This document shows positions 1 through 64,000 of a DNA stretch of 64,000 bases, piece by piece. The DNA lies in assembly GCF_039536245.1 (NCBI RefSeq), contig NZ_BAAAYN010000002.1:1-64000 (forward strand). Reading direction: 5' to 3'. The notes beneath the pieces were generated by a model. The model did no database searches. It saw nothing but the letters and a program-made list of their open reading frames with translations, and was not told where the DNA came from. Source of the DNA: Cryptosporangium minutisporangium (GTDB lineage: Bacteria; Actinomycetota; Actinomycetes; Mycobacteriales; Cryptosporangiaceae). Numbering within the stretch: position 1 is the stretch's first letter; every line of letters begins with the position of its first letter. The position numbers and the translations under genes were made by a program.

Positions 1-105
1 GACAACCACTGCGTGCGCCACCCGGAAGGCGCCACGACCACACGCACTCCGCACGGAAAGCGCCACAACCACCGCATGCGCCACCCGGAGAGCGCGACAA
101 CCACC
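1..105. repeat. Tandem array of about four 31-32 bp units, core GACAACCACC
   Basis: The core recurs at 1, 33, 64 and 96 (GACAACCACT, CACGACCACA, CACAACCACC, GACAACCACC), giving spacings of 32, 31 and 32 bp. Each core is preceded by a conserved CCGGAAAGCGC-like stretch, and about 11 variable bases separate the conserved blocks. The array begins at the window edge, so it may extend further left. The same unit and period recur at 51289-51360. The function is unknown; the conserved blocks are too degenerate and the spacers too short for CRISPR. Confidence 0.8.
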
Positions 106-161
106 GCGCAGTGGAGCGGGCACAGTGGAGCGAGCGCAACGCAGGGAACACAAACAGCCGA

Positions 162-192
162 CCGCGCTGGCGCAGCCGATCCCCCAGCGCGG
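162..192 (-). terminator. Stem-loop after the liv operon
   Basis: A perfect 9 bp inverted repeat (CCGCGCTGG at 162-170 and CCAGCGCGG at 184-192, 13 nt loop) lies 21 bp beyond the stop codon of the substrate-binding gene. There is no U-tract, as is usual in high-GC actinobacteria. It probably ends the minus-strand liv transcript. Confidence 0.5.
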
Positions 193-213
193 CCGGTGGT
201 ACACAACCCGACG

Positions 214-1491
214 TCAGGCCGTCGGGATGCCCTTCTCCGGCGGAGTGCTCGCACCCTTGGTGTAGGGCTCGACCGGTCCGTCGCCGGTGTCGGTGACGTA
301 CGGCGTGTCGACGAGCGACTGCTTGCCACCCTTGATCACCGAGATCTGGGTGCCGCTGAAGCCGGAGTGGTCGTCCTTCGAGTACCGCATCGGCACCAGC
401 GACGGCCCCTCGAAGCCACCCTTCTCGACCGCCTCCATCAGGCCTTCACGGGTCAGGTCCTTGCCCGCCGCCTGCAGCGCCTGGACGAACGTGTAGCCGA
501 CGGCCATGCCGAACAGCGTGTTGACCTCGAACGTCGTGTTGCCGTTGTATTCGGCGTTGACTTCCTTGAACAGCTTCGTCCACGGGTTCGCGGCGTCCAG
601 CGGGCTGGGCAGGTAGCCGGAGGTCACGTAACCCTCGAGCAGCAGCGGCGCCGCCTTGCCCAGCAGGGCGGAGAGACCGACGAAGTCACCGCCGACGCTG
701 CTGCCGACCCACTGCGCCCGGTAGCCGAGCTTCGCCGCCGTGCCGATCGTCAGCGCGGTGAACGGGGTGATCGTCGCCAGCATGTTCACCTGGCAGCCGG
801 CCGCCTTCAGCGCGCCGACCTGCGGTGCGACGTTGGTGTTCGTCGGCACGTAGTTCTGCTTCGCGGCGACCGAGCCGAGCACCGTCTCGGCACCCTTGAG
901 CGCGTCCTGGCCGAAGTCGTCGTTCTGTCCGAAGAAGCAGACCTTCTTGCCGGGGAAGGTCTTCTTGACGTAGTTCGCGAGGACCTTGGCCTCGGTCACG
1001 TAGTCGACGTTGAACCCGAACGTGCTCGGGTACTTCTCGGGCTGGTTGAACAGCGCGCTGCCGGAGGAGACGAACAGGTCCGGCACCTTGTTGGTCTTCA
1101 GGAAGTCCAGAACACCGCCGTGGGTCGGGGTGCCCAGGCCGTTGAGGATCGCGAAGACCTTGTCCTGCAGGACGAGCTGCCGGACGACCTCCTGGGTCTT
1201 GGCCGGGTTGTAGGCGTCGTCGACGATCTTGTACTCGATCTTGCGTCCGTGGACGCCGCCGTTGTCGTTGACGTACTCGAAGTACGCCTTGGTGGCGGAC
1301 GCGATCTTCGAGTACCCGGCGGCGGCCCGGCCGGTGAGCGGCTGGTGGGTGCCGATCAGGATCGTGCTGTCGGTGACGCCGGGGACCGACGCCCCGTTGC
1401 CCGAGGGTGCGTCCTCGGAGCAGGCGGCGACTGAAGCCGCGAGCGCCAGCGCGGCGGCGACAGCGATGCCGCGCCGTAGAGTTCGGAACAT
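214..1491 (-). CDS. livK: Branched-chain amino-acid ABC transporter, substrate-binding lipoprotein (LivK-like)
   Basis: This 425-residue protein is the extracytoplasmic receptor of a LivKHMGF-type importer. The N-terminus MFRTLRRGIAVAAALALAA is a lipoprotein signal ending in the lipobox VAAC, so the mature protein should be lipid-anchored by that Cys. The body is Peripla_BP_6 type, starting with an ILIGTHQPLTG strand, and its length is normal for the family. The ATG at 1491 is preceded by GAAGGG at a good distance; the open frame continues upstream but lacks coding sense there. It is the last gene of the operon, 32 bp after livM. The family binds Leu/Ile/Val, but relatives bind amides, urea or aromatic compounds, so the ligand is uncertain. 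Confidence 0.9.
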   Translation of the reverse strand: MFRTLRRGIAVAAALALAASVAACSEDAPSGNGASVPGVTDSTILIGTHQPLTGRAAAGYSKIASATKAYFEYVNDNGGVHGRKIEYKIVDDAYNPAKTQEVVRQLVLQDKVFAILNGLGTPTHGGVLDFLKTNKVPDLFVSSGSALFNQPEKYPSTFGFNVDYVTEAKVLANYVKKTFPGKKVCFFGQNDDFGQDALKGAETVLGSVAAKQNYVPTNTNVAPQVGALKAAGCQVNMLATITPFTALTIGTAAKLGYRAQWVGSSVGGDFVGLSALLGKAAPLLLEGYVTSGYLPSPLDAANPWTKLFKEVNAEYNGNTTFEVNTLFGMAVGYTFVQALQAAGKDLTREGLMEAVEKGGFEGPSLVPMRYSKDDHSGFSGTQISVIKGGKQSLVDTPYVTDTGDGPVEPYTKGASTPPEKGIPTA

Positions 1492-1523
1492 GACCGGCCC
1501 TTCTGTGCGGTGGGGGTTGGGTG

Positions 1524-2750
1524 TTACCGGGGGGAACGGCGGCCCAGCTGGCCCAGCCGACGGGTGGCTCGCGAGACCAGCCCGTCGATGCCGCCCGGAG
1601 CGGTGGTCATCACGACGATCAGCGCGAGACCGAACACCGCGAGCGGCAAGGTGCCGTCGAGGCGCTGCTGCACCTCGGGCGAGAAAGAGAAACCACGAGT
1701 CGCGGCGTCCGCGAGCGGCTGCAGCGCGACCAGGACGATCGCGCCCCAGAGCGCACCGCGCAATCCGCCGAGGCCACCGAGCACGATCGCGAGCATCAGG
1801 TTGAGCGAGAGCGTCAGCCCGTAGGCGCCCGGCGAGACGCTCTGCGCGAGCACCGCGAAGAGCGCGCCGCCGAGGCCAGCACCGGCCGCGCTGACCACGA
1901 ACGCCAGTACCTGGACGCGGGCGACGTGGATACCGGCGAGCGACGCCGCCACCTCGTCGTCGCGGACCGCGCGGAGCGTCCGGCCGAACCGGCTGCGTAC
2001 GAGGTTCGTCAGCAGCAGCATCGTGACGCCGGCGCCGAGCAGCGCCAGCCAGGCCTGCCAGCGCTCGAACGGGAAGTAGAGGCCGAGCGACTCCGGCGCC
2101 GGTGCCATCGCGAACGACAGCCCGGCGTCGCCGCCGAAGAGCCCGTCGAACGTCGTGGTCACCGCCGGGACGCTGGCCGCGACCGCGAGCGTCGCACCGG
2201 CGAGGTACGGCCCGTGCAGGCGGGCGGCGGCGACCCCGATCACCGCGCCGAGCACGGTCGCGGTGGCCACACCGGACAGCACCGAGACCAGAAGGTGCCA
2301 CTGCGCCTCGCCGCCCAGCGCGTCCTGCACCAGCGCGACCGTGTACGCGCCGCAGGCCATCAGCGCGCCGTGGCCGAGCGAGATCTGCCCGTTGAAGCCG
2401 GTGAGCAGGATCAGGCCGGGCAGCACGCAGAGGTACGCGCCGATCGTGGCGAGCTGGTAGTTGCGGAACGGCGTGATCTGGTAGGTGGCGATGACCACCA
2501 CGACGCCGATCACGACCGCGATCAGCAGGTGGCGCAGCAGCGTGTTGCCGCGGCGGACCGGCGGAGCGCCGGCCCCGCCGGCCCGGCGCACCAGACCCGG
2601 CACGGTCGAGGCCGCCGGCCGGGGCGTCTCGGTGTTCTCGGCGCTCGCCGTGTTCTCGGTGCTGTCTGCGTCCCCCGGTGCCGTCGCGGACGACGGCACC
2701 CCGTTCGTGTCGACCATCTGGGGATTCGCTCCGTTCGACAAGCCGCTCAC
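1524..2750 (-). CDS. livM: Branched-chain amino-acid ABC transporter permease LivM-like
   Basis: This 408-residue membrane subunit of the LivKHMGF importer forms the translocation path with LivH. It has about nine hydrophobic segments and the family-typical GFNGQISLGHGALMACGAY region near residues 118-136. Before the first membrane helix there is an unusually long Ala/Thr/Glu/Pro-rich cytoplasmic extension of about 70 residues. The GTG start at 2750 overlaps the livH stop codon by 4 bp (GTGA), which indicates translational coupling. Confidence 0.9.
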   Translation of the reverse strand: MSGLSNGANPQMVDTNGVPSSATAPGDADSTENTASAENTETPRPAASTVPGLVRRAGGAGAPPVRRGNTLLRHLLIAVVIGVVVVIATYQITPFRNYQLATIGAYLCVLPGLILLTGFNGQISLGHGALMACGAYTVALVQDALGGEAQWHLLVSVLSGVATATVLGAVIGVAAARLHGPYLAGATLAVAASVPAVTTTFDGLFGGDAGLSFAMAPAPESLGLYFPFERWQAWLALLGAGVTMLLLTNLVRSRFGRTLRAVRDDEVAASLAGIHVARVQVLAFVVSAAGAGLGGALFAVLAQSVSPGAYGLTLSLNLMLAIVLGGLGGLRGALWGAIVLVALQPLADAATRGFSFSPEVQQRLDGTLPLAVFGLALIVVMTTAPGGIDGLVSRATRRLGQLGRRSPR

Positions 2751-3625
2751 ACCCGCCTCGCCTGGGGAACGGCGAACAGACCGCCGGGCCGCACCAGTAG
2801 GACGACGACCAGCAACGCGAGCACGGCCAGCGGCGTCGCGTCGCTGCGGATGTAGCCGCCGACATAGGACAGGAGAACTCCGACGATCAGCCCGCCGATC
2901 ACCGCGCCGGCCGGGCTGTCCAGCCCGCCGACGACCGCCGCGGTGAACGCCGCCACGAAGATGTCGTCCATCGCGGTCGGGTGCAGGCCCAGCTCGGTCG
3001 GGATGACGAGCAGCCCGGCGAGCGAGCCGACCACCGCCGCCAGCACCCAGCCGAGCGTCCGCATCCGTGCGACGTCGACGCCGAGCAGGCGGGACACCTC
3101 CGGAGCGAACGCCGAGGCACGCATCCGCAGGCCCAGCGGCGTCCGGGTGAACAGCAGGGTGAGCAGTACGAGCAGCACCGTCACGACGGCGAAGACGAAC
3201 AGGTCGTACGGGGAGAGCAGGGTCAGCCCGCCCGCGGTGAGCGCCCGCTCGCTGAACGGCGCCGCGAACGCGAGGTACTCGTTGGTGTAGATCATGCCGA
3301 GCACCGCCTGCAGCAGCAGGACCAGGCCGATCGCGACCACGATCGCGTTGAGCGGCGGCGCGTCGTGCACCCGCCGCGCCACGACGACCTCGATCACCGC
3401 GCCGAGCAGCGCGGCCGCGATGATCGCCGCGGCGAAGCCCAGCCAGTACGAGTCGGTGGCGTTCGACACCGAGTAGGCGACGTAGACGGTCGCGACCGCC
3501 ATCGCCCCCTGGGCGAAGTTGACCACCCGGGTACCGCGCCAGATCAGCACCAGAGCAAGCGCGAACGCCGCGTAGACAGCGCCCTTGGACAACCCGTCGA
3601 GGGTGAGGAAGACAAATCGATCCAT
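2747..3625 (-). CDS. livH: Branched-chain amino-acid ABC transporter permease LivH-like
   Basis: This 292-residue integral membrane protein has about eight membrane segments and is the partner of LivM. It shows the LivH signature GAVYAAFALALVLIWRGTRV and VVNFAQGAMA near the N-terminus, and a VVGGLDSPAGAVIGG loop near residue 235 that contacts the ATPase subunits. It starts with ATG only 4 bp after the livF stop codon and overlaps livM, so it lies inside one transcript. Confidence 0.9.
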   Translation of the reverse strand: MDRFVFLTLDGLSKGAVYAAFALALVLIWRGTRVVNFAQGAMAVATVYVAYSVSNATDSYWLGFAAAIIAAALLGAVIEVVVARRVHDAPPLNAIVVAIGLVLLLQAVLGMIYTNEYLAFAAPFSERALTAGGLTLLSPYDLFVFAVVTVLLVLLTLLFTRTPLGLRMRASAFAPEVSRLLGVDVARMRTLGWVLAAVVGSLAGLLVIPTELGLHPTAMDDIFVAAFTAAVVGGLDSPAGAVIGGLIVGVLLSYVGGYIRSDATPLAVLALLVVVLLVRPGGLFAVPQARRV

Positions 3626-3629
3626 GAAC

Positions 3630-4346
3630 TCAGAACCCCAGATAGGCGTGGCGGAGGTCGTCGTCGTCGCGGAGCCGGTCGGCGGGCGCAGACATCACGA
3701 CCTGCCCGACCGAGAGGACGACGCCGTGGTCGGCGACCGACAGCGCGCTGCGGACGTTCTGCTCGACCAGCAGGACGGTCAATCCGGTCTGCTCGCGCAG
3801 CTGGGCGAGCAGCGTCATGATCTGGGCGGTCACCCGCGGCGCCAGGCCCAGCGACGGCTCGTCCAGCAGCAGCAGGGTCGGTCGCGCGACCAGCGCCCGG
3901 CCGAGTGCCAGCATCTGCCGCTCGCCGCCGGACAGTTGGTGCCCGACGCTGCGGCGACGCCGGGCCAGTGGCTCGAACAGCTCGTAGACCTCGGTGAGTG
4001 CGCGCTTGGCGTCCTGCTGGTCACGGCGCCAGAGGCCGCCGAGCCGCAGGTTCTCGTCCACGGTCAGCTCCGCGACGACGCCACGGCCCTCGGGCACGTG
4101 GGCGAGCCCTCGCCGGACCACCTGCTCCACCGGGACGCTCCGCAGGTCGGTGCCGTCGAAGACGACCCGCCCGGCGGTCGGCCGCAGCAGCCCGGAGAGC
4201 GTGCGGAGCAGCGTGGTCTTCCCAGCGCCGTTCGCTCCCAGCACCGCGACGATCGAACCCTTCTCGACCGTCAGCGTGACGTCCCGCAGGACGCCGACCG
4301 GGCCGTAGCCGCAGTCCAGTCCCTCGACCTCGAGCAGTGCCGCCAT
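3630..4346 (-). CDS. livF: Branched-chain amino-acid ABC transporter ATP-binding protein LivF-like
   Basis: This 238-residue ATPase of the importer has a Walker A GANGAGKTT, a canonical signature LSGGERQ, Walker B LLLLDEPSLGLAP and the family-typical Q in the switch region (VEQNV). The ATG at 4346 shares one base with the livG stop codon (TGATG), so translation is coupled. The open frame upstream of this ATG is only read-through of livG in another frame. Confidence 0.9.
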   Translation of the reverse strand: MAALLEVEGLDCGYGPVGVLRDVTLTVEKGSIVAVLGANGAGKTTLLRTLSGLLRPTAGRVVFDGTDLRSVPVEQVVRRGLAHVPEGRGVVAELTVDENLRLGGLWRRDQQDAKRALTEVYELFEPLARRRRSVGHQLSGGERQMLALGRALVARPTLLLLDEPSLGLAPRVTAQIMTLLAQLREQTGLTVLLVEQNVRSALSVADHGVVLSVGQVVMSAPADRLRDDDDLRHAYLGF

Positions 4347-5131
4347 CAGCTCGCCACCGCTTCCGCGCCGAGATAGGCCTCGGTGACGGCCGGGTTGTTC
4401 TGCACCTCGGCGGGGGTGCCTGCGGCGATCCGCTTGCCGAAGTCCAGGACGAAGATCTGGTCGCAGACCGACATCACCAGGTCCATGTGGTGCTCGACGA
4501 GCATCACGGCGCACGGCTGCTCGGACCGCTTGGGCAGCGTCCGGATCAGCGCGGCGAGTTCCTCGACCTCCTCCGCGCCGAGGCCACCGGCCGGCTCGTC
4601 GAGCAGCAGCAGCCGAGGCTGGGAGACGAGGGCGCGGGCCAGCGCGACCTTCTTCTGCATCGCGTACGGGAGTGCGCCGGGGTAGGCACCGGCGAGTGCG
4701 CCGACCTCCAGTTCGTCCAGTGTGGCCAGCGCGGCCTCCCGCAGCCGACGCTCGTCCCGGTCGCTGGGCGGCAGGCCGAACAGCGCGGATCCGAAACCGG
4801 CCCGGGACCGTCGGTGGGCGCCGACCATCACGTTCTCCAGCACGGTCAGGCCGGCGAACAGGCCGAGCCCCTGCAGCGTGCGGGCGATGCCGGCGGCGGC
4901 GAGCCGGTCCGGACGCGGCGTGAACGGACGCCCGTCCCAGCGCATCGAGCCGGTGGTGGGCCGGACGAACCCGCAGACGACGTTGAACAACGTCGTCTTG
5001 CCCGCGCCGTTGGGGCCGATCACCCCGACCACCGTGCCGGGCCGGACCTCGACCGAGACGTCGTCCAGCGCCACCAACCCGCCGAAGCGGACGCCGACGC
5101 CGTCGACGGTCAACCCGCTCGCGTCAGTCAC
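4346..5131 (-). CDS. livG: Branched-chain amino-acid ABC transporter ATP-binding protein LivG-like
   Basis: This 261-residue ATPase pairs with LivF. Walker A is GPNGAGKTT, Walker B LLLLDEPAGGLGAEE and the switch His is in VEHHMD. The ABC signature is unusual: where LivG proteins have LSYGQQR-like sequence, this one reads LPYAMQKKVALARAL, so the Ser and Gly of the LSGGQ loop are both replaced. The partner LivF keeps a full signature, so one of the two composite ATP sites may be weak. The GTG start at 5131 has a strong AAGGAG site and overlaps the upstream SDR gene by 4 bp. Confidence 0.87.
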   Translation of the reverse strand: MTDASGLTVDGVGVRFGGLVALDDVSVEVRPGTVVGVIGPNGAGKTTLFNVVCGFVRPTTGSMRWDGRPFTPRPDRLAAAGIARTLQGLGLFAGLTVLENVMVGAHRRSRAGFGSALFGLPPSDRDERRLREAALATLDELEVGALAGAYPGALPYAMQKKVALARALVSQPRLLLLDEPAGGLGAEEVEELAALIRTLPKRSEQPCAVMLVEHHMDLVMSVCDQIFVLDFGKRIAAGTPAEVQNNPAVTEAYLGAEAVAS

Positions 5132-5949
5132 CGTGCTCCTTCCCCATACCAACCGACCGCCGGGGCGAGGTCGGTTTCGGACCAGATACCGCGTGCCCGG
5201 CTTCGGGCCGACGGCGCCGCGAGCGGAGCGTCGACCACCGACCACGGGACCCCGGCGCGGTTGGCCAAGACGGTTCGTCCGGCCAGCCCCGAACCACGCC
5301 GGGACAGCAAGTAGCCGACGAGCTCCGGCACGGTCGCCGGGCTCCGCAGCGGCATGACCGGGCTGCGTCCGCGGAGCTGGACGGGGAGCGCCGGTGTCTC
5401 CGCGGACGCGGCGCCGAGCAGCGCCGGGGGCGGCAGGACCGAGATCAGCCGGGTACCGGTGCCGAACTCGTCCTGCAGCCGGGCGGTGAAGCGGCTCAAC
5501 CGGGCAGCGACCATCGGCGGCCACGCTCCGTCACGGGTGAGCCGCGGCTGGAACAGCGTGATCGCGGTGCCGCCGCCGTAGTCGCCGCTCCAGGCCAGGT
5601 CGGCCTTGCGGATCCAGCCGGTGGGGTGGTTCGCGACGACGCCGTCCTCGGCGCCGACCAGCGTGCGCACCACGGCGGCGTCCACGACGTTGATCAGGAC
5701 GTCGATCCGGCCGAATGCGCCCAGCGTGCGCTCCACCGCGTCGTCCTGGTGGTCGACGTCGTCGGGCTCGCCGATCAGCGCGGCGACCCGCCGCCGGTCA
5801 GCGGTGCGCAGTGCCGAGCGGAGGGCGAGCGCGTCGGCGTCGGTCGCACAGACCCGGTGGCCCTGGGCGAGGAGGAGGTTGGTGATCGCGCGTCCGACCG
5901 GGGAACCGGCTCCGTTCACGAGAGCGGCGGTGCGAGTAACGGACTTCAT
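5128..5949 (-). CDS. SDR-fold protein without the catalytic Tyr-Lys pair
   Basis: This 273-residue protein has a Rossmann start with a glycine-rich loop (NGAGSPVGRAI) and a family-like RIDVLINV strand near residue 85, which places it among short-chain dehydrogenase/reductases. Where the active-site YxxxK would fall, it reads PPMVAARLSRFTARL, with neither Tyr nor Lys, so ordinary SDR chemistry is unlikely. The start is chosen at the ATG at 5949 because a GGGGAGG site sits 6-8 bp upstream; that site lies inside the coding part of the longer reading from 5964. It is the first gene of the liv operon and its stop overlaps livG. A regulatory or substrate-linked role in the same pathway is an inference. 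Confidence 0.7.
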   Translation of the reverse strand: MKSVTRTAALVNGAGSPVGRAITNLLLAQGHRVCATDADALALRSALRTADRRRVAALIGEPDDVDHQDDAVERTLGAFGRIDVLINVVDAAVVRTLVGAEDGVVANHPTGWIRKADLAWSGDYGGGTAITLFQPRLTRDGAWPPMVAARLSRFTARLQDEFGTGTRLISVLPPPALLGAASAETPALPVQLRGRSPVMPLRSPATVPELVGYLLSRRGSGLAGRTVLANRAGVPWSVVDAPLAAPSARSRARGIWSETDLAPAVGWYGEGAR

Positions 5950-6162
5950 CGCGGCCTCCCCCATCAGGTCGACACAGTCGCGTCGAAAGATCTGACGCGG
6001 CGTGGCGGAGCGCGCGTCCGATCGCCGGGGAGCGCCATTCGGCGATCAGCGTCCACAGCGACGAACGAATACTCGGTGACCAGCGCATCTGGGCGCATCG
6101 GCGATATTGCCGGTGTAGGTATTGACCGATTCGCGGCCTCTGGCCGCGGGGGAGGGTGCGGC

Positions 6163-8973
6163 TCAGTCCTCGTCGGAGAGGAGGCGGACCAGCTCCACCC
6201 GGGAGCGAACGCCGAGCTTCACGAAGATGTTCCGCATGTGGTGGTCCACGGTCCGCGGGCTCAGGTACAGCTGCGCGGCCACCTCCCGATTGGTGGCGCC
6301 CTGCGCGACGATCCGGGCGATCGTCTGCTGCTGCGCGGTCAGCCGGCTGTCCAGCTGGGTGGCGCTGGGACGGACCGACTCACCGGTCGCCCGGAGCTCG
6401 CCACGGCACTGCTCGGCCCAGGACGCGGCGCCGAGCCGGTCGAACGTGTTGTAAGCGTTCCGCAGGTGGGTGCGCGCCACCGACGGGCCCCGGCGGCGGC
6501 GCAGCTCGCGGCCGTAGAGCAGCTCGGTCCGCGCGCGCTCGAACTCGGAATCGGAGAGCAGGTGCAGGCCGAGCGCCTCCTGGAAGGCGTCCTCGGCGTC
6601 CGCCGGATCTCCTGCCACCAGCGCCTGGCAGCGGGCGAGCAGCGCGCGGGCGGCGGCACTGCCGGTGTTCGTGGCCCACCGGCCGAACAGCTCGGTCGCC
6701 TCGACGGCGCCGGCCCGGTCGCCGCACCGCACCGCGGCCTCGACGAAGTGGGGCGCGGTGAGCACCCGCCCGGTGACGTACCCCGGCCCGCCGCCCGCGG
6801 TGGCGAGCGCGCGGAGCCGACCGGCGGCATCCGAGGCCCGGCCACCGGACAGGTCCCGGTGAGCCAGTGCCCAGGACGCCAGCGAGTGCGGCATCGCCAG
6901 CCCACGCTCCGACGCGGTCATCACCGCCGCGTTCGCGTGCATCAGACCGGTGTCGTCGTCGCCCTGGAACATCGAGAACAGCGCCAGCATCGACCGGTGG
7001 AACGCCACCGAGTTCTCCAGGCCGGCCTCCTGCGCCAGCCGCAGTCCTTCCTGCGCGGACGCCAGCGCGCCGTGGTAGCGGCCGAGCCAGAGCTGGGCGA
7101 ACGTGGCCAGCTCGAGCGCGCGCGGCACCAGCGCCACCTCACCGCGAGCCCGCGCGGCGGCGCCGGCGCGCTCGGTGAGGCTGTAGGCGCGGGCCTCCTC
7201 GCCGAGCATCAGCGCGGCGAGCGTCGCCCAGGTCATCGCGGTCGGATCGTCGGTACGCGGCACCAGCTCCAGCACGTTCCGGAGCCGCCGCACGGCCTCG
7301 CCGTGGCGTCCGCGGAAGAGCGCCATCATGCCGGCCGCGTACTCGAACATGAGTTCGCGGTCGGGCGGGTCGCCCCCTTCCCGGAGCGCCAGCGCACGCA
7401 GCGAGATGTCCACGTACCGACGCAGGTCGCCGGTGAGGAAACTGGCCTCACCAGCGTGCAGCAGGGCCACCACCGCGGCGGTTCGGTCGCGACCGGCCAG
7501 CCGGGCGGCCGCCGCGATCAGCGTCTCGTGCGCCGCGGCGGGTGACCCGGCGCGCAGCTCGATCTCACCGCGCAGCGCGTCACGCATGCCTCCGGTGACC
7601 GATCCCCCGGCTGCGGCGGGTACCGGGCGCAGCCGGGTCAACAGGACGCCGGCCCGGTGCGGACGCCCGGCCAGCCAGGCGTCCCTGGCCGCCGCGAGCA
7701 GGTGATCAGCGCGGGTGCCCTCGTGCGTGCTGAGTTCCGCGGCCCGCTCCGCGGCGAGCGACGCCCCGGCGTGGTCGCCGCGCTCGCGAACGTCGGCGGC
7801 GGCCTCGGCCAGCTCGACCGCGAGCAGCTCCGGCGGCGCGTCGGCGGCCGCGGCGACGTGCCACAGGCGGCGCAGCCGGTAGTCGGGTTCGCCGGTGTCC
7901 AGCGCCTCGGCGATCCGACGGTGCACCGCGCGCCGGGCGTCCGGCGGGACGCTCCGGTAGATCCCTCCGCCGACGAGCGGGGTGCGGAAGCGCATCCGGC
8001 CGTCGACGACGTGGATCAGGCCCGCCGCCTCGGCCGGCTCCAGCGCGCTCAGCCCGTGCCCGTCGCCGGCGCGGGCCGCGACCGCAGCGAGGACGTCGAG
8101 GTCGAGGCCGTCCGGGTCGGCGGCGACGACCAGCAGCAGCTCGCGGGTCGCGGCCGGCAGCGCACGCACCCGCGCCTCGTAGACCCGCCGGCTCCGGCTA
8201 CCCCGGGGAAACTCCGGGGGCAGCGGCGCGCGGCCGCGCGCCTGCTCGACCGAGAGCGCGCCGGCCAGCTCGCGCAGCGCGAGCGGCGCACCCGCGCAGA
8301 GTCCGACCAGCTCGATCGCCACCTCCGGGGTCAGCCCGGACGGCGCGAACTCGGCGAGCAGCTCCTGTCCCGCCGCGATGTCCAGCCCGGCGAGCGGCAT
8401 CCGCTCGACGCCCGGCAGCAGCGTGTCCACCGGCACCCGATCGGTGGCCGCCGCGAGCAGCACGACGTTCTCGGTCGCCACCCGGCGGGCCGCGAACGCC
8501 AGCACGTCCCGCGACGCCGCGTCCACCACGTCGACGTCGTCCACGCAGCACAGGACGGGTCGGCGCTGCCCGGCGAGCACGAGCAGGTTCAGCACCGCGA
8601 CGCAGAGCGCGAACCGGCTGCGCGTCTCGTCCACCCCGGTCTCCAGGACCCGGCGCAGCAGCACGGCCTGGGGTTCCGGCAGCTCCTCGATGTCGTCGGC
8701 GAGCGGCATCAGCACCTGCTGGAGCGCGGCGAACGACATGTCGGACTCGGCTTCCACGCCTGCGGTCGCCAGGACGGTGAGCTGCGCCGCGCCGGCCGCG
8801 TCGGCGGCGCGGCGCAGCAACGCGGTCTTGCCGGTGCCGGGAGCGCCGTGGACGAGCAGCGAGCCGCCGCCCTGGCCCTGCCGCACCCGCTCGACCAGCT
8901 CCTCCAGGCGACGCAGCTCCGCGTCCCGACCGGGAAGCGAGCGGGGGCGCGACGGTGAGACGACCGGAACCAT
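6163..8973 (-). CDS. Large ATP-binding LuxR regulator (LAL family)
   Basis: This protein of about 936 residues has an AAA/STAND-type ATPase near the N-terminus (Walker A GAPGTGKT at residues 43-50, Walker B in RPVLCCVDDVDVVD), a long helical repeat-like centre, and a C-terminal LuxR/GerE helix-turn-helix (LTAQQQTIARIVAQGATNRE to LGVRSRVELVRLL). LAL proteins act as cytoplasmic activators gated by nucleotide and inducer. The ATG at 8973 has GGAGG 14 bp upstream, a rather long spacing, and a longer reading to 9057 exists, so the start is uncertain. It is divergent from the membrane-protein gene at 9078, a possible target; that link is inferred from position only. Confidence 0.85.
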   Translation of the reverse strand: MVPVVSPSRPRSLPGRDAELRRLEELVERVRQGQGGGSLLVHGAPGTGKTALLRRAADAAGAAQLTVLATAGVEAESDMSFAALQQVLMPLADDIEELPEPQAVLLRRVLETGVDETRSRFALCVAVLNLLVLAGQRRPVLCCVDDVDVVDAASRDVLAFAARRVATENVVLLAAATDRVPVDTLLPGVERMPLAGLDIAAGQELLAEFAPSGLTPEVAIELVGLCAGAPLALRELAGALSVEQARGRAPLPPEFPRGSRSRRVYEARVRALPAATRELLLVVAADPDGLDLDVLAAVAARAGDGHGLSALEPAEAAGLIHVVDGRMRFRTPLVGGGIYRSVPPDARRAVHRRIAEALDTGEPDYRLRRLWHVAAAADAPPELLAVELAEAAADVRERGDHAGASLAAERAAELSTHEGTRADHLLAAARDAWLAGRPHRAGVLLTRLRPVPAAAGGSVTGGMRDALRGEIELRAGSPAAAHETLIAAAARLAGRDRTAAVVALLHAGEASFLTGDLRRYVDISLRALALREGGDPPDRELMFEYAAGMMALFRGRHGEAVRRLRNVLELVPRTDDPTAMTWATLAALMLGEEARAYSLTERAGAAARARGEVALVPRALELATFAQLWLGRYHGALASAQEGLRLAQEAGLENSVAFHRSMLALFSMFQGDDDTGLMHANAAVMTASERGLAMPHSLASWALAHRDLSGGRASDAAGRLRALATAGGGPGYVTGRVLTAPHFVEAAVRCGDRAGAVEATELFGRWATNTGSAAARALLARCQALVAGDPADAEDAFQEALGLHLLSDSEFERARTELLYGRELRRRRGPSVARTHLRNAYNTFDRLGAASWAEQCRGELRATGESVRPSATQLDSRLTAQQQTIARIVAQGATNREVAAQLYLSPRTVDHHMRNIFVKLGVRSRVELVRLLSDED

Positions 8974-9077
8974 AAGAGGGATTGTTACCTCCGAGTAAAG
9001 AGACCGTCCTCCACTTCGCCACAACCCGGCCCGATTACAGTGCGCGCAATACGCCACAAAAAGGGCAGGAGTGCGGA

Positions 9078-10208
9078 ATGCGGCCGGATGGCGGACACCC
9101 GATCACCTCGGCACGGCAGTTCCGCCGGATCGCGTCCGCGGTCGCCCTGATCGGCGTCGTCGTGCAACTCGTGCTCACCAGCTACTACCTGGGCGTGGCG
9201 CACGCGCCGAAGCCGCACCGCCTGCCGGTCGGCCTGATCGCCACCGACGCCCAAGCCGCGGAGCTGCAGAAGGAGCTCAATTCGGGCGGCAGCTACCGGG
9301 TGACCCGGTACGACTCCGCCGCCGACCTGGTCACCGCGGCGAAGCGGCGCGACGTCTACGGTGGCCTGGACTTGAGCGGCGCGGCACCGCACCTCTACCT
9401 CGCCACCGCCGCCGGGCCGGCCGCGGCGACCGCACTCAAGACGACGTACAGCGCCGTGCTCCAGCAGCAGACCGCCGCGTCGGTCGCGAAACTCGCGGCT
9501 GCGGGCGACCCGGTGCCGGTCGCCACCGTCGAGGCGCTCACCTCCCCCGGAGCGGTCACCGACGTGACGCCGCTCCCGGCCGACGACCGCAACGGCGGTT
9601 CGCTGGGCATGCTGGTGCAGGCGCTCGCGCTGGGCGGCACCGTCGCGTCGCTCGGGCTCGGCCGGTTGATTCCCCGGGCGCGCCGGTCCTGGCGCCGCGG
9701 GGTCGGGCACCTGACGACGCTGATCGTCTACGCGCTCGGCTCGGCGGCGATCGTGCTCTGGTCGATGAGCTGGTTCGGCGTGGGCGCCGACGCCGACCAC
9801 TCGACGCTGTTCTGGGCGTTCGGCCTGGTGTCGCTCGCGATCACCGGCTCCACCGCCGGGCTGGTCGCGCTGATCGGGCCGGCCGGTGCGGCGGCGGGCT
9901 TCTTCTACTTCGCGATCGGCACCGTCATCTCCGGCGCCAGCATCCCGCCGGAGTTCCTGCCGACCTGGGGCCGTCAACTCGGCCAGGCCCTTCCCACCGG
10001 CGCCGGCACGCAACTCGTTCGGGACAGCCTGTACTTCCCGGACGCCCCGCTGGGCCACCCGCTGCTGGTGCTCGGGCTCTACGCGGGCCTCGGCGCGCTC
10101 GCGATCCTCGTCACGAACATCCTGCCGAACCGGTCGAACCGCACCGCGGAACTTCCGATGCCGGGAACCCAGCCCAGCACGCCCGGCGAGGACCCGACGC
10201 GGACCTGA
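9078..10208 (+). CDS. Multi-pass membrane protein, ABC-2/YhgE-like
   Basis: This 376-residue protein has one N-terminal membrane helix (IASAVALIGVVVQLVLTSYY), an extracytoplasmic domain of about 150 residues, and a cluster of about five or six hydrophobic segments from residue 175 on. That arrangement (helix, external domain, ABC-2-like membrane block) recalls YhgE/Pip or DUF3533 proteins and ABC-2 permeases. No ATPase gene adjoins it. The ATG at 9078 has AGGAG at 6 bp. Its stop is one base from the end of the convergent corA gene. Substrate and role are unknown. Confidence 0.65.
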   Translation: MRPDGGHPITSARQFRRIASAVALIGVVVQLVLTSYYLGVAHAPKPHRLPVGLIATDAQAAELQKELNSGGSYRVTRYDSAADLVTAAKRRDVYGGLDLSGAAPHLYLATAAGPAAATALKTTYSAVLQQQTAASVAKLAAAGDPVPVATVEALTSPGAVTDVTPLPADDRNGGSLGMLVQALALGGTVASLGLGRLIPRARRSWRRGVGHLTTLIVYALGSAAIVLWSMSWFGVGADADHSTLFWAFGLVSLAITGSTAGLVALIGPAGAAAGFFYFAIGTVISGASIPPEFLPTWGRQLGQALPTGAGTQLVRDSLYFPDAPLGHPLLVLGLYAGLGALAILVTNILPNRSNRTAELPMPGTQPSTPGEDPTRT

Positions 10209-10209
10209 A

Positions 10210-11331
10210 CTAGAGCCACTTGTTCCGGCGGAACAGCACCCAGAGCACGCCGCAGAGCGCCAGGATGACGACGCAGACCCCCCAGAAGCCGTACGGGACC
10301 CCCGCCCCCGGGATGCGCTCGAAGTTCATTCCGTAGAGGCCGGCGATCGCGGTCGGCACCAGCGCGATCGCGGCCCAGGCCGAGATCCGCCGCATGTCCT
10401 CGTTCTGCCGCATCGCGGTGCGGTTCTGCCGCACGCTCACCTGCGCCAGGTCGGCCTGCAGGATGTCGGTGAGCAGCTTGTCGTAGTTCTCGATCGCGTC
10501 CGCCACGCGCAGCAAGTGGTCGTGGACGTCCCGGAAGTGCGGCCGCAGCGACGGATCGACGAGTGTGGTCTCCGGCTCCGACAGCCGTTGAACGGCTCCA
10601 GCCATCGGCTTCACCGCCCGGCGGAACTCCAGCACCTCGCGCTTGAGCTTGTAGATCCGCTCCGCGTGGTCGTTCTCGTCCCCGCCGAAGACCTGCGACT
10701 CGATCTCCTCGATGTCCACGTCGATACCGGCGATCGCGTCGGCGTAACCGTCGACCGCGAGGTCCATCACCTGGTAGAGGACCCCGATTGGCCCCTTGCG
10801 GCTCAGCTCCGGCTCGCTGTCGGCGATCGCTCGGACCCGAGCCGGGACGTCGGTGTGGCCGTGCCGGACGACCACCACGAACCGGGGTCCGACGAACAGC
10901 GCCAGCTCGGCGACGTCGACCACCTCGTCGGCGTCCACGTACCGCACGGGTTTGACGATCGCGAACAGGACGTCGTCGTACCGCTCCAGCTTCGGTCGCT
11001 GGTGGGCCCGGACCGCGTCGGCCACCGCGAGCGGCGGTAGCCCGAACCGCTCGGCCACCTCGGCGAATTGCTCGGCGGTCGGGTCCTTCAGTCCGATCCA
11101 GACGAAGCCGGGCCGCTCGCGCAGCGCGCGCGGCGTCTCGTCCAGCGGGATCCGGCCGGACCTCCTGGCACCGTCGACGTAGCGCGCGCAGTCGACGATC
11201 GCGTGCTCGGCGGGCCGGCCGAGCGGTGGGGACGGGGAAGCGGCCGGCGCCGGGGCCGGGTCCAGGAACCGAGCCAGTCGACGGAACGCAGAGGCACGCA
11301 CCCGCACAGCGTAGGGCTGCCGCGAATTCAC
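10210..11331 (-). CDS. corA: CorA-family divalent cation transporter
   Basis: This 373-residue protein has a large N-terminal cytoplasmic domain followed by two C-terminal membrane helices separated by the diagnostic YGMNFE motif, and ends in the basic tail RRNKWL. CorA proteins form pentameric channels for Mg2+ (also Co2+ or Ni2+). The long Asp/Glu-rich helices before the membrane part (EQFAEVAERFG, IDVDIEEIESQVFGG) fit the funnel domain. The GTG at 11331 is used here; downstream in-frame GTG codons (VRVRASAF) are possible alternatives. The first 50 residues are Pro/Ala-rich and poorly conserved in character. Confidence 0.9.
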   Translation of the reverse strand: MNSRQPYAVRVRASAFRRLARFLDPAPAPAASPSPPLGRPAEHAIVDCARYVDGARRSGRIPLDETPRALRERPGFVWIGLKDPTAEQFAEVAERFGLPPLAVADAVRAHQRPKLERYDDVLFAIVKPVRYVDADEVVDVAELALFVGPRFVVVVRHGHTDVPARVRAIADSEPELSRKGPIGVLYQVMDLAVDGYADAIAGIDVDIEEIESQVFGGDENDHAERIYKLKREVLEFRRAVKPMAGAVQRLSEPETTLVDPSLRPHFRDVHDHLLRVADAIENYDKLLTDILQADLAQVSVRQNRTAMRQNEDMRRISAWAAIALVPTAIAGLYGMNFERIPGAGVPYGFWGVCVVILALCGVLWVLFRRNKWL

Positions 11332-11390
11332 GCGCCGGACGCCTCCGACCCTTAAGGTGAACAGCCCGTTCTATCCCGATGGAGGCAGGT

Positions 11391-12563
11391 ATGGACCGCA
11401 TTTTGGACCGCCGGGCGCTGCTCCGCGTCGCGGTCGTGGGCGGTGGCGCCGTGGCGTTCTCCGGCGCGCTCTGGCAGGACGCGTTCGCCGCGGTCGCGCA
11501 GCCCGGACCGAGCCCGTACGGGGACCTCGGCCCGGCCGACGCGAACGGCGTCCAGCTCCCGGCCGGCTTCACCAGCCGGGTGATCGGCCGCTCCCGTCAG
11601 CGGGTGGGCACGACCGGGTACGTGTGGCACGACGCGCCGGACGGCGGCGCGTGCTTCCCGGACGGCTCGGGGTGGATCTACGTCTCGAACTCGGAGGTTC
11701 CGCTGGTGGGCGGCGCGTCCGCGGTGAGGTTCGCAGCGGACGGCACGATCACCGGCGCCTACCGCATCCTCTCCGGGACCAGCGTCAACTGCGCCGGCGG
11801 TGCCACTCCCTGGGGCACCTGGCTCTCCTGCGAGGAGGTGCCGTGGGGCCGGGTGTTCGAGACGTGGCCGGGCGGCGGGCGGAGTGGCGTCGCGCGCAGC
11901 CGGATGGGCCGGTTCAAGCACGAGGCCGCGGCCTGCGACCCGGTCCGGAAGGTCGTGTACCTCACCGAGGACGAGACCGACGGCTGCTTCTACCGGTTCA
12001 TCCCGGACACCTGGGGCAACCTGGACACCGGTCGGGTCGAGGTCCTCTGTGGTGCCGCCGATCTCACCGACGGCCCGGTCACCTGGCGCCCGATCCCGGA
12101 CCGGGACGGCCTGCCGATCCCGACCCGGCTGCAGGTCGGCGCCGCGAAGCACTTCAACGGCGGGGAGGGCTGCTACTACGCCGGCGACGTCTGTTACTTC
12201 ACGACGAAGGGCGACAACCGGGTCTGGGCCTACGACGCGGCCGCGCAGCGACTCTCGCTGGCCTACGACGACTCGCTGGTGCCCGGTGGAGCCGCGCCGC
12301 TCACCGGCGTCGACAACATCACCGGGGCGGCGTCCGGTGACCTGTTCGTCGCTGAGGACGGCGGGAACATGGAGATCAACCTGATCACACCGTCCGGCGT
12401 GGTCGCCCCGTTCGCGCGGGTGACCGGGCAGTCGGGGTCCGAGCTGTGCGGTCCGGCGTTCAACCCGGCCGGCGACCGGTTCTACTTCTCGTCCCAGCGC
12501 GGCACGACCGGCCAGTCCAGCGGCGGAATCACCTACGAGGTGCGAGGGCCGTTCCGGCGTTGA
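11391..12563 (+). CDS. PhoX-like (DUF839) secreted protein with twin-arginine signal
   Basis: This 390-residue exported protein starts MDRILDRRALLRVAVVGGG, a twin-arginine signal with cleavage expected after AFA near residue 33. The mature part has the PhoX/DUF839 features ATPWGTWLSCEE, FKHEAAACDP and YLTEDETDGCFYRF, built from repeated beta strands of a propeller. PhoX proteins are Ca/Fe-dependent alkaline phosphatases, but many DUF839 members have no proven activity. The ATG at 11391 is preferred over that at 11379 because GGAGG lies 5 bp before it, inside the longer reading. A strong terminator follows. Confidence 0.8.
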   Translation: MDRILDRRALLRVAVVGGGAVAFSGALWQDAFAAVAQPGPSPYGDLGPADANGVQLPAGFTSRVIGRSRQRVGTTGYVWHDAPDGGACFPDGSGWIYVSNSEVPLVGGASAVRFAADGTITGAYRILSGTSVNCAGGATPWGTWLSCEEVPWGRVFETWPGGGRSGVARSRMGRFKHEAAACDPVRKVVYLTEDETDGCFYRFIPDTWGNLDTGRVEVLCGAADLTDGPVTWRPIPDRDGLPIPTRLQVGAAKHFNGGEGCYYAGDVCYFTTKGDNRVWAYDAAAQRLSLAYDDSLVPGGAAPLTGVDNITGAASGDLFVAEDGGNMEINLITPSGVVAPFARVTGQSGSELCGPAFNPAGDRFYFSSQRGTTGQSSGGITYEVRGPFRR

Positions 12564-12567
12564 CCGG

Positions 12568-12614
12568 CGCAGCGAATCGGGGCCCGAGCAGCGCTCGGGC
12601 CCCGATTCGCTGCG
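12568..12614. terminator. Bidirectional terminator, 22 bp perfect stem
   Basis: Perfect 22 bp arms at 12568-12589 and 12593-12614 with a 3 nt loop lie between the convergent PhoX-like and acyltransferase genes, 4 bp after one stop codon and 19 bp from the other. The length and perfection make it one of the strongest hairpins in the window. Confidence 0.85.
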
Positions 12615-12633
12615 GTACCGCCGCCGCCTCGGA

Positions 12634-13386
12634 TCAGCTCTGCTCGCGGCCGGGGAGCTGGGCGTCGACCCCGGCGTACTCCTGGCCGGAGAGGGACTGG
12701 ATGACCGCGACCAGCTCGTCGGTGCGCTCGCGCAGCACCTCCCGGCTCGGCGGTGTCTCGTCTTGGGGCCAGGTCATCGGCGGCGCGAACCGGACCGTGA
12801 CCCGCCCGGGGCGGGGGAACTTCGCTCCGGGCGGCGCCAGCTCGAACACGCCGATCGTCGCGCACGGCACCACCGGGGCGCCGGTGGCGGCCGCGATCCG
12901 GGCCAGGCCGGTGCGGCCGCGGTAGAGCCGGCCATCCCGGGTCCGGGTGCCCTCCGGAAAGATCCCGACCACGCGCCCCTCGGACAGCAGCCGGCTGGCA
13001 GTGTTCAGCGCGGCGTCGCCCGCCGACGCGCCTCCGCGGATGACCGGTACCTGGCCGGTCGCGGTGAAGAAGTATCGCTTCCACCGGCCGCGCAACCCCG
13101 GCTCGGTGAAGTACTCGTGCTTGGCCAGGAAGCTGATCCGCCGCCAGCGGACGACCAGCGGCAGGAACAGCCAGTCGAGGTATGAGACGTGGTTGCACGC
13201 CAGGATCACCGGCCCGCGCTTCGGCACGTGCTCGATGCCCTCGATCCGAGGCCGGAAGTACAGGGTCATCGGCAGCGTCAGAAGCACCTTGAAAACCCAG
13301 TACAGGTAGCCGCTCCGGTCGACCGGGGCCTGGACGGGAGCCACCGGGGTCGGTTCGGTGGGTGGGAGCGGCAGCTCTGCCGGCAT
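12634..13386 (-). CDS. 1-acyl-sn-glycerol-3-phosphate acyltransferase (PlsC-like)
   Basis: This 250-residue membrane-associated enzyme should acylate lysophosphatidate in phospholipid synthesis. The catalytic HX4D box is present as NHVSYLD near residue 66, the glycerophosphate-binding box as FPEGTR near residue 145, and a further VPVIRGG block lies between them. A Pro-rich N-terminus precedes a hydrophobic segment (VFKVLLTLPMTLYF). The family also includes acyltransferases for other lipids, so the exact acceptor is uncertain. It is the only gene on its transcript that can be seen here. Confidence 0.85.
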   Translation of the reverse strand: MPAELPLPPTEPTPVAPVQAPVDRSGYLYWVFKVLLTLPMTLYFRPRIEGIEHVPKRGPVILACNHVSYLDWLFLPLVVRWRRISFLAKHEYFTEPGLRGRWKRYFFTATGQVPVIRGGASAGDAALNTASRLLSEGRVVGIFPEGTRTRDGRLYRGRTGLARIAAATGAPVVPCATIGVFELAPPGAKFPRPGRVTVRFAPPMTWPQDETPPSREVLRERTDELVAVIQSLSGQEYAGVDAQLPGREQS

Positions 13387-13517
13387 AGGGGTCGGCTCTT
13401 CTTTCTGATTACCAGGGTTAGCAGCGCAATACCTTAACGCGGCTGGGTACGCAGGTCACCCGGTACGGGATCTATCCCACGCTGAGGGACGCCGTGACCA
13501 CATACCGCACGGACCGG

Positions 13518-13991
13518 TCAGCTGACGTTGAGATAGTGCTCGAGACCCGCGATGTGGAGCGCGACCCGCGCGTGCCGGGAAACCGCCTCGACCGTGGCGA
13601 CACAGCCAGCCGCCCGCGCGGCGTGCTGCACCCGGACCAGGAACGCCATTCCGTGCGAACCGAGGAAGTCCACCTCGGTCAGGTCGAACCGGACGTCGAT
13701 CGGCTGGGCAGCGACGACGCTGCTCACGACGGCGTCGAGCCGGGGTGCCAGCACAGCGTCGACCGCACCGGTCAGGCGAATCCGCAGCAGGCCGCCACCG
13801 TTCTCGACGCGCACGGAACCCGGCCGCTCGACCGGCGGCAGCGTTTGCGGCACCGTGGTGGCACGCGATACACCGTCGGCGCGCGGCGCGCCAAAGGTCG
13901 TTTCGCCAGGCGGGGCAAAGCCCCCGGCGTCCGACCACGCGCCTGAACCCACTGCCGGCCTCCCGCTCGTGATCACCGTTATCCGGTACAT
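13518..13991 (-). CDS. STAS-domain protein, anti-sigma-factor-antagonist type
   Basis: The C-terminal 100 residues of this 157-residue protein form a STAS domain (LLRIRLTGAVDAVLAPRLDA, then VRFDLTEVDFLGSHG). STAS proteins of this kind bind anti-sigma kinases and are switched by phosphorylation at a DS(S/T)G motif. Here the motif reads GSHG: the Asp is Gly and one of the two hydroxyl residues is His, so ordinary phospho-switching may be lost. The first 50 residues are low-complexity and the ribosome site at the ATG (13991) is weak, so the true start may lie further in. The start codon lies inside the first copy of a 14 bp direct repeat shared with the recombinase promoter. Confidence 0.7.
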   Translation of the reverse strand: MYRITVITSGRPAVGSGAWSDAGGFAPPGETTFGAPRADGVSRATTVPQTLPPVERPGSVRVENGGGLLRIRLTGAVDAVLAPRLDAVVSSVVAAQPIDVRFDLTEVDFLGSHGMAFLVRVQHAARAAGCVATVEAVSRHARVALHIAGLEHYLNVS

Positions 13992-14059
13992 CTTGGCGTA
14001 GGATACCGCTGTGACCTCGAAAACGCCGGGTTCACCGCCAGAAGATTATCCGGTACATC
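13979..14059. repeat. Pair of 14 bp direct repeats TTATCCGGTACATC
   Basis: The exact sequence TTATCCGGTACATC occurs at 13979-13992 and 14046-14059, 67 bp apart, in the divergent gap between the STAS gene and the recombinase-like gene. It is AT-richer than its surroundings. It could be a paired operator or a remnant of a recombinase core site. Confidence 0.75.
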
Positions 14060-14078
14060 CGTCCGCGGATGGCCGGCG

Positions 14079-14831
14079 ATGAGCGATGCGGTCACGGTCG
14101 ATTCCGCCGTCGAGTCGTACCTGGCATCGCCCCAGTGCGCGAACGAGAACACCCACCGCGCCTACCGCAGCGCCCTGGACCGGGTCGCGGGCTGGCTCGG
14201 CGGCCACCGGCCGCTGACCGAGATCGGCGAGGAAGAGCTCACCACCGCACTCCGCGACCTGTGGGGCAGCGCGGCGGCCGCGACCTGGAACCGGAACCGC
14301 GCCGCGGTCGCCGGGTGGCTGGCCTGGTGCCGCGCGCGAGGCCAGGACGCCCCCGCGCTGCCGGACGCCGTGGAGCGCCGGCCGGACGAGACCGGGCCGA
14401 CCGCCGTCCTCGCACGGGACGCGATCGAGCGCCTGCTGCTGCGGCCGGACGTCCCGCTGCGGGAACGGACGCTGTGGCGCGTGCTCTACGAGACGGCCGG
14501 GCGGGCGTCGGACGTCCTCGCGCTCAACATCGAGCACCTCGACCTCCGCCGACGCCGCGCGGGCGAGCTGCGGTGGGACGCCGGCAGCGCGCACCTGCTC
14601 CCCCGGCTGATCGCCGGCCGGTCACGCGGCCCGCTGTTCCTCTCCGAGCGGCGGCCACCACCGGCCCGGCGTCCTCCGCGGGCGGATCTGTGCCCCTACA
14701 CCGGACGCGCCCGGCTCGGTTACGACCGCGCCCGGATCCTGCTCGACCAGTACACCCGGACGCCGGACGGCGCACCGGGTTGGGAGCTGCACCAGCTACG
14801 CCGGTCCGCGCTGGCCCATCGCGACGCCTGA
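14079..14831 (+). pseudogene. Truncated tyrosine recombinase (XerC/D-like) lacking the catalytic Tyr
   Basis: The 250-residue product has a SAM-like N-terminal core-binding domain (ENTHRAYRSALDRVAGWLGG) and part of the catalytic domain with the first Arg in TAGRASDVLALN (near residue 146) and the box II His/Arg in HQLRRSALAH (H238, R241). The protein stops six residues after this, so the remaining catalytic residues, including the Tyr nucleophile usually found about 30-40 residues later, are missing. Its last 36 bp overlap the 3' end of the convergent FhuF-like gene, which suggests a deletion joined the two ends. It is probably inactive in strand cleavage. Confidence 0.75.
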
Positions 14832-15521
14832 CATCCGCCGTTCCCGCACCTCCGGACGCTGCCGCGGACAGCTGGCGCACTTCGCGACCTCCGGCGACGC
14901 CGCACCAGGCACCGCGTAGATCAAGCAGCACGACGAGCGTCGGAGGTACGGCCCGGCGCCGGGGATCTCGACGAACCGCGGCATCGGCAACCCGCCCACG
15001 GCCGCGACCCGTTCCGCGAGCGCCTCTCCCGCGGGACCGCGAGCGACGTCCAGCGCGCGGTTCGCGACCGAGTCGCTGGCGACCGCGCGGAGCGCCCCCT
15101 CCCCCACGCCGCTGACCCGGGCGAGCGGCGCGATCACCGCGCCGAGCGCCGGCCCGGCGGCGGCGGCCAGGACGTCCGGGCCACGGCCCAGCATCCGGGA
15201 GGCACGCACACCGGCGACCGATCCGTGCGCCAGCTCGAACGTCACGTCGTCCAGCGCGGGCACCCAGCCGGTGACCAGTAACCCGACGATCGGCCCGGCG
15301 ACCAGCGTCGAGCTGGTCGAGTACCACCACAGCGTTCCGGCGACCCGGCGGGACGCCCCACCCCACCGGCGCGCTGATGCGTCGACCTGTGCGGATAACC
15401 ACTCCGGGTCGGTCAGTAGCGATCCGGGCAGGCGCGGCCCACCACCCGGCGCGACGGTGTACGCGAGCGACGGCACGGAGATCGCCACCCGCCGGTACAG
15501 CTCGTCACACCGGACCACCAC
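14796..15521 (-). CDS. FhuF-like [2Fe-2S] protein
   Basis: The C-terminus of this 241-residue protein carries the FhuF-type cluster motif: adjacent Cys-Cys (RSSCCLIY), then CASC about a dozen residues later. FhuF proteins reduce ferric siderophores in the cytoplasm. The N-terminal two thirds are Ala/Gly/Val-rich with no clear motif. The GTG at 15521 overlaps the end of the upstream lacI-type gene by 17 bp (a second GTG at 15518 is equally possible), so it may be translated from the regulator's mRNA. No siderophore gene is nearby. The product assignment rests mainly on the Cys motif. Confidence 0.65.
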   Translation of the reverse strand: MVVRCDELYRRVAISVPSLAYTVAPGGGPRLPGSLLTDPEWLSAQVDASARRWGGASRRVAGTLWWYSTSSTLVAGPIVGLLVTGWVPALDDVTFELAHGSVAGVRASRMLGRGPDVLAAAAGPALGAVIAPLARVSGVGEGALRAVASDSVANRALDVARGPAGEALAERVAAVGGLPMPRFVEIPGAGPYLRRSSCCLIYAVPGAASPEVAKCASCPRQRPEVRERRMSGVAMGQRGPA

Positions 15522-16512
15522 CCACCCCCACAGCCGTCGATTCGCGCAGCACCAGCCTGCACGGTCGCACGTGGTGCCCGGGAGCCGGCTCCCCGTTGAT
15601 GGCGGCGAGCAGCAGGTTCGCCGCCGCGCGACCGAGCCCGTCGAGATCCATGTCGACGCTGCTCAGCGGCGGCTGGCAGGCCGAGACCATGACGTCCCAG
15701 TTGTCGAAGCCGACCACCGCCACGTCCTGGGGCACTCGCCGGCCGGCCGCGCGCAGCGTGTCCACCACGCCCCGCGCGATCTGGTCGCTCCCGGCGAAGA
15801 CCGCGTCGAACGCGGTGTCGTCGGCGAGCAGCATCCCGGCCGCCTGCCGTCCCCACGCCTCGCTCCACTCGCCGAACAGCGGTGGACGGACCAGCGACGG
15901 CGCCGCCGCCTCCGCGCGCACCTGCACCGAGTGGTGGTGCTCCGGCCCGGTGACGTGCACGATCCGACGGCGGCCGGTGGCGAGCAGGTGCTCGACGGCC
16001 TTCACCGCTCCTCCGGCCTCGTCCGGCACGATCGAGCAGTCGGCCGGGTCGGTGGAGCTGACGAACGCGTAGACCACGGGCACCGGCAGGCCGACCCCGA
16101 GCGGCGGCCGCGCCTGGGCCCGGCGGCCGGTGACGATGATGCCGTCGACCCGCCGGGTGAGCAGCGTGCGCAGGTAGTACTGCTCCCGGATCGGGTCGTC
16201 CCTGGCGTCGCAGAGCAGGACCGACATCTGCCCCGCCCCAAGCGCGTCCTCGGCGCCGAGCATCAGCGGAATACTGAACCGCCCGATGCTGTCGGTGGTG
16301 ATCATGCCGACCGTGTAGGTACGGCCGGTGTTCAGCGTCCGCGCGGCCGCGTTCGCCTGGAATCCGAGCCGTTCGGCCGCCTCTCGCACGCGCTGGCGCG
16401 TCTCCGCCCGGAGCGAGCCGCGATCGTTCAAAGCCTTGGACGCGGTGCCCACCGAGACGCCGGCCAACGCGGCCACGTCGCGGATCGTCGCGAGTCGATC
16501 CGGTTTCCGCAC
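15505..16512 (-). CDS. LacI-family transcriptional regulator of the GH127 cluster
   Basis: This 335-residue regulator has an N-terminal LacI helix-turn-helix (ATIRDVAALAGVSVGTASKA, hinge LNTGRTYTVGMIT) and a periplasmic-binding-protein-like sugar sensor domain ending in PPLSSVDMDL and the RLVLRESTA strand. The GTG at 16512 is supported by GGAGG 6 bp upstream; the longer open frame to 16728 crosses the promoter region. It is divergent from the ABC transporter/GH127 operon, and a LacI-type operator lies in the shared gap, so it probably represses that operon until an arabinose-containing sugar binds. Confidence 0.9.
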   Translation of the reverse strand: MRKPDRLATIRDVAALAGVSVGTASKALNDRGSLRAETRQRVREAAERLGFQANAAARTLNTGRTYTVGMITTDSIGRFSIPLMLGAEDALGAGQMSVLLCDARDDPIREQYYLRTLLTRRVDGIIVTGRRAQARPPLGVGLPVPVVYAFVSSTDPADCSIVPDEAGGAVKAVEHLLATGRRRIVHVTGPEHHHSVQVRAEAAAPSLVRPPLFGEWSEAWGRQAAGMLLADDTAFDAVFAGSDQIARGVVDTLRAAGRRVPQDVAVVGFDNWDVMVSACQPPLSSVDMDLDGLGRAAANLLLAAINGEPAPGHHVRPCRLVLRESTAVGVGGGPV

Positions 16513-16664
16513 TCGTTTCCTCCGTGGCAACGGTCCGAGGTTTCGCACGGAGACTAACCCAAGACAAACCCTCGTTGACACGCCCCGGTGGGGCTTCCTA
16601 TTCTCGGCGGCAATCGGTTTCCGAGATTTCCGTTTGTCCGCTCCGACCGCCCTTCGGCGCAAGG

Positions 16665-16678
16665 TGTTAACGCTCACA
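16665..16678. promoter_or_regulatory. LacI-type operator TGTTAACGCTCACA
   Basis: This imperfect 14 bp palindrome with a central CG (half-sites TGTTAAC and TGTGAGC) has the form of operators used by actinobacterial LacI-family sugar regulators such as CebR. It lies 52 bp before the lipoprotein start codon and 153 bp before the lacI start codon. Confidence 0.65.
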
Positions 16679-16729
16679 TTTTGGTTCTCCTCCAGCGCAC
16701 GTCCCGGCCCCCACGTCCAAGGAGGCACG

Positions 16730-18028
16730 ATGGGCCAGACCCGATTCCGGCGCGGGCGAGCAGTGCTCGCCGCAGCCGTCTTACTGCTCGCCGCCGCATG
16801 TCAGAGCGCGGGCGACACCGAAGCGTCCGGTGGCACCGACGCGAAGGACGACGGCTCCACGATCACGATGTGGACCCGCGCGCCCACGGCCACGTTCACC
16901 CAGACGCTCATCGACGCGTACAACAAGAGCCACGAGAACAAGGTCAAGCTGACCGTCATCCCCGCCGACAGCTACCAGCAGAAGGTCGGCTCGGCGAGCG
17001 GTGCCAAGCAGCTGCCCGACATCCTCGCCACCGACGTCGTCTACGCGCCGAACTACGCGTCCAAGGGCGTGTACCAGGACCTCACGGCCCGGGTCGACAC
17101 GCTCTCGTTCAAGGACACGCTCGCGCCCGCGCACATGAAGACCGCGACCTACGAGGACAAGGTCTACGGAGTTCCGCACGACATCGATCTCTCCGCGGTC
17201 TTCTACAACAAGGTGCTGTTCCGGAAGGCCGGCCTGGACCCGGAGAAGCCACCGACCACGTTGGACGAGCTGTACGCCCAGGTGAAGAAGATCGACGCGC
17301 TCGGCAAGGGCGTCGACGGCTACTTCTTCGGCGGCGCCTGCCCCGGCTGCACGCTGTTCACCACCTGGCCGATGATCTGGGCCTCCGGCGAGACCGTCCT
17401 CAACGAGAAGGGCACCGAGTCCACCGTCGACAACCCCACCGCGGCGAAGGTGTACGAGCTCTACAAGAAGATGTACCGCGAAGAGCTCGTGCCCACCGCG
17501 GCGAAGAACGAGGGCGGCCCGACCTGGGTCCAGGCGTTCACCGAAGGCAAGATCGGTATCCAGCCACTCGGCGCCACCGCACTCCAGACGATGAAGGAAG
17601 GTCCGGCGCTCGAGATCGGCGTCGCACCGATACCGGGTCTGACCGGCGGCAGCAGCTCGTTCGTCGGCGGTGACGTGCTCGGCATCAGCTCGAACAGCAA
17701 GAAGGCCGACCAGGCCTGGGACTTCATCTCCTGGACGCTCTCCGAGGAAGCCCAGGTCGAGGTCATCGCTAAGAACAAGAACATCACGGTGCGCAGCGAC
17801 CTGGCCGACAACAAGTACGCCAAGCAGGACCCGCGGCTCGGCACGTTCAACGATCTCGCGAGCAAGGGTCAGACGCCGATCTCGGTCAACTTCGGCAAGA
17901 CCTACAACGACCCGAACGGCCCGTGGACAGCAACGATCATCGACGCGGTCTTCGGCACCGGGAGCTCGGCGGACGCGCTCGCCAAGCACAACCCGAGCAT
18001 CACCGAGTCCCTGTCCACGGGCGGCTAG
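16730..18028 (+). CDS. Sugar ABC transporter substrate-binding lipoprotein
   Basis: This 432-residue extracytoplasmic solute-binding protein (SBP_bac_1 type) has signal RRGRAVLAAAVLLLAAAC, with the lipobox ending in Cys near residue 24, followed by a Gly/Asp/Ser-rich linker. The body shows TITMWTRAPTATFTQTLIDA and a C-terminal DQAWDFISWTLSEEAQ helix typical of family 1 sugar receptors. AAGGAGG lies 4 bp before the ATG. It is the first gene of the operon lipoprotein-permease-permease-GH127, so its ligand is probably a beta-L-arabinofuranose-containing oligosaccharide; that is inferred from the neighbour. Confidence 0.9.
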   Translation: MGQTRFRRGRAVLAAAVLLLAAACQSAGDTEASGGTDAKDDGSTITMWTRAPTATFTQTLIDAYNKSHENKVKLTVIPADSYQQKVGSASGAKQLPDILATDVVYAPNYASKGVYQDLTARVDTLSFKDTLAPAHMKTATYEDKVYGVPHDIDLSAVFYNKVLFRKAGLDPEKPPTTLDELYAQVKKIDALGKGVDGYFFGGACPGCTLFTTWPMIWASGETVLNEKGTESTVDNPTAAKVYELYKKMYREELVPTAAKNEGGPTWVQAFTEGKIGIQPLGATALQTMKEGPALEIGVAPIPGLTGGSSSFVGGDVLGISSNSKKADQAWDFISWTLSEEAQVEVIAKNKNITVRSDLADNKYAKQDPRLGTFNDLASKGQTPISVNFGKTYNDPNGPWTATIIDAVFGTGSSADALAKHNPSITESLSTGG

Positions 18029-18030
18029 GT

Positions 18031-18957
18031 ATGGTCACCACTCTCTCCCGCCCCACGGACACGGCCCGGCGGTTCTCCCGCCGGGCCGCGCCGGCCGGGC
18101 TCGGCCGCAGCCGGGCCCGGCTGGGATGGGCCTACTCGGCCCCGATGGCCGTGATCGTGCTGGTCTTCTTCCTCGTGCCGCTGGTCCTGATGTTCTGGAT
18201 GTCGGTCAACCACTGGCCGCTGCTCGGGGCGTCCTCCCCGAACGGCGTGGAGAACTACGGGGCGCTCTCCGATCCGCTCTTCGTCCGCGCGCTCTGGTTC
18301 ACGGTGAAGTACACGGTCGTCACGACGATCGTGCTGAGCCTGATCGCGTTCGGGATGGCGCTGCTGGTGCAGGAGGCCCGCCGCGGCGTCGGCTTCTTCC
18401 GCACCGTGTACTTCCTGCCTGCCGCGGTCGGGCTCGCGTCCGCGAGCCTGCTGTTCTACGGCCTGTTCAACACCGAGTCCTCGCCGTTGAACACGGTCCT
18501 GGACTGGGTGGGCATCGGCCCGGTCGATTGGCTGGGGACGAACGGCAGCGCGCTGTCGTCCACGGTCGGCATGATCACCTGGCGTTTCGCCGGGTTCTAC
18601 ATGCTGATCCTGCTCACCGGTCTGCAGAGCATCGACCCGACGCTCTACGAGGCGGCACGCACCGACGGGGCGACCCGCTGGCAGACGATGCGGCACGTCA
18701 CGCTGCCGCTGCTCCGGCCGACGCTCGCGCTGATGATGGTGCTCTCGGTGACCGGCTCGCTGCTCGCGTTCGACCAGTTCTTCATCCTCACCGGCGGACG
18801 GCACGACACCGCCACCGTGGCGATCGACATCTACCGCGAGGCGTTCCTCTCCCAGGACCTGGGGCGGGCCGCCGCGATCTCGGTGGCGCTGCTGATCGTG
18901 CTGATCCTGATCAACGGCGCCCAGCTCCGGCTGCTGCGGCGGAAGGAGGGGGCCTGA
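18031..18957 (+). CDS. Sugar ABC transporter permease (MalF-like)
   Basis: This 308-residue permease has six membrane segments and the cytoplasmic EAA loop (YEAARTDGATRWQTMRHVTL) that docks the ATPase. It begins 2 bp after the lipoprotein stop codon. No ATPase gene is in the operon, so a shared MsiK-type ATPase is likely. Confidence 0.92.
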   Translation: MVTTLSRPTDTARRFSRRAAPAGLGRSRARLGWAYSAPMAVIVLVFFLVPLVLMFWMSVNHWPLLGASSPNGVENYGALSDPLFVRALWFTVKYTVVTTIVLSLIAFGMALLVQEARRGVGFFRTVYFLPAAVGLASASLLFYGLFNTESSPLNTVLDWVGIGPVDWLGTNGSALSSTVGMITWRFAGFYMLILLTGLQSIDPTLYEAARTDGATRWQTMRHVTLPLLRPTLALMMVLSVTGSLLAFDQFFILTGGRHDTATVAIDIYREAFLSQDLGRAAAISVALLIVLILINGAQLRLLRRKEGA

Positions 18958-19766
18958 TGCCCCGGAAGGTCGGGTACTACAGCACGTCCTCGGCGCTCGC
19001 GGTGCTGTTCCTGCTGCCGATGATCTGGACGCTCTACTCCTCGGTGCACGGCGTCCGGGCGGCCGACGGCCGGGACGGCTGGGGCGTGGCCAACTACGAG
19101 CGGCTGGTCGCGTACGGCGACGGGCTGTGGTCCTACGTGCTGAACACGCTGGTCGTCGCGCTGGTGACGGTCGCGGTCACGGTGGTGGCGACGACGCTCG
19201 GCGGCTACGCGGTCGCCCGGTTGTCGTTCCCCGGCAAGAACCTGCTGTTCCTGGTGACTCTCGCCATCCTGATGGTGCCCTACACGACGATCCTCATCCC
19301 GCTCTACATCGTCCTGGGCTGGCTCGGCCTGCAGAACTCGCTGATCGGGTTGGGCCTGGTGCTGGCGATGTTCCAGCTGCCGTTCGGGCTGTTCATGATG
19401 CGGAACTCGTTCGAGGCGCTGCCGCCGGAGCTCGAGGAGGCGGCGCTGATCGACGGGTGCACACCCGGCGGGGCGCTGCGGCGAGTGCTGCTGCGGGGCG
19501 TCGCCCCCGGCATGGTGACCGTCGCGCTGTTCTCGTTCCTCGCGTCCTGGAACGAGTTCGTGGCACCGCTGATCTTCCTGACCGACGGCAGCAAGTTCAC
19601 GTTGCCGGTCGCGCTGTTCAACCTGCAGTCCGGCAACCTCGGCTCGGTCGACTTCGGTGCGTTGCAGGCGGGCGTGGTGACCGCGGCGGTGCCGTGCGTC
19701 GCGGTGTTCCTGCTGCTGCAGCGCTACTACGTCAGCGGCTTCAGCGCCGGCGCCCTCAAGGGCTGA
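18957..19766 (+). CDS. Sugar ABC transporter permease (MalG-like)
   Basis: This 269-residue permease has six membrane segments and an EAA loop (EEAALIDGCTPGGALRRVLL). It ends in the GALKG tail common in MalG-like permeases. The ATG shares one base with the upstream permease stop (TGATG), so the two subunits are translated together and probably form a heterodimeric channel. Confidence 0.92.
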   Translation: MPRKVGYYSTSSALAVLFLLPMIWTLYSSVHGVRAADGRDGWGVANYERLVAYGDGLWSYVLNTLVVALVTVAVTVVATTLGGYAVARLSFPGKNLLFLVTLAILMVPYTTILIPLYIVLGWLGLQNSLIGLGLVLAMFQLPFGLFMMRNSFEALPPELEEAALIDGCTPGGALRRVLLRGVAPGMVTVALFSFLASWNEFVAPLIFLTDGSKFTLPVALFNLQSGNLGSVDFGALQAGVVTAAVPCVAVFLLLQRYYVSGFSAGALKG

Positions 19767-19789
19767 GATCCACCTCGAAGGGAACCACC

Positions 19790-21691
19790 ATGCAAGCACG
19801 CTCGGTAGAAGCCGGTCGAGAAGAATTCATCCGCGTCGCCGCCGGCCCCGCCGCCCCGACCTCCGGCACGCTGCAGCCGCTCGACCTCACCGCCGTCACG
19901 CTCGACCCCGGCGGGCTGCTCGGCGCCTGGCAGCAGCGCAACTCCACGGCCACGCTGCCGCACTGCATCGACCGGCTGGAGACCAGCGGCGCCGTCGACA
20001 ACCTGCGGCGCGCGACCGGCGAGGCGTCCGGCCAGTTCCGTGGCATGTGGTTCGCCGACTCAGACGTCCACAAGACGCTGGAGGCGGCTGCCTGGGAGCT
20101 CGGCAGGCGCCCCGACGCGAACTTGGAGCGGTTCGTCGAGTCGATCACGGACCTGCTGGAGCGGGCGCAGGACGCCGACGGGTACCTCAACTCGTACTTC
20201 CAGGTCGACCACCGCGACCAGCAGTGGGCCGAGCTGGTCTGGAGCCATGAGCTGTACTGCGCGGGCCACCTGATCCAGGCCGCGGTGGCCGCGTCCCGCG
20301 CCGGCGCCGGTGACCGCTTGCTCGGAGTGGCCCGCCGCTTCGCCGACCTGCTGGTGAAGCGGTTCGGGCCGGGCGGGACGGACGCCGTCTGCGGGCACCC
20401 GGAGATCGAGACCGCGCTGGTCGAGCTGTACCGCACGACCGGCCACCGCCCGTACCTCGACCTCGCGGCCCGCTTCGTCGACCTGCGCGGACGCGGCCTG
20501 CTCGGTGAGGAGCCGAAGTTCGGCGCGCAGTACTACCAGGACCACGCGCCGGTCCGGGAGGCCGACGAGGTCACCGGCCACGCGGTCCGGCAGCTGTACC
20601 TGCTGGCCGGCGTCGTCGACGTGGCGGTGGAGAACGGCGACGCGTCGCTGCTGGAGGCCGCCGCACGGCTCTGGGAGTCCGCGTTCGACACCAAGACGTA
20701 CGTGACCGGCGCGCACGGCTCCCGGCACCGGGACGAGGCGTTCGGCGACCCGTACGAGCTCCCGTCGGACCGCGCCTACGCGGAGACCTGCGCGGCGATC
20801 GCCAGCTTCGCCTGGAACTGGCGGATGCTGCTGGCCACCGGCGGCCACCGGTACGCCGACGAGCTGGAGCGCGTGCTCTACAACGGCATCGCGTGCTCCA
20901 CGTCGCTCGACGGCACGCACTTCTTCTACTCCAACCCACTGCAGCTGCGCACCGGCCACGACGGGTCGCACGAGGACGCGCCGTCGCAGCGGTTGGACTG
21001 GTACTCGTGCGCGTGCTGCCCGCCGAACCTCGCCCGGCTGGTGGCGTCACTGCAGTCGTACGTCGCCACCACGACCGACGCCGGCGTGCAGGTACAGCTC
21101 TACACCGCCGGCCGCATCGCCACACCGCACGGGGAGATCACGGTCGAGACCGACTACCCCTGGGACGGCCGGGTGACGCTGACCGTGTCCCCGGCGGTGC
21201 CCGGTGCGACGTGGACGCTGGCGCTGCGGATCCCCGGCTGGTGTGCGTCGGCGACCCTGGACGGGGTGCCGGTCACCGGCGAGTACGCCGAAGTACGCGG
21301 GGCCTGGGAAGCCGGCGAGACGGTACAGCTGGAGCTGGCGATGCCCGCTCGGGTGGTCGCCGCGCACCCGCGCGTCGACGCGGTCCGCGGCTGCGCCGCG
21401 TTGCTGCGCGGACCGCTGGTCTACTGCCTGGAACAGACCGACCTGCCGGACGACGTCCTGGTCGACGACGTCCGGCTGGACGCCACGGCACCGGTCGACG
21501 CGGTCCCCGGCGAGATCGCTCCGATCGTGCTCACCGCCCGGGGCACCCACCACGACCCCGGCGACGCGCCGCTCTACGGCCCGCCCGCCGCGGCGACGGG
21601 TACGCCGATCCCGCTCACCGCCGTCCCGTACTTCCTCTGGGCGAACCGCACACCCGGCGCGATGCGCGTCTGGATCCCGCGCGTCAGCTGA
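19790..21691 (+). CDS. GH127 beta-L-arabinofuranosidase
   Basis: This 633-residue (alpha/alpha)6-barrel glycosidase has the complete GH127 metal and nucleophile set: Glu332 and Cys334 in AYAETCA, and Cys409-Cys410 in WYSCACCPPN, equivalent to E338, C340, C417 and C418 of Bifidobacterium HypBA1. In that family a Zn-bound Cys is the nucleophile. There is no signal peptide, so it should act in the cytoplasm on sugars brought in by the importer encoded just upstream. The gene lies 23 bp after the permease and is followed by a terminator. The substrate is likely beta-linked L-arabinofuranose from plant hydroxyproline-rich glycoproteins. Confidence 0.92.
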   Translation: MQARSVEAGREEFIRVAAGPAAPTSGTLQPLDLTAVTLDPGGLLGAWQQRNSTATLPHCIDRLETSGAVDNLRRATGEASGQFRGMWFADSDVHKTLEAAAWELGRRPDANLERFVESITDLLERAQDADGYLNSYFQVDHRDQQWAELVWSHELYCAGHLIQAAVAASRAGAGDRLLGVARRFADLLVKRFGPGGTDAVCGHPEIETALVELYRTTGHRPYLDLAARFVDLRGRGLLGEEPKFGAQYYQDHAPVREADEVTGHAVRQLYLLAGVVDVAVENGDASLLEAAARLWESAFDTKTYVTGAHGSRHRDEAFGDPYELPSDRAYAETCAAIASFAWNWRMLLATGGHRYADELERVLYNGIACSTSLDGTHFFYSNPLQLRTGHDGSHEDAPSQRLDWYSCACCPPNLARLVASLQSYVATTTDAGVQVQLYTAGRIATPHGEITVETDYPWDGRVTLTVSPAVPGATWTLALRIPGWCASATLDGVPVTGEYAEVRGAWEAGETVQLELAMPARVVAAHPRVDAVRGCAALLRGPLVYCLEQTDLPDDVLVDDVRLDATAPVDAVPGEIAPIVLTARGTHHDPGDAPLYGPPAAATGTPIPLTAVPYFLWANRTPGAMRVWIPRVS

Positions 21692-21706
21692 GCGCCGCAC
21701 CCAGTT

Positions 21707-21751
21707 ACGCCGAATCCGTCCCCACGGCGCCCGTGGAGACGGATTCGGCGT
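21707..21751. terminator. Bidirectional terminator between GH127 and serine hydrolase
   Basis: The stem has 14 perfect base pairs, one mismatch, then 6 more pairs around a 3 nt loop. It sits between the two convergent genes, and its last base is the last base of the serine hydrolase stop codon. Confidence 0.8.
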
Positions 21752-23190
21752 CAATTCGCGGAGAGCGCGGCGGTCGGGCGGCCGGCGGTCGTCGTCATCA
21801 GCGCGTCGATCGCCGCGCCGAGGGTGGCCAGCTTCTGGGTGTAGCGGCACTGGCCGCCGTACGCACCGACGAAGTCCACGTAGGTGCAGCCCAGGTTCGT
21901 GAAGACCGACACCACGTACCGCCGTGGCTTCGCGCCGGGCAGCGCGGTGACGATCCCGGCGTCCGCACCGGCGCTGGGCACCAGGCCGGTCTTGTGCGCG
22001 AACTCCACTTCCGCGTCGTCCGCACACTTGCGCACGTCGCCGGTGTACCGGCGGTCCTCGACGCGTACCTGCCCGGTGGCCCGGTCGGTCCAGCGCGTCG
22101 GCACCCGGTGCGGGATGCCCTGCGCCGGGTAGTCCTGCCCGCACCAGTTCGCCGTGGACAGCGCCTGGTTGAGGCCCTGCTCCTGCAGCGTCTTCCGGAC
22201 CACGGCCCGAGAGGAGCGGCTGAGCACCTCGGTCGTCACCGGATCGCCCTTCGGTGTGCGCCACAGCGTCCCCGGCGCATCGGTGAACAGCAGGAGCAAG
22301 CGGGACGTGTCCAGCGCGGTCATCGTGAGGCCCCAGAACGACCAGCCGCCGCCGTCCGCCGGATCGGTGTCGACCACCCGGAGCGTCGTCAGCCCGAGCG
22401 ACCGGAGCGCGCCGTTCATCGGGTCGATGCCGTCCCGCTCGTGCAGCATCATCAGCAGCGCGCACGTCGCGGTGTTGCTGGAGTACGTGATCATCGCGTC
22501 CAGCCACCAGGAGACCGGGTGCTTTCCGGGCTTGCGTCCGTCCGGGCAGGTCGCTTTGCGGGGCCGGTAGTCGTAGACCTCGTCGTAGCGGACACCACCC
22601 TGGTCGGCGAGCCGCGCGACGCCGAACGCCACGATCAGCTTGAACACCGACGCTGGGTAGGGCGTCATGAACTCCAGCGGCGCGCCGCCGCGGCCGGTGA
22701 GCAGCGGCTCGGTGGACTTTTTCGCCGCCCACGCCGAGTTGCTCCAGTGCGTCCAGCGGACGCCGGGCGCGGACAGGTCGGTCGTCACCGGCACCGCCAC
22801 CCCCTGCGGGTGATCCTGGGAGAGCAACGTGTTCGCCGCCGCCACCGGGCGGCCGGCGTCGTCGAGCTCGATGACCGCGACGTCGACGTTCGGCACCGCG
22901 GGCGGACGGCGGCCGGTCTTCGCGTTCACGACGTCGCCGAAGCGCTGGTCGTCGACGATCTCCCGCAGCCGCTTCCCCAGCCACGCCGAGCGCGCCGCAT
23001 CGGGTCCGGCGGTACCAGGAGCGGCGCTCGGCAGCGGGTTCGCCGGGGTCTCCGGCACCACCGGCGCCGCGGCGCTGCGTTCGGGTTCCGGCTTCGCGTC
23101 GGCTTCGCAGGCGGTGAGGACGCCGCTCGCCAGGACCACGCCCGCCAGCATCGACGCGAGCACCGGCCCGAGCCGTCGCGCCCGATGCAT
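21751..23190 (-). CDS. Penicillin-binding/class A beta-lactamase-like serine hydrolase lipoprotein
   Basis: This 479-residue exported protein has lipobox LTAC (Cys28). It shows the three motifs of penicillin-recognising serine enzymes: SxxK as SVFK (Ser181, Lys184), SxN as YSSNTA (near 238) and KTG as HKTGLV near residue 400. The order and spacing fit class A beta-lactamase/PBP-like proteins; the C-terminus has paired Cys (LGCTYVDF, GQCRYTQ) that may form a disulfide. The ATG at 23190 is chosen for its GGGAGG site and for starting at the lipoprotein signal. Substrate may be peptidoglycan peptide or another ester. Confidence 0.8.
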   Translation of the reverse strand: MHRARRLGPVLASMLAGVVLASGVLTACEADAKPEPERSAAAPVVPETPANPLPSAAPGTAGPDAARSAWLGKRLREIVDDQRFGDVVNAKTGRRPPAVPNVDVAVIELDDAGRPVAAANTLLSQDHPQGVAVPVTTDLSAPGVRWTHWSNSAWAAKKSTEPLLTGRGGAPLEFMTPYPASVFKLIVAFGVARLADQGGVRYDEVYDYRPRKATCPDGRKPGKHPVSWWLDAMITYSSNTATCALLMMLHERDGIDPMNGALRSLGLTTLRVVDTDPADGGGWSFWGLTMTALDTSRLLLLFTDAPGTLWRTPKGDPVTTEVLSRSSRAVVRKTLQEQGLNQALSTANWCGQDYPAQGIPHRVPTRWTDRATGQVRVEDRRYTGDVRKCADDAEVEFAHKTGLVPSAGADAGIVTALPGAKPRRYVVSVFTNLGCTYVDFVGAYGGQCRYTQKLATLGAAIDALMTTTAGRPTAALSAN

Positions 23191-23421
23191 TCGCCCTCCC
23201 GCACGGCCGGAATCTGCGGCATCCATCCTGAGCGCATTGAACCAGCGTGAATCCAGGTACGCCGAGGAACACGCGGACACTTAACGCAGAAGCGACACAA
23301 GCCCTCCACCGGACGACTTCCGCGAATCGGCCCACCGCATTGGTATCGCTGTTAACTTGCGGAGTCTCGGCGACGCCGCGGGACCGGATCGCCGCCGTCG
23401 TCCGACGAAGGGCGTCCGGAG

Positions 23422-25380
23422 ATGACCGACTCCGCTCTCGACCTCGCACCCGGCCGGCCGCCGCTCACCCGACTCTGGCGCCGCTCCCTCGACCGGTACC
23501 CGGCCACCGGCCCCCGGCTGGGCTACCTGGCGATCGTCGTAATGGCGACCGTCGCGCTGCACTACGCGCTCTACGTCCACGGCGCGGTCGCCACGCGCGT
23601 CATCGCCGAGTACGACCTGACGTTGCGCTACTTCGTGACCGTCGCCGTCGCCGGCAACGCCGCCGGTGCGCTCGCCGCCGGGGTCGCCTGGGCCGCCGGG
23701 CTCGCCGACCGCTGGGGCCGGGCGAACGTGATCGTGGGCAGCCTGCTGGTCACCGCGCTGATCATTCTGTTCGGACTGCCCCACGTTCCCGGCCGGACCG
23801 GCTACCTGGTGCTCTTCAGCGCGTTGAGCTTCGTCGAGGGTGTGGCGCTGGTGGCCACCGCGGCGCTGACCCGGGACTTCTCGCCCCGGCTCGGGCGGGC
23901 GACCGCGATGGGGTGCTGGGCGCTCGGCCCGGCGCTCGGCAGCCTCCTCGTGACCACGGTCGCCAGCCGCACGGTGCCGACCCACCCGGACTGGCGGTTC
24001 CAGTTCACGATCTGCGGCCTGGTGGGGCTCGGTGTTTTCGTCGTGGCCCTGCTCGGCCTGCGCGAGCTGTCACCCCGGCTACGGAACCAGATGATGTCCA
24101 CCCTGCGCGAGCGGGCGCTGCTCGAGGCCCGGGCGGCGAGCACCCACCCGAGCCGCCCGACGGATGACCACCGGCGCCGGACGCTGCGGAGGGACATCGT
24201 CGGCCCGGCGCTCGGGATCAGCGCGTTCCTGGTCTTCTCCTACTTCGCGGCCGGGCTCTTCGTCGCCTACTTCGCAACGCGGTTCGGCTACTCCGAGGCC
24301 CGCGCGAACGCCCTCGCGACCTGGTACTGGGTCGCGACCGCGCTCGCGCTCGTGGTGGCCGGCGTCGCGTCGGACGCCTTCCGGGTCCGCAAACCGTTCC
24401 TGATCCTCGGTGGTCTGATCAGCGCAGGCGGCGTCGCGGTGTTCGCGCTGCGGACGACGGAGCCGGAGACCGGCTACTACACGTTCGCAGTCCTACTGGT
24501 CGGAATCGGCGTCGGCGGTGGGATCGTTCTCTCCGTCTGGATGGCCGCGTTCACCGAGACCGTCGAGCGGCGCGATCCGGCCGCCACCGCAACCGGGCTC
24601 GCCGTCTGGGTCGGCGCCCTGCGCGGTGTGGTCGCCGTGTCGCTCGTCGGGCTGATCGTCGCGGTTCCGTCGGCCAATGCGCTCGTCGACCGCGGGCCGA
24701 GGCTCCAGGAGATCGCCGCGCGGTACCCGGCCGAGTTCGCCACGGCCGCCGAGCTGTCCCCGCCGACCGCGGACGCGCTCGCCCGCTACCCGGACGCTGC
24801 GGTGGTGGAGACGATCGCGGTCGCCGAACTCACCGGTCTGCCGGTCACCACGGTCGGGCCGGTGCTGATGACCCAGCGGCGGTACGCGCAGGAGTTGGAG
24901 ACGTACCTGGCGGCAGTGCCCCGAGGCCCCGGCCGATACTGGTTGAGCGGTCCGAACGACCCGAATCCCTGGGCGACGTTCCTCTGGTACGTCGCTGGTC
25001 TGCTCGACGTCGACACGATGACCGCGCAACACCGGCTGAACGCGTTGGACGCCGTGTACGACGCAAACTTCGGCGGGGTGGCGGAGTACGGCGAACAGGT
25101 CACCAAGGCGGTGGCGCGGCTGGCGGCGCTGAGCGCAATCCCGGCGGACGATCTGGCCTACCTACGGGAGCACGGCCCGGACGTCGCCCAGGCACTCCGG
25201 GCCGCGCCGCACGAGTGGCAACGCTGGTGGTGGATCGTGTTCGCCGGCCAGCTCGTGTTCCTGCCGTCGGTGTTCCTGCTCGCCGGGCGGTGGAACCCGG
25301 CCCGGGCGATGCGCGAGGCCGAGCGGCACGAGCAGGCGGTCGTCCGTGAACTCGCCGCGCTCCGGACGACCGGGGGGTGA
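23422..25380 (+). CDS. MFS transporter with a large loop before the last helix
   Basis: This 652-residue major facilitator has the first-half loop motif LADRWGRANV and about eleven helices by residue 420. A hydrophilic segment of about 160 residues (roughly 425-595, rich in Ala/Tyr/Asp) follows, then a last helix (WWWIVFAGQLVFLPSVFLLA). MFS proteins usually have 400-450 residues, so the extra domain is unusual; by topology it should lie outside the cytoplasm. GAAGGG precedes the ATG by 9 bp. The substrate is not evident from neighbours, and the gene is divergent from the serine hydrolase. Confidence 0.8.
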   Translation: MTDSALDLAPGRPPLTRLWRRSLDRYPATGPRLGYLAIVVMATVALHYALYVHGAVATRVIAEYDLTLRYFVTVAVAGNAAGALAAGVAWAAGLADRWGRANVIVGSLLVTALIILFGLPHVPGRTGYLVLFSALSFVEGVALVATAALTRDFSPRLGRATAMGCWALGPALGSLLVTTVASRTVPTHPDWRFQFTICGLVGLGVFVVALLGLRELSPRLRNQMMSTLRERALLEARAASTHPSRPTDDHRRRTLRRDIVGPALGISAFLVFSYFAAGLFVAYFATRFGYSEARANALATWYWVATALALVVAGVASDAFRVRKPFLILGGLISAGGVAVFALRTTEPETGYYTFAVLLVGIGVGGGIVLSVWMAAFTETVERRDPAATATGLAVWVGALRGVVAVSLVGLIVAVPSANALVDRGPRLQEIAARYPAEFATAAELSPPTADALARYPDAAVVETIAVAELTGLPVTTVGPVLMTQRRYAQELETYLAAVPRGPGRYWLSGPNDPNPWATFLWYVAGLLDVDTMTAQHRLNALDAVYDANFGGVAEYGEQVTKAVARLAALSAIPADDLAYLREHGPDVAQALRAAPHEWQRWWWIVFAGQLVFLPSVFLLAGRWNPARAMREAERHEQAVVRELAALRTTGG

Positions 25381-25481
25381 CGGACCTACGTCGACGTCAC
25401 CCCCCGGCGGTCCTGCCCGGGCATCCGCGCGGCGCCCTGCCCGGCTCCGCGCGGCGCCGCACGGGCGCTACCAGGGTCCCT

Positions 25482-25736
25482 CTAGGCGTAGACGTTGAGA
25501 ACGGCGCCGGTGGAGGCGAGGACCAGGGCGGCCTGTTGGCGGGCGGCGTCCGCCTGGCGTTCCTGGGTTGCCGAGGAACGCTGCTGCGCGCCGACCTCGG
25601 CGACGCGCTGCTGTTCGTCGGCCCGTTGCTGACGGACGGCGCTGTTCTGTTCGGTCCGGCCCTCCCCGGCGGCGCGGAGGGCGGCGTAGGCCGCGGGACG
25701 GGGATCGATGGGTCCGGAGATGGCGAGGCTGGACAT
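25482..25736 (-). CDS. Small coiled-coil protein ending LNVYA
   Basis: This 84-residue protein has a Gln/Arg/Glu/Ala-rich helical middle (QQRADEQQRVAEVGAQQ) likely to form a coiled coil and a hydrophobic end LASTGAVLNVYA. The ATG at 25736 is preferred over that at 25739 because AGGAG is then 5 bp upstream. It follows a similar small gene by 97 bp, and both proteins end in L-(D/N)-V-Y-(A/T). No family was recognised; the tail faintly recalls short YjfB-type proteins, which is only a suggestion. Confidence 0.6.
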   Translation of the reverse strand: MSSLAISGPIDPRPAAYAALRAAGEGRTEQNSAVRQQRADEQQRVAEVGAQQRSSATQERQADAARQQAALVLASTGAVLNVYA

Positions 25737-25833
25737 CATTGCTCCTGGCGGGACGGGCCGCCCACTACGGGGGCGAGAAAGGGGGAAATCGGGCGCATTC
25801 GACGCGGGGGTGCGTCGCTCGGGAGGGGGCGCC

Positions 25834-26124
25834 TCACGTGTAGACGTCGAGCTTGGCCTTGGCCTTGGCCTCGGCTCTGGCCGCGTTGAGTTCCGACTGG
25901 TCCTTGGCGACCTCGGCCCTGGCGTCCTTGAGCTCGGCGACCGCTTGTGCGGCGGCTTGCGCCTTGCGGTCGGTCTCGGCCTTCCGCTCATCCACCATTT
26001 GCTGGTCCAGCTTGATCTGCCGGGTTGCGTCGTCGACTCGAGTACTGCTGCCCGTCGACCGGGCTGGGGCGAACAGCGACCCGGGTAACGCGGTGCCGAC
26101 TGAGCTGGGCGCGCCTACGGACAT
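25834..26124 (-). CDS. Small coiled-coil protein ending LDVYT
   Basis: This 96-residue protein has a Ser/Gly/Pro-rich first third, then a continuous charged helix (QQMVDERKAETDRKAQAA and on through KDQSELNAARAEAKAKAK) and the tail LDVYT. The start is well supported: AAGGAGG lies 6 bp before the ATG. It is upstream of the other coiled-coil gene on the same strand, so the pair may be co-transcribed and might interact. No signal peptide or membrane helix is seen, and the function is unknown. Confidence 0.65.
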   Translation of the reverse strand: MSVGAPSSVGTALPGSLFAPARSTGSSTRVDDATRQIKLDQQMVDERKAETDRKAQAAAQAVAELKDARAEVAKDQSELNAARAEAKAKAKLDVYT

Positions 26125-26266
26125 CAGGAACCTCCTTGGGGCAAGCCGGCCGCGGCATCCGTGCCAGCGGTCCGAGAGTGTTGCAAGAGAGGTGTCGGCA
26201 GCGCGGAGAGCCGAATGAGAGGTCGTTCCGGGAATTTTTTCATCCGGTCCGACACGACGAGCCGGG

Positions 26267-26284
26267 CTCCTCCGATCGGAGGAG
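26267..26284. terminator. 18 bp perfect palindrome after the aldo/keto reductase
   Basis: CTCCTCCGATCGGAGGAG is a perfect palindrome 13 bp beyond the stop codon of the minus-strand reductase gene. It may terminate that transcript; without a loop spacer it could also be a dimeric protein site. Confidence 0.5.
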
Positions 26285-26297
26285 GCCGAGTGGGCCG

Positions 26298-27284
26298 CTA
26301 CTGGGCCGTCACCGGCGCCTGCGCCGGCGAAACCGCGTCGCTCGGAGCCCCGATCGCCCGCAGACGTGCGGTCATCGACTCGTCCAGCGTCTCGGCCACC
26401 TGCAGCGCCGCGACGTTCGCGTGCACCTGCTCCGCGTGGGTCGCACCGGTGAGCAGGCTAGCGACAGCCGGATTGAGCAGCGGAAACGCCAGCGCCAGTG
26501 CGGCCGGCGAGACCCCCGACTCGGCAGCCAATGCGGCCAGCTCCGGGCCGGCGGCCACCGCGGCGGCCAGCTGCGGTTCGGTGAGCGCGTCCGGGTGCCG
26601 CCCGTCCGCCCCGGTGTCGTACTTGCCGGTCAGTACGCCACCGGCGAGCGCGGCCGACGCCACCACGGCGGCGTTCGCCGCCGCCAGCGCGCGAATCAGA
26701 TGGTCGTCCTCGACGACGTCCCGGTGCACCAGGCTGTACGGCAGCTGAGCCGCCGACGGGCCGGGCCAGCCCCGCATGTCGGCGATCTGCGCCGCCTCCA
26801 GCACCTGCGCCGCGGTCCAGTTCAAGACGCCCCAGGCGCGGGCCTTCCCGGTCTCGAGCAGCGCGACGATCCGCTCGACCGCCTCGGCCACGTCCAGCCC
26901 GTCCGGAGGCGGCGCCGCGTAGACCAGGTCGACGTGGTCGAACTCCATCCGCGCCAGCGAGGCGTCCAGCTCTTGCTCCGGAGACTGCTCGGGCCAGAAC
27001 TCCCACCACAGCTTGTTGGCGACGATCGCCTGCTCCCGGGGCCACCCGGCGGCTCGGAAGAGCTCGCCGAACACCACCTCGGAGTAGCCCGTGCGCATCG
27101 GCGCGGCACCGGTCTCGTCGTCGTATCGCGCGTCGTCGAGGAACGTGATTCCGAGCTCGCGGGCCGCCCGCAGGACCGCCACACCCTCGTCCCGGCTGAT
27201 CCGCTCGAACGTCCGCCACGAGCCGAGCGCGAGCCGGCTCACGGTGACTCCGGAGGCGCCCAGCGCCCTCGTCGGCATGTTCAC
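26298..27284 (-). CDS. Aldo/keto reductase-fold protein with Ala at the catalytic His position
   Basis: This 328-residue protein has the AKR TIM-barrel features: N-terminal LGASGVTVSRLALGSW, catalytic Asp50 and Tyr54 in FLDDARYDD, Lys91 in IVANKLWW, and the C-terminal cofactor region (LLTGATHAEQVHAN). The fourth tetrad residue, His in the usual DLYxxHxPD, is replaced: the protein reads VDLVYAAPPPDG with Ala at that place. Reduced or altered activity is likely. GTG at 27284 and ATG at 27278 are both possible starts. No linked pathway gene is apparent. Confidence 0.8.
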   Translation of the reverse strand: MNMPTRALGASGVTVSRLALGSWRTFERISRDEGVAVLRAARELGITFLDDARYDDETGAAPMRTGYSEVVFGELFRAAGWPREQAIVANKLWWEFWPEQSPEQELDASLARMEFDHVDLVYAAPPPDGLDVAEAVERIVALLETGKARAWGVLNWTAAQVLEAAQIADMRGWPGPSAAQLPYSLVHRDVVEDDHLIRALAAANAAVVASAALAGGVLTGKYDTGADGRHPDALTEPQLAAAVAAGPELAALAAESGVSPAALALAFPLLNPAVASLLTGATHAEQVHANVAALQVAETLDESMTARLRAIGAPSDAVSPAQAPVTAQ

Positions 27285-27404
27285 GGTCTCTCAGTCCTTC
27301 CCGGCCCACGTCCGGGCACCGCCTGGCACCCACACTACCCTGGGTGACGCCGAGCGGGTGTTTCGGCACCTCGTGCGGCGATCCCCCGGAACGCGGAGCG
27401 ACGG

Positions 27405-27539
27405 TCAGGGGTTTCCGGTGGGCGCCTCGGCCGATCGCGGTGCGAGGTCCTCGGCCAGGCGGCCTTCCAGCCAGGGCAGGGCGGTCAGCATGGCGCCGAC
27501 GACCGTCGTGAGTGCCACCAGTAACAGGACGAAGAACAT
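27405..27539 (-). CDS. Small membrane protein, 44 residues
   Basis: This short frame encodes MFFVLLLVALTTVVGAMLTA followed by a charged tail (EGRLAEDLAPRS). The first 20 residues form one membrane helix, and GGGAGG lies 4 bp before the ATG, so translation is plausible. It sits alone between the reductase and the IclR gene. It may be a single-pass membrane peptide; nothing more can be said. Confidence 0.45.
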   Translation of the reverse strand: MFFVLLLVALTTVVGAMLTALPWLEGRLAEDLAPRSAEAPTGNP

Positions 27540-27687
27540 CGCGCCTCCCGGAGGACGTCCGCGGCCCGGCGCCGCGTCGTCCCGAGCGTTACCCCGGCCC
27601 CCGCGAATTGATACCTATCCCTGGCGTGTCACCGCATCCCCGGCGTGTCGGTCCGAACTGTCCAATCCAGACAACAGAGTGCCGACG

Positions 27688-28497
27688 TCATCGGGGCGCG
27701 TCGCCGGTCCCCCACGCCCCGGGGAGGCCCAGCGCCCGGGAGACTCCCCGCGCGGCAGCCTGGACCGCCGGGGCGAGCGCGATCGGCTGGGCACCGTCGG
27801 AGTGCACGACGAGCGAGATCGCGGCCACTACCGAGCCGTCCGCTCCGCGGATCGGCGCCGCCACGGAGAGTGAGTCCATCGTCACCTGTCGGTCGCTCAC
27901 CGCGAACCCCCGCTGCCGAACGGCGGCCAGCGCCCGACGGAGCTCGTCCGGTGCGGTGACCGTTCGCTCGGTGTACCGCTCCAGCGGCCGCGCCAGCACT
28001 TGCTCCTGGACGTCGGCGGGCGCGTACGCGAGCAGGACCAGCCCGACGCCGGTGCAGTGCATCGCCCAGCGCCCGCCGACCCGGGTGCGGACCCGGACCG
28101 CGTGCCGGCCGGTGATCCGCTCGACGAACACCACCTCGACGCCGTCCCGCACGGCCAGTTGAGCGTTCTCCCTGGTCACCTCGTAGAGATCTTCGAGGAA
28201 CGGCAGCGCCAGCTCGCGCAGCCCCAGACCGCGCGGCGCCAGCGAGGCCAACTCCCAGAGCCGCAAGCCGATCCGGTAGCGGCCGCTGTCGTCGCGCTCC
28301 AGCGCGCCGCACGCCGTGAGCTCACCGGCCAGCCGGTGCGCAGTGGTCAGCGGCAGATCGGCGCGCCGGGCGATCTCGGTGAGCGTCAGCCGGGAGTGGT
28401 CCGGGCCGAATGCACCGAGCAGGATGAACGCGCGCCCGATCGACGAGCGGGAGAGACGGCGGGAACCGGCGGGAGCCACGGTTATCCATCGTGGCAC
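27688..28497 (-). CDS. IclR-family transcriptional regulator
   Basis: This 269-residue regulator has an N-terminal winged helix (LTLTEIARRADLPLTTAHRL) and an IclR effector domain (MHCTGVGLVLLAYAP, GFAVSDRQVTMDSLSVAAPI). Proteins of this family sense small carboxylic or aromatic ligands. It lies 29 bp downstream of the LLM oxidoreductase on the same strand, so they probably form one transcript. The GTG at 28497 is close to a GAGGA site; a GTG 18 bp further in is an alternative. The likely operator region is upstream of the oxidoreductase. Confidence 0.87.
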   Translation of the reverse strand: MPRWITVAPAGSRRLSRSSIGRAFILLGAFGPDHSRLTLTEIARRADLPLTTAHRLAGELTACGALERDDSGRYRIGLRLWELASLAPRGLGLRELALPFLEDLYEVTRENAQLAVRDGVEVVFVERITGRHAVRVRTRVGGRWAMHCTGVGLVLLAYAPADVQEQVLARPLERYTERTVTAPDELRRALAAVRQRGFAVSDRQVTMDSLSVAAPIRGADGSVVAAISLVVHSDGAQPIALAPAVQAAARGVSRALGLPGAWGTGDAPR

Positions 28498-28526
28498 TCC
28501 TCAGCGGCCAGGGCGCCGATGCCGGG

Positions 28527-29381
28527 TCAGTGGACCGCGGCCAGCGCGCGGGCGTGCTCCAACTCGCGGACGCGGGGCAGTACCTCGCGAGCGAACACCG
28601 GAAGGTCGGCCTCGGGGTCGGCCAGGTCGAGCACGACCAGGCCGACGCCCGACCGCCCGTACTCCGCCAGCCGCTCGGCCACCTCCTCGGGCGTGCCGTG
28701 GATGCCGGTCGGCGCCTCTCCCGACGCGGGTCGGAACGTCACCGCGGCCGCCACCGCGAACCCGACGTCCCGGCCGGTCGCGGCGGCCTCACCGTCGAAC
28801 GCGGCGAGGCGCGCCGGCACCTCCTGCGGGTCCAGGCCCGGGTGGAGGAACCAGTCACCGGTCCGGGCCGCGAGCGACGCGGCGGCTCGCCAGCCACCGG
28901 AGACGACGATCTCCGGCGCCACCTCCGGCTGGACGCTGGGGCGCAGCCCGCGGACGCGGAAGTGCTCCCCCTCCACGTCGACGCTGTCGCCGGCCCAGAG
29001 CCCACGGACGATCCGCGCGAACTCCTCCGCCCGCCGATCGTCCGGGTGCGGACCGCTCCGGAGATCGATCGCGAACCGGCCGCCGGACAGCCGCCCGGCC
29101 ACCGCACCGAACCGCGCCAGCAGGGCGGGGTGCCAGGCGGCGACCGAGATCGGGGCGACGACGGTCAGCCGCTTGGCCGCGCCGAGCAGAGCGAGCGTCG
29201 TCTCGCTGGACAGACCGGCGTCACCGCCGCTGAACACGTAGTCGAGACCGAGGATGTCGGCGAGCGCGGTGAGGCGGCGAGCCTGGGCGACCGCGGCGTC
29301 GCGGTGGACCGAGGGCGACAATTGCGGGCGGCCGGTCCGGCCGACCGGGATACGGATGCCGAACAGCAGTGGTGCGGGCAC
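28527..29381 (-). CDS. LLM-class flavin/F420-dependent oxidoreductase
   Basis: This 284-residue protein has the luciferase-like monooxygenase pattern: LGLDYVFSGG, a GAAKRLTVVAPISVAAWHPA strand, GRLSGGRFAIDLRSG and a ribityl/phosphate-binding VVSGGWRAAASLAARTGDWF segment. Members oxidise or reduce diverse organics with FMN or F420; the actinobacterial setting makes F420 plausible. The GTG at 29381 is supported by AAGGAG 6 bp upstream. It is followed by the IclR gene, which may be its own regulator. Substrate unknown. Confidence 0.85.
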   Translation of the reverse strand: MPAPLLFGIRIPVGRTGRPQLSPSVHRDAAVAQARRLTALADILGLDYVFSGGDAGLSSETTLALLGAAKRLTVVAPISVAAWHPALLARFGAVAGRLSGGRFAIDLRSGPHPDDRRAEEFARIVRGLWAGDSVDVEGEHFRVRGLRPSVQPEVAPEIVVSGGWRAAASLAARTGDWFLHPGLDPQEVPARLAAFDGEAAATGRDVGFAVAAAVTFRPASGEAPTGIHGTPEEVAERLAEYGRSGVGLVVLDLADPEADLPVFAREVLPRVRELEHARALAAVH

Positions 29382-29504
29382 GAGGATCTCCTTGGAGAGA
29401 GCGGTGTCGGTGAGTCGGGACGGGACGGGTCGACACGGACCGGCGACATCGGAGTCCCGGCGCGCCGGGCAACCTCGAAGAGCTCACCCCACCAAGTTAC
29501 TCCT

Positions 29505-29530
29505 AATTCCTATCGGTTAGCTAGGGAATT
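29505..29530. promoter_or_regulatory. AT-rich inverted repeat, possible IclR operator
   Basis: AATTCC at 29505-29510 and GGAATT at 29525-29530 form arms around 14 bp that includes TTAGCTAG. The stretch is far more AT-rich than its surroundings and lies about 125 bp upstream of the LLM/IclR genes and 108 bp upstream of the divergent membrane-protein gene. A promoter or operator role is inferred. Confidence 0.4.
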
Positions 29531-29637
29531 GACGGCGCCCCGCCGGACGACTGTCGACAGCGCGTAGTAGGTTCGGCGCCGGGCCCCACCGGGCCCCTAC
29601 TGATCGGCTGGACGCCGCACGAGCCGGGAGGACGCGG

Positions 29638-30006
29638 GTGGTCGACGGACTGGCGACCGCGGTGACGGTCGTCGCACTCGCGCTGGCGGCCTGGGCGCTG
29701 ATCGAGGTGCTCCTCGGCAAGGCACCCCGCAAGCCGCTCCTGATCGGCGTCGCCGGGCTGGAGATCCTGCTCGTGGTCCAGGTGGTGGTCGCGGTGGTGA
29801 AGTTGGCTACCGACCGGACCCCCGACGAACTGGCCACTTTCCTCGGGTACCTGATCGCCTCCCTGATCATCCTGCCGGTGGGCTACTTCTGGGCGTGGTC
29901 GGAGAAGAACCGCTCGGCGACCGCGGTGGTCGGGGTGGCGTGCCTGGTCATTCCGGTGCTCGTGCTCCGGATGAACCAGGTCTGGGACGGAGTGGGCGTT
30001 GCCTGA
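29638..30006 (+). CDS. Four-helix membrane protein
   Basis: This 122-residue protein has four predicted membrane helices with short loops (for example ATAVTVVALALAAWALIEVL near the N-terminus and TAVVGVACLVIPVLVLRM near the C-terminus) and no known motif. GGGAGG precedes the GTG start by about 7 bp. Its end overlaps the next gene by 8 bp, so the two are translated together and may form a complex. Confidence 0.65.
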   Translation: MVDGLATAVTVVALALAAWALIEVLLGKAPRKPLLIGVAGLEILLVVQVVVAVVKLATDRTPDELATFLGYLIASLIILPVGYFWAWSEKNRSATAVVGVACLVIPVLVLRMNQVWDGVGVA

Positions 30007-30412
30007 GACCGAGGCACCGCCGACCGGGACCGCACACGGGCCGGGACGCGTCCTGGTGGCGGTGTACGGACTGTTCGCCCTCGCCGCCGGAGCGCGCGCC
30101 GGCGTCCAGATCGCGACCCGCTTCACCGATGCGCCGATCGCCTACCTGCTCTCCGCGTTCGCCGCGCTGGTGTACGTGGGCGCGACCGTCGCCCTGGCGC
30201 GGTCGGGGTACCGCTGGTGGCTGGTTGCACTGCTCTGCTGCTCGATCGAGGTGGTCGGCGTCCTCACGGTCGGCACCGCGAGCCTGCTGATCCCCGAGGA
30301 GTTCCCGGACGCGACGGTCTGGTCGGACTACGGCGCCGGCTACGGTTTCGTCCCGCTCGTCCTGCCGGTGCTCGGCCTGCTCTGGTTGTGGAAGGCCCGC
30401 CCGGAGCGCTGA
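29999..30412 (+). CDS. Four-helix membrane protein, partner of the preceding gene
   Basis: This 137-residue protein has four membrane segments, including GRVLVAVYGLFALAAGARAG and WWLVALLCCSIEVVGVLTV, and an acidic external loop (IPEEFPDATVWSDYGAGYG). It starts with TTG at 29999, overlapping the upstream stop codon by 8 bp, with GGAG in range. Small paired membrane proteins of this kind occur in many actinobacteria without assigned function. A strong terminator follows. Confidence 0.65.
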   Translation: MPETEAPPTGTAHGPGRVLVAVYGLFALAAGARAGVQIATRFTDAPIAYLLSAFAALVYVGATVALARSGYRWWLVALLCCSIEVVGVLTVGTASLLIPEEFPDATVWSDYGAGYGFVPLVLPVLGLLWLWKARPER

Positions 30413-30424
30413 GGCCGGCCTGCC

Positions 30425-30479
30425 CGAAAGGCCCGCTCGCGCGAGCGGCCTGCCCCCGAAGCAGGGGGCAGGCCTTTCG
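30425..30479 (+). terminator. Complex terminator with nested stems
   Basis: CGAAAGGC at 30425-30432 pairs with GCCTTTCG at 30472-30479, enclosing a 16 bp palindrome (30433-30448) and an 11 bp stem at 30447-30457/30464-30474. The alternatives overlap, so they cannot all form at once. It lies 13 bp after the membrane-protein stop codon and separates that gene from the LAL regulator. Confidence 0.8.
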
Positions 30480-30609
30480 CCGGATTGGCCAACCGCTACC
30501 GGGCTTCCTATTCTGGCTCCGATCGCCCCTACTACCGGCTCTGCCGGCTCCGGTGGAACCACTGCCCGCACAGGCGCGGAATCGTGCCGTAGCGCCCCCG
30601 GGGAGCACG

Positions 30610-33411
30610 ATGGACACGAGTCGGGCCTTCGTCGGACGCGGTCCGGAGACGATGATCCTGGCCGAGGCGTGGCGAGCGACCCTCTCCGGCGACCCCAAGG
30701 TCATCAGCGTCACCGGGGCTCCGGGCACCGGGAAGACCCGGCTGGTCGAACACTTCCTCTCCTGCCTGTCCGGTGTGTCGACGCTCTGGCTGGCCGCTGA
30801 CGAGAACGAGGTCGAGCGGCAGTGGGAGATCCTCCACCAGGCCGTCGCCCGGCTGCCCTCGTCGGCGACCGCGGACTCGATCCGGACGCCGGACCCGCAG
30901 GCCAACCCGGTATTCGTCGGCGACGCACTCGCCGCCGACCTGCGCCGCACCGGACCGACCGCGGTGGTCGTCGACGACGCGCACTGGGCCGACCGGGCCT
31001 CGATCGAGGCGATCCGGTACGCCGCCCGGCGGATGCACTCGGCGCCGGTGCTGGTCGTGGTGATCCACCATCCGCCGGGCGCGGTGCGACGGATCCCGGA
31101 CGGCCGGCCGAACCCGGGACTGCCCGATGGGTGGCGCCGGATGGTGGAGTCCGACCGTGGCGTCGAGCTGGAGCTCGGCGGACTCGCGCCGGACGAGCTC
31201 ATGCAACTCGCGGCGCTGGAGGGCCGCGCCGGGCTGTCTCCCGCCGGTGCGGCGCGGCTCTGGCAGCTCACCGACGGCAACCCGCTGCACGTCCGCCACC
31301 TGCTGCCGCAGCTGTCGATGCGGACGCTGGCCGCGGACGGCAGCCCGTTGCCTGCGCCGCACTCCATCTCCGCGACGATCGCCTCCCAGCTGGCGACCTG
31401 CCGCGCACCGACCAGAGAGCTGGTGTCGGCCGCTGCTGTGCTCGGGGAACGCTTCCGGCTGGCCGACGCCGCCACCGTCGCCGAGCTGGCGAGCGAGCCG
31501 CTCGCCGCCGCGACCACGGAGGCGCTCGCCGTCGGCCTGATCGTCGAGGCACCGGGCAGCGGCGGGCGGGAGTTCGCGTTCGCCGACCGGCTGACCCGGT
31601 CGTCGCTGTACCACGACCGAGCGCTCGCCTATCGCCAGGAGCTGCACCGGCGGGCAGCGCAGCTGGGCGGCCGCAACGCGCTGGAGCACCGGCTCACCGC
31701 CGCGGCGGGCGGGGTCGACCCTGAGCTGGCCGACGACGCCGAGCGCGCCGCCCGGGAGCGCTGGCGACGCGGGGAGCTGACCGCGGCCGCGGCGCTCTAC
31801 CGGCACGCGGTGGAGCTGACGCCGCGCGGGCGGGTGCGGTTCGCCCGTGTCCTGACCACCGTCGAGGCGTTACTGGTGGCCGGCGACGCGGCGGGCGCAC
31901 AGGACTACGAGAGCGACGTCGCCGCGGCGCCGGAAGGGCCGTGGCGGAACTACGTCGCCGGTTACCAGCTGCTGCTCTCGGGCCGGCTCCCGGAGGCCAA
32001 GGCCCTACTGGACGAGGCACTCGCCACGGTCCGCACCGCACTCCAGCGCCCCGGGTTGACGAACCCCGCGGAATCCCTCGGCGAGCCGACGCCCGGCGGC
32101 CTGCAGGCGCGAATCGCCGCGCAGTTGGCGATCATCGCGATCCTCACGCTCGATTACCGGGACATGATCCGGTACGGCGTCGAAGCGGTCGAGGCGCCGG
32201 CGACCGAGCCCTGGGTCGCCGCCTACACCCACTTCGCCCGCGCGATCGGCCTCGCGCTCTCCGGCCGGGCCGAGGAAGCCGTCGCCACCCTCGCCGACGC
32301 CGACGCCCCGGGCGCGGCCGGTGCGCTCGACGCGCTCTGCGCCCGCGGCATCATCGCGCTCTGGACCGACCGCCTGGCCGACGCCGACCGCGACCTACGG
32401 CAGTCGGTCGCGCGGGCCACCGCGGGCGAAGCCCTGCGCATCGGCCAAGCCCTGGGTTACCTCAGCGAGGTCGAGTACCGCCGCGGCGAACTCACCGACG
32501 CCGTCCTGCACGCGGAACTCGCGCTCGGCGACGCCGAGGAGAGCCTACGGATCTGGGAGTACGCGATCCTGCACGCGCTGGCCTGCTATCCCCGGGCCGC
32601 CCGCGCCGAGTGGTCGGCCGCCGACGCGCACGTGCGCGCCGCGGCGCACTGGGCCGGCCTGATCGGCGCAGGCACCGGCCTCGCGTACGCCGCCGCCGGG
32701 CTCGCGGCGATCGCGCAGGCCAAGGACGACCCCACCGCGCTGCTCGCCGCTGCCTCCGACATCGAGAAGCACTACGACTCGCAGGAGCCCGGCACCCACC
32801 TCTTCGGACCGCTCCGCGCGGACGCGCTGGCCCAGCTGGGCCGGCCGGACGAGGCGAACGCCGCGCTCGCCGACTACCTGTCCAAACTGGCCCGGCCGGA
32901 GCGACGCTCGGCCCGCCTCGGCGTCGCCCGGGTCCGCGCCCGGATCGCGCTGGCCCACGGCCGCAACCGCGACGCCCTGGCCGCGTGCAGCGAGGCGCTC
33001 GCGCTGGCGACCGAGATCGGTCTACCGCTGGAGGTGGCCCGGATCAACCTGCTCACCGGTCGCTGCCTCGCCGCCCTGGATCGCCGGGCCCCGGCCGTGG
33101 CGGCGCTGCGGACGGCGCTGCTGCAGGCGAAGGCGATCGGCGCCACCGCCTACGCCACCCAGGCCACCGACGCCGCCCGCACGCTCGGCCTCTCGATCTC
33201 CACGCCCGAGGCCGTGTTCTCCGGCCTTACCGCGACCGAGCTGAGCATCGCGCGGCTGATCGGCGCGAACCGCACCAACAAACAGATCGCCGTCGAGCTC
33301 TCGCTGAGCATCAAGACCGTCGAGGGGCACCTCACCGCGATCTATCGCAAGCTCGGCGTCGGCGGCCGAGGCGAGCTCCGGGAACTCGCCGCCCGCCCCT
33401 CAGCCGGCTGA
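30610..33411 (+). CDS. Large ATP-binding LuxR regulator (LAL family)
   Basis: This 933-residue protein has a P-loop (GAPGTGKT at residues 36-43), Walker B AVVVDDAHWAD near 119-127, a long helical TPR-like middle rich in Ala, and a C-terminal LuxR helix-turn-helix (LTATELSIARLIGANRTNKQ to LGVGGRGELREL). It is the second LAL regulator in the window, on the opposite strand and with little direct similarity outside the motifs. GGGGAGCACG precedes the ATG. No pathway genes flank it on the same strand except a small conserved-looking protein gene, so its regulon is unknown. Confidence 0.87.
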   Translation: MDTSRAFVGRGPETMILAEAWRATLSGDPKVISVTGAPGTGKTRLVEHFLSCLSGVSTLWLAADENEVERQWEILHQAVARLPSSATADSIRTPDPQANPVFVGDALAADLRRTGPTAVVVDDAHWADRASIEAIRYAARRMHSAPVLVVVIHHPPGAVRRIPDGRPNPGLPDGWRRMVESDRGVELELGGLAPDELMQLAALEGRAGLSPAGAARLWQLTDGNPLHVRHLLPQLSMRTLAADGSPLPAPHSISATIASQLATCRAPTRELVSAAAVLGERFRLADAATVAELASEPLAAATTEALAVGLIVEAPGSGGREFAFADRLTRSSLYHDRALAYRQELHRRAAQLGGRNALEHRLTAAAGGVDPELADDAERAARERWRRGELTAAAALYRHAVELTPRGRVRFARVLTTVEALLVAGDAAGAQDYESDVAAAPEGPWRNYVAGYQLLLSGRLPEAKALLDEALATVRTALQRPGLTNPAESLGEPTPGGLQARIAAQLAIIAILTLDYRDMIRYGVEAVEAPATEPWVAAYTHFARAIGLALSGRAEEAVATLADADAPGAAGALDALCARGIIALWTDRLADADRDLRQSVARATAGEALRIGQALGYLSEVEYRRGELTDAVLHAELALGDAEESLRIWEYAILHALACYPRAARAEWSAADAHVRAAAHWAGLIGAGTGLAYAAAGLAAIAQAKDDPTALLAAASDIEKHYDSQEPGTHLFGPLRADALAQLGRPDEANAALADYLSKLARPERRSARLGVARVRARIALAHGRNRDALAACSEALALATEIGLPLEVARINLLTGRCLAALDRRAPAVAALRTALLQAKAIGATAYATQATDAARTLGLSISTPEAVFSGLTATELSIARLIGANRTNKQIAVELSLSIKTVEGHLTAIYRKLGVGGRGELRELAARPSAG

Positions 33412-33537
33412 CGCCGTCCGCAGCGGCCCCGCAGCTCACCCCAGGGTTGCCGTGCCGGATTCCCAGGGTCGAACCCGGAAGACAACGGGGGGTCGGCGTT
33501 CCTAGGCTGGCCCGGTGTGGCAGCGACGGGGGCCGGG

Positions 33538-33750
33538 ATGCGTCTCATCATTGAGCTGAGTCAGACCGCTCAGGGTCGGCTCGAGGGCCGTGTTGTGCAG
33601 CCCGGATCGTCCAGCGAGCTGCCGTTCGAGGGCGTGATCGAACTGGTGGGGGTGCTCGAACAGCACCTCCGGGCCGGGAAGACCCACACGAGCCGGACGC
33701 CACCCCAGGGTGAGAACGGGGAAAGTCCCGGGCTCGACTCCGTTCCGTAG
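33538..33750 (+). CDS. Small hypothetical protein, actinobacterial type
   Basis: This 70-residue protein starts MRLIIELSQTAQGRLEGRVV and continues through FEGVIELVGVLEQHLRAG into a polar tail. It looks like the small beta-alpha proteins of actinobacteria whose N-terminal strands are conserved but whose function is not known. The ATG at 33538 is chosen because the pattern begins there; a GTG 21 bp upstream is in frame. A terminator follows the gene. Confidence 0.5.
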   Translation: MRLIIELSQTAQGRLEGRVVQPGSSSELPFEGVIELVGVLEQHLRAGKTHTSRTPPQGENGESPGLDSVP

Positions 33751-33870
33751 CACCGGCGGTCACCGTAGGTTCAAACCGCACCACTCAGGCACGGGCCGAT
33801 CAGCATGGGGCCGCTCCGGCCCGGCCTGAGGGGTGAGGCGGGGGATCCGGACCGGGGGGGCCGGCCTGTT

Positions 33871-33901
33871 CGGTAGGCGCCGGCGCGAAAGGCGCCTACC
33901 G
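33871..33901. terminator. Bidirectional terminator, 11 bp stem
   Basis: CGGTAGGCGCC at 33871-33881 and GGCGCCTACCG at 33891-33901 pair perfectly around a 9 nt loop. It lies between the convergent small-protein and histidine-kinase genes. Confidence 0.8.
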
Positions 33902-33924
33902 TGCAGGCCCCGCACGACTCCGGC

Positions 33925-35376
33925 TCACGCGACCGGCGGGCGTTTCGGCTCCGACCGGGGCAGGCAGACGATGAACCGGGTGTCGCCCGGCACGCTCTGG
34001 ACGCTCAAATCGCCGCCGTGGCGGTTCACCACGATCCGCCAGGAGATGTCCAGGCCGAGGCCGGTGCCCTCGCCGACCGGCTTGGTGGTGAAGAACGGCT
34101 CGAAGATCCGTTCCTGGATGTCGGCCGGTACACCCGGCCCGGTGTCGCACACCTCGACCTGCACCGGGCTGTCCTCATCGCTCACGCGACGCAGGCCGGT
34201 TCGGATCGTCAGCGTGCCCTTGCCGTTCATCGCGGCGATCGCGTTGACGATCAGGTTCGTCCAGACCTGGTTGAGCTCGCCGGGGTAGGCGGGAATCGTC
34301 GGAAGGCTCCGGTCGTACTCCTTGACGACCGTGATCTCCTTCTTGTTGATCTTCCCGGAGAGCATCACCAGAGTGCTGTCGATGCCCTCGTGGACGTCGA
34401 TCCACTGGTGCGGCGCCCGGTCGAGCTGGGAGTACTGCTTCGCGGCGGTGACCAGCTCGGAGATCCGGCCGGAGGCCTGCGAAATCTCCATCATCAGCTG
34501 CTCGGTCTCGAGCGTGTAGCCGATCCAGTGCAGCGCGCTGTCCAGGTGCTTCCCGCCGAGCCTCGCCTCGGCATCCGCCAGCCAGTCGATGTCGATCCCG
34601 GCCGCGACCAGCGTCGGCGCCAGGTCCCAGGCGAACGGGACGTCGCGCTCCTCCAGCCAATCACCCATCTCGTCTTCGCGGTCGTTGGTCTCGACCGGCG
34701 ACAGGTCCTTGGCCTTCGCGCACCGCTCGACGGCGTCCTCCTGCAGGTCGACGAGGACCGCGAGCCGCTCGCGGGGAATGTCGCCACGAGCCAGCGCGGC
34801 GAGCTTGTGCCGGGACTTCGCCACCCGCTCGCGCAGCAGGGACGCCGCCCGCGCCGTCGCGGCGGCGGGGTTGTTCAGCTCGTGGGTCAGGCCGGCGGTG
34901 AGCGAGCCGAGCGCCTGCAGGCGCTCCCGCGACCCGACCGTGGCCTGGCTCGCCTGGTTCCCGTAGTACAGGCCCTCCAGCAGGTGGACGGTCATCGGGA
35001 ACCACGTCGTGACGACCGTCGCCCAGTCCGCGGCAGGCAGCACGAAGAACCGGGCCGTGGTCAGTGCGCTCAGCGTCTGCAGGTACCGCTGCGGCACCCG
35101 GTCGCCGAGGTAGGCCATGTACGCGCCGGCGTAGGACCCGGCCTTGTCGGTCCGTGAGATCTCCACCCGCGCCCCGCCGACGTTCCGGCTGAGCTTGATG
35201 GTGCCGGAGAGCAGCACGTAGAAGCAGGTCGCCGGCTCGCCCTCGCCGTAGACGGTGGTGTTCGCCGCGTGCTCCTCGACCGCGCCGTGCTCGGAGAGCC
35301 AGGTCAGCTGCTCGGGGCTGAGCGCCTCGAACAGGAACAGCGTCCGGAGATCGTCAGGGCTCACCCGATCGACCAT
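33925..35376 (-). CDS. Histidine kinase with N-terminal cyclic-nucleotide-binding-type domain
   Basis: This 483-residue soluble kinase has an N-terminal cNMP/CRP-like beta-roll (LFEALSPEQLTWLSEHG to SYAGAYMAYLGDR, residues 8-125), a HisKA helix with His165 in LTHELNNP, and a HATPase domain with N box (NLIVNAIAAMNG), G1 (CDTGPGVP) and G2 (GEGTGLGLD). The cassette at residues 81-90 lacks the Glu and Arg that bind cyclic nucleotide phosphate, so it may sense another ligand or form dimers. Strong AGGAGG precedes the ATG by 8 bp. It is 117 bp downstream of the receiver/TrxR-like gene on the same strand, the probable partner. Confidence 0.87.
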   Translation of the reverse strand: MVDRVSPDDLRTLFLFEALSPEQLTWLSEHGAVEEHAANTTVYGEGEPATCFYVLLSGTIKLSRNVGGARVEISRTDKAGSYAGAYMAYLGDRVPQRYLQTLSALTTARFFVLPAADWATVVTTWFPMTVHLLEGLYYGNQASQATVGSRERLQALGSLTAGLTHELNNPAAATARAASLLRERVAKSRHKLAALARGDIPRERLAVLVDLQEDAVERCAKAKDLSPVETNDREDEMGDWLEERDVPFAWDLAPTLVAAGIDIDWLADAEARLGGKHLDSALHWIGYTLETEQLMMEISQASGRISELVTAAKQYSQLDRAPHQWIDVHEGIDSTLVMLSGKINKKEITVVKEYDRSLPTIPAYPGELNQVWTNLIVNAIAAMNGKGTLTIRTGLRRVSDEDSPVQVEVCDTGPGVPADIQERIFEPFFTTKPVGEGTGLGLDISWRIVVNRHGGDLSVQSVPGDTRFIVCLPRSEPKRPPVA

Positions 35377-35493
35377 CGCAGCGTCCTCCTTCGCCGAACG
35401 GTTGCGGCCGGGTTTCGCTCGGTCGCAGGCGGCCGGAACCTCCGGTCGCCGGGTGCGGCCGGAGAATCCGGCCGCACCCTCCAGTGTGCTCGC

Positions 35494-37161
35494 CTACGAG
35501 CTGAGGTAGCGGTGCACGAGGGTGACGGCCATCGCGCCTTCGCCGACGGCGGACGCGACCCGCTTGACCGACTGCGAACGGACGTCACCGGCGACGAACA
35601 CCCCGGGGACGCTGGTCTCCAGCGGGAACGGGTCCCGGTCGGCGGTCCAGCCCACCGGTCGTGCGCCGTCCTCCCCCAGCAGGTCCGTGCCCGCCAGGAC
35701 GAACCCGGCCTCGTCGCGCGCGAGCACGCCGTCCATCCAGTCGGTGAGCGGCGCCGCACCGATGAATACGAACAGGAACCCGGCGTCGACCGGCTCGACC
35801 TCGCCGGTGTCCTCGTTCCGCAGGTCCAGCCGCTGCAGCCGTCCCTCGCCGACACAGGAGCACACGGTCGTCCGGGTCTGGACGACGACGTTGTCGATCT
35901 CCTCGAGCTGCTTGATCAGGTACGCCGACATCGACGCTTCGAGCGACGAGCCGCGCACGATCAGCCGCACCCGCGACGCGTGCTTGGAGAAGAAGACCGC
36001 GGCCTGACCGGCGGAGTTGGCGCCGCCGACGATGACGACCTCCTGGCCGGCGCAGGCCGGTGCCTCGATCGCCGCGGAGCCGTAGTAGACGCCACGGCCG
36101 GTCAGGTCGTCGATGCCGTCGGCTCGCAGCCGCCGGTAGGACACCCCGGTCGCGAGCACGATGGCGTGTGCGGCGATCTCGGTGCCGTCCTCGAACCGCA
36201 CGCCACGGGCCGAACCCTTGACGATCAGCTCGCAGGCGCGCCGCGTCGTCAGGATCTCCGCCCCGAACTTGATCGCCTGACGCCGAGCGCGATCGGTCAG
36301 CTGCGCACCGCTGACACCGTCCGGAAAGCCCAAATAGTTCTCGATCCGGGAACTCTGACCCGCCTGGCCGCCGGTGGCCTGCTGCTCGACCAGCACGGTC
36401 CGTAACCCCTCGGAGGCCGCGTAGACCGCGGCGCCGAGACCGGCCGGTCCCCCACCGACGATGATCACGTCGTAGAACTTCTCGGCCGGGCTGGTGGCCA
36501 GGCCGACCCGGCTCGCCAGCTCGTTCGGCGCCGGGTTGCGCAGCACCTCGCCCTCGGGCGTGACCACCAGCGGGATGACGTCCGGGGTCTTCGGGTCGGC
36601 GTCGGCCGACTCGAGCAACCGCCGCCCCTCCGCCGAGTCGGCGAGGTACCAGCGATACGGCACCTGGTTGCGGGCCAGGAAGTCGCGCAGCTCGAACGAC
36701 GCCGGCGAGAACTGGTGCCCGACGACCTTGATCTCGTCCACCGGCGAGTCACCGGCCGCTTGCCAGGTGGCGATCAGCGCGTCGACGACCGGGTAGAGCT
36801 TCTCTTCCGGCGGGTCCCACGGCTTGAGCAGGTAGTGATCGACGTCGACCACGTTGATCGCCTGGATCGCGGCGTCGGTGTCGGCGTACGCGGTGAGCAG
36901 CGCGCGGCGGGCCCGCGGGAACAGGTCCATCGCGGCCTCGAGGAACTCGATGCCGTTCATCTGCGGCATCCGGTAGTCGGCGAGAATCGCCGCCACCCGG
37001 TCGCCGCGCAGCTTGATCTCCTTGAGTGCGTCCAGCGCCTGCGGACCGGAGTCGGCCCGCATCACCCGGTAGTCCTCGCCGTACCGGCGCCGCAGGTCGC
37101 GCGCGACGGCACGCGACACCGACGGATCGTCGTCGACGGTGAGCAGGACCGGCTTGCCCAT
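35494..37161 (-). CDS. Fused receiver / glutaredoxin-like / thioredoxin-reductase-like protein
   Basis: This 555-residue protein has three parts. Residues 1-125 form a receiver with Asp10-Asp11, phosphoacceptor Asp62 (LADYRMP), Thr90 and Lys113. Residues 140-222 resemble a glutaredoxin fold in which the CPYC position reads FSPAS. Residues 228-555 are a TrxB-like FAD/NAD domain (GGGPAGLGAA at 236, GGANSAGQA at 379, GVFVAGD near the end). The CxxC disulfide of TrxB is absent: the segment reads YYGSAAIEAPACAG. The family is known as fused response regulator/TrxR-like. Transcribed before the cNMP-domain kinase, it is likely that kinase's output, switching an oxidoreductase instead of DNA binding. 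Confidence 0.85.
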   Translation of the reverse strand: MGKPVLLTVDDDPSVSRAVARDLRRRYGEDYRVMRADSGPQALDALKEIKLRGDRVAAILADYRMPQMNGIEFLEAAMDLFPRARRALLTAYADTDAAIQAINVVDVDHYLLKPWDPPEEKLYPVVDALIATWQAAGDSPVDEIKVVGHQFSPASFELRDFLARNQVPYRWYLADSAEGRRLLESADADPKTPDVIPLVVTPEGEVLRNPAPNELASRVGLATSPAEKFYDVIIVGGGPAGLGAAVYAASEGLRTVLVEQQATGGQAGQSSRIENYLGFPDGVSGAQLTDRARRQAIKFGAEILTTRRACELIVKGSARGVRFEDGTEIAAHAIVLATGVSYRRLRADGIDDLTGRGVYYGSAAIEAPACAGQEVVIVGGANSAGQAAVFFSKHASRVRLIVRGSSLEASMSAYLIKQLEEIDNVVVQTRTTVCSCVGEGRLQRLDLRNEDTGEVEPVDAGFLFVFIGAAPLTDWMDGVLARDEAGFVLAGTDLLGEDGARPVGWTADRDPFPLETSVPGVFVAGDVRSQSVKRVASAVGEGAMAVTLVHRYLSS

Positions 37162-37317
37162 CAGCCCTCCCGGACACGCAGGACGCCGGCGCGCCCTGAC
37201 CGCTGATTAGTCTGCCTGAGTCCAGCCGGAACCCGTCAGCGCGCGGGTTACCTTCCGGTTTCGGGGCAGGCGGGTGGGGGATGTAGCGCGATATGTCCGT
37301 CTGCTGGACGGTCGATC

Positions 37318-37815
37318 TCAGCCCGGCCGGCCGGGGTGCGAACCGACGAGTTCGGGCAGCCGCGCGAACAACAGCGTGGCCTGGCCACGCGCGTCGGCGA
37401 TGATCGCGTCCGGCGCGGAGAGGTCCGCCTCGGTGCGCCAGACGAACGGGTGGTCGGTCGCGGACGGCGTCCCGGAGCCGGCCAGCGCGACGAACTGGTG
37501 GTCGATGTGCACGTGGTCGGCTGCGGTGTGCCGGTCGGGGCCGACCGGGATCTGCACCGTCCACCAGGGCGGCGGCACCGGCGTGTGCGGGTAACCGTCC
37601 GGAAACTTCTCGTGCGGCGGCGGCACCAGCGTGGCCGAGAGCCCGGTCTCCTCGGCCACCTCACGGACCGCCGCCTCGGCGGCGGTCTCGTCCGGCTCGA
37701 CGTGGCCACCGGGCGGGATCCAGACGCCGAGCCGGGGATGGAACACCAGGCCCAGGCAGTAGCCCTCCCCCACCAGGCCGAAGACGAAGACCGTCGCGGT
37801 CGCCTCCTTGATCAC
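37318..37815 (-). CDS. Nudix hydrolase
   Basis: This 165-residue protein has a complete Nudix box, GX5EX7REUXEEXGU, at residues 37-59 (Gly37, Glu43, Arg51-Glu52, Glu55-Glu56, Gly58). Such enzymes hydrolyse nucleoside diphosphates linked to other groups, often as housecleaning. The N-terminus ATATVFVFGLVGEGYCLGLV is typical of the beta strands before the box. The substrate cannot be read from the sequence. It is separate from the upstream receiver gene by 156 bp. Confidence 0.88.
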   Translation of the reverse strand: MIKEATATVFVFGLVGEGYCLGLVFHPRLGVWIPPGGHVEPDETAAEAAVREVAEETGLSATLVPPPHEKFPDGYPHTPVPPPWWTVQIPVGPDRHTAADHVHIDHQFVALAGSGTPSATDHPFVWRTEADLSAPDAIIADARGQATLLFARLPELVGSHPGRPG

Positions 37816-38003
37816 CCGCCGAACGCTACCGGTGCGCCGGCCCTCCGATCAGGGTGGGCTCCCGGCCCGTACGGCCCACATTTCGCCGCGTCCTGTTAGC
37901 AGATCAGCGGTGTCCACGACGATCCGTCCACAGCCCGGAGCGGCGTCGGCGGAGGCTCTGTGGATTGTTCCCTCTTGTCGTACACCAGTTCTAGATTCGA
38001 GTC

Positions 38004-39614
38004 ATGAGCGGGTGCGGGATTCAAGAACGACTCATCGGGCTGCCGGTGGGGCCAGAGCTCGTCGACGCACTGGTCGGCCTCGGCCCGGTGGAGCGGCAGA
38101 CGGTCGACAACAGCGGTGTGCGTGAAGTCTGGCCCGACGCCACCGAACAGGTCATCGTCGCGCAGGCGTGGCAGAAGGTCGTCGCGTGGGCGGAGGCGCA
38201 GCTGAACAACGCGGTACGGCAGATCGTCGGCCATCGGGTCGACCCTACGGATGAGGACTGGGGTCGCGAAGAGGTCGCCGCGGGGCTGCGCTGGTCGAAC
38301 CGCGCCGCCGCCGACCGCATCGACGTGGCCCGAGCTCTGGCGGGAAGGCTGTTCCGGACCGGTCAGCAACTGGCCGAGGGCCGGATCAGCTACCGGCACG
38401 CCGCGGAGATCGTCCAGCACCTGGAGCCCTTGGACGACGAGCTGGCCGCCGAGGTGGAGGCGCGCCTCCTGGGTGCCGCGGGGACGAAGACGTCCGCCCA
38501 GCTGGGGCGGTTGGCCCGGAAGGAAGTGATGAAGGCCGATCCGGCCGGCGCGGACGAGCGGCACCGGCGGGCGCGGCGCCGGCGGCGGGTCGAGTTCACG
38601 GCCCTGGAGGACGCGATGGCCGAGCTGCGCGCGCTGCTCCCGGCCGCGGACGCCGCCCGCATCCGGACGGCGCTCGATCGGATCGCGGGGCGGTCGCGGG
38701 CGAAAGGTGACGACCGGACGCTGGACGCCCGCCGCGCGGATGCCCTGGTTGCCCTCGCAGAGCTCGGCATCCTGACCGCCGACGGCGAGCTGCCGCTCCC
38801 ACCCGAGCTCGCCACGGACCCCGACGCAACCCCGGAACCTCCGGCGACCGGCGACACCACCGCGACGCCCGCGGCCACGGCCACGGCCGAGCGGACGGCC
38901 ACGGAGCAGACGGCCACCGACGACCCCCGGAACTCGGACGACCTCGAGCCGGACCGCGGGACGCGGCTGCCCGACCGATGCCAGGATCTGATCCGGGCGG
39001 TGTTGAGCCGCACCCGCGCCGCCGCGCCGCGCGTCGCGTTGGTGGCACCGCTGTCCACTGTGCTCGGCGCAGCGCAGCTCCCCGGCGACCTCACCGGCTA
39101 CGGTCCCGTCCCGCCGGGCGTCGTCCGCGAACTCGCCGCGACCGGACGCTGGGAGAAGTGGTTGACCGATCGCCGAGGGGTCGTCACCGACCTGGGCCGC
39201 TCGACCTACCGGCCCACCGCCGCGCTCGCCGACCTCATTCGCGCGACGTACCCGACGTGCATGTTCCCTGGCTGCTCGCAGCCGTCCTACCGCTGCGACC
39301 TCGACCACAACGTCCGCCGCATCGACGGCGGCCCGACCAGCGCCGGCAATCTCCTGCCGTTGTGCCGACGGCATCATCGCGCCAAGGATGAAGCCGGTTG
39401 GGATCTCGTTCACGACCCGATCACCGGAGCGTGCACCTGGACCAGCCCGGCCGGCCACTCGTACACCGTCGAGCCGCCGATCCAGGACAGCGGAGCCGGT
39501 CCGGACCTCGAACCCGCCGACTGGGCCCTTCCCCTCGTGCCCCGACCGGAACCCCATGGAGCGGCCGGTGACCGCCGCGCCCCGGTCGACCTCGACGATC
39601 CACCGCCCTTCTGA
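38004..39614 (+). CDS. DUF222 and HNH endonuclease domain protein (13E12 repeat family type)
   Basis: This 536-residue protein has a DUF222 region with GRISYRHAAEIVQHLEPLDD and a C-terminal HNH nuclease (CMFPGCSQPSYRCDLDHN, then NLLPLCRRHHRAKDE) with zinc Cys residues. Between them is a Thr/Ala/Glu-rich linker of about 40 residues (near 270-312). These proteins occur in many copies in actinobacterial genomes and are thought to be linked to mobile or repeated DNA. A strong terminator follows. The nuclease activity is inferred from the motif only. Confidence 0.9.
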   Translation: MSGCGIQERLIGLPVGPELVDALVGLGPVERQTVDNSGVREVWPDATEQVIVAQAWQKVVAWAEAQLNNAVRQIVGHRVDPTDEDWGREEVAAGLRWSNRAAADRIDVARALAGRLFRTGQQLAEGRISYRHAAEIVQHLEPLDDELAAEVEARLLGAAGTKTSAQLGRLARKEVMKADPAGADERHRRARRRRRVEFTALEDAMAELRALLPAADAARIRTALDRIAGRSRAKGDDRTLDARRADALVALAELGILTADGELPLPPELATDPDATPEPPATGDTTATPAATATAERTATEQTATDDPRNSDDLEPDRGTRLPDRCQDLIRAVLSRTRAAAPRVALVAPLSTVLGAAQLPGDLTGYGPVPPGVVRELAATGRWEKWLTDRRGVVTDLGRSTYRPTAALADLIRATYPTCMFPGCSQPSYRCDLDHNVRRIDGGPTSAGNLLPLCRRHHRAKDEAGWDLVHDPITGACTWTSPAGHSYTVEPPIQDSGAGPDLEPADWALPLVPRPEPHGAAGDRRAPVDLDDPPPF

Positions 39615-39632
39615 CCACGGTCACCCGTGGCA

Positions 39633-39658
39633 CCGGGCCTCCACCCACGGAGGCCCGG
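39633..39658 (+). terminator. Terminator after the DUF222/HNH gene
   Basis: CCGGGCCTCC at 39633-39642 and GGAGGCCCGG at 39649-39658 form a perfect 10 bp stem with a 6 nt loop, with additional complementary sequence outside it. It lies 18 bp past the stop codon. Confidence 0.8.
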
Positions 39659-39808
39659 CACTGCCACGTGCTCGCTGACCCGGGAGCAGGCACAAACCCG
39701 GGGAGTCCACAAGCCTCTGACGAGCTAGCCGCCCTGATACCCGCGCGGGAGGGGAAGTCCCGCCGGAGCGTGACGACGTGCGACGCTCGCGATTCCTAGG
39801 TTGCGAGC

Positions 39809-40981
39809 ATGAAACGTCTCCTCGTTACCGTGGCAGCGACCACAGCGCTCCTCGGAGCTGCCGCGACCGCAGCCGTAGCCGATCCCCGCCCGGAGGCCGC
39901 CGTGCTCCAGCGGGACGCGAACGCGTTGCTCGACCAGGGGGCGCCCGGCGTGATCGCCGAGGTCGTCACCCCGCACGGATCGACCACGGTGCGGGCCGGC
40001 GTCGGCAACACCACAACCGGCGAACCCATCCCCTGGCGCGCGAAGTTCCGGATCGGGAGCTTCACGAAAACGTTCGTCGCCGCGACCATGCTGCAACTGG
40101 TCGGCGAGGGCGAGCTGTCACTCGAAGATCCCGTCGACCGGTGGCTTCCGGGCCTGGTCACCGGGAACGGCAACGACGGACGCCGCATCACGGTCCGGCA
40201 GCTCCTCCAGCAGACGAGCGGGCTCCCGGAGTACATGCGACTGCTCCCGTACCTGCGCAGCGAACAGGAGTTCCTCGCCAACCGGACCAAGACCCTGCAG
40301 CCTGAGGAGCTGATCGCGCTGGCGCTGCAGCAACAGCCGATGTTCGCGCCCGGCACCCGCTGGGCCTACTCCAGCACGAACTACATCCTGGCCGGGATGA
40401 TCATCCGACGCGTCACCGGCCACAGCTGGCAGTCCGAGGTCACCCGCCGCATCATCCGGCCGCTCCGGTTGACCGACACGTCGGTCCCGCGCACCGCGCT
40501 CGACGTCCCGGAGCCGCACGCCATCGGCTACGAGCGGTTCCCGCGCCCGGACGGCACCTTCGGCGACCCCATCGACGTCACCCGGATCAACCCGACCTGG
40601 GCCGATGCGGGCGGCTCGATCATCAGCACGACCGCCGACGGCAACCGCTTCCTGCAGGCGCTGCTCGGTGGCCGGGTGCTGCGACCCGCTCAGCTCGCGG
40701 CGATGACGACGACGGTACCGGCGCCGTCGTTCAGCAACAGCTGGCCGAAGCCCCGGTACGGCCTGGGTCTCCTGTGGAGCTCGACGCCGTGCGGCGGCAT
40801 GTGGTCGCACCCCGGCGACTTCCTCGGGTACGGGTTCCGCAACGGTGTCGACCGCAACGGGACGCGGAGTGTGGCGGTGGCCATGAATACCCACTCGCTG
40901 GTGCGGAAGCCCGGCGTGCCGGCGCCGACGTTCGATCCCGCGCTCGACCTCATCCAGCACGCCCTCTGCGGCACCCGCTGA
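39809..40981 (+). CDS. Secreted class C beta-lactamase/DD-peptidase-type serine hydrolase
   Basis: This 390-residue protein has signal peptide MKRLLVTVAATTALLGAAAT with cleavage expected after AVA. The SxxK motif is GSFTK (near residue 89), the YxN position reads WAYSSTNY, so the Asn of the R61-like YSN is Ser as in many actinobacterial relatives, and the third motif is HPGDFLGY (HxG). It resembles Streptomyces R61 DD-peptidase and esterases of the beta-lactamase family. It is convergent with the nagA gene. Whether it acts on peptidoglycan or small esters is unclear. Confidence 0.85.
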   Translation: MKRLLVTVAATTALLGAAATAAVADPRPEAAVLQRDANALLDQGAPGVIAEVVTPHGSTTVRAGVGNTTTGEPIPWRAKFRIGSFTKTFVAATMLQLVGEGELSLEDPVDRWLPGLVTGNGNDGRRITVRQLLQQTSGLPEYMRLLPYLRSEQEFLANRTKTLQPEELIALALQQQPMFAPGTRWAYSSTNYILAGMIIRRVTGHSWQSEVTRRIIRPLRLTDTSVPRTALDVPEPHAIGYERFPRPDGTFGDPIDVTRINPTWADAGGSIISTTADGNRFLQALLGGRVLRPAQLAAMTTTVPAPSFSNSWPKPRYGLGLLWSSTPCGGMWSHPGDFLGYGFRNGVDRNGTRSVAVAMNTHSLVRKPGVPAPTFDPALDLIQHALCGTR

Positions 40982-41009
40982 GCCGGCACGGCACCGAATC
41001 GACCCGCTG

Positions 41010-41037
41010 CCGCCGCCGGGCGATGTCCCGGCGGCGG
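41010..41037. terminator. Bidirectional terminator between serine hydrolase and nagA
   Basis: CCGCCGCCGGG at 41010-41020 and CCCGGCGGCGG at 41027-41037 pair perfectly over 11 bp around a 6 nt loop, midway between the two convergent stop codons. Confidence 0.85.
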
Positions 41038-41060
41038 GAGCGGCCTCGCGAAGCGGCCGG

Positions 41061-42200
41061 TCAGCTGAGCCAGCTGCCTCCGCGCATCACCCGCGCGAGC
41101 CGGAGTTCCTCGTCCAGCAGCACCAGGTCCGCGTCGAGGCCCGGGGCGATCGCGCCGCAGCGGTCGGCGAGCCCGAGCAAGCGAGCCGGCGTTCCGGACG
41201 CCGCGACCGACGCGTCGACGATGTCCATCCCCACCACCGTGACCGCCCGCCGCACCGCGACGTCCATCGTCAACGTGCTGCCGGCGAGCGACCCGTTGGA
41301 CGCCAGCCGGGCCTGCCCGTCGCTCACCACGACGTCCTGCCCGCCCAGCACGTAGGTGCCGTCACCGACGCCGGTCGCGTCGATCGCGTCGGTGACCAGG
41401 ACGAGCCGGTCCCCGCCCCCGGCGGGGCTCCGGAGCAGCAGCCGTGCCGCCGCCGGGTGGACGTGTACGCCGTCGTTGATCAGCTCGCACGGCACCCCGG
41501 CGTCGAGCGCGGCCGGCACCGGACCGGGCTCCCGGTGGTGGGTACCGCGCATCCCGTTGAACGCGTGGGTCACCAGCGACGCTCCGCGCTCGAACGCGGC
41601 CAGCGTCGTCGCGTAATCGGCGTCGGTGTGACCGACCGCGGCCACCACTCCGGCCGCGACCAACTGGTCGATCAGATCGAGTCCGCCCGGCCGCTCCGGC
41701 GCGACCGTGACCACCCGCACGGTGCCGCGCCCGGCGTCGAGCAGGGTGCGGAGCGCTTCCGGGTCCGGGTCGATCAAGTGCGCGGGGTTCTGCGCTCCGC
41801 ACCGAGCGCCGGCCAGGAACGGCCCCTCCAGGTGTGCCCCGACGACGCCGGTGCCGCGATCGACGGCGTCAGCGACCCACTTCAGCTGCTCGGTCAGCGC
41901 GCTGACCGGAGCGGTCACCAGCGATACCAGCGTGCGGGTAGTGCCCCGGGTGGCGTGGTACGCCACGCCGGCCGCCAGATCGTCCGCCGACGTGGTGAAG
42001 TCGTAGCCGCCGCCACCGTGCACGTGCAGGTCGATGAAGCCGGGCAGCAGCCATCCGCCACCCAGGTCGACGCCCGGACCGCTGCCTTCGGGCGGAGTAC
42101 CGGTCCCGATCGCGGTGATGGTCGACCCGTCCAGCAGAACCCACCCCGGGTCGAGAACTCCGGTGGGCGTCACCACCCGAGCACCTGTCAGGAGCGTCAC
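41061..42200 (-). CDS. nagA: N-acetylglucosamine-6-phosphate deacetylase
   Basis: This 379-residue amidohydrolase converts GlcNAc-6-P to GlcN-6-P and acetate. It shows the metal-binding DLHVHGGGGYDF, the HLEGPFLAG Glu ligand, the AVGHTDADY and THAFNGMRG metal and substrate-binding His residues, and catalytic Asp in VLVTDAIDATG. The GTG start at 42200 overlaps the murQ stop codon by 4 bp (GTGA). It is the last gene of the amino-sugar operon. Confidence 0.92.
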   Translation of the reverse strand: MTLLTGARVVTPTGVLDPGWVLLDGSTITAIGTGTPPEGSGPGVDLGGGWLLPGFIDLHVHGGGGYDFTTSADDLAAGVAYHATRGTTRTLVSLVTAPVSALTEQLKWVADAVDRGTGVVGAHLEGPFLAGARCGAQNPAHLIDPDPEALRTLLDAGRGTVRVVTVAPERPGGLDLIDQLVAAGVVAAVGHTDADYATTLAAFERGASLVTHAFNGMRGTHHREPGPVPAALDAGVPCELINDGVHVHPAAARLLLRSPAGGGDRLVLVTDAIDATGVGDGTYVLGGQDVVVSDGQARLASNGSLAGSTLTMDVAVRRAVTVVGMDIVDASVAASGTPARLLGLADRCGAIAPGLDADLVLLDEELRLARVMRGGSWLS

Positions 42201-43063
42201 CGGGCCGCCGCCAGCGCGGAGCGGAGCGTGCGGTGACCGGCAGCGAGTGCCGCCGCCTCGGTGGGCGGCAGCCCGGAGGTCAACAGCAGGACCGCGGCGC
42301 GGGCGTTGCCGTCGCACCGGTCCAGTGCGGCCGCGGCGTCCTCCGGCGGACAGCCGACGATCTCGGCCACCAGCCCGGCGCTGCGCTCCCGCAGCTTCGC
42401 GTTCGCCGGTACGACGTCGATCATCACGTCGTCGTGAACGCGCCCGAGCCGCACCATCGCCGCGGTGGTCAGGGCATCCAGCACGAGCTTCTGCGCGGTG
42501 CCAGCGGTCAGCCGGGTCGAGCCGCGCAGCACCTCGGGGCCGATCGGGACCTCGATCGCGACGTCGGCGGCGAAGGCCAGCGGCGAACCGGCCACCGTGG
42601 TCACCGACACCACCGCGCCGCCCAGCTCGTGGGCGAGCCCCGCGGCGGCGAGCGTGTACGGCGTCCGGCCGCTCGCCGCGACCGCCACCAGCACGTCACC
42701 GGCGCCGAATCCGGTCTCGGTGAGGTCGGCCCGCCCGGCGTCGACGTTGTCCTCGTCTCCGTCGGTGCCGGTGAGGCCGCCGGGTCCGCCACCGGCGGTG
42801 CGGGCGGCCACCCGGTCGCCGGCGAGCCCGAACGTGCCGGGCAGCTCGGCCGCCTGCAGCACCGCCAGCCGCCCGGACGTGCCGGCGCCGATCAGCACCA
42901 GCCGACCGCCGTCCGCCATCCGGGCGGCGATCAGTTCGGCGGCGTCCGCCACCCGGGACGTCGCCGAGCGGACCGCGGGCAGCACCCTCGCCTCGGCGTC
43001 GAAGAGTCGCTCGGCCACCCCGTGTGCGGAGAGCTGGTCGAGCGGGAGATCGTTACTACTCAT
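42197..43063 (-). CDS. murQ: N-acetylmuramic acid 6-phosphate etherase
   Basis: This 288-residue SIS-fold enzyme removes D-lactate from MurNAc-6-P to give GlcNAc-6-P. It has the family pattern GGRLVLIGAGTSGRLAVLQA, GDVLVAVAASGRTPYT and the VLRGSTRLTAGTAQKLVL segment, and its length fits MurQ. The ATG overlaps the upstream SIS gene stop by 4 bp and its own end overlaps nagA, so the three enzymes are translated together. Confidence 0.93.
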   Translation of the reverse strand: MSSNDLPLDQLSAHGVAERLFDAEARVLPAVRSATSRVADAAELIAARMADGGRLVLIGAGTSGRLAVLQAAELPGTFGLAGDRVAARTAGGGPGGLTGTDGDEDNVDAGRADLTETGFGAGDVLVAVAASGRTPYTLAAAGLAHELGGAVVSVTTVAGSPLAFAADVAIEVPIGPEVLRGSTRLTAGTAQKLVLDALTTAAMVRLGRVHDDVMIDVVPANAKLRERSAGLVAEIVGCPPEDAAAALDRCDGNARAAVLLLTSGLPPTEAAALAAGHRTLRSALAAAR

Positions 43064-44127
43064 CGGGTATGGGTCACTTTCGAAAGGCCGCGAGGTCGGT
43101 CCGGGTTCTCGCCGCGGTCGAGGGCGATCTGCCGGGCGAGCCGCTGCAGCGGCAGGATGTCGAGCACCGGTGCGAGCGCCGGGGGGACGCCGTCGCGCAC
43201 GACCGGGAGCTCTCCGGAGGGGTCGGCACCGACCACCAGGACGTCGGCGCCGGAACCGCGTAGCCGCTCCACCACCGGGGCCACGGCCTCGCCGCCCGCG
43301 TCCGGCGTCGCGACGGCGATCACCGGCACGCCGGAGTCGATCATCGCGAGCGGGCCGTGCAGCAGGTCGGCGGTGGAGAAGGCCTGCGCGGAGAGGTAGC
43401 TGGTCTCCATGAGCTTGAGTGCGGCTTCCCGTGCGGTCGGGTAGCCGAACCCACGGCCGGTGGTGACCAGCCGTTCCGCGAAGCGGTACCGGGCAGCGGC
43501 GACCGGTACGGCGTCCTCACGGGCGAGGGTGGCGGCGGCCGCGTCGGGCAGTGCCGCCGCGTCCGCCGCGGAGCCACCGAGCAGCAGGTAGAGCGCGAGC
43601 AGCTCGGCGGTGTACGTCTTCGTCGCGGCGACCGCCTTCTCCGCGCCCGCCCGGACGTCCACCGAGAACTCGGCGGCGGACGCGAGCGCGGAGCCCGGGT
43701 CGTTCGTGACCGCGACAGTGGTCGCGCCGCACTCCCCGGCCACGGTCAGGGAGTCGACCAGGTCGGGCGAGGCGCCGGACTGGCTGACGCCGAGGAACAG
43801 CACGTCCCGCAGGTCGGGGCGGCTGCCGTAGAGCGTCATCGTCGACGGGGACGCGAGCCCGGCCGGGAGACCGAGGCGGGTCTCCACCAGGTACTTGGCG
43901 TACAGCGCGGCGTGATCGCTGGTGCCCCGGGCGGCGAGCAGCACGAACCGCGGAGCCCGCGCGCGCACCGCGTCGGCGACCTCGCTGATCGCGGCTGCCT
44001 CGGCGAGCAGCGTGGCGAGGATCGCGGGCTGCTCGGCGATCTCCGCCCCCATGAGCGAACCCGGTGCCCCTGGATCGATCCCGTCAGCGGACGTGTCCGC
44101 ATTCTTCTCGTTCGTCACTTGCGTCAT
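43060..44127 (-). CDS. SIS-domain aminosugar isomerase/deaminase (NagB-II/GlmS-isomerase-like)
   Basis: This 355-residue protein has two SIS domains (LAARGTSDHAALYAKYLVE with LGVSQSGASPDLVDSL; GFGYPTAREAALKLMETSYL with LLHGPLAMID) as in the isomerase half of GlmS and in NagB-II deaminases. No classical NagB is in the cluster, so this enzyme probably makes Fru-6-P from GlcN-6-P. The ATG at 44127 overlaps the permease stop by 4 bp. A second ATG at residue 26 (MGAEIAEQPA) matches where related proteins begin, so the true start is uncertain. Confidence 0.82.
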   Translation of the reverse strand: MTQVTNEKNADTSADGIDPGAPGSLMGAEIAEQPAILATLLAEAAAISEVADAVRARAPRFVLLAARGTSDHAALYAKYLVETRLGLPAGLASPSTMTLYGSRPDLRDVLFLGVSQSGASPDLVDSLTVAGECGATTVAVTNDPGSALASAAEFSVDVRAGAEKAVAATKTYTAELLALYLLLGGSAADAAALPDAAAATLAREDAVPVAAARYRFAERLVTTGRGFGYPTAREAALKLMETSYLSAQAFSTADLLHGPLAMIDSGVPVIAVATPDAGGEAVAPVVERLRGSGADVLVVGADPSGELPVVRDGVPPALAPVLDILPLQRLARQIALDRGENPDRPRGLSKVTHTR

Positions 44128-44966
44128 CCTTTCACCGCGCCCGCGGTGAGCCCACCGACCATCCGGCGCTGGACGATCAGGAAGAAAATCAGTACCGGCA
44201 GCGTGAACAGCACCGATCCGGCCATCGCACCGCCCCAGTCGTCGCCGAACGCGGTGCGGAACGTCGCCAGCCAGACCGGCAGCGTGTAGTTGTCCTCGTT
44301 GCGCATGAACACGAACGCGTACAGGTACTCGTTCCACGCCGTGATGAAGCCGAAGATCGACGTCGCGACCAGGCCGGGGCCGAGCAGCGGCAGCACCACT
44401 CGCCGGAACGCCTGCCAGCGCGTGCAGCCGTCGACCATCGCGGCCTCCTCCAGCTCCGCCGGTACCGCGGCGACGAATCCGCGCAGCGTCCAGATCGTGA
44501 ACGGCAGGATCGAGACGAAGTAGACGAGGATCAGCGCGGGTAGGCGGTCGAGCAGGTCGAACTGCCGGAACACCAGGAAGTACGGGATGAACAGCGCCTC
44601 GAATGGCGCGAGCTGCACGGCCAGGATGAGCACCAGGTAGGCCTTGCGCCCCCGGAACCGGAACCGGGCCACCGCGACCGCCGCCAGCAGCGCGGTCACG
44701 GTCGAGAGCGCCACCGCGCTCAACGTCACGAACAGGCTGTTGCGGACGTAGATCCAGAAGCCGGGCCGCTCGACCGCCGTGACGAAGTGGTCGAACGTCG
44801 GGTCGGTCGGGAAGAACACCGGCGGATCACTCTGGATGTCGAGGGTCGGCAGGAACGCCGTCCGGAGCATCCAGTACGCGGGGAACGCGAAGAAGAAGAT
44901 GACGAGCAGCGCGAGCGCGTTCGGCCCCGCCCTGCGCAATTTGCGGGGGGCCTGGACCAGCTTCAT
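44124..44966 (-). CDS. Amino-sugar ABC transporter permease (MalG-like)
   Basis: This 280-residue permease has six membrane helices, the EAA loop EEAAMVDGCTRWQAFRRVVL, and the common tail GLTAGAVKG. The ATG overlaps the previous permease stop (ATGA). With its partner it forms the channel of the amino-sugar importer. No ATPase gene is nearby. Confidence 0.92.
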   Translation of the reverse strand: MKLVQAPRKLRRAGPNALALLVIFFFAFPAYWMLRTAFLPTLDIQSDPPVFFPTDPTFDHFVTAVERPGFWIYVRNSLFVTLSAVALSTVTALLAAVAVARFRFRGRKAYLVLILAVQLAPFEALFIPYFLVFRQFDLLDRLPALILVYFVSILPFTIWTLRGFVAAVPAELEEAAMVDGCTRWQAFRRVVLPLLGPGLVATSIFGFITAWNEYLYAFVFMRNEDNYTLPVWLATFRTAFGDDWGGAMAGSVLFTLPVLIFFLIVQRRMVGGLTAGAVKG

Positions 44967-45916
44967 GAGTCCAACTCCGTCTTCAGCATGTGCCGCAGGT
45001 AGAACACCATCCCCACGGCGAGGATCAGCACCATCACCACGGCGCCGGCCGCGGCCAGCCCGTACTGCTTGGACGCGATGCCCACGTCGTAGAGGTAGAG
45101 CGGCAGCGTGATGGTCTGCTCGTCCGGTCCGCCCTGCCGGATCGCCCAGACCTGGGCGAACACCTTGAAGTCCCAGATCGTCGAGAGGAACGTCAGCACC
45201 GCGAGGATCGGCCGGAGGATCGGCAGCGTGATCTCGCGGAACGCCCGGACCGGGCCGGCACCGTCCATCCGCGCCGCCTCGTAGTACTCCTCCGGGATCG
45301 AGAGCACCCCGGCCTGCACGGTGAACGCGACGAACGGCACGGCCTGCCAGACGATGACCGTGACGATGACGCCGAACGTGGACAACCCGGTGGCGAACCA
45401 GTCGTGCTTGGGAGTTCCGAGGAACCAGTTCACGACGCCGTAGTTCACGTCGAAGAGCCACTGGAAGAGCGTCGTCGCGGTGATGATCGGTACCGCCCAC
45501 GCGATGACCAGCGAGGCCGACACCGCGATCCGCATCTTCTTGCCCAGCCGGACCAGCAGCAGTCCGATCCCGGTGCCGAGCGCCATCGTCAGCGCGACAC
45601 AGACCGCGGTGAACGCCACCGTGCGCCCGACGACCTGCCAGAACTCGCTGTCGCCGAGGATCTCGGTGTAGTTGTCGAAGCCGATCCAGATCGTCAGCCG
45701 CTGGACCAGCTCACCGAACCCGAGCTGCTGGAACGACATCCGGAACAGCAGGAAGACCGGGTAGCCGAAGAGCACACCCAGCGCCAGCAGGCTCGGTACC
45801 ACCAGGATGTACGGCAGCGGTTCCCGCCGCCTCTTCGCGGCAGGGGGCCCGCTCGGCGGCGCCTCGTCGGCGTCGTCCGGAGCCGGCCGCATCACGGTCG
45901 GCGTCGGCACGCTCAT
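44963..45916 (-). CDS. Amino-sugar ABC transporter permease (MalF-like)
   Basis: This 317-residue permease has six membrane helices and the EAA loop YEAARMDGAGPVRAFREITL. The Pro/Asp/Glu-rich N-terminus is cytoplasmic. The ATG at 45916 is preferred over the GTG at 45943 because GAGGAG precedes it by 8 bp. It follows the receptor gene after an 80 bp gap containing a stem-loop. Confidence 0.9.
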   Translation of the reverse strand: MSVPTPTVMRPAPDDADEAPPSGPPAAKRRREPLPYILVVPSLLALGVLFGYPVFLLFRMSFQQLGFGELVQRLTIWIGFDNYTEILGDSEFWQVVGRTVAFTAVCVALTMALGTGIGLLLVRLGKKMRIAVSASLVIAWAVPIITATTLFQWLFDVNYGVVNWFLGTPKHDWFATGLSTFGVIVTVIVWQAVPFVAFTVQAGVLSIPEEYYEAARMDGAGPVRAFREITLPILRPILAVLTFLSTIWDFKVFAQVWAIRQGGPDEQTITLPLYLYDVGIASKQYGLAAAGAVVMVLILAVGMVFYLRHMLKTELDS

Positions 45917-45954
45917 CGGCCCGACTCCTCTCTCGAAGCTCACAGAACGGTGCC

Positions 45955-45977
45955 GCCGGGCCCCTGCAGGGCCCGGC
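45955..45977 (-). terminator. Intra-operon stem-loop between receptor and permease genes
   Basis: GCCGGGCCC at 45955-45963 and GGGCCCGGC at 45969-45977 form a perfect 9 bp stem around a 5 nt loop. It follows the receptor stop codon by 18 bp. Such stems often protect the receptor mRNA or cut read-through, raising receptor over permease. Confidence 0.6.
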
Positions 45978-45995
45978 GCCCGACGCGTCAGAGAC

Positions 45996-47291
45996 TCACT
46001 TGGCCTTCGCCATCGTCTCGGTGATCGAGTCGCTGGCTTCCTTCGTCGCGGTGGCCACGTCGGTGCCGCGGAGCACCTTGGTCATCGCGTTCTTGATCGG
46101 GTTGGTGCCGCTCTCCACCGCGCCCCAGGCCGGGGTGACCGGCGTGACCTTGCCGCCGTTGGTGGCCGCAGTCGCCATCACCTTCGCTGCCTCGTTGTCG
46201 CCGTAGACCGCGTCGCCGAGGTTGTCCAGCGCCGGGACGACGCCCGCCGCGGCCAGCTCCTTCTGGTACTTCTCGCTGAGCATCAGCTTCAGCCAGTCGG
46301 TGGCCGCGTCCTGGTTCTTGCTGGCCGCCGGGACGCCGAGGTTCGAGCCGCCGAGGAACACCGGGGCCGGGCCCGTCGGGCCGGGGATCACGAACGTGCC
46401 GATGTCTTCCTTCAGCTTGGGGTTACCGCCCTCTTCGGCGGTGGCGGTGCCGATCTCCCACGGCAGACCGATGAACATCGCCACGTTGCCCTTGGCGAAC
46501 ACCGTCGACTGCTGCGGGTTGGCCTCGTCCTGGTCGACCGGGCCCTTCGAGAGAGCCTTGTAGATGTTCGCGTAGTCGGTGAAGCCCTGCTGCGCCTGCG
46601 GGGTGTCGAGCGTGCCCACCCACTTGTCGCCCTCCTGCTTCGCGACGTCGCCGCCGCGGGCCCAGACCCAGGACAGCGCCGTGTACCAGGACTGGCCGGG
46701 CAGGTAGAGCGCCTGGAACTGCTTGTTCGAGGCGTTCGTGGTCTGCAGCTTCTTACCGGCGGCGATCAGCTCGTCGATCGTCTTCGGCGCGGCCGTGATG
46801 CCAGCCTTGGCAAACATGCTCTTGCGGTAGACCACGACGCGGTTCGCGGCGTAGAACGGCGTCGCGAACGTCTTGCCGTCCTTCTCGCCGGTCGCGGCGA
46901 GGCCCTCGAGCCAGTTGTCGCCGCCCAGGTCGGACTTGGCGTCGGTCAGCTCGGCCAGTGCGCCGGAGTCGACGAAGAGCGGCGCCTGGGTGTTGCCCAG
47001 CTCCACGATGTCCGGCGGATTGTTGCTGGCCAGCGCGGTCGTGAGCTTGTCCTGGATGCCGTCCCACTGCTGGACCTGGTAGTCGACGGTCCAGCCCTCG
47101 TGGGCCTTGGTGAACTCGGAGTTGATCTGGTTGACCAACGCGTCCGGCGCGGAGCCGGTCATCAGCCAGACGGTGAGCTTCTTCGTCCCGCCATCGCTCG
47201 CGCTGTCGTCGCTGCTGCTGCAGCCCGTCAACGCCAGGGACGCGGTGACCAGCGCGGTGATCCCCACGGTCAACGCTCGGCGAACGCCCAC
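45996..47291 (-). CDS. Amino-sugar ABC transporter substrate-binding lipoprotein
   Basis: This 431-residue SBP_bac_1-type receptor has a lipoprotein signal ending TGCSSS (lipobox LTGC near residue 24). The body has TVWLMTGSAPDALVNQI and ends in a helical tail. AAGGAGG lies 4 bp before the GTG start. It is the first gene of the operon controlled by a dre-like site. Because MurQ, NagA and a SIS isomerase follow, the ligand is likely a GlcNAc/MurNAc sugar or muropeptide; the sequence alone cannot decide. Confidence 0.9.
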   Translation of the reverse strand: MGVRRALTVGITALVTASLALTGCSSSDDSASDGGTKKLTVWLMTGSAPDALVNQINSEFTKAHEGWTVDYQVQQWDGIQDKLTTALASNNPPDIVELGNTQAPLFVDSGALAELTDAKSDLGGDNWLEGLAATGEKDGKTFATPFYAANRVVVYRKSMFAKAGITAAPKTIDELIAAGKKLQTTNASNKQFQALYLPGQSWYTALSWVWARGGDVAKQEGDKWVGTLDTPQAQQGFTDYANIYKALSKGPVDQDEANPQQSTVFAKGNVAMFIGLPWEIGTATAEEGGNPKLKEDIGTFVIPGPTGPAPVFLGGSNLGVPAASKNQDAATDWLKLMLSEKYQKELAAAGVVPALDNLGDAVYGDNEAAKVMATAATNGGKVTPVTPAWGAVESGTNPIKNAMTKVLRGTDVATATKEASDSITETMAKAK

Positions 47292-47355
47292 GTCGCCTCC
47301 TTCTATCTAGGTTCGGTCCGACTGGTGGCCGCGCCGTGCTCGGCGGGTGGTCCAT

Positions 47356-47371
47356 ACCGGTCTAGCCCGGG
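47356..47371. promoter_or_regulatory. dre-like GntR/DasR operator upstream of the amino-sugar operon
   Basis: ACCGGTCTAGCCCGGG matches the Streptomyces DasR consensus ACTGGTCTAGACCACT at 11 of 16 positions. Its reverse complement matches the site at 49769 at 13 of 16. It lies 65-80 bp before the receptor start codon, so the cluster's GntR protein probably binds here. Confidence 0.5.
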
Positions 47372-47419
47372 ACTGTGGCACAGCGGCTAGGGGCCGTCAA
47401 GGAGTCAGTTCGGTAACGG

Positions 47420-47441
47420 CCGCCGGGTGTTCACCCGGCGG
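47420..47441 (-). terminator. Terminator after nagZ
   Basis: CCGCCGGGTG at 47420-47429 and CACCCGGCGG at 47432-47441 are perfectly complementary (9 bp with a 4 nt loop is the practical form). It lies 8 bp after the NagZ stop codon and ends the gntR-nagZ transcript before the separate importer promoter. Confidence 0.7.
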
Positions 47442-47449
47442 ACCGCCGC

Positions 47450-48928
47450 TCACCGGGGATAACCGGCCAACAGCTCGGCGGCGACCCGCAGATTCGGCCG
47501 TCCGGCACCGCCGACGAACACGCGCTGCCCTTCGGTCACGACGTCGGGCCGGGGCAGTCCGATCTCGACGAGCACGGCGTCCGGACGCCGCTCGGACACC
47601 GCGCGCCAGGCCGCGTGCTGCCAGGGATGGCGAGGCACGTCCCGGCCGACGACGACCAGCGGAACACCCTCCACCGCTTCGAGCAGGTCGGTCAGTTGCC
47701 GCGGATCGTCGCCGGTCAGCCGATGAACGCCGAGCGGTGCCCGGCCCAGTTCCGCCAGCGGAGCGGCCAGGTCCCAGTACGCCTCGCCGACCGCGAGGTT
47801 CGGCGTGGCCCGCAGCTCGACCACCAACGGCGCCCCGGGGAGCAGAGCGGTTCCCGCCGCTCGGTCGCCCAGGACGAGAGCCGCGCGGCGGGTCGCCGCC
47901 AGACCGGGGTCGTCCCAGCCGTCCGGCTCTGGTGCGGTGGGTGGTGCGGCCGAGCGCACCGCCGTCAGCAGCTCCTGGACCCGTCCGGCGGCCTCCTCCA
48001 ACCGGGCCCGGGGCAGCGAGCCGTCGTCGACCGCGGCCAGGATCGCCGACCGGACCCGCCGATAGAGCCCTTCCCCACCGATCGCGCCCAGACAAAGCGC
48101 GTCCGCACCGGCACGGAGCGCGGCGACGGCACCGGCGGCCTCGCCGACCCCGTCCCGGATCGCGCCCATGTCCAGCGCGTCGGTGACGACGACGCCCCGA
48201 TAGCCGAGCTCACCGCGGAGGACGTCGGTCAGCAGGCGGCGACTCATGGTGGCCGGCACCTCGTCCAGGGCGGGAACGACCACGTGCGCGGTCATCACCG
48301 AACGGACACCGGCCTCGATCGCGGCGACGAACGGCGGCAGGTGGACCCGTCGCCACTCCGCTTCGTCGCACTCCACGACCGGGAGGGCGTGGTGGGAGTC
48401 GGCTCGGGTGTCGCCGTGCCCGGGGAAGTGCTTGGCGCACGCGGCGACGCCGGTGTCCTCCAGCGCGCGGATCCAGGCCGCGGTGTGCCGGCTGACGACG
48501 TCCGGATCGGCGCCGAACGCCCGGACGCCGATCACCGGGTTCTCCGGCGCGGAATTGACGTCGACGTCCGGGGCCAGGTTCCAGCCGATGCCCGCTTCGC
48601 GCAGCCCGACGCCGATCCGGGTGGCGACCCCCGCGGTGAGCTTCGGGTCGTCGGCGGCGCCGAGCACATAGTTGCCGGGGGTGGGACTTCCCTCGCGGTA
48701 ATGCAGGCGGGTGACGTCACCACCCTCCTCGTCCACCGCGAGGACGACGTCGGATTCGGCATGCAGCAGGGTCGCCAGCCGCGCGCCGTCCGTATCGACG
48801 AGGAGGTTCTGGCCGTAGAGGACCACTCCCCCGAGGCCGGGCGCCGCCCGGCGAAGCCACTCCGGCGGGTCGGGTTCCTCGAATCCGACCAGCAGAGTCC
48901 GATCGACGAGCGCGCCCAAATCGGTCAT
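47450..48928 (-). CDS. nagZ: GH3 beta-N-acetylhexosaminidase, NagZ type
   Basis: This 492-residue enzyme removes terminal GlcNAc from muropeptides or chito-oligosaccharides. It has the NagZ loop KHFPGHGDTRADSHH (from residue 166) that carries the Asp-His acid/base dyad, and the nucleophile Asp250 in VVTDALDMGAI. It has a C-terminal domain absent from the short Gram-negative NagZ. There is no signal peptide, so it should work in the cytoplasm on imported sugar. The ATG overlaps the gntR stop by 4 bp; GGAGG lies 9 bp upstream. Confidence 0.9.
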   Translation of the reverse strand: MTDLGALVDRTLLVGFEEPDPPEWLRRAAPGLGGVVLYGQNLLVDTDGARLATLLHAESDVVLAVDEEGGDVTRLHYREGSPTPGNYVLGAADDPKLTAGVATRIGVGLREAGIGWNLAPDVDVNSAPENPVIGVRAFGADPDVVSRHTAAWIRALEDTGVAACAKHFPGHGDTRADSHHALPVVECDEAEWRRVHLPPFVAAIEAGVRSVMTAHVVVPALDEVPATMSRRLLTDVLRGELGYRGVVVTDALDMGAIRDGVGEAAGAVAALRAGADALCLGAIGGEGLYRRVRSAILAAVDDGSLPRARLEEAAGRVQELLTAVRSAAPPTAPEPDGWDDPGLAATRRAALVLGDRAAGTALLPGAPLVVELRATPNLAVGEAYWDLAAPLAELGRAPLGVHRLTGDDPRQLTDLLEAVEGVPLVVVGRDVPRHPWQHAAWRAVSERRPDAVLVEIGLPRPDVVTEGQRVFVGGAGRPNLRVAAELLAGYPR

Positions 48929-49722
48929 GTACGTGTTCCTCCCGGAGGATCGATGTCGAGCGAGGCACGGAGCTGGTAGCGGTCGGCGCGGTAGGTCGAG
49001 ACGACGTACTCGACCGGTACCGAGCCGGCCCACGAGCGACGCTGCAGGCGCAGTACGGCGCTACCCGGCGCCAGCGCGAGCAGCTCGGCGTCGCTGCGGT
49101 CGGCGATGCCGGCCTCGATCACCTGGTCGCCGCGGTCGAGCAGCAGCCCGTACTCCTGCGCGAGCAACTGGTAGAGCGAGCGGTCGGACAGCGGCTGGTC
49201 CAGCAGCCCCGGCACCAGGCGGGCCGGCAGGTGCGACCGCTCCAACGCCATCGGGACGCCGTCCGCGGTGCGCAGCCGCTCGACGACGTAGAGCGGCGCC
49301 CCGGCCTCGACGCCGAGCTCGCGCGCGACCGCCGCCGGTGCGTCGATCGAGCGCCGCCCCAGGTCCCGGGCGCCCGGCACCATGCCGCGCGCCCGCATGT
49401 CCTCGCTGAACGAGGTGAGGCGCAGCGGCATGTCGATCTTCGGCCGCGCCACGAACGTCCCGCGCCCCTGCACGCGGTAGAGCTTGCCTTCGCTGACCAG
49501 GTGCTCGATCGCCTGTCGGGCGGTCATCCGGGAGAGGCCGTAGCGGGCAGCCAGCTCACGTTCGGACGGCACCGGTGCGTCGACGGTGAGTTCCCGTTCG
49601 ATCAGGTCGAGGAGGATCTCGCGCAGCTGGTAGTACTTCGGCACCGGGCTGCGCGCGTCGATGAGCTGAGGGGAATCGGTCGCGGGCGGCACGTCTGCGG
49701 GAGTGTTCACGGCGCTCAGCAT
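48925..49722 (-). CDS. GntR/HutC-family regulator, DasR/NagR type
   Basis: This 265-residue regulator has an N-terminal winged helix (SPVPKYYQLREILLDLIERE, then PSERELAARYGLSRMTARQA) and a UTRA effector domain (LYRVQGRGTFVARPKID onward). DasR/NagR proteins release DNA when GlcN-6-P or GlcNAc-6-P binds. Two strong dre-like sites sit upstream of its own start, so it is probably autoregulated, and it is co-transcribed with nagZ. The ATG at 49722 has GGAGG only 2 bp upstream; a GTG at 49710 is the alternative start. Confidence 0.88.
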   Translation of the reverse strand: MLSAVNTPADVPPATDSPQLIDARSPVPKYYQLREILLDLIERELTVDAPVPSERELAARYGLSRMTARQAIEHLVSEGKLYRVQGRGTFVARPKIDMPLRLTSFSEDMRARGMVPGARDLGRRSIDAPAAVARELGVEAGAPLYVVERLRTADGVPMALERSHLPARLVPGLLDQPLSDRSLYQLLAQEYGLLLDRGDQVIEAGIADRSDAELLALAPGSAVLRLQRRSWAGSVPVEYVVSTYRADRYQLRASLDIDPPGGTRT

Positions 49723-49768
49723 GGCCTCCGCTGGTCTGCTTCGGTACGGGGGTGCAGTCCTGGTACAG

Positions 49769-49784
49769 CCCGGACTAGACCACT
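49769..49784. promoter_or_regulatory. dre-like site A upstream of gntR and serpin
   Basis: CCCGGACTAGACCACT matches the DasR consensus ACTGGTCTAGACCACT at 13 of 16 positions. It begins 21 bp (two helical turns) from site B and lies 47 bp upstream of the regulator start. Confidence 0.6.
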
Positions 49785-49789
49785 TCTCG

Positions 49790-49805
49790 ACTGGACTAGA
49801 CCACT
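49790..49805. promoter_or_regulatory. dre-like site B upstream of gntR and serpin
   Basis: ACTGGACTAGACCACT matches the DasR consensus at 15 of 16 positions, the best operator match in the window. It lies 70 bp before the serpin ATG and 68 bp upstream of the regulator start, so it could control both divergent genes. Confidence 0.75.
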
Positions 49806-49874
49806 CGGACGACATGGCCGTCAAGGGGCGATCCCCGGCGCCTCGCGGTGGACACGGCACGGGACACTGAGCCG

Positions 49875-51098
49875 ATGCCGCAGCAGCTCGATCGCTTTCC
49901 GCAGCTCGTCGCCCGCTACGCGGAGCACCTGCACGCCGCGCTCGGCGGCGAGAGGCCCGCGCACCACGTCGCGTCGCCGCTCGGCGCCTGGCTGGTGCTG
50001 GCGCTCGCCGCACCGGCGGCGACCGGCCCGGTCCGGGCGTCGCTGGAGGACTTGCTCGGTGAGCCGGCCGAGCAGGCCGCCGCCCGCGCCGGGCGGTTGC
50101 TGTCCGAGCCGCATCCCGCGGTGGCCGCGGCCGCGGCACTCTGGACGCGGGCCGACCAGCGCACACCCGCGTTGCGGGCCTGGGAGTCCGGCTTGGCCGA
50201 GATCGTCGAACGCGGAGCGGTCCCCTCTCAGGAGGGCGCGAACGCGTGGGCGAGCACCCGGACCGGCGGCCTGATCGAGGAGTTCCCGATCCGCGTCGAC
50301 GCGCGGACGCTGCTGGTGCTGGCGTCCGCGCTGGCCACCGACGTGTCCTGGCTGACGCCGTTCGGCACCGCACCGGCCGCGGAACTCGGAGCCGACAGCC
50401 CCTGGGCCGAGCGCGTGACGACGGCGCTGCGCTCGGCCGACGTTCACGCGTGCTTCCTGGCACCCACCCCCGAGGCCGGGGACGTGGCCGTGCACACCGT
50501 GGAGAGTGCGGACGACGACCCGCTCGTCGTCGTCTCGGTGATCGGTGCGCCGGACGTCGCGCCGCCCGCTGTGCTCGCGGCCGCCCACCGGATCGCGACC
50601 GACCACGTCGACGCGCTCGCCCCGCGGTACTCGCTGTTCGACCTGCCGCTGGGCGAGGGCCATGCCTGGACGATCACCGAGGAGCCGACGCAGACGCTGG
50701 CCCGCGACGGCCGGGAGGAGCACTGCGGGGCAACGCTGCCGGCCTGGTCGGCGCGGAGCACTCACGACCTGCTGCGGGACCCGCGCACCGGATTCGGCGA
50801 CGCCGCCGCGGCCGTGCTGCCGCTGCTGCCACCGCGGCCGGAGGGTTTCGCGGTGGAAGCGGTGCAGAGTGCGATGGCCGAGTACTCCCGGGTCGGGTTC
50901 AAGGCCGCGGCGGTGACTGCGCTGGGGATTCGGGTCGGCTCGGTGGCGCCGTCGCCGCGGCCCGGCGTGTTACGCCGGGCCGCGTTGCGGTTCGGGCGGC
51001 CGTACGCGGTGGTGGCCGTGGTCGGCGCGCGACGGGGGCCCTGGCACGGTGTTCCGGTCTTCTCCGCCTGGGTCGCCGAGCCCTCCGACGCCGGCTGA
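49875..51098 (+). CDS. Serpin-like protein
   Basis: This 407-residue protein matches the serpin fold at RTGGLIEEFPIRVDARTLLV followed by LASALATDVSW, which corresponds to the serpin breach and strand region, and at the end FGRPYAVVAVV. It has no signal peptide, so it should be cytoplasmic. The segment expected to form the hinge and reactive loop is divergent, so inhibition of a protease is not assured. An in-frame GTG at 49848 is an alternative start. It is divergent from gntR and shares its dre-like promoter region. Confidence 0.7.
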   Translation: MPQQLDRFPQLVARYAEHLHAALGGERPAHHVASPLGAWLVLALAAPAATGPVRASLEDLLGEPAEQAAARAGRLLSEPHPAVAAAAALWTRADQRTPALRAWESGLAEIVERGAVPSQEGANAWASTRTGGLIEEFPIRVDARTLLVLASALATDVSWLTPFGTAPAAELGADSPWAERVTTALRSADVHACFLAPTPEAGDVAVHTVESADDDPLVVVSVIGAPDVAPPAVLAAAHRIATDHVDALAPRYSLFDLPLGEGHAWTITEEPTQTLARDGREEHCGATLPAWSARSTHDLLRDPRTGFGDAAAAVLPLLPPRPEGFAVEAVQSAMAEYSRVGFKAAAVTALGIRVGSVAPSPRPGVLRRAALRFGRPYAVVAVVGARRGPWHGVPVFSAWVAEPSDAG

Positions 51099-51170
51099 CC
51101 TCGCACTCCTCCTTCACGCGCGCGGGTAGCGCGGACGCCGCTGCGTCGCCGGTGGCGCACCCGTGCTCAC

Positions 51171-51360
51171 ACGTTGTCGTTGCGGCTGGTTGTCACCGTT
51201 TCCGGGTCCCCGCCGAGATGGTTGTCGTGGATTCCGTGTCATGGTTCGGAATCCACGACATTCATTACGTGGGCTGCCCCGAAAGAGCGACAACCACCCA
51301 CGCGCCGCGCGGACAGCGCGACAACCACCCAGCGCGCCCGCCCGAAAGGGCGACAACCAT
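51171..51360. repeat. Oppositely oriented 31-32 bp repeat units around a dyad
   Basis: Forward units GACAACCACC occur at 51289 and 51320 and GACAACCAT at 51352 (spacing 31 and 32). Reverse units (xTGGTTGTC) lie at 51186-51194 and 51218-51226 (spacing 32), and a partial copy is at 51172-51178. The two orientations face away from each other across a 14 bp inverted repeat. The conserved part includes a GAAAG(A/G)GC-like stretch before the core, as at 1-105. It fills most of the gap between convergent genes. Confidence 0.8.
51223..51260. terminator. 14 bp perfect inverted repeat, likely bidirectional terminator
   Basis: TGTCGTGGATTCCG at 51223-51236 and CGGAATCCACGACA at 51247-51260 are exact complements with a 10 nt loop. 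It sits between the convergent serpin and aldehyde dehydrogenase genes and shares bases with the nearest reverse repeat unit. Confidence 0.65.
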
Positions 51361-51387
51361 CAGCGGCTCGTGCGGGACGGCCCCGCG

Positions 51388-52797
51388 TCACTCGGTGTGC
51401 GGCGCTTGGTCGGCCGGCGCTTCACCCACCCAGACGGTCTTGACGTTGCAGAACTCGCGGATGCCCTGGGACGACAGCTCGCGTCCGTAGCCGGAGACCT
51501 TGATCCCGCCGAACGGCAGCTGCGGGTAGGACGTGACCATGCCGTTGACGAACACCGCGCCCGCCTCCAGGTCACGGGCGAAGCGCTCCTGCTCGGCCGG
51601 GTCGCCGGTCCAGGCGTTGGAGCCGAGACCGAAGTCGGTGCCGTTCGCGACCTCGATCGCCTCCTCGTAGGAGGAGACCCGGTACAACCCGGCGACCGGC
51701 CCGAACACCTCCTCGTGGTACATCCGCATGTCCGGCGTCAGGTCGGCGACCACGGTCGGCGGATACCACCACCCCGCACGCTCCGGAGCGGTACCACCGC
51801 ACAACACCGTCGCGCCCTTCGCCACCGCGTCGTCGACCAGCTCGGCCACGTCCGTCCGCCCCTGCTCGGTGGCGAGCGGCCCGACGTCGGTCTTCTCGTC
51901 CTGGGGGTCACCGACGGTGAGCGCCGCCATCCGGTCGACGAACGCCGTCGCGAACGCGTCGTACACGTCGGTGTGGACGATGAACCGCTTGGCCGCGATG
52001 CAGGACTGACCGTTGTTCTGGCAGCGTGCGGTCACCGCGACCTCGGCGGCGCGCGCGATGTCCGCGGAGGGCATGACCACGAACGGATCACTGCCGCCCA
52101 GTTCGAGCACGGTCTTCTTCAGCTCGCGCCCGGCGATCGCGGCCACCGCCCGGCCTGCACCCTCGCTGCCGGTGAGCGTCGCCGCGGCGACCCGCCGGTC
52201 GCTCAGTACGGCTTCGACCTGGTCGGAGCCGATCAGGAGGGTCTGGAACGAGCCCTCCGGGAAGCCGGCCCGCCGGAACAGGTCCTCCATGAACAGCGCG
52301 GTCTGCGGGACGTTCGAGGCGTGCTTGAGCAGGCCGGGGTTGCCGGCCATCAGCGCGGGCGCAGCGAACCGCATCGCCTGCCACAGCGGGAAGTTCCACG
52401 GCATCACCGCGAGCACCGGGCCGAGCGGCTGGTACCGGACGTAGGCACGGACGGCCTTCACCTCGGACGGGTCGCCGATCGGTTCGTCGGCCAGGAACGA
52501 GGCGGCGTGCTCGGCGTAGTAGCGACACGCGGTGGCGCACTTGGACACCTCGGCCTTGGCGGCGACCAGCGTCTTACCCATCTCGACGGTCATCGTCCGG
52601 GCGATCTCGTCGCGCTCGGCGTCGAGGATGTCGGCGGCCGCGCGCAGCCACGTCGCCCGTTGCTCGAACGTGGTGGCGCGCAGCGCCGCGAACCCCTCGG
52701 CCGATCGCGCCAGGCTCGCTTCGACCTGCGCCTCGGTGAGCGGTTGAAAGGTCTTGAGCACCCGACCGTCGGTCGGATCGATCGTCGCGATCGGCAC
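51388..52797 (-). CDS. NAD(P)-dependent aldehyde dehydrogenase, succinate-semialdehyde type
   Basis: This 469-residue enzyme has catalytic Cys in NNGQSCIAAKRF, the general-base Glu in ELGGSDPF, the cofactor segment VMPWNFPLWQ and the TLTGSEGAGRAVA loop. The start IATIDPTDGRVLKTF and the length fit the GabD-like succinate-semialdehyde dehydrogenases. The GTG at 52797 has AGGAGG in range; the longer open frame upstream is not supported. No aminobutyrate gene adjoins it, so the substrate is assigned by family only. Confidence 0.87.
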   Translation of the reverse strand: MPIATIDPTDGRVLKTFQPLTEAQVEASLARSAEGFAALRATTFEQRATWLRAAADILDAERDEIARTMTVEMGKTLVAAKAEVSKCATACRYYAEHAASFLADEPIGDPSEVKAVRAYVRYQPLGPVLAVMPWNFPLWQAMRFAAPALMAGNPGLLKHASNVPQTALFMEDLFRRAGFPEGSFQTLLIGSDQVEAVLSDRRVAAATLTGSEGAGRAVAAIAGRELKKTVLELGGSDPFVVMPSADIARAAEVAVTARCQNNGQSCIAAKRFIVHTDVYDAFATAFVDRMAALTVGDPQDEKTDVGPLATEQGRTDVAELVDDAVAKGATVLCGGTAPERAGWWYPPTVVADLTPDMRMYHEEVFGPVAGLYRVSSYEEAIEVANGTDFGLGSNAWTGDPAEQERFARDLEAGAVFVNGMVTSYPQLPFGGIKVSGYGRELSSQGIREFCNVKTVWVGEAPADQAPHTE

Positions 52798-53095
52798 CGT
52801 ACTACCTCCTGGTTGCGTCGGGCTCCCTGATTCGGCGTCGGGACGTCCCTCCCTCGGGTATAGACCCGCGCGCGCCGCCCCGCCTGCCGACCGGCGAAAG
52901 TACCGACCCCGCGTAGCCGAGGCCTCCCCGTCGCTGTACCCGGCCCTCGACCGGCTGTACCGCGGGCGAGACGCCTTCTCGGACGTGAGTTGGCGGTTCG
53001 ACAGCGAGCCCGGCGACCCGCCGCGAGCGATCCTCACGAATCTGACAAATCGCCATTAATCTCGCTTTCAAGCATCCGCCGGTACAGGAGGACCT

Positions 53096-53917
53096 GTGCG
53101 CGTACGCCTGTCGATCTGTCTTCTCGTGACGGCCCTGGCCGGGGGCTTGCTCCTCGCACCGGCGGCGGACCAACCGGCACGCGCGGCGGGCTGCGTCGAC
53201 CAGGCCACCGGCTTCGACTGCGACTTCGCGGTCCGGATCAAGCGGGTCAACGCCTATCTCGCCACCCGACCGGGGTACACCGGCGTGGCGGTCTCCGACG
53301 GCTGGCGGAACCGGGTCTGGCGGAACACGTACGCCGACCGGAAGATCTACGCCGCCTCCACCGCGAAGCTCGCGATCGCGCTCGACATCCTGATGCGCAG
53401 GCACCGGGGCGAGCTGCGGCTCTCCACCCGCGACTGGCGATTGCTGTACACCGCGCTGGTGACCAGCGACAACGGCGCAGCGAACCAGCTCTGGCGGCGA
53501 TACGGGGGCGCCTCGATGGTGGCGCGCTGGAGCACCTACGGCATGACCGACACCGGGTTCGTGCCCGGGCTCGCCCGCCACTGGGGAGCGATGAAGACGA
53601 CCGCGGCGGACCTCCGCCGACTGGTCCGGTACGTGGTGCGGGAGACGCCGAGCGAAGTGCGGCGCTACCTCCTCGCGCGGATGCGCGGCGTCGCGGGCAA
53701 CCAGCAGTGGGGCGTGTGGGCGGCCGGATCGGGCTGGGTGCGGGGCAACAAGAACGGGTGGTTCCGGTACCGAGCCGGGTGGGTGTTGAACACCGCCGGG
53801 TTCGTGGGCCGCCGCCAGCGGTACCTGCTGGCGGTCATGGCCGACCAGCGGGGCGGCGGCAGCTACACGGCCGGCGTCGAGACCACCAGCCAGGTCGCCC
53901 GGATCCTGTTCCGGTAA
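53096..53917 (+). CDS. Secreted class A-like serine hydrolase
   Basis: This 273-residue protein has a signal peptide of about 30 residues (LSICLLVTALAGGLLLAPAA) and then SxxK as ASTAK (near residue 87) and SxN as TSDNGAANQLW. The KTG position is less clear (NKNGWFRYR). It resembles class A beta-lactamase/PBP-like proteins but is small. Paired Cys follow the signal (GCVDQATGFDC), so a disulfide is likely. CAGGAGG precedes the GTG start. The nearly 300 bp upstream of it shows no gene. Confidence 0.78.
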   Translation: MRVRLSICLLVTALAGGLLLAPAADQPARAAGCVDQATGFDCDFAVRIKRVNAYLATRPGYTGVAVSDGWRNRVWRNTYADRKIYAASTAKLAIALDILMRRHRGELRLSTRDWRLLYTALVTSDNGAANQLWRRYGGASMVARWSTYGMTDTGFVPGLARHWGAMKTTAADLRRLVRYVVRETPSEVRRYLLARMRGVAGNQQWGVWAAGSGWVRGNKNGWFRYRAGWVLNTAGFVGRRQRYLLAVMADQRGGGSYTAGVETTSQVARILFR

Positions 53918-53955
53918 CCAGCCCGCCGACGAGCTCGTGCCTCGCGGCGCTCGGC

Positions 53956-55812
53956 TCAGCACGTCTCCGGTGGATCCGGCAGCGTGAACCAGAAGTTGCT
54001 GCCCCCGCCGACGTTGTCCTCGACGCCCATCGCGCCGCCGTGCCGCTCGATGATCCGGCGGCAGATCGCCAGCCCCAGTCCGCTGCCGGAGAAGCCCGCA
54101 CTACCGGCGCCCCGGTGGAACGCGTCGAACACGCCCTCGCGCTCGTCGGCCGGGATCCCGATCCCCCGGTCGGCGACCTGGATCCGCCAGCCACGCTCGA
54201 TCCGCTGCGCGCTCACGGTCACCCGAGGCGGACTCCCCGGCGCGGTGTACTTCAGTGCGTTGCCGATCAGGTTGTCGAGAACCTGGCAAAGCATGCCGGG
54301 GTCACCCGAGACGACCGGCAGGTCGCCGATCGTGACCCGGCGCGGGTCGGGCTCCATCCGATCGGTCCGCTCGGCGACCACGTCCGCAGCGATCGTGGCC
54401 AGGTCCACCTGGGCGCGGTTCAACTCGACGTTCTCGGCCGTGGCGTACTCGAGCAGATCGGTGAGCATCCGGTCCGTGCGGGCCACCGCGGACCGGGCCC
54501 GACCGAGGAACTCCTGCCCCTGCCCGTCCAGCCGATCGCCGTCCTCGTCCGCGAGCACCTCCAGGTAGGCGGAGGCCGCGGTCAGCGGTGACCGTAGGTC
54601 GTGCGCGGCGACACCGGCGAACCCCGCCAGCTCGCGCTCCCGGCGTCGCAGCTCGACCTCGACCTCCTCCCGCCGGGCGACGTCGGCCCGGAGCGCGGAG
54701 GTCGCCCGCTCGACGTCCGCGAGCGCCAGGTCGCGCGACCGCGCGAGGACGCCCACGAGTGCGGCGAGCAGCAGGGCGATCATCGTCCCCGCGACCAGGA
54801 CGACGGTGTCCAGCGCGCTGTCCGGCTGCACGAACCCGGCGACCGGCGCCACCGAGAGCAACCAGGTCCGGCCGGCCACCTCCACCCACCGGTACTCGAC
54901 TCCGGCCGCTTGCCAGCTCGGCGACGGAGTGGCCCCGATCCGGTCGGCCGCGTCGGCCCGCCCGGCGATCCCACCCTCGGCGAGCGAGCTCGTCCGGGCC
55001 TGCGGCCAGCCGGCGATCCGGCGAGCGGTCGACCCCTCGACCTCGCTCAGCTCGACCCGCACCTGCCCGGCGGCCGCGTTGCGCAACGTCCGTTCGAGGA
55101 AGTCCTGGCCGCGCACGCTCATCGCCAGCCAACCGCGTAGCTCGCCGTTGCGTGGAGCGCGGGACGCCCGGACCGGTGCGGCCACGACGAACGACAGCTG
55201 ACGCCGGGCGGCGGGCAGCCGCCGCTCGTCCTTGCGCAGCACGTACGTCCGGCTGGCGGTGGGCAGACCGCGCTGCACGGCCAGGTCCATCGCTTCCCGG
55301 GCGGGCTCGACCCCGCTGACGTCCCGGCCGACCTCGGAGGCGGATCCGTCCAGCGTGCGGTTGAGGACGACGTACCGGTGCGGTAGCGCCCGAGCGTCCG
55401 GCACCAACGCGTCGGCGCGCGGGTCGGTGTTCCAGGCCTCGGACGGATCCGGCAGCTCGGCGGTGGAGGACGGCATGATCAGGGACACCGCGGACGCTCC
55501 GTAGAGGCGTTGCAGGCTCAGTCCGGACATGATCGCGGTGTAGTCCGCGGCGGTCAGGCTGGTCTGCGCACCGATCGCGGCGGTCAGGTCGGTCAGTGCG
55601 TCGGTGTAGCGGTTGGCCTCCGCGGCGACAGCGGCCTCGACCGCCGCCGCCTGCCGGTCGAGCAGAAGCTCGGCCCGGCGCTGCTCGGACTGGTGCAGCA
55701 CGCCGGTGACCAGCATCGTCACGCTCAACCCGACCACGGCCACCACCACGGGCAGGGAAGCCCAGTGCGGCAGCCGCGCATGTCGTCCGGCCACGGCCGG
55801 ATATACGGACAT
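53956..55812 (-). CDS. CHASE-type membrane histidine kinase (orphan, paralog 1)
   Basis: This 618-residue kinase has one membrane helix near residues 19-40, an extracytoplasmic CHASE-like sensor (about 45-330, with VVLNRTLDGSASEVGRD), a second helix near 335-356, a short coiled linker, a HisKA helix with His404 (AAHDLRSPL), and HATPase boxes (NLIGNALKYT, DRGIGIP, GSGLGLAICRR). CHASE domains bind small extracellular ligands. No response regulator is adjacent. It resembles the kinase at 59405 along its length, and the pair point outward. Confidence 0.88.
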   Translation of the reverse strand: MSVYPAVAGRHARLPHWASLPVVVAVVGLSVTMLVTGVLHQSEQRRAELLLDRQAAAVEAAVAAEANRYTDALTDLTAAIGAQTSLTAADYTAIMSGLSLQRLYGASAVSLIMPSSTAELPDPSEAWNTDPRADALVPDARALPHRYVVLNRTLDGSASEVGRDVSGVEPAREAMDLAVQRGLPTASRTYVLRKDERRLPAARRQLSFVVAAPVRASRAPRNGELRGWLAMSVRGQDFLERTLRNAAAGQVRVELSEVEGSTARRIAGWPQARTSSLAEGGIAGRADAADRIGATPSPSWQAAGVEYRWVEVAGRTWLLSVAPVAGFVQPDSALDTVVLVAGTMIALLLAALVGVLARSRDLALADVERATSALRADVARREEVEVELRRRERELAGFAGVAAHDLRSPLTAASAYLEVLADEDGDRLDGQGQEFLGRARSAVARTDRMLTDLLEYATAENVELNRAQVDLATIAADVVAERTDRMEPDPRRVTIGDLPVVSGDPGMLCQVLDNLIGNALKYTAPGSPPRVTVSAQRIERGWRIQVADRGIGIPADEREGVFDAFHRGAGSAGFSGSGLGLAICRRIIERHGGAMGVEDNVGGGSNFWFTLPDPPETC

Positions 55813-56056
55813 AACCGGAGCTTAACGACTGTCGGGAGCTAAGTCGTTCAGTTGACCGCAGTGCCGTGGCTCCGCGTCCGGCTCGCAGTCCCACGCTGAT
55901 CGTGCTGACCGGGCGCGGCGACGCGGCCGTGACCGCCCGGTCGTGGCGCTACGACCGACGCCAAAGATCGGCACTCCCGATGCGGTGCCGACCGCGATCC
56001 GCGCAGTTGTCCCCAGCCCGATCCGTAGGCTGGAGATGAGGTCGAGGGGAGGCGCT

Positions 56057-56619
56057 ATGGTGCACGCAGCCCAGGCTGTTCCGATCGGTCAGCCGATGTC
56101 CTGGGACGAGTACGAGAAGCTCGGTCCCGACGTCCGCGGCGAGTACATCGATGGGACCTTGGTGGTGTCCCCCAGCCCGCCCGTCTTCACCAGCGGATCT
56201 GCCGTCGAATCGCCAACCTGCTGGAGTCCACGCTCCCACCCGAGTTCGAGGTCGAGACCGGATGGGCCTGGAAGCCAGCAGCGGACGAGTTCGTTCCGGA
56301 CGTCATGGTCTATCGCCGGACCGACGAGACCGTGCGGTACACCGGGACTCCGGCGCTGGCGGTCGAGGTGCTCTCCACCGATCGCCGTGACGTCCTCGTC
56401 GTGAATACGACGAAGTACGCCGCGGTCGGCCTGGCGCACTCCTGGGTCGTCGATCCGCGCGACCGCGGCTTGGACGCGTACGTCCTGGACGAGGATGCGA
56501 CGTACCGCCGCGTCGCTCAGCTCGGCCTGGACGACGACGAGGCGCCGGCCTCTGCGGAGCTGTCGTTCGGGCTGGGCACCGTCCTGGTCGACCTCCGACA
56601 GCTCATCGACGAGGCGTAG
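56057..56619 (+). pseudogene. Uma2-family (DUF820) endonuclease-like gene with a frameshift
   Basis: Translation starts MVHAAQAVPIGQPMSWDEYE and runs through GEYIDGTLVVSPSPPVF in one frame. From about 56188 the family sequence HQRICRRIANLLESTLPPEF continues in a second frame to 56619 through PDVMVYRR, PALAVEVLS and KYAAVGLAHSWVVDP. Restoring one base near 56188 joins the two, so it is a one-base deletion or a sequencing error. GGGGAGG precedes the ATG. The predicted Glu/Asp/Lys nuclease motifs of the family are present downstream, so the error is recent or the call is a base error. Confidence 0.85.
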
Positions 56620-56626
56620 CTCGCGG

Positions 56627-57199
56627 TCAGAACAGCGTGTCGGGGACCGCGCCCTCCAGCGCGAGCAGACGCCGCTTCATCTCCAGTCCCCCACCGAACC
56701 CGTGCAGGCTGCCGTCGGCGGCCAGCACCCGGTGGCACGGCACGATCACCGGCACCGGATTCGTCGCCATCGCCCGGCCCACCGCCCGCGCCGCGCCGAA
56801 CTCGCCGTCCGCCTCGGCGTCGGTGACCCGCCGGGCCAGCTCGCCGTAGCTGATCGTCTCCCCGTAACCGACCGTCGCGTACAGCGTCTGCCGCACCTCG
56901 CGGGCGTAGCCGCTGGACAGCCGCCAGTCGATCGGCAGCCTGAACGCGCGTAGCCGACCCGCGAAGTACGCGCCGAACTCCTCCCGGACCCGTGCGACCG
57001 GCCCTGGGAGGTCGCCCGGCCGCAGACCGGTCAGCGTGCCGGCCGCGCGCTCGGCTGCGGACAGCCCGTCGAGCCCGACCGCCAGCACGCCGAGCCGGGT
57101 CACCACGACACCGAGCGGACCGATCGGCGTGGACAGCTCCACGCCCGCCCACGAGTCGGCGTCGACTGTCTCAGGTTGGGCTCGAGGTTCAACCGTCAC
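56627..57199 (-). CDS. ogt: Methylated-DNA-protein cysteine methyltransferase
   Basis: This 190-residue suicide enzyme repairs O6-alkylguanine. The acceptor Cys155 lies in PVIVPCHRVLA, preceded by YGETISYGELARRV and followed by FGGGLEMKRRLL. The N-terminal domain has a longer acidic start than usual. The GTG at 57199 is the only good start; its ribosome site is weak. It ends 7 bp after the Uma2 pseudogene stop, convergent with it. Confidence 0.92.
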   Translation of the reverse strand: MTVEPRAQPETVDADSWAGVELSTPIGPLGVVVTRLGVLAVGLDGLSAAERAAGTLTGLRPGDLPGPVARVREEFGAYFAGRLRAFRLPIDWRLSSGYAREVRQTLYATVGYGETISYGELARRVTDAEADGEFGAARAVGRAMATNPVPVIVPCHRVLAADGSLHGFGGGLEMKRRLLALEGAVPDTLF

Positions 57200-57330
57200 G
57201 CACGCACGGTAACCCCCCGGTACGACAGTTCCTCGCCGACGGCGTTCCCAGCTCAGCACGGCCGTTCGGCAAGCTAAGGTAGTCGGACACGAGCCGGGGG
57301 GCCGCGGGGGTAATGAGCCGGAGGACGAGG

Positions 57331-57822
57331 ATGAGTGCGCGGGTAGAGCAGCGAGCCCTCCCCGGGATCGGCGTCTGCCAGGACCTGGTCACCCGGGCTG
57401 GTCGCCGGATCGGCGTGCTCACCCACCGCGACGGCCACCGGGAACTCGTGGTCTACGACGTCGACGACCCGGACGCCGCGAGCGAGACGATCCCGCTCAA
57501 CGGCGACGAGGCCAACGCGCTCGCGGAGCTGCTCGGCGCACCGCAGCTGGTCCGGCACCTCGCCGAGCTCCAGCAGCAGGTGACCGGCGTGCTCACCGAG
57601 CAGCTACCGATCATGGAGGGGTCGCCGTACGCCGGGCGTCCGCTCGGCGACACGCAGGCCCGGACGCGAACCGGCGCCTCGATCGTCGCCGTCCTGCGGC
57701 AGGGTGAGGTGGTGGCGTCACCCGGGCCGTCGTTCGTCTTCGCGCCGGGCGACATGATGGTCGTGGTCGGCACCCGCGAGGGGATCGACGGCGTCGCCGC
57801 GATCCTCCGCGGCGACGCCTGA
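57331..57822 (+). CDS. KhtT-like RCK_C/TrkA_C regulatory subunit
   Basis: This 163-residue cytoplasmic protein ends in a TrkA_C domain (YAGRPLGDTQARTRTGASIV to GDMMVVVGTREGIDGVAAIL). Such subunits sit on K+/H+ antiporters and respond to nucleotides such as c-di-AMP or to pH. GGAGG lies 6 bp before the ATG at 57331, which favours it over the ATG at 57313. It is followed, after 298 bp with no gene or clear riboswitch but a small GC hairpin, by the antiporter gene. Confidence 0.82.
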   Translation: MSARVEQRALPGIGVCQDLVTRAGRRIGVLTHRDGHRELVVYDVDDPDAASETIPLNGDEANALAELLGAPQLVRHLAELQQQVTGVLTEQLPIMEGSPYAGRPLGDTQARTRTGASIVAVLRQGEVVASPGPSFVFAPGDMMVVVGTREGIDGVAAILRGDA

Positions 57823-58120
57823 CCAGCAGCTACACCCGGCGCCGCCGCTCGCGGCGGCGTCCGGCCGGAGCACCGGGCCGTACCGGTCCGGATCGACTCG
57901 TACCGGGCTGGACGGCGGGCACGGGCAGGACGCACGACCGGTGACCGCTTGCGGTCCCGGACCGAGCAAGTGGTGCGGCTGGTGACACCGGCCGTGGGGT
58001 GGTCGCGGCCATAGAGGGCCGCAGCAGGGGGTGGCCGGGCCGCGCGCCCGGGGCGACGACGTGCACGGGCCAACGACGGCCCGGCGACGACAGAAGCGGA
58101 TAGCAAGACGAGGGAGGCCG

Positions 58121-59350
58121 GTGCATTCCTCCGCGACGCTGTTGATCGAGGTCGGCGGAATCCTGCTGGCGCTGGCCCTGCTGGGCCGCGCCGGTCGACG
58201 GATCGGGCTCAGCCCCATCCCGCTCTACCTCTTGGCGGGTCTGGCGTTCGGCCACGGCGGCCTGGTGCCGCTCTCCGCCAGCGAGGGATTCATCGAGGTC
58301 GGCGCCGAGATCGGCGTCGTGCTGCTGCTGGTCACGCTGGGTTTGGAGTACTCCGCGGCCGAGCTGGTGACGAACGTCCGCAGCGCGGCGCCGGCCGGTG
58401 TCGTGGACGCGTTGCTCAACGCGGTGCCTGGTGCCGTGCTGGCGCTGGTGCTCGGCTGGGGGCCGGTCGGTGCGGTCGCGCTGGCCGGCGTCACCTGGGT
58501 GTCGTCGTCCGGTGTCATCGCCAAGACGCTCGCCGACCTCGGCCGCCTCGGTAACCGGGAGACGCCGACCGTGCTCAGCGTCCTCGTGATCGAGGACCTG
58601 GCGATGGCGCTCTACCTGCCGATCCTCACCGCGATGCTGGCCGGCGTCGGGTTCGCGAAGGGGTCGGTCGTACTCGGGATCGCGCTCGGCACGGTCGCGA
58701 TCGTGCTGCTCGTCGCGTTGCGGTACGGCGACTGGATCACCAAGCTGGTCTCCGCGGACAACCCGGAAGCGCTGCTGCTCGGCGTTCTCGGCTTGACGTT
58801 GCTGGTGGCCGGCATCGCGTCCGAGCTGCAGGTCTCGGCCGCCGTCGGCGCGTTCCTGGTCGGTATCGCGCTCTCCGGCGAGGTCGCCCACTCGGCGACC
58901 GCGCTGCTCAGCCCGTTGCGCGACCTGTTCGCCGCGGTGTTCTTCGTGTTCTTCGGGCTCTCCACCGATCCGGAGACGATCCCCCCGGTCCTGCTGCCCG
59001 CGCTCGGCCTGGCGATCGTCACGATGGGGACCAAGGTGCTGACCGGCTGGTACGCCGCGCGCCGGGCCGGGATCGGGTCGAAGGGTCGCTTGCGTGCCGG
59101 GCTGGCGCTGATGCCGCGTGGCGAGTTCTCGATCGTCATCGCCGGGCTGGCCGTCGCCGCCGGCGTGGACGGGGAGCTGGGCGCGCTAGCTACCGCCTAC
59201 GTGCTGATCACCGTGGTCTCCGGACCGCTCCTGGCCCGGATCTCCGATCTCGACCGGCCGAAGCGGCCGTCCCGACGACTGTTCGTCCGGCGCCGCGACG
59301 AGTCACCCGCGCCGACCGCCAGCGCGACGCCGGAGCCCGCGGTCGACTGA
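58121..59350 (+). CDS. CPA2 K+(Na+)/H+ antiporter, KhtU-like
   Basis: This 409-residue membrane protein has about 12 helices of the Na_H_Exchanger fold, with GLTLLVAGIASELQVSAAVG and VGIALSGEVAHSATALLSPL, and an FFVFFGLSTDPETIPP segment in the core. It pairs with the TrkA_C subunit gene just upstream. The GTG at 58121 is backed by GGGAGG; a longer reading to 58031 is not supported by hydrophobicity. The role is likely K+ efflux in exchange for H+. Confidence 0.85.
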   Translation: MHSSATLLIEVGGILLALALLGRAGRRIGLSPIPLYLLAGLAFGHGGLVPLSASEGFIEVGAEIGVVLLLVTLGLEYSAAELVTNVRSAAPAGVVDALLNAVPGAVLALVLGWGPVGAVALAGVTWVSSSGVIAKTLADLGRLGNRETPTVLSVLVIEDLAMALYLPILTAMLAGVGFAKGSVVLGIALGTVAIVLLVALRYGDWITKLVSADNPEALLLGVLGLTLLVAGIASELQVSAAVGAFLVGIALSGEVAHSATALLSPLRDLFAAVFFVFFGLSTDPETIPPVLLPALGLAIVTMGTKVLTGWYAARRAGIGSKGRLRAGLALMPRGEFSIVIAGLAVAAGVDGELGALATAYVLITVVSGPLLARISDLDRPKRPSRRLFVRRRDESPAPTASATPEPAVD

Positions 59351-59404
59351 GACACCTACCGCACAAAGTTCACATTAAGTCCCTTAACCGACACAATCAG
59401 CGAC

Positions 59405-61654
59405 ATGACGTCGCCCACCGACGAGCCGAGCGGGACGCATCATCGCGCCGGGGAGCGGCCGGAACGTGCCCGGGTCGGCGCTCAGGGGGCGCTGCTGGCG
59501 GCGACCGTCGCGGTGCTGGGCGTCGTGCTCTCGGTGCTGATCGCCGAAGGGCTCCGCGACGTCGAGCAGCACGGTGTCGATCGTGCGATGGACCGACAGA
59601 ACGCGATCGCACGGACCGCGGTCGCCGCCGAGATCCGCCGTTACACCGACACCGCGCGGCAGGTTGCGGCGTCCCTCGGTGCGCTGGAGAACCTCGACGC
59701 GACCCGGTTCTTCGCGATCGCCGCGACGTTGCCCCGGGAGAACCTGCCGGGGGCCACCGGGCTCAGCGTGGTCGTGCCCGCGACGACCGCCCAGATCCCT
59801 GCGGTGCAGCAGAGCTGGCGCAGCCGCGGCCAGCCCACGCTGACGCTGACCGCAGTCCCGGACGCGCCGAAGCACTACTTCCAGGTGCTCAACCGCCGGT
59901 TGGACGGCACCGAGCCCCAAGTCGGCCGGGACTTCGCCGCCGCGCCGGAGCCGATCGCGGCGATGGAGGCGGCACGGCTCTCCGGAGATTTGGCGGTCTC
60001 CGACGCCTACGTCCTGCTCCGCGACCGGAACCTGCCGACCGTCCGACGGCAGCTCTCGGTCGCGTTGGTCGCGCCGATCTACCGATCGACGACGGCCGCC
60101 CGCCGGTTCGTCGGGTGGGTGCATCTCGGTGTGCACGGTCACGACTTCCTCAGCATGACGCTGCGCGAGGCGTCGCAGGGGCTGGTCGGCGTCTCGCTCG
60201 CCGCGGCCGGCACCGGCGGGAGCACCACTCGGATCGCGACGCTCTCCGGCAGCGCCGGGAACGACTCCGGCACGATCGTCGAGCGGACCGCGCGCCTCGC
60301 GGTCGGTCAACAGATGTGGCACCTGCGGATCTGGTCCAGCACCTCCGCCGCCGCTCTCCTCGGGGTCGACGTCTACCTGGACGAGACCGCGCTACTCACC
60401 GGCGTCGGGGTCAGCCTGCTGCTGGCGCTCCTGGTGTACGTCCTGGCCAGCGGCCGGGCCCGGGCACGCGCTCAGGTCGCGGCCGCCACCGCGGAGCTGC
60501 GCCGGACCGAGCGCTCGACCCGGCAGCAGGCGGTGCTGCTCCAAGCGGTGCTCAACGGGGTGGAGGACGGCATCGCGGTCGCCGACGCGGACGGATCGCT
60601 GGTACTGCTCAACCCGTCCGCGCAGGCGACGCTGGCGGTACCGGGCTCGGGAGATCCGGACGACCGGCAGCAGTACGGCATCTACCGGGTGGACGGCATC
60701 ACCCCGTACCCCGCTGAGGAACTCCCACTCCGTCGCGCGCTGGCGGGGGCGGCGTGCACGGACGAGTTCGTCGTCCGGAACCCTGCGCGGCCGGACGGCG
60801 TCCGGGTGCAGGTCTCCGCGCAACCGCTCGATCTGGGGTTCGACCGGCACGGAGCGCTCGCCGTTGCCCGCGACGTGACCGCACTCCGGGCGTACGAGGC
60901 GGACCTGGTCGCGTTCGCAGGCATCGCCGCACACGACCTGAAGGCGCCGCTGGCCAACGTCGTGGGCTACCTGGAGCTGGCCGAGGACGACCTGGCCGAG
61001 GTACGGGTGCTCGGCAGGCAACCCCGCGCCGTGACGACCGCGCTCGATCACCTGACCCGCGTCCGGACCGGCACCGAGCGGATGCGGCGCCTGATCGACG
61101 ACCTGCTGGCCTACGCGACGGCTCGGGACGCGAAGTTGCAACTCACCGACGTCGATCTCACCGCGCTGGTGACCGAGGTGCTTCCACTGCTCGTGCGTCC
61201 GGACCGGGTGAACACGCCGCACCTCGTCGTCCGCCCGCTGCCGGTCGTCCGGGGCGACGGTGCGCTGATCCGGCAGCTGCTGACGAACCTGCTCGGCAAC
61301 GCGGTCAAGTACACGCCCCCGGACGAGACACCGCGCATCGCCGTCCGCGCCCGGCCGGTGTCCGGGGCCGAGGGGTGGATCCGGATCGAGATCGCCGATC
61401 ATGGGATCGGCATCCCGTCCGGCCAGCACGCGCAGATCTTCCACGGGTTCCACCGCGCGCACGTGGGTTCCGGCTATCCCGGGACCGGACTCGGCCTGGC
61501 GATCTGCCACCGGATCGTCGAGCGCCACGGCGGGACGATCGGCGCGGCCGACAATTCCGGTGGCGGCACGGTCTTCTGGTTCACGTTGCCGCTGGCCACC
61601 GAGGGTCGGACTTCCGCCCCCGAGGCACCGGATCTGGTGGGCGCCCGTAGCTGA
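59405..61654 (+). CDS. CHASE-PAS membrane histidine kinase (orphan, paralog 2)
   Basis: This 749-residue kinase has an N-terminal helix near 28-48, a CHASE-like external domain with VLNRRLDGTEPQVGRD, a second helix near 325-345, a PAS domain near 385-490 (GVEDGIAVADADGSLVLLNP), a HisKA helix with His510 (AAHDLKAPL) and HATPase boxes (NLLGNAVKYT, DHGIGIP, GTGLGLAICHR). The order matches its paralog at 53956 but has the PAS domain added. No response regulator is adjacent. Confidence 0.88.
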   Translation: MTSPTDEPSGTHHRAGERPERARVGAQGALLAATVAVLGVVLSVLIAEGLRDVEQHGVDRAMDRQNAIARTAVAAEIRRYTDTARQVAASLGALENLDATRFFAIAATLPRENLPGATGLSVVVPATTAQIPAVQQSWRSRGQPTLTLTAVPDAPKHYFQVLNRRLDGTEPQVGRDFAAAPEPIAAMEAARLSGDLAVSDAYVLLRDRNLPTVRRQLSVALVAPIYRSTTAARRFVGWVHLGVHGHDFLSMTLREASQGLVGVSLAAAGTGGSTTRIATLSGSAGNDSGTIVERTARLAVGQQMWHLRIWSSTSAAALLGVDVYLDETALLTGVGVSLLLALLVYVLASGRARARAQVAAATAELRRTERSTRQQAVLLQAVLNGVEDGIAVADADGSLVLLNPSAQATLAVPGSGDPDDRQQYGIYRVDGITPYPAEELPLRRALAGAACTDEFVVRNPARPDGVRVQVSAQPLDLGFDRHGALAVARDVTALRAYEADLVAFAGIAAHDLKAPLANVVGYLELAEDDLAEVRVLGRQPRAVTTALDHLTRVRTGTERMRRLIDDLLAYATARDAKLQLTDVDLTALVTEVLPLLVRPDRVNTPHLVVRPLPVVRGDGALIRQLLTNLLGNAVKYTPPDETPRIAVRARPVSGAEGWIRIEIADHGIGIPSGQHAQIFHGFHRAHVGSGYPGTGLGLAICHRIVERHGGTIGAADNSGGGTVFWFTLPLATEGRTSAPEAPDLVGARS

Positions 61655-61975
61655 GATGCTGGTCACTCCTCCAGCGGCGCTCACCGACTCGACCACCGTT
61701 CACACCCCAGCGCGACGCCGTCGTTGCGGGTATGGTGGTAGTCGGGTGGCTGTACAGCAGTGCCGGGTGCCACCGTCGGCGACCCTGACTCGAGGCGACA
61801 CTGACCCTGGTAACCCCGGAGGTCCTGCTTACCCGGAGGCCGCGAGCCTCCGAACCCCATGAGACGGCGCGCTGGCCGTCCTCGAGAAGCCGAAAGGCAA
61901 CGCTCGCTCCCTCGAAATTCCCCGGAGCACGGCCGCAGCCGCCAGCGCACCGACGCGTCGACCAGAAGGGACGTT
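61655..61975. other. 321 bp gene-free stretch with a small hairpin
   Basis: No reading frame with a good start is seen on either strand here. There is a 7 bp stem (CGGAGGC at 61834-61840 and GCCTCCG at 61846-61852) within a run of GGAGG-like text. It is too short a pattern to name as a riboswitch or ncRNA. It may be the leader of the small gene that follows. Confidence 0.4.
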
Positions 61976-62476
61976 ATGCCCTCACGCTCGTCTGCTCCTT
62001 CCGCAGCACCTGCACTACTCTTCCTGGCCCCGCCGAGCGCACCGTCCGTCGACGACGACGACTCCGCGGCGTACGCCGACACCCCACCGACCCAGCGCCG
62101 TCGTGAGGCAGCGCCGAGCCGGCCTGCGGGCGGCCGCGAGACGGCACGGGACGGCGGACGCGACGGCGGTCAGCGCCGCCGCACCCCCGGACGCCCGTCC
62201 AGCGGCGGGCGCAACCCCCGTTCCTCCGGCGCATCCGGGCAGCACTCGTTCGCCGCGGAGTCCGAGGGAGCCGGCGCGGTGAGGATGACGCGCGGCGCGC
62301 GGCGCTCCGCCACCGACTTCGGCATCACCGACGCCGAGGTGGCCGACGTTCTCGCGTCCCCGACCCGGGTCGCGCCCGAACAGGACAACCCTGATCGCAC
62401 CCGGTTCTCCGGAGCCGGTCTGACCGTCGTCACCGGCGCGGACGGCACGGTCCTGCACGTTTCCCGGCGTCGCTGA
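61976..62476 (+). CDS. Small basic protein with DUF4258-like C-terminus
   Basis: This 166-residue protein has a Ser/Pro/Ala-rich start and an Arg/Gly-rich low-complexity middle (residues 48-80). The last 65 residues hold TDFGITDAEVADVLASPTRV and GLTVVTGADGTVLHVSRRR, which resemble DUF4258-type small domains. AGAAGGG precedes the ATG by 5 bp. The low-complexity part suggests it is not globular. Function unknown. Confidence 0.5.
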   Translation: MPSRSSAPSAAPALLFLAPPSAPSVDDDDSAAYADTPPTQRRREAAPSRPAGGRETARDGGRDGGQRRRTPGRPSSGGRNPRSSGASGQHSFAAESEGAGAVRMTRGARRSATDFGITDAEVADVLASPTRVAPEQDNPDRTRFSGAGLTVVTGADGTVLHVSRRR

Positions 62477-62498
62477 GGGATCGCGCTTCGTACCGGAC

Positions 62499-63200
62499 TC
62501 ACTTCTCCGGGAGCACGACCTCGATCTCGTTCCCGAGCCGGGCACCCAGCTGGAGATCGAGCTTGTCGCCGCTCCAGAAGCTGCCCGGGTCGTACGAGTC
62601 GGAGGACCGGCTCGCCGGCAGCAGACCCATGGCCTGGTAGGTCAGCGCGACGACCTCGGCGCAGTAGGCCGACTCGAGCGCGTTGTCGGGCCTGGTCGAG
62701 TCCTCGGCGCGCGTGCCGGCGACCGCGCCCAGCGCCGTCCGTGCGGCGTCCCGGAGCGACCGGAACCGTTGCCGGCTCCGGCCCCGTGCCCAGCGTCCGG
62801 CCAGGCCCGCGGTCGACGGGAACGGGGTGCCGTCGAGCCGGGCGATCGTCCGCAGGACCGCGTCCTCCGTCTCGCGGGTCACCGAGGCGTCGAGCTGCCG
62901 GAGCCAGGCGCGCTGCCCGTATCGATTGCCCCAGATCAGCACCGCATCGGCGAGCACGTGCAACTGGACGCCGCGCACGTGCGTGCCGGCCCACACGTCC
63001 GGCAGCGACCGGCCGAGTTCGGCGTGCCACATCAGCGGCGGCAGGTCGTCGAGCGTCACGGCCATGCCGACGTGGTTCACCGGGCTGTTGGTGAGTGTCT
63101 GGATTGCCCGGTCGGCGGCCGTCCGCCCCCGGAACAGCCACAGATCGCCGGTGCGCGTCAGCTCGACCGCCTCGGTCAGGGTCATCCGGTTGCCGGGCAT
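62499..63200 (-). CDS. YiiX/YebB-like permuted NlpC/P60 protein
   Basis: This 233-residue protein opens with the pattern GDLWLFRGRTAADRAIQTLT followed by NSPVNHVGMAV, where the His is a candidate active-site residue, and has SAYCAEVVALTYQAMGLLPA near residue 182, where the Cys would pair with it. This order (His first, Cys later) is that of the permuted papain-like YiiX family, which acts on lipid or peptide amides. No signal peptide is seen. Start at 63200 or at the ATG 15 bp further in. Confidence 0.65.
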   Translation of the reverse strand: MPGNRMTLTEAVELTRTGDLWLFRGRTAADRAIQTLTNSPVNHVGMAVTLDDLPPLMWHAELGRSLPDVWAGTHVRGVQLHVLADAVLIWGNRYGQRAWLRQLDASVTRETEDAVLRTIARLDGTPFPSTAGLAGRWARGRSRQRFRSLRDAARTALGAVAGTRAEDSTRPDNALESAYCAEVVALTYQAMGLLPASRSSDSYDPGSFWSGDKLDLQLGARLGNEIEVVLPEK

Positions 63201-63287
63201 GCCGATAGCCTAGCCACGCCCCTATCAGTGGGCGTTGAGAAGGCGCGCCCGGCGACGGCGACCACGTGCAGAACGGGGACGAGACGG

Positions 63288-63638
63288 ATGCGTTGGTGGA
63301 AAGTGGTCGGCCTTGCCGGTCTGGCCGGCGTCGCGGCGAGCGGGGTCGCGGTAGCGCGCGCGGAACGTCGGCGGCGGGCGTACTCACCGGATGAGATCCG
63401 AGCCCGGCTGCACGCCCGGATCGACGAGGCGTCGGTCCTCGAGGCGGCGGTCGGCGACACCTCCGGCACCGGCGGACCACCGCCCGGCCCCGCCGGGCTC
63501 GGCCCTCGCGGCGCGGCCACCGACGGCGGTGTGGCCTCCCACGGCGTCGCGGCGCGCGGACGTGCGGCGTTCCGTGCGGTCACCGGCCGGATGCGGACGC
63601 TCCGCGACCGCGCGACCGGCGGCCACCGGGCCGACTGA
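63288..63638 (+). CDS. Small membrane-anchored protein
   Basis: This 116-residue protein begins MRWWKVVGLAGLAGVAASGV, a membrane anchor, followed by a basic stretch (ARAERRRRAYSPDEIRAR), a short helix and a Gly/Ala/Pro-rich tail. The cytoplasmic tail is disordered in character. It is followed 4 bp later by the partial gene. Function unknown. Confidence 0.55.
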   Translation: MRWWKVVGLAGLAGVAASGVAVARAERRRRAYSPDEIRARLHARIDEASVLEAAVGDTSGTGGPPPGPAGLGPRGAATDGGVASHGVAARGRAAFRAVTGRMRTLRDRATGGHRAD

Positions 63639-63642
63639 GCCG

Positions 63643-64000
63643 ATGGACACCCCCGACCGCGTCGCTCCGGTGCCTGCCGCTCGCGCGTCCGCCCCGCCGC
63701 CGACGACCCCCGCGCCGTCGGTCGCAGCCGCCGTGCCGTCCGCCACCCGGACGCGTCCGTGCCGCTATCCGGGGTGCGACCGACCGGCCGCACCGGCGTC
63801 CGGACCGGGTCGCGCACCCGAGTACTGCGCGGATCCGGGGCACAACCGAGCCGCCGCGTTCGCCGAACGACGGCGGCGCGCACTGGAGCAGACGACCGAG
63901 AGCGCCGGGGACAGCGGTGAGGGTTCCGCGGCGTCCGGCGACCGTCCGGTCACCGCCGCCGGCGCCCGGATGGAGCACGCCGTCGAACGCTTCGCCTCCG
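63643..64000 (+). CDS. Partial gene with an N-terminal Cys/His zinc-finger-like motif
   Basis: The frame from the ATG at 63643 stays open to the window end (119 codons seen). After a Pro/Ala-rich start it has CRYPGCDRPAAPASG, then EYCADPGHNRAAAFAERRR, with Cys/Cys/Cys/His spacing that could bind zinc. Similar finger starts occur in actinobacterial proteins with long coiled coils. Its start lies 4 bp after the small membrane protein. The rest is outside the window. Confidence 0.55.
   Translation, partial: MDTPDRVAPVPAARASAPPPTTPAPSVAAAVPSATRTRPCRYPGCDRPAAPASGPGRAPEYCADPGHNRAAAFAERRRRALEQTTESAGDSGEGSAASGDRPVTAAGARMEHAVERFAS

Follow-up and report, generated by a model that had tools for sequence, protein, structure and literature searches.

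Between two convergent genes of Cryptosporangium minutisporangium, short repeat units stand in two orientations around a perfect hairpin. Is this a part of the cell's own equipment, kept for what it does at gene ends or along the chromosome, or a repeat that has spread through the genome? The question was examined in the window, i.e. the whole stretch of 64,000 nucleotides that was analysed (G000:C2:1-64000, contig C2 starting at the window start), in its own genome (G000; 9.23 Mb in 152 contigs), in three congeners (G001, G002 and G003) and in wider sets of genomes.

Organisation of the element in the window

The copy in the window lies at 51187-51359: a perfect 14-bp dyad has two reverse units to its left and forward units to its right, and convergent genes stand on either side. 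The reverse motif, TGGTTGTC(A/G), occurs twice, first at 51187-51195 and then at 51219-51227. From the sequence and the alignment of cores, reverse unit 2 (51187-51218, minus strand) is the motif TGGTTGTCA with its spacer; the motif of reverse unit 1, TGGTTGTCG (51219-51227, minus strand), overlaps the dyad. In the dyad the left arm (51223-51236, plus strand) pairs with the right arm (51247-51260, minus strand) at 14 of 14 positions, around a loop of 10 nt (51237-51246) that is the equivalent of the palindromic centre TGCCATGGCA of many other copies.

The forward units follow on the plus strand. In the first (51256-51287) the motif, at 51256-51264, has decayed to CGACATTCA, against CGACAACCA in most copies. 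The second (51288-51318, 31 bp) and the third (51319-51350, 32 bp) precede a fourth (51351-51366), which merges into the start of the right arm, CAACCATCAGCGGC; the CGACAACCA motifs of these three units (51288-51296, 51319-51327 and 51351-51359) are 31 and 32 bp apart. Outside the reverse units a shortened left arm (51131-51186, plus strand) can be recognised when the stretch is compared by eye with the consensus left arm of other copies. A second array of the same units (plus strand, about 1-107) is truncated by the contig start.

The first-pass annotation had described reverse and forward units around a perfect hairpin between convergent genes, and had related them to an array at 1-105. The positions of motif, dyad and ORFs agree with the description, and the kinship holds through the same motif and a period of 32. 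With at most one mismatch the motif occurs 12 times in the whole 64-kb window, against a shuffle mean of 4.84 (none of 100 shuffles reaches 12); five of these matches are in the 51187-51359 element and two in the array at the window start.

The upstream gene (49848-51098, plus strand) is serpin-like (Pfam Serpin, E 2.8e-5, under the curated cut-off). The convergent gene (51388-53037, minus strand) codes for an aldehyde dehydrogenase, matched by the NCBIfam model of NADP-dependent succinic semialdehyde dehydrogenase at 830.7 bits, over the cut-off; its true start is probably inside the called ORF. A perfect 13-bp inverted repeat, its arms separated by 3 nt, lies in the end of the serpin-like gene (50956-50984). 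In the congener G001 (L126, 3891-6204) there seem to be two adjacent serpin-like gene copies where the window has one.

The site in related genomes

When the window locus is aligned with G002 by BLAST, the alignment ends at 51092 and restarts at 51430, with 8 bases between the two points in G002. The DNA absent from G002 thus spans 51093-51429, about 337 bp with ends uncertain by a few bases, and the outer limits first given to the element are somewhat narrow. At this place the stop codons of the two genes overlap in G002 and in G001, with no insert, and in G003 the two genes are separated by a short, unrelated gap; for these reasons the 337-bp stretch looks like an insertion. The stop of the dehydrogenase sits within it: the last 11 codons of the gene (51388-51429) come from DNA missing in G002, and the protein runs 11 residues further at its C-terminus than in that congener, where the gene stops earlier and its stop codon overlaps that of its neighbour.

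The flanks of other copies were then compared with G002. Flank pieces of 24 of the 45 prepared loci were sought there, and 23 were placed, all except L017. Both flanks were found in order for 20 of the 23, and a single flank aligned for L019 (with two candidate places), L021 and L029. At the 17 loci that were tabulated, alignment gaps range from 175 to 1260 bp in G000 (median 616) and from 7 to 186 bp in G002 (median 46); these gaps lie between alignments, are not annotated intergenic lengths and can include diverged DNA foreign to the family, and that of L032 includes a run of N. Three loci stand outside the 17: at L016 the gap is longer in G002 (700 bp, against 515 here), at L018 it is 635 bp against 837, and at L031, where one flank is repetitive and poorly aligned, it is 287 bp against 624. 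Inspection by eye of 13 junctions and of the window locus showed no target-site duplication, within the limit that gap divergence sets to the comparison. At the window locus only, the comparison extends to three congeners, and it shows what reads from the sequences as an insertion here, not a loss elsewhere; at the other loci insertion rests on G002 and on the fact that none of the three congeners has the pattern.

The family in the genome

The genome-wide catalogue that the first-pass annotation had called for finds the element dispersed. Used as a BLAST query, the 200-bp element has at least 120 overlapping matches in G000, a lower bound, 40 of 114 candidates being scored. We analysed 46 stretches (L009-L048 and L128-L133) of this family, called F1. 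Their common core has a fixed order: two reverse units, then the centre CGTGCCATGGCACG, then two forward units, often followed by more of the latter. The centre was located by the best match to a 47-base consensus with a cut-off score of at least 29, which 40 of the 46 stretches reach (L039, L042, L044, L130, L132 and L133 are below it); 60 shuffles of one 3.3-kb stretch gave a mean of 24.2 and a maximum of 28.

The two sides of the centre behave differently. The reverse arm has two units in 39 of the 40 copies with a centre and three in the remaining one. The forward arm has from 1 to 30 units, the commonest number being 4 (13 of 40 copies); in both counts the first unit on each side is scored by construction. 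A forward count of 1 occurs in two copies, L041, which meets an assembly gap, and L048, in which the first forward unit is unrecognisable. Steps between forward units are of 32 bp in 239 cases, 31 bp in 25, 33 bp in 6, 30 bp in 2 and 37 bp in 1. Some tails are series of identical units, and in one tail two types of unit alternate; the runs of identical units point to local amplification. As some arrays stop at contig ends (the window start, L021, L042 and L132), the count of F1 is a lower bound. Copies are mostly 70-80% identical to one another, so that no recent insertion is seen.

Outer arms past the units are present in fuller copies, with an inverted repeat, GCGGTCGTGGCAACG, close to either end. 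The 13-base core of this repeat was scanned with at most 2 mismatches in the 40 stretches L009-L048. It is present in register on both sides in five of them (L013, L016, L022, L029 and L036) and on one side in six (L010, L018, L020, L028, L030 and L035); out-of-register matches are also present and look like chance. In L010, L028 and L030, with tails of 4, 15 and 19 units respectively, the right copy lies 55-56 bp beyond the start of the last unit. Other copies, e.g. L026, are scarcely more than a head and a tail.

Occurrence outside the genome

Two motifs 31 or 32 bp apart are found 142 times in G000 (72 forward, 70 reverse), 0 times in G001, G002 and G003 and 0 times in a further genome from the same taxonomic family. 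When 394 genomes were drawn from across the class, this pattern occurred in one of the 393 besides G000, once there; the same pattern read backwards, as a control, was absent among the matches listed. The DNA query matched none of the three congeners (best 4 candidates per genome scored). Among 200 genomes of the order it gave weak partial matches in six others (E 1e-4 to 7e-4, 27-43 query bases), which are taken as chance.

The first-pass annotation had argued for a designed element, and had named uniqueness or lack of conservation as findings that would speak against it. The family is real, organised and repeated, and to this extent the argument stands; a conserved host function, which "designed" would imply, does not follow. 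The test itself splits, since the element is far from unique in its own genome and is not conserved in its relatives: the comparison with relatives, also proposed at that stage, gave no exact unit pair in the three congeners and an orthologous site devoid of the element in all three.

A wider scan of contigs for the two-motif pattern, which may omit the window's own and nearest records, returned 35 contigs, of which 34 contain one match each. Some have tandem arrays of 31 or 32 bp with the same 9-mer, e.g. Arthrobacter (L085), Agromyces (L099) and Serinicoccus (L075); a further 31/32-bp array of this kind is in a Myxococcota MAG (L080, 399-600). The spacers of these four arrays are unrelated and no head is visible by eye, and the head-and-tail layout was found in 0 of the 12 contigs (of the 35) inspected by eye, in part. 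Because the scan selected for pairs of the 9-mer, these arrays are treated as chance. A description of F1 was not found among the best-ranked matches in the open-licence literature, which is weak evidence.

Could the copies be relics of an integrated replicon or phage, the units being iterons and the palindrome an origin or centromere? Iterons around a dyad do resemble an origin, in layout only. The copies nevertheless number dozens, are short and apparently intergenic; the exact two-motif pattern was not found in viral contigs, and blastn of plasmids and phages gave no match to the element. We regard such a descent as very improbable. A CRISPR-like array is a reading to which we give next to no credence. 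The regular period of 32 bp and one weak Rfam CRISPR match nearby would suit it, but the DNA between the motifs of long tails is repeated, not unique, and this Rfam match is under its gathering score and outside the element (at E <= 1, Rfam gives two matches in window positions 50900-51600, both under gathering scores). With no support from the Rfam, viral, plasmid and phage searches, a CRISPR, plasmid or phage origin of F1 was rejected.

Folding and position relative to genes

The core of the window copy is predicted to form a hairpin of about 110 nt. For its 142-nt RNA the folding energy is -71.7 kcal/mol (z -5.5), a stability equalled by none of 200 shuffles. For seven cores z ranges from -5.5 to -9.6; the stretch L017, which has no outer reverse unit and was not counted as a core, has a z of -3.3. 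These values would suit a dedicated bidirectional terminator, or an mRNA 3'-end hairpin of this lineage, retained for its function at gene ends.

RNA covariation was examined on a 40-pair hairpin taken from the core folds, in an alignment of 34 of the 40 cores. Cells changed on both sides with pairing preserved number 34, against 24.6 after shuffling (reached in 4 of 500 shuffles) and 6-13 in controls slid along the alignment. Less favourable to this function, paired cells amount to 85.9% against 85.0% shuffled, pairs with a two-sided change number 13 against 10.4 (reached in 50 of 500), and the RNAalifold consensus of the same alignment has a two-sided change in 1 of 22 pairs. From these mixed counts the support for selection on pairing is modest.

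The position of the copies was analysed with rough, GC3-based ORF calls. Of 45 loci, 16 are between convergent genes, 18 between tandem genes, 4 between divergent genes and 7 are undetermined; a called ORF overlaps the element in eight (L012, L022, L024, L030, L037, L045, L130 and L132). Relative to a background of 148 gene pairs, drawn from the window and 23 G002 pieces, the excess of convergent pairs has a p of 0.07 and the deficit of divergent pairs a p of 0.12. Convergent placement is not the rule, and the preference is weaker than the first description of the window copy implies. The gene on the head side is directed at the element in 27 of 38 loci (p 0.014), as expected of a terminator, and some G002 gaps contain hairpins that by eye are not evident in G000, although a comparison of hairpins outside the core, made with a replacement of terminators in mind, points in neither direction. 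Against this, the convergent enrichment is not significant, many loci are tandem, and termination has no need of long tails. We consider a dedicated terminator or 3'-end hairpin unlikely as the main explanation of F1.

Conservation within the units

One unit was taken from the tail of each of 38 loci. Conservation is 82-100% in GCGACAACCA and 87-100% in the CCC that opens the unit, against 37-71% in the 12-base spacer that follows the motif. The first of these values is partly circular, as units were recruited by a score containing GCGACAACCA; only CCC, which was not scored, is independent. The contrast between motif and spacer could reflect selection for function, a point against a passive reading of the repeat.

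One function of this kind would be to bind a host protein able to polymerise or cluster on the units of the tail, as in a nucleoid-organising or segregation array, with nucleation at the palindrome of the head and spreading over the tail. Besides the conserved positions, a unit period close to three helical turns is consistent with it, as is the spread of the mapped sites over the chromosome: 22 of 24 loci could be placed on the single contig of G001, where they are scattered. With dnaA at 1.4 kb as origin, the terminus opposite and synteny assumed, these sites nevertheless display no replication-strand bias (13 leading, 9 lagging), tails vary from 1 to 30 units and the pattern is missing from the congeners. 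The contrast in conservation could also come from an ancestral unit structure combined with tandem homogenisation. A binding array of this type appears rather improbable.

A more specific form of the same idea is a lineage-specific array that grows, with a palindromic nucleation site, two inverted sites and a one-sided tail at dozens of places, on which a putative host or selfish protein would assemble in one direction. It is a speculative and quite doubtful proposal; if true, tail length would tune local chromosome structure or the behaviour of gene ends. A function as terminator or protein array, should either be true, would give the family a greater interest.

Comparison with known repeat families

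F1 is dispersed, joins a near-invariant two-unit head to a variable tail, is absent from most of the G002 junctions compared and has a strong potential to fold back on itself. Among known repeats its layout is closest to the BOX type (two head units in 39 of 40 copies, a tail of 1-30 and, where copies are fuller, outer arms). The BOX sequences of Streptococcus pneumoniae, with the structure boxA-boxBn-boxC, are likewise short, intergenic and foldable, with variable tandem modules between fixed end modules. As described in PMC3049150, pneumococcal BOX has variable tandem boxB modules, is enriched between convergent genes and spread in a burst, and its members, which occur in a narrow set of species, are inferred to be non-autonomous mobile elements. 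In F1, unlike BOX, the module has 32 bp, is GC-rich and is also inverted in the head, nearly always twice. The analogy is thus one of layout, and membership of the BOX family is not claimed.

REP, BIME and REPIN sequences share with F1 a dispersed, foldback and intergenic nature, inverted and tandem units and species specificity, as these are presented in PMC2817692 and PMC3733652; the latter names GTAG/CGTC tags. F1 differs from REP and BIME in having one inversion per element followed by direct units, with no alternation. No mobilising enzyme was identified for F1: in a search for the RAYT transposase (Y1_Tnp, PF01797) at E <= 0.001 neither G000 nor the three congeners (4 of 4 genomes) had a match, controls being positive in 5 of 14. 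A REP driven by RAYT was rejected on this result, the association with RAYT that PMC2817692 gives for REP/BIME being absent here. MITEs are, like F1, small, dispersed and foldback with no evident gene of their own, and an inverted repeat lies close to either end of the fuller F1 copies. Points of difference from MITEs are that no target-site duplication was seen at the junctions inspected, that F1 has no reported partner transposase and that it contains an expandable minisatellite.

Proposed origin

Taken together, we hold it probable that F1 is a non-autonomous, lineage-specific, dispersed composite repeat, BOX-like, that was inserted between genes and whose tail expands locally. A copy is built from a pair of inverted 32-bp units, a centre that is palindromic about TGCCATGGCA and a tail with a variable number of direct units. 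Copies would have spread by transposition with an enzyme supplied in trans, after the split of the lineage from its congeners. They may have been tolerated mainly between genes and have decayed later, and their tails may lengthen locally through slippage or unequal recombination. Effects on the neighbours, such as on transcript ends or mRNA stability, would be a side effect.

Repeat families are described as rare in bacterial genomes (PMC8049555). F1 is widespread in one species and lacking in three congeners, with near-empty sites that can be read at the level of the base. How repeat families move without RAYT is, to our knowledge, an open question; the mobilising enzyme, the cause of the one-sided growth and the effects at gene ends are all directly testable in F1, and its tails could serve as typing markers.

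A second repeat family

Beside several F1 copies another repeat, F2 (GGTTTTCGGGAAGACCAC), abuts the F1 arms. With at most 2 mismatches F2 has 121 sites in G000, 1 in G002 and 0 in G001 and G003. It looks closer than F1 to a REP-type family, yet the four genomes gave no Y1 transposase match. F2 also occurs in 20 further stretches away from F1, none of which contains the exact F1 motif. There its units form either inverted doublets, in most cases with a distance of 34-38 bp, or direct runs with a distance of about 40 bp; examples of F2 are at L168 (593-645), at L163 (617-793) and in L034.
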